Source of the DNA: Faecalicoccus sp.
Lineage (GTDB): Bacteria; Bacillota_I; Bacilli_A; Erysipelotrichales; Erysipelotrichaceae
Direction: 5' to 3'
Length of the DNA stretch: 7,257 bases
Assembly (NCBI GenBank): GCA_017941505.1
Contig: JAGAWH010000055.1
Coordinates: 1 to 7,257 of the forward strand
Shown: positions 1 to 7,257 of the stretch, in pieces
Layout of the letters: each line of letters opens with the position of its first letter
How positions within the stretch are numbered: the stretch's first letter is position 1
Notes under the pieces: model-generated
Database searches by the model: none
Told to the model about the DNA's origin: nothing
The model's input: the letters and a program-made list of their open reading frames with translations, nothing else
Position numbers and translations under genes: made by a program

Positions 1-1196
1 CCTATAAAAGGCCATATCACAAAACATAAGACAATCATCATTTTATAAATCCAATGGACATTTTTAAGAAGAATATACAATGTCATACATCCAAGGCAGA
101 TATAAATGAGTCCTGCATAATAGTAGATTGTATATTTTGGAATAAGAGACAATAGAACATTAAAAAAACTCAGGATATCAAGTGATAGAAACACACCGAT
201 AAATGCACCCGCAAACAAATATCCCGATGCCTTTCTAAGGAAAGAAAACAGAAATAGAGAGATAACTTCTACCTGTCCGAAATACAAAAACTCCATCATG
301 ATCAACAACATTTTTGTAACGATCCACCTTTGTTTCTGAGAGTGGATGAAATGATGAACGAATTGAAAAATTTGCGGAAACACAAAGGAAAAATCAGCGG
401 TATGACTGGGAAATAATAAAATAAAAAGAAACATAGAAAACGCAAATCGGGCATTATAATCATCGAATAAACATTTTGCCATGCGATTTAAAAGCAAACG
501 GTATAATGAAATTGTAAATACCAGATGATATCCATACAAAAATATGAAGACAAATAAAATCAAATTGGTATGTTTTTTATCAAATATATTATTCAATAAC
601 CTCTCTAACATAGAAATAAATGCCACAAACGGCAATGACAGCCTTCGAAAGATATCCGGCATGGTATCGGTATAAATCCCAAAAAAGATACCTTTATAGA
701 AATCGGATAAAGGATGATTTTTCACTTTTGAATAGAGTATGGAACGAGTTGTCCAGCCTTTTTCTTTTAATCCTTCATCATTCCCGTACACTTGAAAACA
801 AATTCCCTGTTTTTCCATATAATCTGAAAAAGAAAACTGTCCGATATTGCGGATGGAATCAATTTCTTGAAAGGAATCCAGATAATATTCATCATCAAAA
901 TTTGGATCGGTAAGTCCATATACAAGTACTTTATACTCACCGTTTTTTGCCAGGCAGTAATTCTCTTTTACAGAATAAATATGATAAATCCCATTGACCG
1001 GTTTGGAAATTTTACCCGGCATTAGAAAAAAGGAAACGATGATACAAAAAATCCATAGAAAAAGGATACGGTAATTTTCTAATTTACGGAAAAGATAATA
1101 TCCATACAAGAAGGCAATAATACTGATCCATACGATATTTTTTACCACCGTTAAAAGGAAAAAACCTATAGCCAGTAAAAAGAAAGAAGTACTCAT
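1..1196 (-). CDS. comEC: ComEC/Rec2 DNA-uptake channel, N-terminal 398 residues (runs off left edge)
   Basis: ComEC forms the membrane channel that carries single-stranded DNA into the cell during natural transformation. I read 398 uninterrupted codons from ATG 1196 to the window edge. Helices lie at about residues 4-36 and 43-60. A small extracellular OB-fold-like loop (about 60-140, DUF4131 type) follows, with the family signature FSFSDYMEKQGI at 121-132 and cysteines C81 and C133 bracketing it. Multiple hydrophobic helices from about 211 onward fit the competence domain. The usual AISGLH-like segment appears degraded here to FISMLE (193-198). The C-terminal metallo-beta-lactamase-like domain, if present, lies outside the window. 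The start overlaps the comEA stop as ATGA (1193-1196), implying translational coupling; an AAGGA about 12 nt upstream is a weak ribosome site. Identity rests on the OB-loop motif, topology and comEA adjacency. comEB, found between these genes in Bacillus, is absent. Confidence 0.85.
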   Translation of the reverse strand, partial: MSTSFFLLAIGFFLLTVVKNIVWISIIAFLYGYYLFRKLENYRILFLWIFCIIVSFFLMPGKISKPVNGIYHIYSVKENYCLAKNGEYKVLVYGLTDPNFDDEYYLDSFQEIDSIRNIGQFSFSDYMEKQGICFQVYGNDEGLKEKGWTTRSILYSKVKNHPLSDFYKGIFFGIYTDTMPDIFRRLSLPFVAFISMLERLLNNIFDKKHTNLILFVFIFLYGYHLVFTISLYRLLLNRMAKCLFDDYNARFAFSMFLFILLFPSHTADFSFVFPQIFQFVHHFIHSQKQRWIVTKMLLIMMEFLYFGQVEVISLFLFSFLRKASGYLFAGAFIGVFLSLDILSFFNVLLSLIPKYTIYYYAGLIYICLGCMTLYILLKNVHWIYKMMIVLCFVIWPFI

Positions 1197-1675
1197 AGAC
1201 AGATCAAATCCTTGATCTTTTCAAACATCTTATCCCCTATTCCCTTTACATCTTTGATTTGTTCTATTGTAGAAAACGGTGTAACTGATCTGTAATCAAT
1301 TATTCTCTGGGCAATGGAAGGACCGATACCGGGAAGTGTATCCAGTTCCTGCAAAGTTGCTGTGTTAATCGAGATTCTTTCAATTCCTTCTTCGTTCTTT
1401 TTAGGAATCACTACCACAGAATCGGGCTCGGGCTGCATGACAAGCGAGATCGCATCCACATCCGCCTCTTCTGTAAGGCCGCCGGCCGCATCAATACAGT
1501 CTTCAACCGTCCCTTCCCATTTCAAAGCGTAAATACCCGGGTCATTGACTTCCCCTTTCACTTCAATCTGTTTGATCATCGGTCTGATTCTTTCAAGAGA
1601 TACCGGCTGATAGCGTCCGTAAAAAGCCAGTCCCAATAATAAGAACATACATATAGATATCAATATTTTTTTCAT
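1193..1675 (-). CDS. comEA: ComEA, membrane-anchored competence DNA receptor
   Basis: ComEA binds double-stranded DNA at the cell surface and hands it to ComEC during transformation. The 160-residue protein has a short basic start and one N-terminal anchor helix (about residues 4-19), so the rest lies outside the membrane. A SLBB-type beta-grasp domain covers about 36-92 (IEVKGEVNDPGIY at 37-49, then an AAGGL motif). A paired helix-hairpin-helix DNA-binding domain covers 101-160, with INTAT at 103-107, LPGIGPSIAQRII at 114-126 and a second hairpin VKGIGDKM at 143-150. Length and domain order are typical for Bacillota ComEA. The start at 1675 is the only nearby in-frame start; it has only a loose GGTGATGG upstream. 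No convincing sigma-A promoter is visible, which would fit expression limited to competence, though that is inference. It is co-transcribed with comEC. Confidence 0.95.
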   Translation of the reverse strand: MKKILISICMFLLLGLAFYGRYQPVSLERIRPMIKQIEVKGEVNDPGIYALKWEGTVEDCIDAAGGLTEEADVDAISLVMQPEPDSVVVIPKKNEEGIERISINTATLQELDTLPGIGPSIAQRIIDYRSVTPFSTIEQIKDVKGIGDKMFEKIKDLICL

Positions 1676-1725
1676 ACCATCACCAATATCTAATACGTCA
1701 AAATATAAATTTAATCGAAAACTTA

Positions 1726-1754
1726 TTTAGAATGGGATGAACAATTGATAAAAT
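1726..1754 (+). promoter_or_regulatory. Candidate sigma-A promoter of the macro-domain gene
   Basis: A -35-like TTTAGA (1726-1731) and a -10-like TAAAAT (1749-1754) are separated by 17 bp. Each is a partial match to consensus (4/6 and 5/6). It lies in the spacer divergent from comEA, and would start transcription only a few bases before the ribosome binding site. Confidence 0.4.
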
Positions 1755-1764
1755 AGAATCAAAT

Positions 1765-1771
1765 AAGGAGG
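1765..1771 (+). promoter_or_regulatory. Strong ribosome binding site of the macro-domain gene
   Basis: AAGGAGG sits 7 nt before ATG 1779. It is a perfect Shine-Dalgarno match and fixes the start of the gene. Confidence 0.85.
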
Positions 1772-1778
1772 AATTCTT

Positions 1779-2360
1779 ATGAGTACAATAGAAATTCAGA
1801 AAACCAGTATTACCGATTGTAAGACAGATGTTGTGGTAAATGCAGCCAATGAAAAACTGCTTCACGGAAGCGGTGTATGCGGTTATATATTTGCGGCAGC
1901 CGGACCGGAAAAACTGCAGGCAGCCTGTAACAAGATCGGACATTGCGATACCGGAAATGCCGTTATCACACCGGGATTTAATCTTTCGAAGTTTATCGTT
2001 CATGCGGTCGGTCCGATTTGGAACGGAGGAAAAAGCGGTGAACCGAAACATTTATATAACTGCTACAAATCATCTCTGGATCTGGCTAAGAAAAATGGAT
2101 GTCACTCCATTTCGTTTCCTTTGATTTCATCCGGTATTTTTGGATACCCGGTTGATAATGCCTGGAAAGAAGCGATAAAAAGCGTAAAAGACTGGCTGGA
2201 TGAAAATCCGGACTATGATATGAAGGTCGTATTTGCGATTCTGTCGGATCAAATATTGGAAAAAGGATGCAGGGAAGCACAGACAAATGCCGGAAAGTAT
2301 TACCGGGCCCAATTGACAAGATCCGACTCTATAAAAAAAGGAAGATCCGGCAAATTCTAA
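1779..2360 (+). CDS. Macro-domain protein (ADP-ribose / O-acetyl-ADP-ribose hydrolase family)
   Basis: Macro domains bind ADP-ribose, and MacroD/YmdB-type members hydrolyse O-acetyl-ADP-ribose or remove mono-ADP-ribose from proteins. The single cytoplasmic domain fills about residues 3-175 of 193. Visible motifs are NAAN (21-24), a glycine-rich loop GSGVCGYIFAAAG (30-42), GHCDTGNAVIT (54-64), HAVGPIW (75-81) and the phosphate-loop segment SFPLISSGIFGYP (112-124). In E. coli YmdB and human MacroD the second motif carries an aspartate (GGGGVDGAI) implicated in catalysis; here that position is Cys34 and the following histidine is Phe38. The asparagine corresponding to YmdB Asn25 is kept (Asn24). 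Activity is therefore uncertain: it could be a hydrolase using another mechanism or a binder. The last ~18 residues are a basic, Ser/Lys/Arg-rich tail. The gene stands alone, divergent from comEA, and ends at its own terminator. No sirtuin or ADP-ribosyltransferase partner is visible. Confidence 0.9.
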   Translation: MSTIEIQKTSITDCKTDVVVNAANEKLLHGSGVCGYIFAAAGPEKLQAACNKIGHCDTGNAVITPGFNLSKFIVHAVGPIWNGGKSGEPKHLYNCYKSSLDLAKKNGCHSISFPLISSGIFGYPVDNAWKEAIKSVKDWLDENPDYDMKVVFAILSDQILEKGCREAQTNAGKYYRAQLTRSDSIKKGRSGKF

Positions 2361-2362
2361 TG

Positions 2363-2393
2363 AAAGATGCCCTGTATACCAGGACATCTTTTT
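2363..2393 (+). terminator. Intrinsic terminator after the macro-domain gene
   Basis: AAAGATG pairs with CATCTTT and, after one C-A mismatch, CCTG pairs with CAGG around a 5-nt loop; a run of five T ends at 2393. It starts 2 nt after the stop codon. The convergent gene's stop (2392-2394) overlaps the T-tract. On the minus strand only three T follow the hairpin, so it should work less well in that direction. Confidence 0.75.
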
Positions 2394-2910
2394 ATAAGGC
2401 TTCCTCATCATAAGTAACTAAGGCTTCAAGCGGAATATGTCTTGTCACAAATCCGCGGATAAAGGATTTATCCTCCGCCGGAAAATACATGCGAAAACGT
2501 TTATATTTCCCTTTCAGTTCAATAAATCGATCACCCATTAAAACCGTTTGTGCTTTATTAAAGTAGAAGTAGGCAGAGGATTTTCCGCTTCCTGACTTTA
2601 CATATTCATCGCTCATTTTATATACTTCCCATGGATCTTTTGCTACATGTAACACAAAGCCAAATATAGATACAAAAATGATAATAAAGATCACATCTGC
2701 CAGTACAACCGGCAATACAGAACTCCAGTCTCTTACCATATAGGAAAACACAAGACCCATTATAAGAATAGATATAGATATCAAAATACAGGCAATGATT
2801 CCTAATTTCATGCTCTTTTTAAAATAGTCATAATCGATGCGGCAGTGCCATGTATACGTACCATCCGCTTCTTTTATGACGCGTTGTTCCAGTGATTCAG
2901 GTGATGTCAT
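2392..2910 (-). CDS. Uncharacterised two-helix membrane protein
   Basis: I do not recognise this family. The 172-residue protein has a hydrophilic N-terminus with a short strand-like stretch (about 11-30, GTYTWHCRIDYDYF), then two hydrophobic helices at about 36-57 and 67-89 separated by a short RDWSS loop. A soluble C-terminal half (about 90-172) is rich in alternating aromatic and basic residues (KGKYKRFRMYFP near 133-144). That half could be a small beta domain of the bacterial PH-like type, but this is only an impression from the residue pattern. Both termini are probably cytoplasmic. The start is supported by AGAAAGGA (2918-2925), 7 nt before the ATG. The upstream zinc-ribbon gene ends in a strong terminator only ~50 bp away, so this gene probably needs its own promoter. 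A weak candidate is TAGTCA (2955-2960) with TACTAT (2932-2937), 17 bp apart. Confidence 0.8.
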   Translation of the reverse strand: MTSPESLEQRVIKEADGTYTWHCRIDYDYFKKSMKLGIIACILISISILIMGLVFSYMVRDWSSVLPVVLADVIFIIIFVSIFGFVLHVAKDPWEVYKMSDEYVKSGSGKSSAYFYFNKAQTVLMGDRFIELKGKYKRFRMYFPAEDKSFIRGFVTRHIPLEALVTYDEEAL

Positions 2911-2961
2911 AAATAGATCCTTTCTGTATTCATAGTAACACTCATAAGTATGACTGACTAT

Positions 2962-2987
2962 AAAAAAGTGATCCGAAGATCACTTTT
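2962..2987 (-). terminator. Strong intrinsic terminator with TTCG loop
   Basis: On the minus strand AAAAGTGATC (2987-2978) pairs perfectly with GATCACTTTT (2973-2964) around a TTCG tetraloop (2977-2974), and the T-run reaches six bases (2967-2962). The TGA stop of the zinc-ribbon gene (2982-2980) lies inside the ascending stem. On the plus strand only four T follow the stem, so termination should be mainly leftward. Confidence 0.92.
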
Positions 2988-3450
2988 CCAAATCGATTTC
3001 AAATTTTTTTCCGCAATTTCTGCAGAATGTATCAAACTGCTTACTCTGTGCCCCGCAATAAGGACATGTTTTATATGCCAGTGTGTGCTCCGGTAATTTT
3101 TCACCGCAGTGCATGCAGAAAACGGCATCAGCGGGTGCAACCTCATGGCATTTCGGACACTCTTTATACTGTCCTAACTGCTTATCGACCACCTTGTCGT
3201 ACATTTTATCCCAGTATTTACTGTTTTCATCAAAATTTTCAAGAGCCGGCTTGTCCCCCGAATGGTCTAAAGGATGCCCATGCACTTCCGTTTCAAATGA
3301 TTTAGAGATGCCTTCGGCGGTATCATCAAATAATTTTGTGAACTCTCTGGTAATTGGATTGCTGTTGACTATTTTCTCTATGCTTTCATCCATGACCTTT
3401 TCAAAAGTGCTCTTTTCTTTTTTATCGAATAAATCATCAAATAAACCCAT
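2980..3450 (-). CDS. Double zinc-ribbon protein of unknown function
   Basis: This 156-residue soluble protein has no signal peptide or membrane helix. Residues 1-95 are acidic, charged and probably helical, beginning MGLFDDLFDKKEK, a start often seen in small Bacillota zinc-ribbon proteins. The C-terminal third carries two treble-cysteine-pair zinc ribbons in tandem: C98-C101 with C112-C115 (CPKC, CMHC) and C129-C132 with C143-C146 (CPYC, CRNC). Such ribbons usually mediate protein contacts rather than catalysis; no enzymatic motif is visible. The start is supported by AGTGAGGT (3457-3464), 6 nt before ATG 3450. It lies between the greA terminator and its own terminator, so it is probably a single-gene unit, although I could not find a clear promoter in the ~60-bp gap. 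The two-helix membrane protein gene follows in the same orientation and may be a functional neighbour. Confidence 0.85.
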   Translation of the reverse strand: MGLFDDLFDKKEKSTFEKVMDESIEKIVNSNPITREFTKLFDDTAEGISKSFETEVHGHPLDHSGDKPALENFDENSKYWDKMYDKVVDKQLGQYKECPKCHEVAPADAVFCMHCGEKLPEHTLAYKTCPYCGAQSKQFDTFCRNCGKKFEIDLEK

Positions 3451-3473
3451 CGTTTTACCTCACTTTAAATTTG

Positions 3474-3504
3474 AAAAAAGAGAATGATAAAAACCATTCT
3501 CTTT
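3474..3504 (-). terminator. Intrinsic terminator of greA
   Basis: AAAGAGAATG (3504-3495) pairs perfectly with CATTCTCTTT (3486-3477) around an 8-nt loop, and T-rich sequence continues to 3474. It lies 9 nt after the greA stop and marks the 3' end of the alaS-to-greA cluster. Confidence 0.9.
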
Positions 3505-3513
3505 AACTCATTA

Positions 3514-4008
3514 CTAATTTAAGTCGTCTTTGTTTGCCTGGATGGCATCAATACGAACCTTATAAGGATGCTCAATATGTGTAACTTCTACAACATCCCC
3601 AACACGATGACCGATGATAACACGGGCAAGCGGTGTGATATTGGAAATCTTTCCCTGTAATGGATTGGCTTCAACGGAACCCACAATGGAGAAACGTAAT
3701 TCCTGATCATCCTCAAAGTCATATAGAACAACAGTAGAACCTAATTCCACAACATCGGATTTAGAGCTTTCCTGGATAATAATCGCATGTTTGATCAAAT
3801 CATCTAAGGTTTGAATACGAGCTTCAACCTGAGCCTGATGATCACGTGCTGCATCATAGTCCGCGTTTTCGGACAAGTCACCTTGAGCACGGGCTTCCTG
3901 TAACTCAATAACAACCTGTTCACGAACAACATGGATCAAATTATCTCTTTCTGCAACTAATTTATCGTAACCCTGCTGGGTCATTTCATATTTTTTTGTA
4001 TCTGCCAT
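3514..4008 (-). CDS. greA: Transcription elongation factor GreA
   Basis: GreA enters the secondary channel of backtracked RNA polymerase and stimulates cleavage of the nascent RNA 3' end so that elongation can resume. The protein is 164 residues, close to the usual ~158. An N-terminal antiparallel coiled coil (about 8-80) carries the tip signature ARAQGDLSENADYDAAR (39-55), including the acidic pair D44 and E47 that coordinates catalytic Mg in the RNA polymerase active site. The C-terminal FKBP-like domain (about 84-160) shows ANPLQGKISNITPLA (114-128) and GHRVGDVVEV (133-142). The start is fixed by AAAAAGGAG (4016-4024), 7 nt before ATG 4008. mltG lies 57 bp upstream with no terminator between, but an extended -10 promoter in the gap gives greA independent expression. 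In Bacillus subtilis other genes separate mltG (yrrL) from greA; here they are adjacent. Confidence 0.97.
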   Translation of the reverse strand: MADTKKYEMTQQGYDKLVAERDNLIHVVREQVVIELQEARAQGDLSENADYDAARDHQAQVEARIQTLDDLIKHAIIIQESSKSDVVELGSTVVLYDFEDDQELRFSIVGSVEANPLQGKISNITPLARVIIGHRVGDVVEVTHIEHPYKVRIDAIQANKDDLN

Positions 4009-4033
4009 GAAAACACTCCTTTTTGCATTCGCA

Positions 4034-4061
4034 ATTATAACATGAAAAACAAATTATTCAA
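4034..4061 (-). promoter_or_regulatory. Extended -10 promoter driving greA
   Basis: On the minus strand TTGAAT (4061-4056, four of six consensus bases) is followed after 16 bp by a perfect TATAAT (4039-4034), preceded by TGT to give the extended -10 form TGnTATAAT. Initiation would fall near 4027, just ahead of the greA ribosome binding site. Transcripts from mltG should also read through. Confidence 0.75.
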
Positions 4062-4065
4062 TCAT

Positions 4066-5325
4066 TTATTCTTCAGTTGTTTCTTCCTGTGGCACCTCTT
4101 CCGAAGGTGCTTCTGTTGTGGAACCATCATCCATCACAAGACCGAGTTCGGCCATCATTGCCTGATGTTCTTCATAAGTCTTGGAATAATGAACTAAGCC
4201 ATCCTTGCGGTTGTAAATATCAGCTACGAAGAATAAGTATTCATTGTTGTCAGGCTGCAATACCGCCACAAGTGCATCTTCACCCGGATTCAAAATCGGT
4301 CCGATCGGTAATCCGGTGTGCATATAGGTGTTATATGGTGAGTCGATTTCCGCATTGGTTTCACAATCTTCCGGATCATCAAATTCATCATATAATGCGT
4401 AACATACCGTTACACTGGATTGTAACATCATATCCTGGTTTAAACGGTTATAGAATACACCGGCAATTTTACGCATGTCGGTATAGTTACCTGCCTCAAA
4501 TTGAACAACACTGGCAAGCGTAACAAGTTCATGAACCGTATATTGCGATTTATCAAAATAATCCTGATATTCCTGATAAACGTTATTAAACTGCGTTAAG
4601 AATGTTCTTGTGATCTCATCAATCGATGCATTGGTGTAGAACTGATATGTTTCCGGGAATAAGTATCCTTCTAACTTCACATGGTATTGATCATTGTTCA
4701 AATCATCCGGATTGATAAATGAGTATGTCTGTGAAAGTTCTTTAATATATTCCGGATCATTCCATAATTCAATGAACTCTTCAGCCTTATATGGGAAGTT
4801 TTCTGCCAGAATTTCCGCTGTTTCCTTCGCCCATTTTCCTTCCGGGAAGGTTATAACGATGGTATCGATAATCGCATTATTCTGGTTTCCTATATAAGCT
4901 AACACCTGCTGCGTGGTCATACCGTTGTTTAATTCAAAGGTACCTGCATAGTATTGGCCGCTTCCAAAGAATTTTGTATACAGCTTCGCGGTATTGGCAT
5001 CTTTGATTAAGCCTTTCTTTTGCAGCATCGCAAGAACAGAATCATAAGATTGACCGGATTCAATTTCAATGGTCACAACTTTTGTTCCATCTCCTACCGG
5101 TTCTAAATCTGTCTTGTATTTATACAATCCAAACAAAACACCGCCTACAAGCAGAATCGGAATCAAAGCCACCACAAATCTCAAAAATGGATTCGATTTT
5201 TTCTGCTGCTGTTTTTTCTTTGGAACTGTACGCGTTTTTCTTCTTCTTTTCTCAACAGGACGAAGAACGATCTGACTGGTATCAATGGTCTGATCATATA
5301 CCGGTGCAGCCGGTGCTACAGCCAT
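4066..5325 (-). CDS. mltG: Endolytic transglycosylase MltG (YceG-like), from first intact start after an in-frame stop
   Basis: MltG cuts nascent peptidoglycan strands next to the membrane and is thought to set glycan chain length. In this 419-residue reading a basic tail (1-46, with RRRK and KKK clusters) precedes one helix (about 47-68), then the extracellular part: a LysM-like region (about 80-150) and the YceG catalytic domain. Visible hallmarks are EGYLFPETYQF (219-229), LASVVQFEAG (270-279) with Glu277 at the place of catalytic Glu218 of E. coli, FYNRL (291-295), SPYNTYMHTGLPIGPILNPG (329-348) and YLFFVAD (363-369). The last ~20 residues are acidic and Thr/Glu-rich. The E. coli EKE motif reads QFE, but the catalytic second glutamate is kept. 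ATG 5325 has no Shine-Dalgarno sequence. The natural start is almost certainly 5670, where the frame continues with a long basic tail, but TAA at 5575-5577 interrupts it. Whether full-length MltG is made is uncertain. Confidence 0.88.
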   Translation of the reverse strand: MAVAPAAPVYDQTIDTSQIVLRPVEKRRRKTRTVPKKKQQQKKSNPFLRFVVALIPILLVGGVLFGLYKYKTDLEPVGDGTKVVTIEIESGQSYDSVLAMLQKKGLIKDANTAKLYTKFFGSGQYYAGTFELNNGMTTQQVLAYIGNQNNAIIDTIVITFPEGKWAKETAEILAENFPYKAEEFIELWNDPEYIKELSQTYSFINPDDLNNDQYHVKLEGYLFPETYQFYTNASIDEITRTFLTQFNNVYQEYQDYFDKSQYTVHELVTLASVVQFEAGNYTDMRKIAGVFYNRLNQDMMLQSSVTVCYALYDEFDDPEDCETNAEIDSPYNTYMHTGLPIGPILNPGEDALVAVLQPDNNEYLFFVADIYNRKDGLVHYSKTYEEHQAMMAELGLVMDDGSTTEAPSEEVPQEETTEE

Positions 5326-5670
5326 TTGTCTTGGTGCTGTATTTTGCGGACGTCTTTGTGCCGTATTCGATGGCCGTCTTCTCTTAGTTGAAGATCTTGA
5401 TTGAGAAGCCGGACGCTTTCTTTTTACAGATTGACTCTGACTTGATTCCGGACGTCTTTTTTTAGCACTGCTCGAACCGGAAGGACGTCTTTTTCGCTGC
5501 TGGTTGACCTGAGCGCGTCTTGTTTCTAAAGAATCCGGACGCTGCGCAGCCGGTCTTTTTCTTTTCTTCGCTGTTTATGTATTCGCCGAGGAAGCAGGCC
5601 TTCTCTTCTTTTGTGCTGTCTGCTGGGAGGATGGCCGCTTTTTTCTTGGCTGGGCTGTATTACTCGGCAT
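5326..5670 (-). pseudogene. Disrupted 5' end of mltG: basic tail interrupted by TAA
   Basis: This stretch is in frame with mltG and encodes its N-terminal cytoplasmic extension. Translation would start at ATG 5670, 9 nt after AGGAG (5680-5684) and overlapping the last 11 nt of the DUF1292 gene; ATG 5679 is also in frame but directly abuts the AGGAG. After 31 codons the frame meets TAA (5577-5575), then continues open for 83 codons into ATG 5325 with no ATG, GTG or TTG between. Residue composition is the same on both sides of the stop (Lys, Arg, Pro, Ser, Gln, Thr, Ala), so no frameshift is needed: one base change (for example CAA to TAA, C to T on the minus strand) explains it. Without the stop the protein would be 534 residues with a cytoplasmic tail of about 160. 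Long disordered cytoplasmic tails are known in streptococcal MltG. A strain mutation and a sequence error cannot be told apart here. Confidence 0.8.
5347..5643 (-). repeat. Degenerate basic-proline repeats in the MltG tail
   Basis: Counting residues from ATG 5670, clusters of 2-5 Lys/Arg followed by Pro occur at 10-13, 21-25, 35-40, 59-63, 70-74, 83-87, 96-100 and 106-108. The proline spacing is mostly 11-15 residues, with linkers of Ser, Gln, Thr and Ala. At DNA level each unit shows a CGT-CCG-like core after an A-rich AAAAGA stretch (minus strand). Units are imperfect, so this is an old or selected repeat rather than a recent tandem expansion. Confidence 0.75.
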
Positions 5671-5917
5671 CCTCTTCATCTCCTAAAAATGTATTGATGA
5701 CTTCTTCTACCATATCCCATTCTTCGTCAGACTCAATAGGGATCAATCTGCCATCATCTGTGTAAGCACTGGCCATTACTTCACTTTGATCTCCTTCAGG
5801 GTCCTGATAAACGACATATTGTTTCTTAGTTTCGTCATTGTCGAATGTAAACAAAATTGTCATTCGTTTTTCGTTTCCATTCTCATCAGTAACATACATT
5901 GAATTCGAATCCATCAT
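5660..5917 (-). CDS. DUF1292 family protein (YrzB-like)
   Basis: This small acidic protein belongs to the DUF1292/YrzB family, found almost always between ruvX (yrrK) and mltG (yrrL) in Bacillota; its biochemical role is unknown to me. It has 85 residues from ATG 5917. The family pattern is visible: a strand-rich core with ILFTFDNDETKKQYVVYQD, then EVMASAYTDDGRLIPIESDEEWDMVEEVINTF and an acidic C-terminus. An in-frame ATG at 5926 touches AAAGG directly and is unlikely to be used. ATG 5917 lies 8 nt after AAAGGA and is preferred; ATG 5914 is also possible. A hairpin with a T-run lies between ruvX and this gene. Its last 11 nt overlap the original mltG start, and AGGAG inside its coding sequence serves mltG, implying coupled translation. 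Confidence 0.9.
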   Translation of the reverse strand: MMDSNSMYVTDENGNEKRMTILFTFDNDETKKQYVVYQDPEGDQSEVMASAYTDDGRLIPIESDEEWDMVEEVINTFLGDEEDAE

Positions 5918-5934
5918 AATAATCATCCTTTCGT

Positions 5935-5962
5935 AAAAACAGGGGAATTTATCCGATTCCCC
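5935..5962 (-). terminator. Terminator-like hairpin (possible attenuator) between ruvX and DUF1292
   Basis: On the minus strand GGGGAAT (5962-5956) pairs with ATTCCCC (5948-5942) around a 7-nt loop, followed by TG and five T (5939-5935). The ruvX stop codon (5951-5949) lies in the loop. The stem is short but has four consecutive G-C pairs. Since DUF1292, mltG and greA follow, it is more likely partial termination or an mRNA end stabiliser than a full stop. Confidence 0.6.
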
Positions 5963-6380
5963 CGTTTAACTTGTCTAAATAGCCCTGCAAAATTTCAACT
6001 GCAGCCATTTGGTCAATGACTTTTTTACGCTTTTTTCGGGAAACATCACCCTCTAAAAGATAGCGGGTAGCACTTACGGTTGTAAGACGCTCATCCCACA
6101 GGGTAACGTTATATCCTTCTTTAGTAAGCTCATCAGCAAAATCAATCGATAACTGACCTCTTTCACCGATATCTCCATTCATATGTTTTGGCAGCCCCAA
6201 TACGATATCTTTGATCTTTTCCGATTCCAATAATTCCAACAATTGGTCGAAGCAGTCATCGTAATCATCCGACGGAAATCGAATCGTAGTAAGGGCTCTG
6301 GCTACAAGTCTGCCCTGGTCGCTGATCGCAACACCGCAGGTCTTGGAGCCCAGATCTAATCCGATTATTCTATTCTGCAT
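5949..6380 (-). CDS. ruvX: RuvX/YqgF, RNase H-fold nuclease for pre-16S rRNA processing
   Basis: YqgF/RuvX proteins have the RuvC/RNase H fold. They were named as putative Holliday junction resolvases; work in E. coli links YqgF to maturation of the 16S rRNA 5' end. The 143-residue protein has the usual length. Visible motifs are IGLDLGSKTCGVAISD (6-21) with metal-binding Asp9, LGLPKHMNGDIGERG (61-75), WDERLTT (95-101) with Glu97, and IDQMAAVEILQGYL (122-135) with Asp123, so the acidic active-site set is intact. A basic stretch SRKKRKK (114-120) precedes the last motif, as is common in the family. Its ATG shares one base with the ireB stop (TAATG), and no good Shine-Dalgarno sequence precedes it, so translation is probably coupled to ireB. 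A terminator-like hairpin overlaps its stop codon. Confidence 0.96.
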   Translation of the reverse strand: MQNRIIGLDLGSKTCGVAISDQGRLVARALTTIRFPSDDYDDCFDQLLELLESEKIKDIVLGLPKHMNGDIGERGQLSIDFADELTKEGYNVTLWDERLTTVSATRYLLEGDVSRKKRKKVIDQMAAVEILQGYLDKLNGGIG

Positions 6381-6631
6381 TATTTTTCTAAATATGCACG
6401 AACCAATTCTTCGATGATTTCGTAACGTTCGATTCTCTGAATCAGATTACGGGCATTCTTATGAGAAGAAATATATGCAGGATCATTGCTGATAATATAT
6501 CCGGCAATCTGATTGACCGAATTATATCCTCTTTCATCCAATGCATTGCTAACCTCTTTTAAGATTGCCTTGATATTCTCACGGCGAATTTCTTCGGTAG
6601 TAAATGTCATTGTTTCCGTAATGTCTCTCAT
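6380..6631 (-). CDS. ireB: IreB/ReoM family regulator (UPF0297, YrzL)
   Basis: IreB (Enterococcus) / ReoM (Listeria) is a small substrate of the PASTA-domain Ser/Thr kinase IreK/PrkA. In Listeria, ReoM controls ClpCP degradation of MurA and so peptidoglycan precursor synthesis. The 83-residue protein matches the family along its length: ALDERGYNSVNQIAGYIISNDPAYI (30-54), HKNARNLIQRIERYEIIEELVRAYL (57-81). Thr7, the ReoM phosphorylation position, is kept in the context ETM, and Thr5 is a second candidate. The usual GDPAYIPRH reads NDPAYISSH (49-57), so a normally conserved Pro-Arg pair is replaced by two serines; Arg61, Arg66 and Arg69 remain. AAGGAGGGTGA (6636-6646) fixes the start. A TATAAT box lies just upstream, so this gene can be expressed independently of alaS. 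The kinase gene is not in the window. Confidence 0.95.
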   Translation of the reverse strand: MRDITETMTFTTEEIRRENIKAILKEVSNALDERGYNSVNQIAGYIISNDPAYISSHKNARNLIQRIERYEIIEELVRAYLEK

Positions 6632-6635
6632 AGTA

Positions 6636-6646
6636 TCACCCTCCTT
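6636..6646 (-). promoter_or_regulatory. Strong ribosome binding site of ireB
   Basis: AAGGAGGGTGA on the minus strand is a near-complete complement to the 16S rRNA 3' end; AAGGAGG lies 8 nt before ATG 6631. It supports the start that places threonine at residue 7. Confidence 0.85.
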
Positions 6647-6657
6647 GACATAAAACT

Positions 6658-6686
6658 ATTATACATGAAAGCGATGAAAAATAAAA
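6658..6686 (-). promoter_or_regulatory. Candidate promoter of the ireB-ruvX-DUF1292-mltG cluster
   Basis: A perfect TATAAT (6663-6658, minus strand) lies just ahead of the ireB ribosome binding site. The hexamer 17 bp upstream (TTTTAT, 6686-6681) is a poor -35. That hexamer and the spacer overlap the loop and descending arm of the alaS hairpin. Without a good -35, activity may be weak or need an activator. Confidence 0.5.
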
Positions 6687-6699
6687 TGTTTTCATCGCT
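6668..6699 (-). terminator. Hairpin terminator after alaS
   Basis: On the minus strand AGCGATGAAAA (6699-6689) pairs perfectly with TTTTCATCGCT (6680-6670) around an 8-nt loop. Only two more T follow before a C, so the T-tract is poor and termination may be partial. It begins 7 nt after the alaS stop. Confidence 0.65.
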
Positions 6700-6706
6700 C
6701 ATGGTT

Positions 6707-7257
6707 TTAAATATTCGTTAATTGTGAACGGATTTCATCCATAGCTTCATTGAGCTTGGATACATCCTTACCGCCGGCCTGGGCCATATCCGGTTTTCCA
6801 CCGCCGTTACCCTGGCAGATCTGGGCAGCTTTCTTAACCAGATTTCCGGCATGTACACCTTTTTTCACGGCATCCTTACCGGCACCGGCTACAAAGACAA
6901 CCTTATCGTTGTTTACATTCGCAAAGAAACATACCACATTTGGATTCTGTGCCTTTAAGTTAGAAACGATATCTTTCAGTGCACCGGCATCCATACCTTC
7001 GGTCTTACGAATTAAGGCATCAACGTTTCCTAATGTCTTTACATCATTTGTCCATTCCTTAGCCTTCAGGGCAAAGATCTGGTTTTTCAGGTTATCGATT
7101 TCCTTCTGCATGGACTTCATCTGATCATAAGCAGAAGCAACTTTGTTGTCGATTCCCTTCAGACCCTTGGCTTTTGCACTTTCGGCAATATTTTCTAACA
7201 TAGCCTGCTGCTTAGCAGTTTCCTGGTAAGCTGCATAACCTGTCTTGGCAGTGATAC
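6707..7257 (-). CDS. alaS: Alanyl-tRNA synthetase, C-terminal 182 residues (runs off right edge)
   Basis: AlaRS charges tRNA-Ala with alanine in the cytoplasm. Only the C-terminal part is in the window; the frame stays open to the right edge, and an ATG at 7201 is internal rather than a start. The visible part begins ITAKTGYAAYQETAKQQAML, which corresponds to the linker after the editing domain (family RIEAVTGxxA). A coiled coil follows (about 30-70 of the visible part), then the C-Ala/DHHA1 domain with VSNLKAQNPNVVCFF, HAGNLVKKAAQIC and the glycine-rich GNGGGKPDMAQAGGKD that is diagnostic for the family. The catalytic and editing domains lie outside the window. The order alaS-ireB-ruvX-DUF1292-mltG is conserved in many Bacillota. 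It ends at a hairpin with a short T-tract. Confidence 0.97.
   Translation of the reverse strand, partial: ITAKTGYAAYQETAKQQAMLENIAESAKAKGLKGIDNKVASAYDQMKSMQKEIDNLKNQIFALKAKEWTNDVKTLGNVDALIRKTEGMDAGALKDIVSNLKAQNPNVVCFFANVNNDKVVFVAGAGKDAVKKGVHAGNLVKKAAQICQGNGGGKPDMAQAGGKDVSKLNEAMDEIRSQLTNI

Follow-up and report, generated by a model that had tools for sequence, protein, structure and literature searches.

Among tailed MltG proteins, that of E. faecalis is the closest described system to the locus considered here. Its extended segment on the cytoplasmic side, predicted to be disordered, is a phosphorylation target of IreK, for which T20 is required, and according to the authors such a segment is present in a few MltG homologs (PMC12369325, available text). 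Removal of mltG from E. faecalis results in poor growth, impaired integrity of the wall and higher resistance to cephalosporins, and the enzyme activity of MltG is dispensable for wall homeostasis in this species (PMC12288455, available text). Within the available texts of the literature on MltG cytoplasmic domains, Erysipelotrichaceae MltG and premature stops, nothing was found on the N-terminal tail described below.

The window is the whole stretch of DNA that was analysed, 7,257 nucleotides from an Erysipelotrichaceae-type bacterium. On its minus strand it carries, in this order, the end of alaS, ireB, ruvX, a DUF1292 gene, mltG, greA, a zinc-ribbon gene, a 172-aa gene, a comEA-like gene and the start of a long protein. 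It was compared with a sister locus (L001) in the metagenome genome RUG11795 (the sister genome, G001), one of 2 distinct loci found when genome contigs were scanned for the window, and with two related proteins, P0001 and P0002. The features needed here are the following.

5680..5684, minus strand: AGGAG ribosome site of ATG 5670 (sequence; duplex energy -9.4 kcal/mol)
5578..5670, minus strand: mltG N-terminal tail before the stop, 31 codons, basic and of low complexity (frame reading; L001 comparison)
5575..5577, minus strand: in-frame TAA; sense codon in L001, tails unbroken in P0001 and P0002 (frame reading, relatives)
5326..5574, minus strand: remaining tail, 83 codons without an in-frame start, still coding-like (start-codon scan; L001 comparison)
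4066..5325, minus strand: mltG from ATG 5325, with a short basic segment, a membrane helix (read from the sequence) and an intact YceG/MltG domain (PF02618, TIGR00247, 4iiw)
5660..5926, minus strand: DUF1292 gene, sharing 11 bases with the start of mltG (PF06949)
5949..6380, minus strand: ruvX (PF03652, TIGR00250)
6380..6631, minus strand: ireB (PF06135, NF003997)
3514..4008, minus strand: greA (NF001263, above cut-off)
1779-2360, plus strand: macro-domain gene, between the 172-aa gene and the comEA-like gene and on the opposite strand to both

The catalytic part of mltG at 4066-5325 is, by its domain matches, complete. It passes both the Pfam YceG cut-off (PF02618, E 2.7e-76, 257.1 bits against a gathering score of 32.4) and that of the NCBIfam MltG model (TIGR00247, 211.3 bits against 103.4), and it matches the solved relative 4iiw, the Lmo1499 protein, with E 2.3e-52. 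As regards a conserved catalytic glutamate, the VVQFEAG motif places its E opposite the second E of IIEKEA in 4iiw and of IIEKET in 2r1f, there being two candidate E residues in each of these relatives. Endolytic transglycosylase activity on nascent peptidoglycan is predicted from the domain. As for the neighbours, the alaS piece contains a DHHA1 domain and gives a partial match to the alaS model that scores under the cut-off, which is what a fragment should give, and the name comEA-like is our reading of a gene with SLBB and helix-hairpin-helix domains. No family match was obtained for the 172-aa gene or for the long protein of which the window holds the start. Seven terminator-like sites occur in 3900-7257, where 2.6 would be expected; terminator-like hairpins on the plus strand include 6670-6699 in the gap between alaS and ireB (11 pairs) and 5942-5962 between ruvX and DUF1292 (8 pairs).

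A first-pass annotation of this DNA had described an mltG frame that starts at ATG 5670 behind an AGGAG, overlaps the upstream gene, and is cut by one TAA after 31 codons. Frame reading agrees with this in every coordinate: the minus-strand frame 5670-4066 has a single internal stop, at codon 32, the AGGAG is spaced nine bases from the ATG, and the 11 overlapping bases belong to the DUF1292 gene. Past the TAA the frame stays open through ATG 5325 into the YceG/MltG domain. The annotation also held that the 83 sense codons between the stop and ATG 5325 are free of start codons, which was borne out for ATG, GTG, TTG and CTG as well as for ATT, ATC and ATA. Another in-frame ATG, at 5679, lies upstream of ATG 5670 and opens the listed sister (L001) ORF; its ribosome site is weak (-1.8). 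The composition of the tail had been called the same on both sides of the stop, and it is indeed alike, with a pI of 12.0 for each part and an abundance of K, R, S, Q and P. A run of Tandem Repeats Finder over the window yielded no repeat array.

L001 is 97.2% identical to the window over 7,260 aligned columns, has a sense codon at the position of the TAA, and encodes an uninterrupted frame of 537 aa. What separates the two loci at this codon is a substitution, with no gap anywhere in the aligned frame, which upholds the earlier view that the stop arose as a point nonsense change and not through a frameshift. The gaps between window and L001 are intergenic, at about 2366-2376 and 3508, with zero in mltG and no intragenic indel in the rest of the genes, of which 8 are complete and 2 run off the ends of the window. 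It is worth noting that a pair of frameshifts is excluded by the gap-free one-frame alignment and not by closed alternative frames: neither of the other two minus frames is open across the whole tail, and both are locally open over the TAA (about 5675-5529 and 5659-5465). The tails of P0001 (542 aa, a cluster of 10 sequences, with 98% identity to the 419-aa part) and P0002 (553 aa, 88% identical to the same part) are also unbroken. A long N-terminal segment ahead of the membrane helix within one open frame is thus present in L001, P0001 and P0002, and in the window it is interrupted by the TAA.

The pattern of differences between the window and L001 shows whether the tail has evolved as protein. 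In the part before the stop, 27 codons could be compared, with 8 synonymous and 2 nonsynonymous changes (dN/dS 0.085; p = 5e-4), and after the stop there are 20 synonymous and 7 nonsynonymous changes (dN/dS 0.111; p = 6e-8). From the membrane helix onward mltG has 34 and 7, respectively (p = 2e-17), and the segment from ATG 5325 to the helix has 1 synonymous and 3 nonsynonymous changes (p = 0.65), too few to judge. All p values refer to nonsynonymous changes being fewer than the neutral expectation from computed site numbers. Judged by these substitutions, both the part of the tail ahead of the stop and the part after it are coding sequence. Had the post-stop tail decayed neutrally along the whole window branch, about 30 nonsynonymous changes would be expected, a rough figure that assumes about half of the 20 synonymous changes to lie on that branch; 7 are seen, with both branches summed. 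For this reason the stop would, on a rough inference, be young on the window branch, or ineffective, or not real. Synonymous divergence from L001 is uneven: in the tail (5326-5658) it is 20/59.8 and 8/20.5 sites for the two parts, about double the 34/230.7 from the helix onward, and it is low in ruvX (6/95.2) and ireB (3/51.0) and raised in the alaS end (22/116.7). This unevenness across tail and neighbours may reflect recombination.

The reading preferred here, with a probability of roughly one half, is that the TAA at 5575-5577 is a recent and ordinary nonsense allele in a tailed mltG. Sites at which a single transition gives a stop are about twice as frequent in the tail (15 in 114 codons) as in the rest of mltG (28 in 419); when all single substitutions to a stop are counted, 54 in 114 codons against 207 in 419, the tail has no excess. 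This reading has to reckon with the possibility that the base is wrong, and with a tail in which selection is not visibly relaxed, as it should be after an old loss. A sequencing or assembly error is a possible though less favoured explanation; the gene would then really have a sense codon here, like its relatives, and MltG would be produced as usual. It is in keeping with a single base in a single record, a tail equally constrained on either side of the stop, other window genes free of disturbing indels, and unbroken frames in all three tailed relatives. Against it, six conserved neighbours have a sum of 5 nonsynonymous differences from L001 (greA 1, ruvX 1, ireB 0, macro-domain gene 0, DUF1292 1, alaS end 2), which gives no obvious sign of an error-rich assembly, although as a bound on the error rate it is loose. 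The remaining counts are 2 in comEA, 3 in the zinc-ribbon gene, 4 in the 172-aa ORF, 10 in the 398-aa part of the membrane protein and 10 in mltG from ATG 5325. The macro-domain gene has 2 synonymous differences from L001 beside its 0 nonsynonymous ones.

It is doubtful that the lineage has shed its tail and makes a functional tail-free MltG of 419 aa from ATG 5325. Such a protein would retain the catalytic domain together with the membrane helix and basic segment that precede it, and would resemble the frames of 347-426 aa in relatives, and the 22 bases ahead of ATG 5325 are A-rich. The duplex energy of the ribosome site there is, however, just -0.5 kcal/mol, in line with the earlier statement that this ATG has no Shine-Dalgarno sequence, and 88.7% of 194 scored minus-strand ATGs have a site at least as good. 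ATG 5325 is also not a conserved start, the position being GTG in L001 and Val in P0001. Among L001, P0001 and P0002 no tail-free protein starting at the position of 5325 was found, and distant relatives do have short MltGs. Promoter-like sites in 3900-7257 number 6, with 8.9 expected by chance, and none lies between the stop and ATG 5325. Folding around ATG 5325 is no better than in shuffled sequences (z -0.62). For ordinary reinitiation, 83 start-free codons are a long way.

Read-through of the TAA, by a suppressor tRNA or through its context, would yield full-length MltG or two forms of it, and is considered very unlikely. Selection on the post-stop tail is apparently undiminished, as read-through would have it, but a recent stop accounts for this equally well. 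Of the ten genes whose ends fall within the window, seven terminate with TAA (macro-domain gene, 172-aa ORF, DUF1292, ruvX, ireB, alaS and mltG). A changed genetic code was rejected on the same ground. Neither a conserved in-frame stop nor an altered use of TAA was seen, and the three tailed relatives have no stop at which a recoding site could be conserved. No structured element was found at or after the stop (z +1.21, with 181 of 200 shuffles folding at least as well), Rfam gave no match above gathering score, and there are no tRNA genes within the window. The first-pass annotation had listed three outcomes, namely an MltG that is lost or poorly made, a suppressed stop, or a wrong base; the list stands, with suppression having gained no positive support. 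Least probable of all is that the stop works as a switch, where a low level of read-through would give a tailed, kinase-responsive MltG and the weak start at ATG 5325 a tail-free form. If it did, the organism would tune the share of its MltG that is under PASTA-kinase control, with a second MltG supplying basic activity.

How widespread is the tail? An MltG match was present in 59 of the 60 genomes searched (G001 and 59 relatives). The open frame of the tailed copy in G001 has 538 aa, and the frames at the 58 matches elsewhere range over 347-426 aa. When P0001 residues 1-180 were searched against the protein database, two proteins were returned among 1315 candidates, P0001 itself and P0002; this search reaches only proteins of similar length that share short words with the query. 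Within the searches made, the long basic tail was thus found only in a small lineage. P0001 has one more RRPSNSAQ unit in its tail than L001 (compare window 5326-5450), and from this comparison the length of the tail appears to be evolving through gain and loss of RRPSNSAQ-like units among close relatives. Organisms named among the best 120 MltG matches are Floccifex, Ileibacterium, Faecalibaculum and an unclassified Bacillota. There was no match in the plasmid collection, and 22 pattern matches in viral contigs included zero relatives. Internal stops were flagged in 9 of the 60 mltG matches of relatives, and none was judged comparable to the window TAA. In eight of the nine the stops lie in the first 12 codons of the match, probably ahead of the true gene start (one of these also has a terminal stop), and in the ninth they are confined to the last 8 codons.

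G001 contains a second mltG, a tail-free ORF of 367 aa with a YceG domain that is 60% identical to P0001 over residues 182-532. It lies on another contig than L001 (L005, 1453-2556; L038, 7387-8490) and is flanked by a tyrosine-phosphatase-family gene and a Na+/H+-antiporter-family gene. G001 is the only one of the 59 matching genomes with two MltG matches, none of the other 58 having a second. For 29 of these 58 the mltG neighbourhood was examined (28 loci, L006-L033, and Holdemanella biformis, L002/L004), and in each case mltG is near at least two of alaS, ireB, ruvX, DUF1292, greA and comEA; with this standard setting in all 29, the second copy in G001 is the odd one out. It could be contamination or misbinning in one draft metagenome genome. 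The single matches for ireB and ruvX in G001, and one full-length alaS besides two partial matches below cut-off, argue against a wholly mixed bin. Of 17 stretches taken for a comparison of tetranucleotide frequencies, five were without any G or C (read as N) and four others under 6 kb (0.51-0.88) were kept outside the mean. The second-mltG contig has a correlation of 0.928 with the mean of seven other G001 contigs above 6 kb, which themselves reach 0.80-0.97 against a mean that includes them, and of 0.852 with L001, where the seven reach 0.756-0.930; this fits one genome, weakly. P0003 is identical to the second copy in 364 of 367 residues. A tree was built from 38 rows, namely the window together with 20 proteins out of the 120 listed and 17 loci out of the 31 in L003-L033; support is good for 15 of its 35 inner branches. 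Fourteen loci lacking the motif fit are omitted, including L005 with the second copy, for which P0003 stands in. P0003 and P0004 adjoin the tailed clade with weak support (82/67), and the second mltG is likely a lineage-specific duplication.

If the TAA is a recent nonsense allele and the base is true, a single-base mutation in the long low-complexity tail would halt ribosomes from ATG 5670 after 31 codons, so that the tailed MltG would not be made. The tail-free form from ATG 5325 would be made weakly at best. Little or no protein would then come from this gene, and MltG from the window copy is probably missing or scarce because ATG 5325 is without a ribosome site and unconserved. A second, tail-free MltG of the kind in G001 may make the loss tolerable; with two copies in that genome, losing the tailed one need not abolish MltG activity. 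The organism of the window may also carry a second copy, in which case losing the first need not be costly. This part of the nonsense-allele reading leans on a copy known from one draft metagenome genome, on a contig that is possibly misbinned. The earlier suggestion that loss could change envelope behaviour is weakened by the second mltG in G001; the growth and wall defects on mltG deletion in E. faecalis, in the available text, support loss mattering where a second copy is absent.

The stop alone is one nonsense allele, and its setting is what makes it mildly useful. The lineage apparently has two mltG genes, one of them with a long basic, repeat-expanding tail and clustered with ireB, and would offer a natural comparison of tailed and tail-free MltG, including whether the tail is dispensable. 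According to the available text, the function of MltG tails has only recently been probed, in E. faecalis (PMC12369325). Compared with MltG in general (YceG, PF02618, TIGR00247), the window protein has the same catalytic domain, passing both family cut-offs, and the gene order of the relatives examined. It differs in its long basic tail and in a tail frame that is broken near its start. The window gene, by its frame and domains, is a new example of a tailed MltG. Like E. faecalis MltG as described in the available text (PMC12369325), it has an extended N-terminal segment before the membrane helix, which is presumably cytoplasmic here too. The first-pass annotation had placed mltG next to a PASTA-kinase regulator gene; ireB is in the same cluster and is the only member of that pathway recognised in the window, but it stands three genes upstream of mltG, separated from it by ruvX and DUF1292. 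The E. faecalis segment is predicted to be disordered, and the window tail, as read from its sequence, is of low complexity and contains Ser and Thr. The likeness is one of description, and the strongly basic character of the window tail (pI 12.0) sets it apart from the E. faecalis segment.
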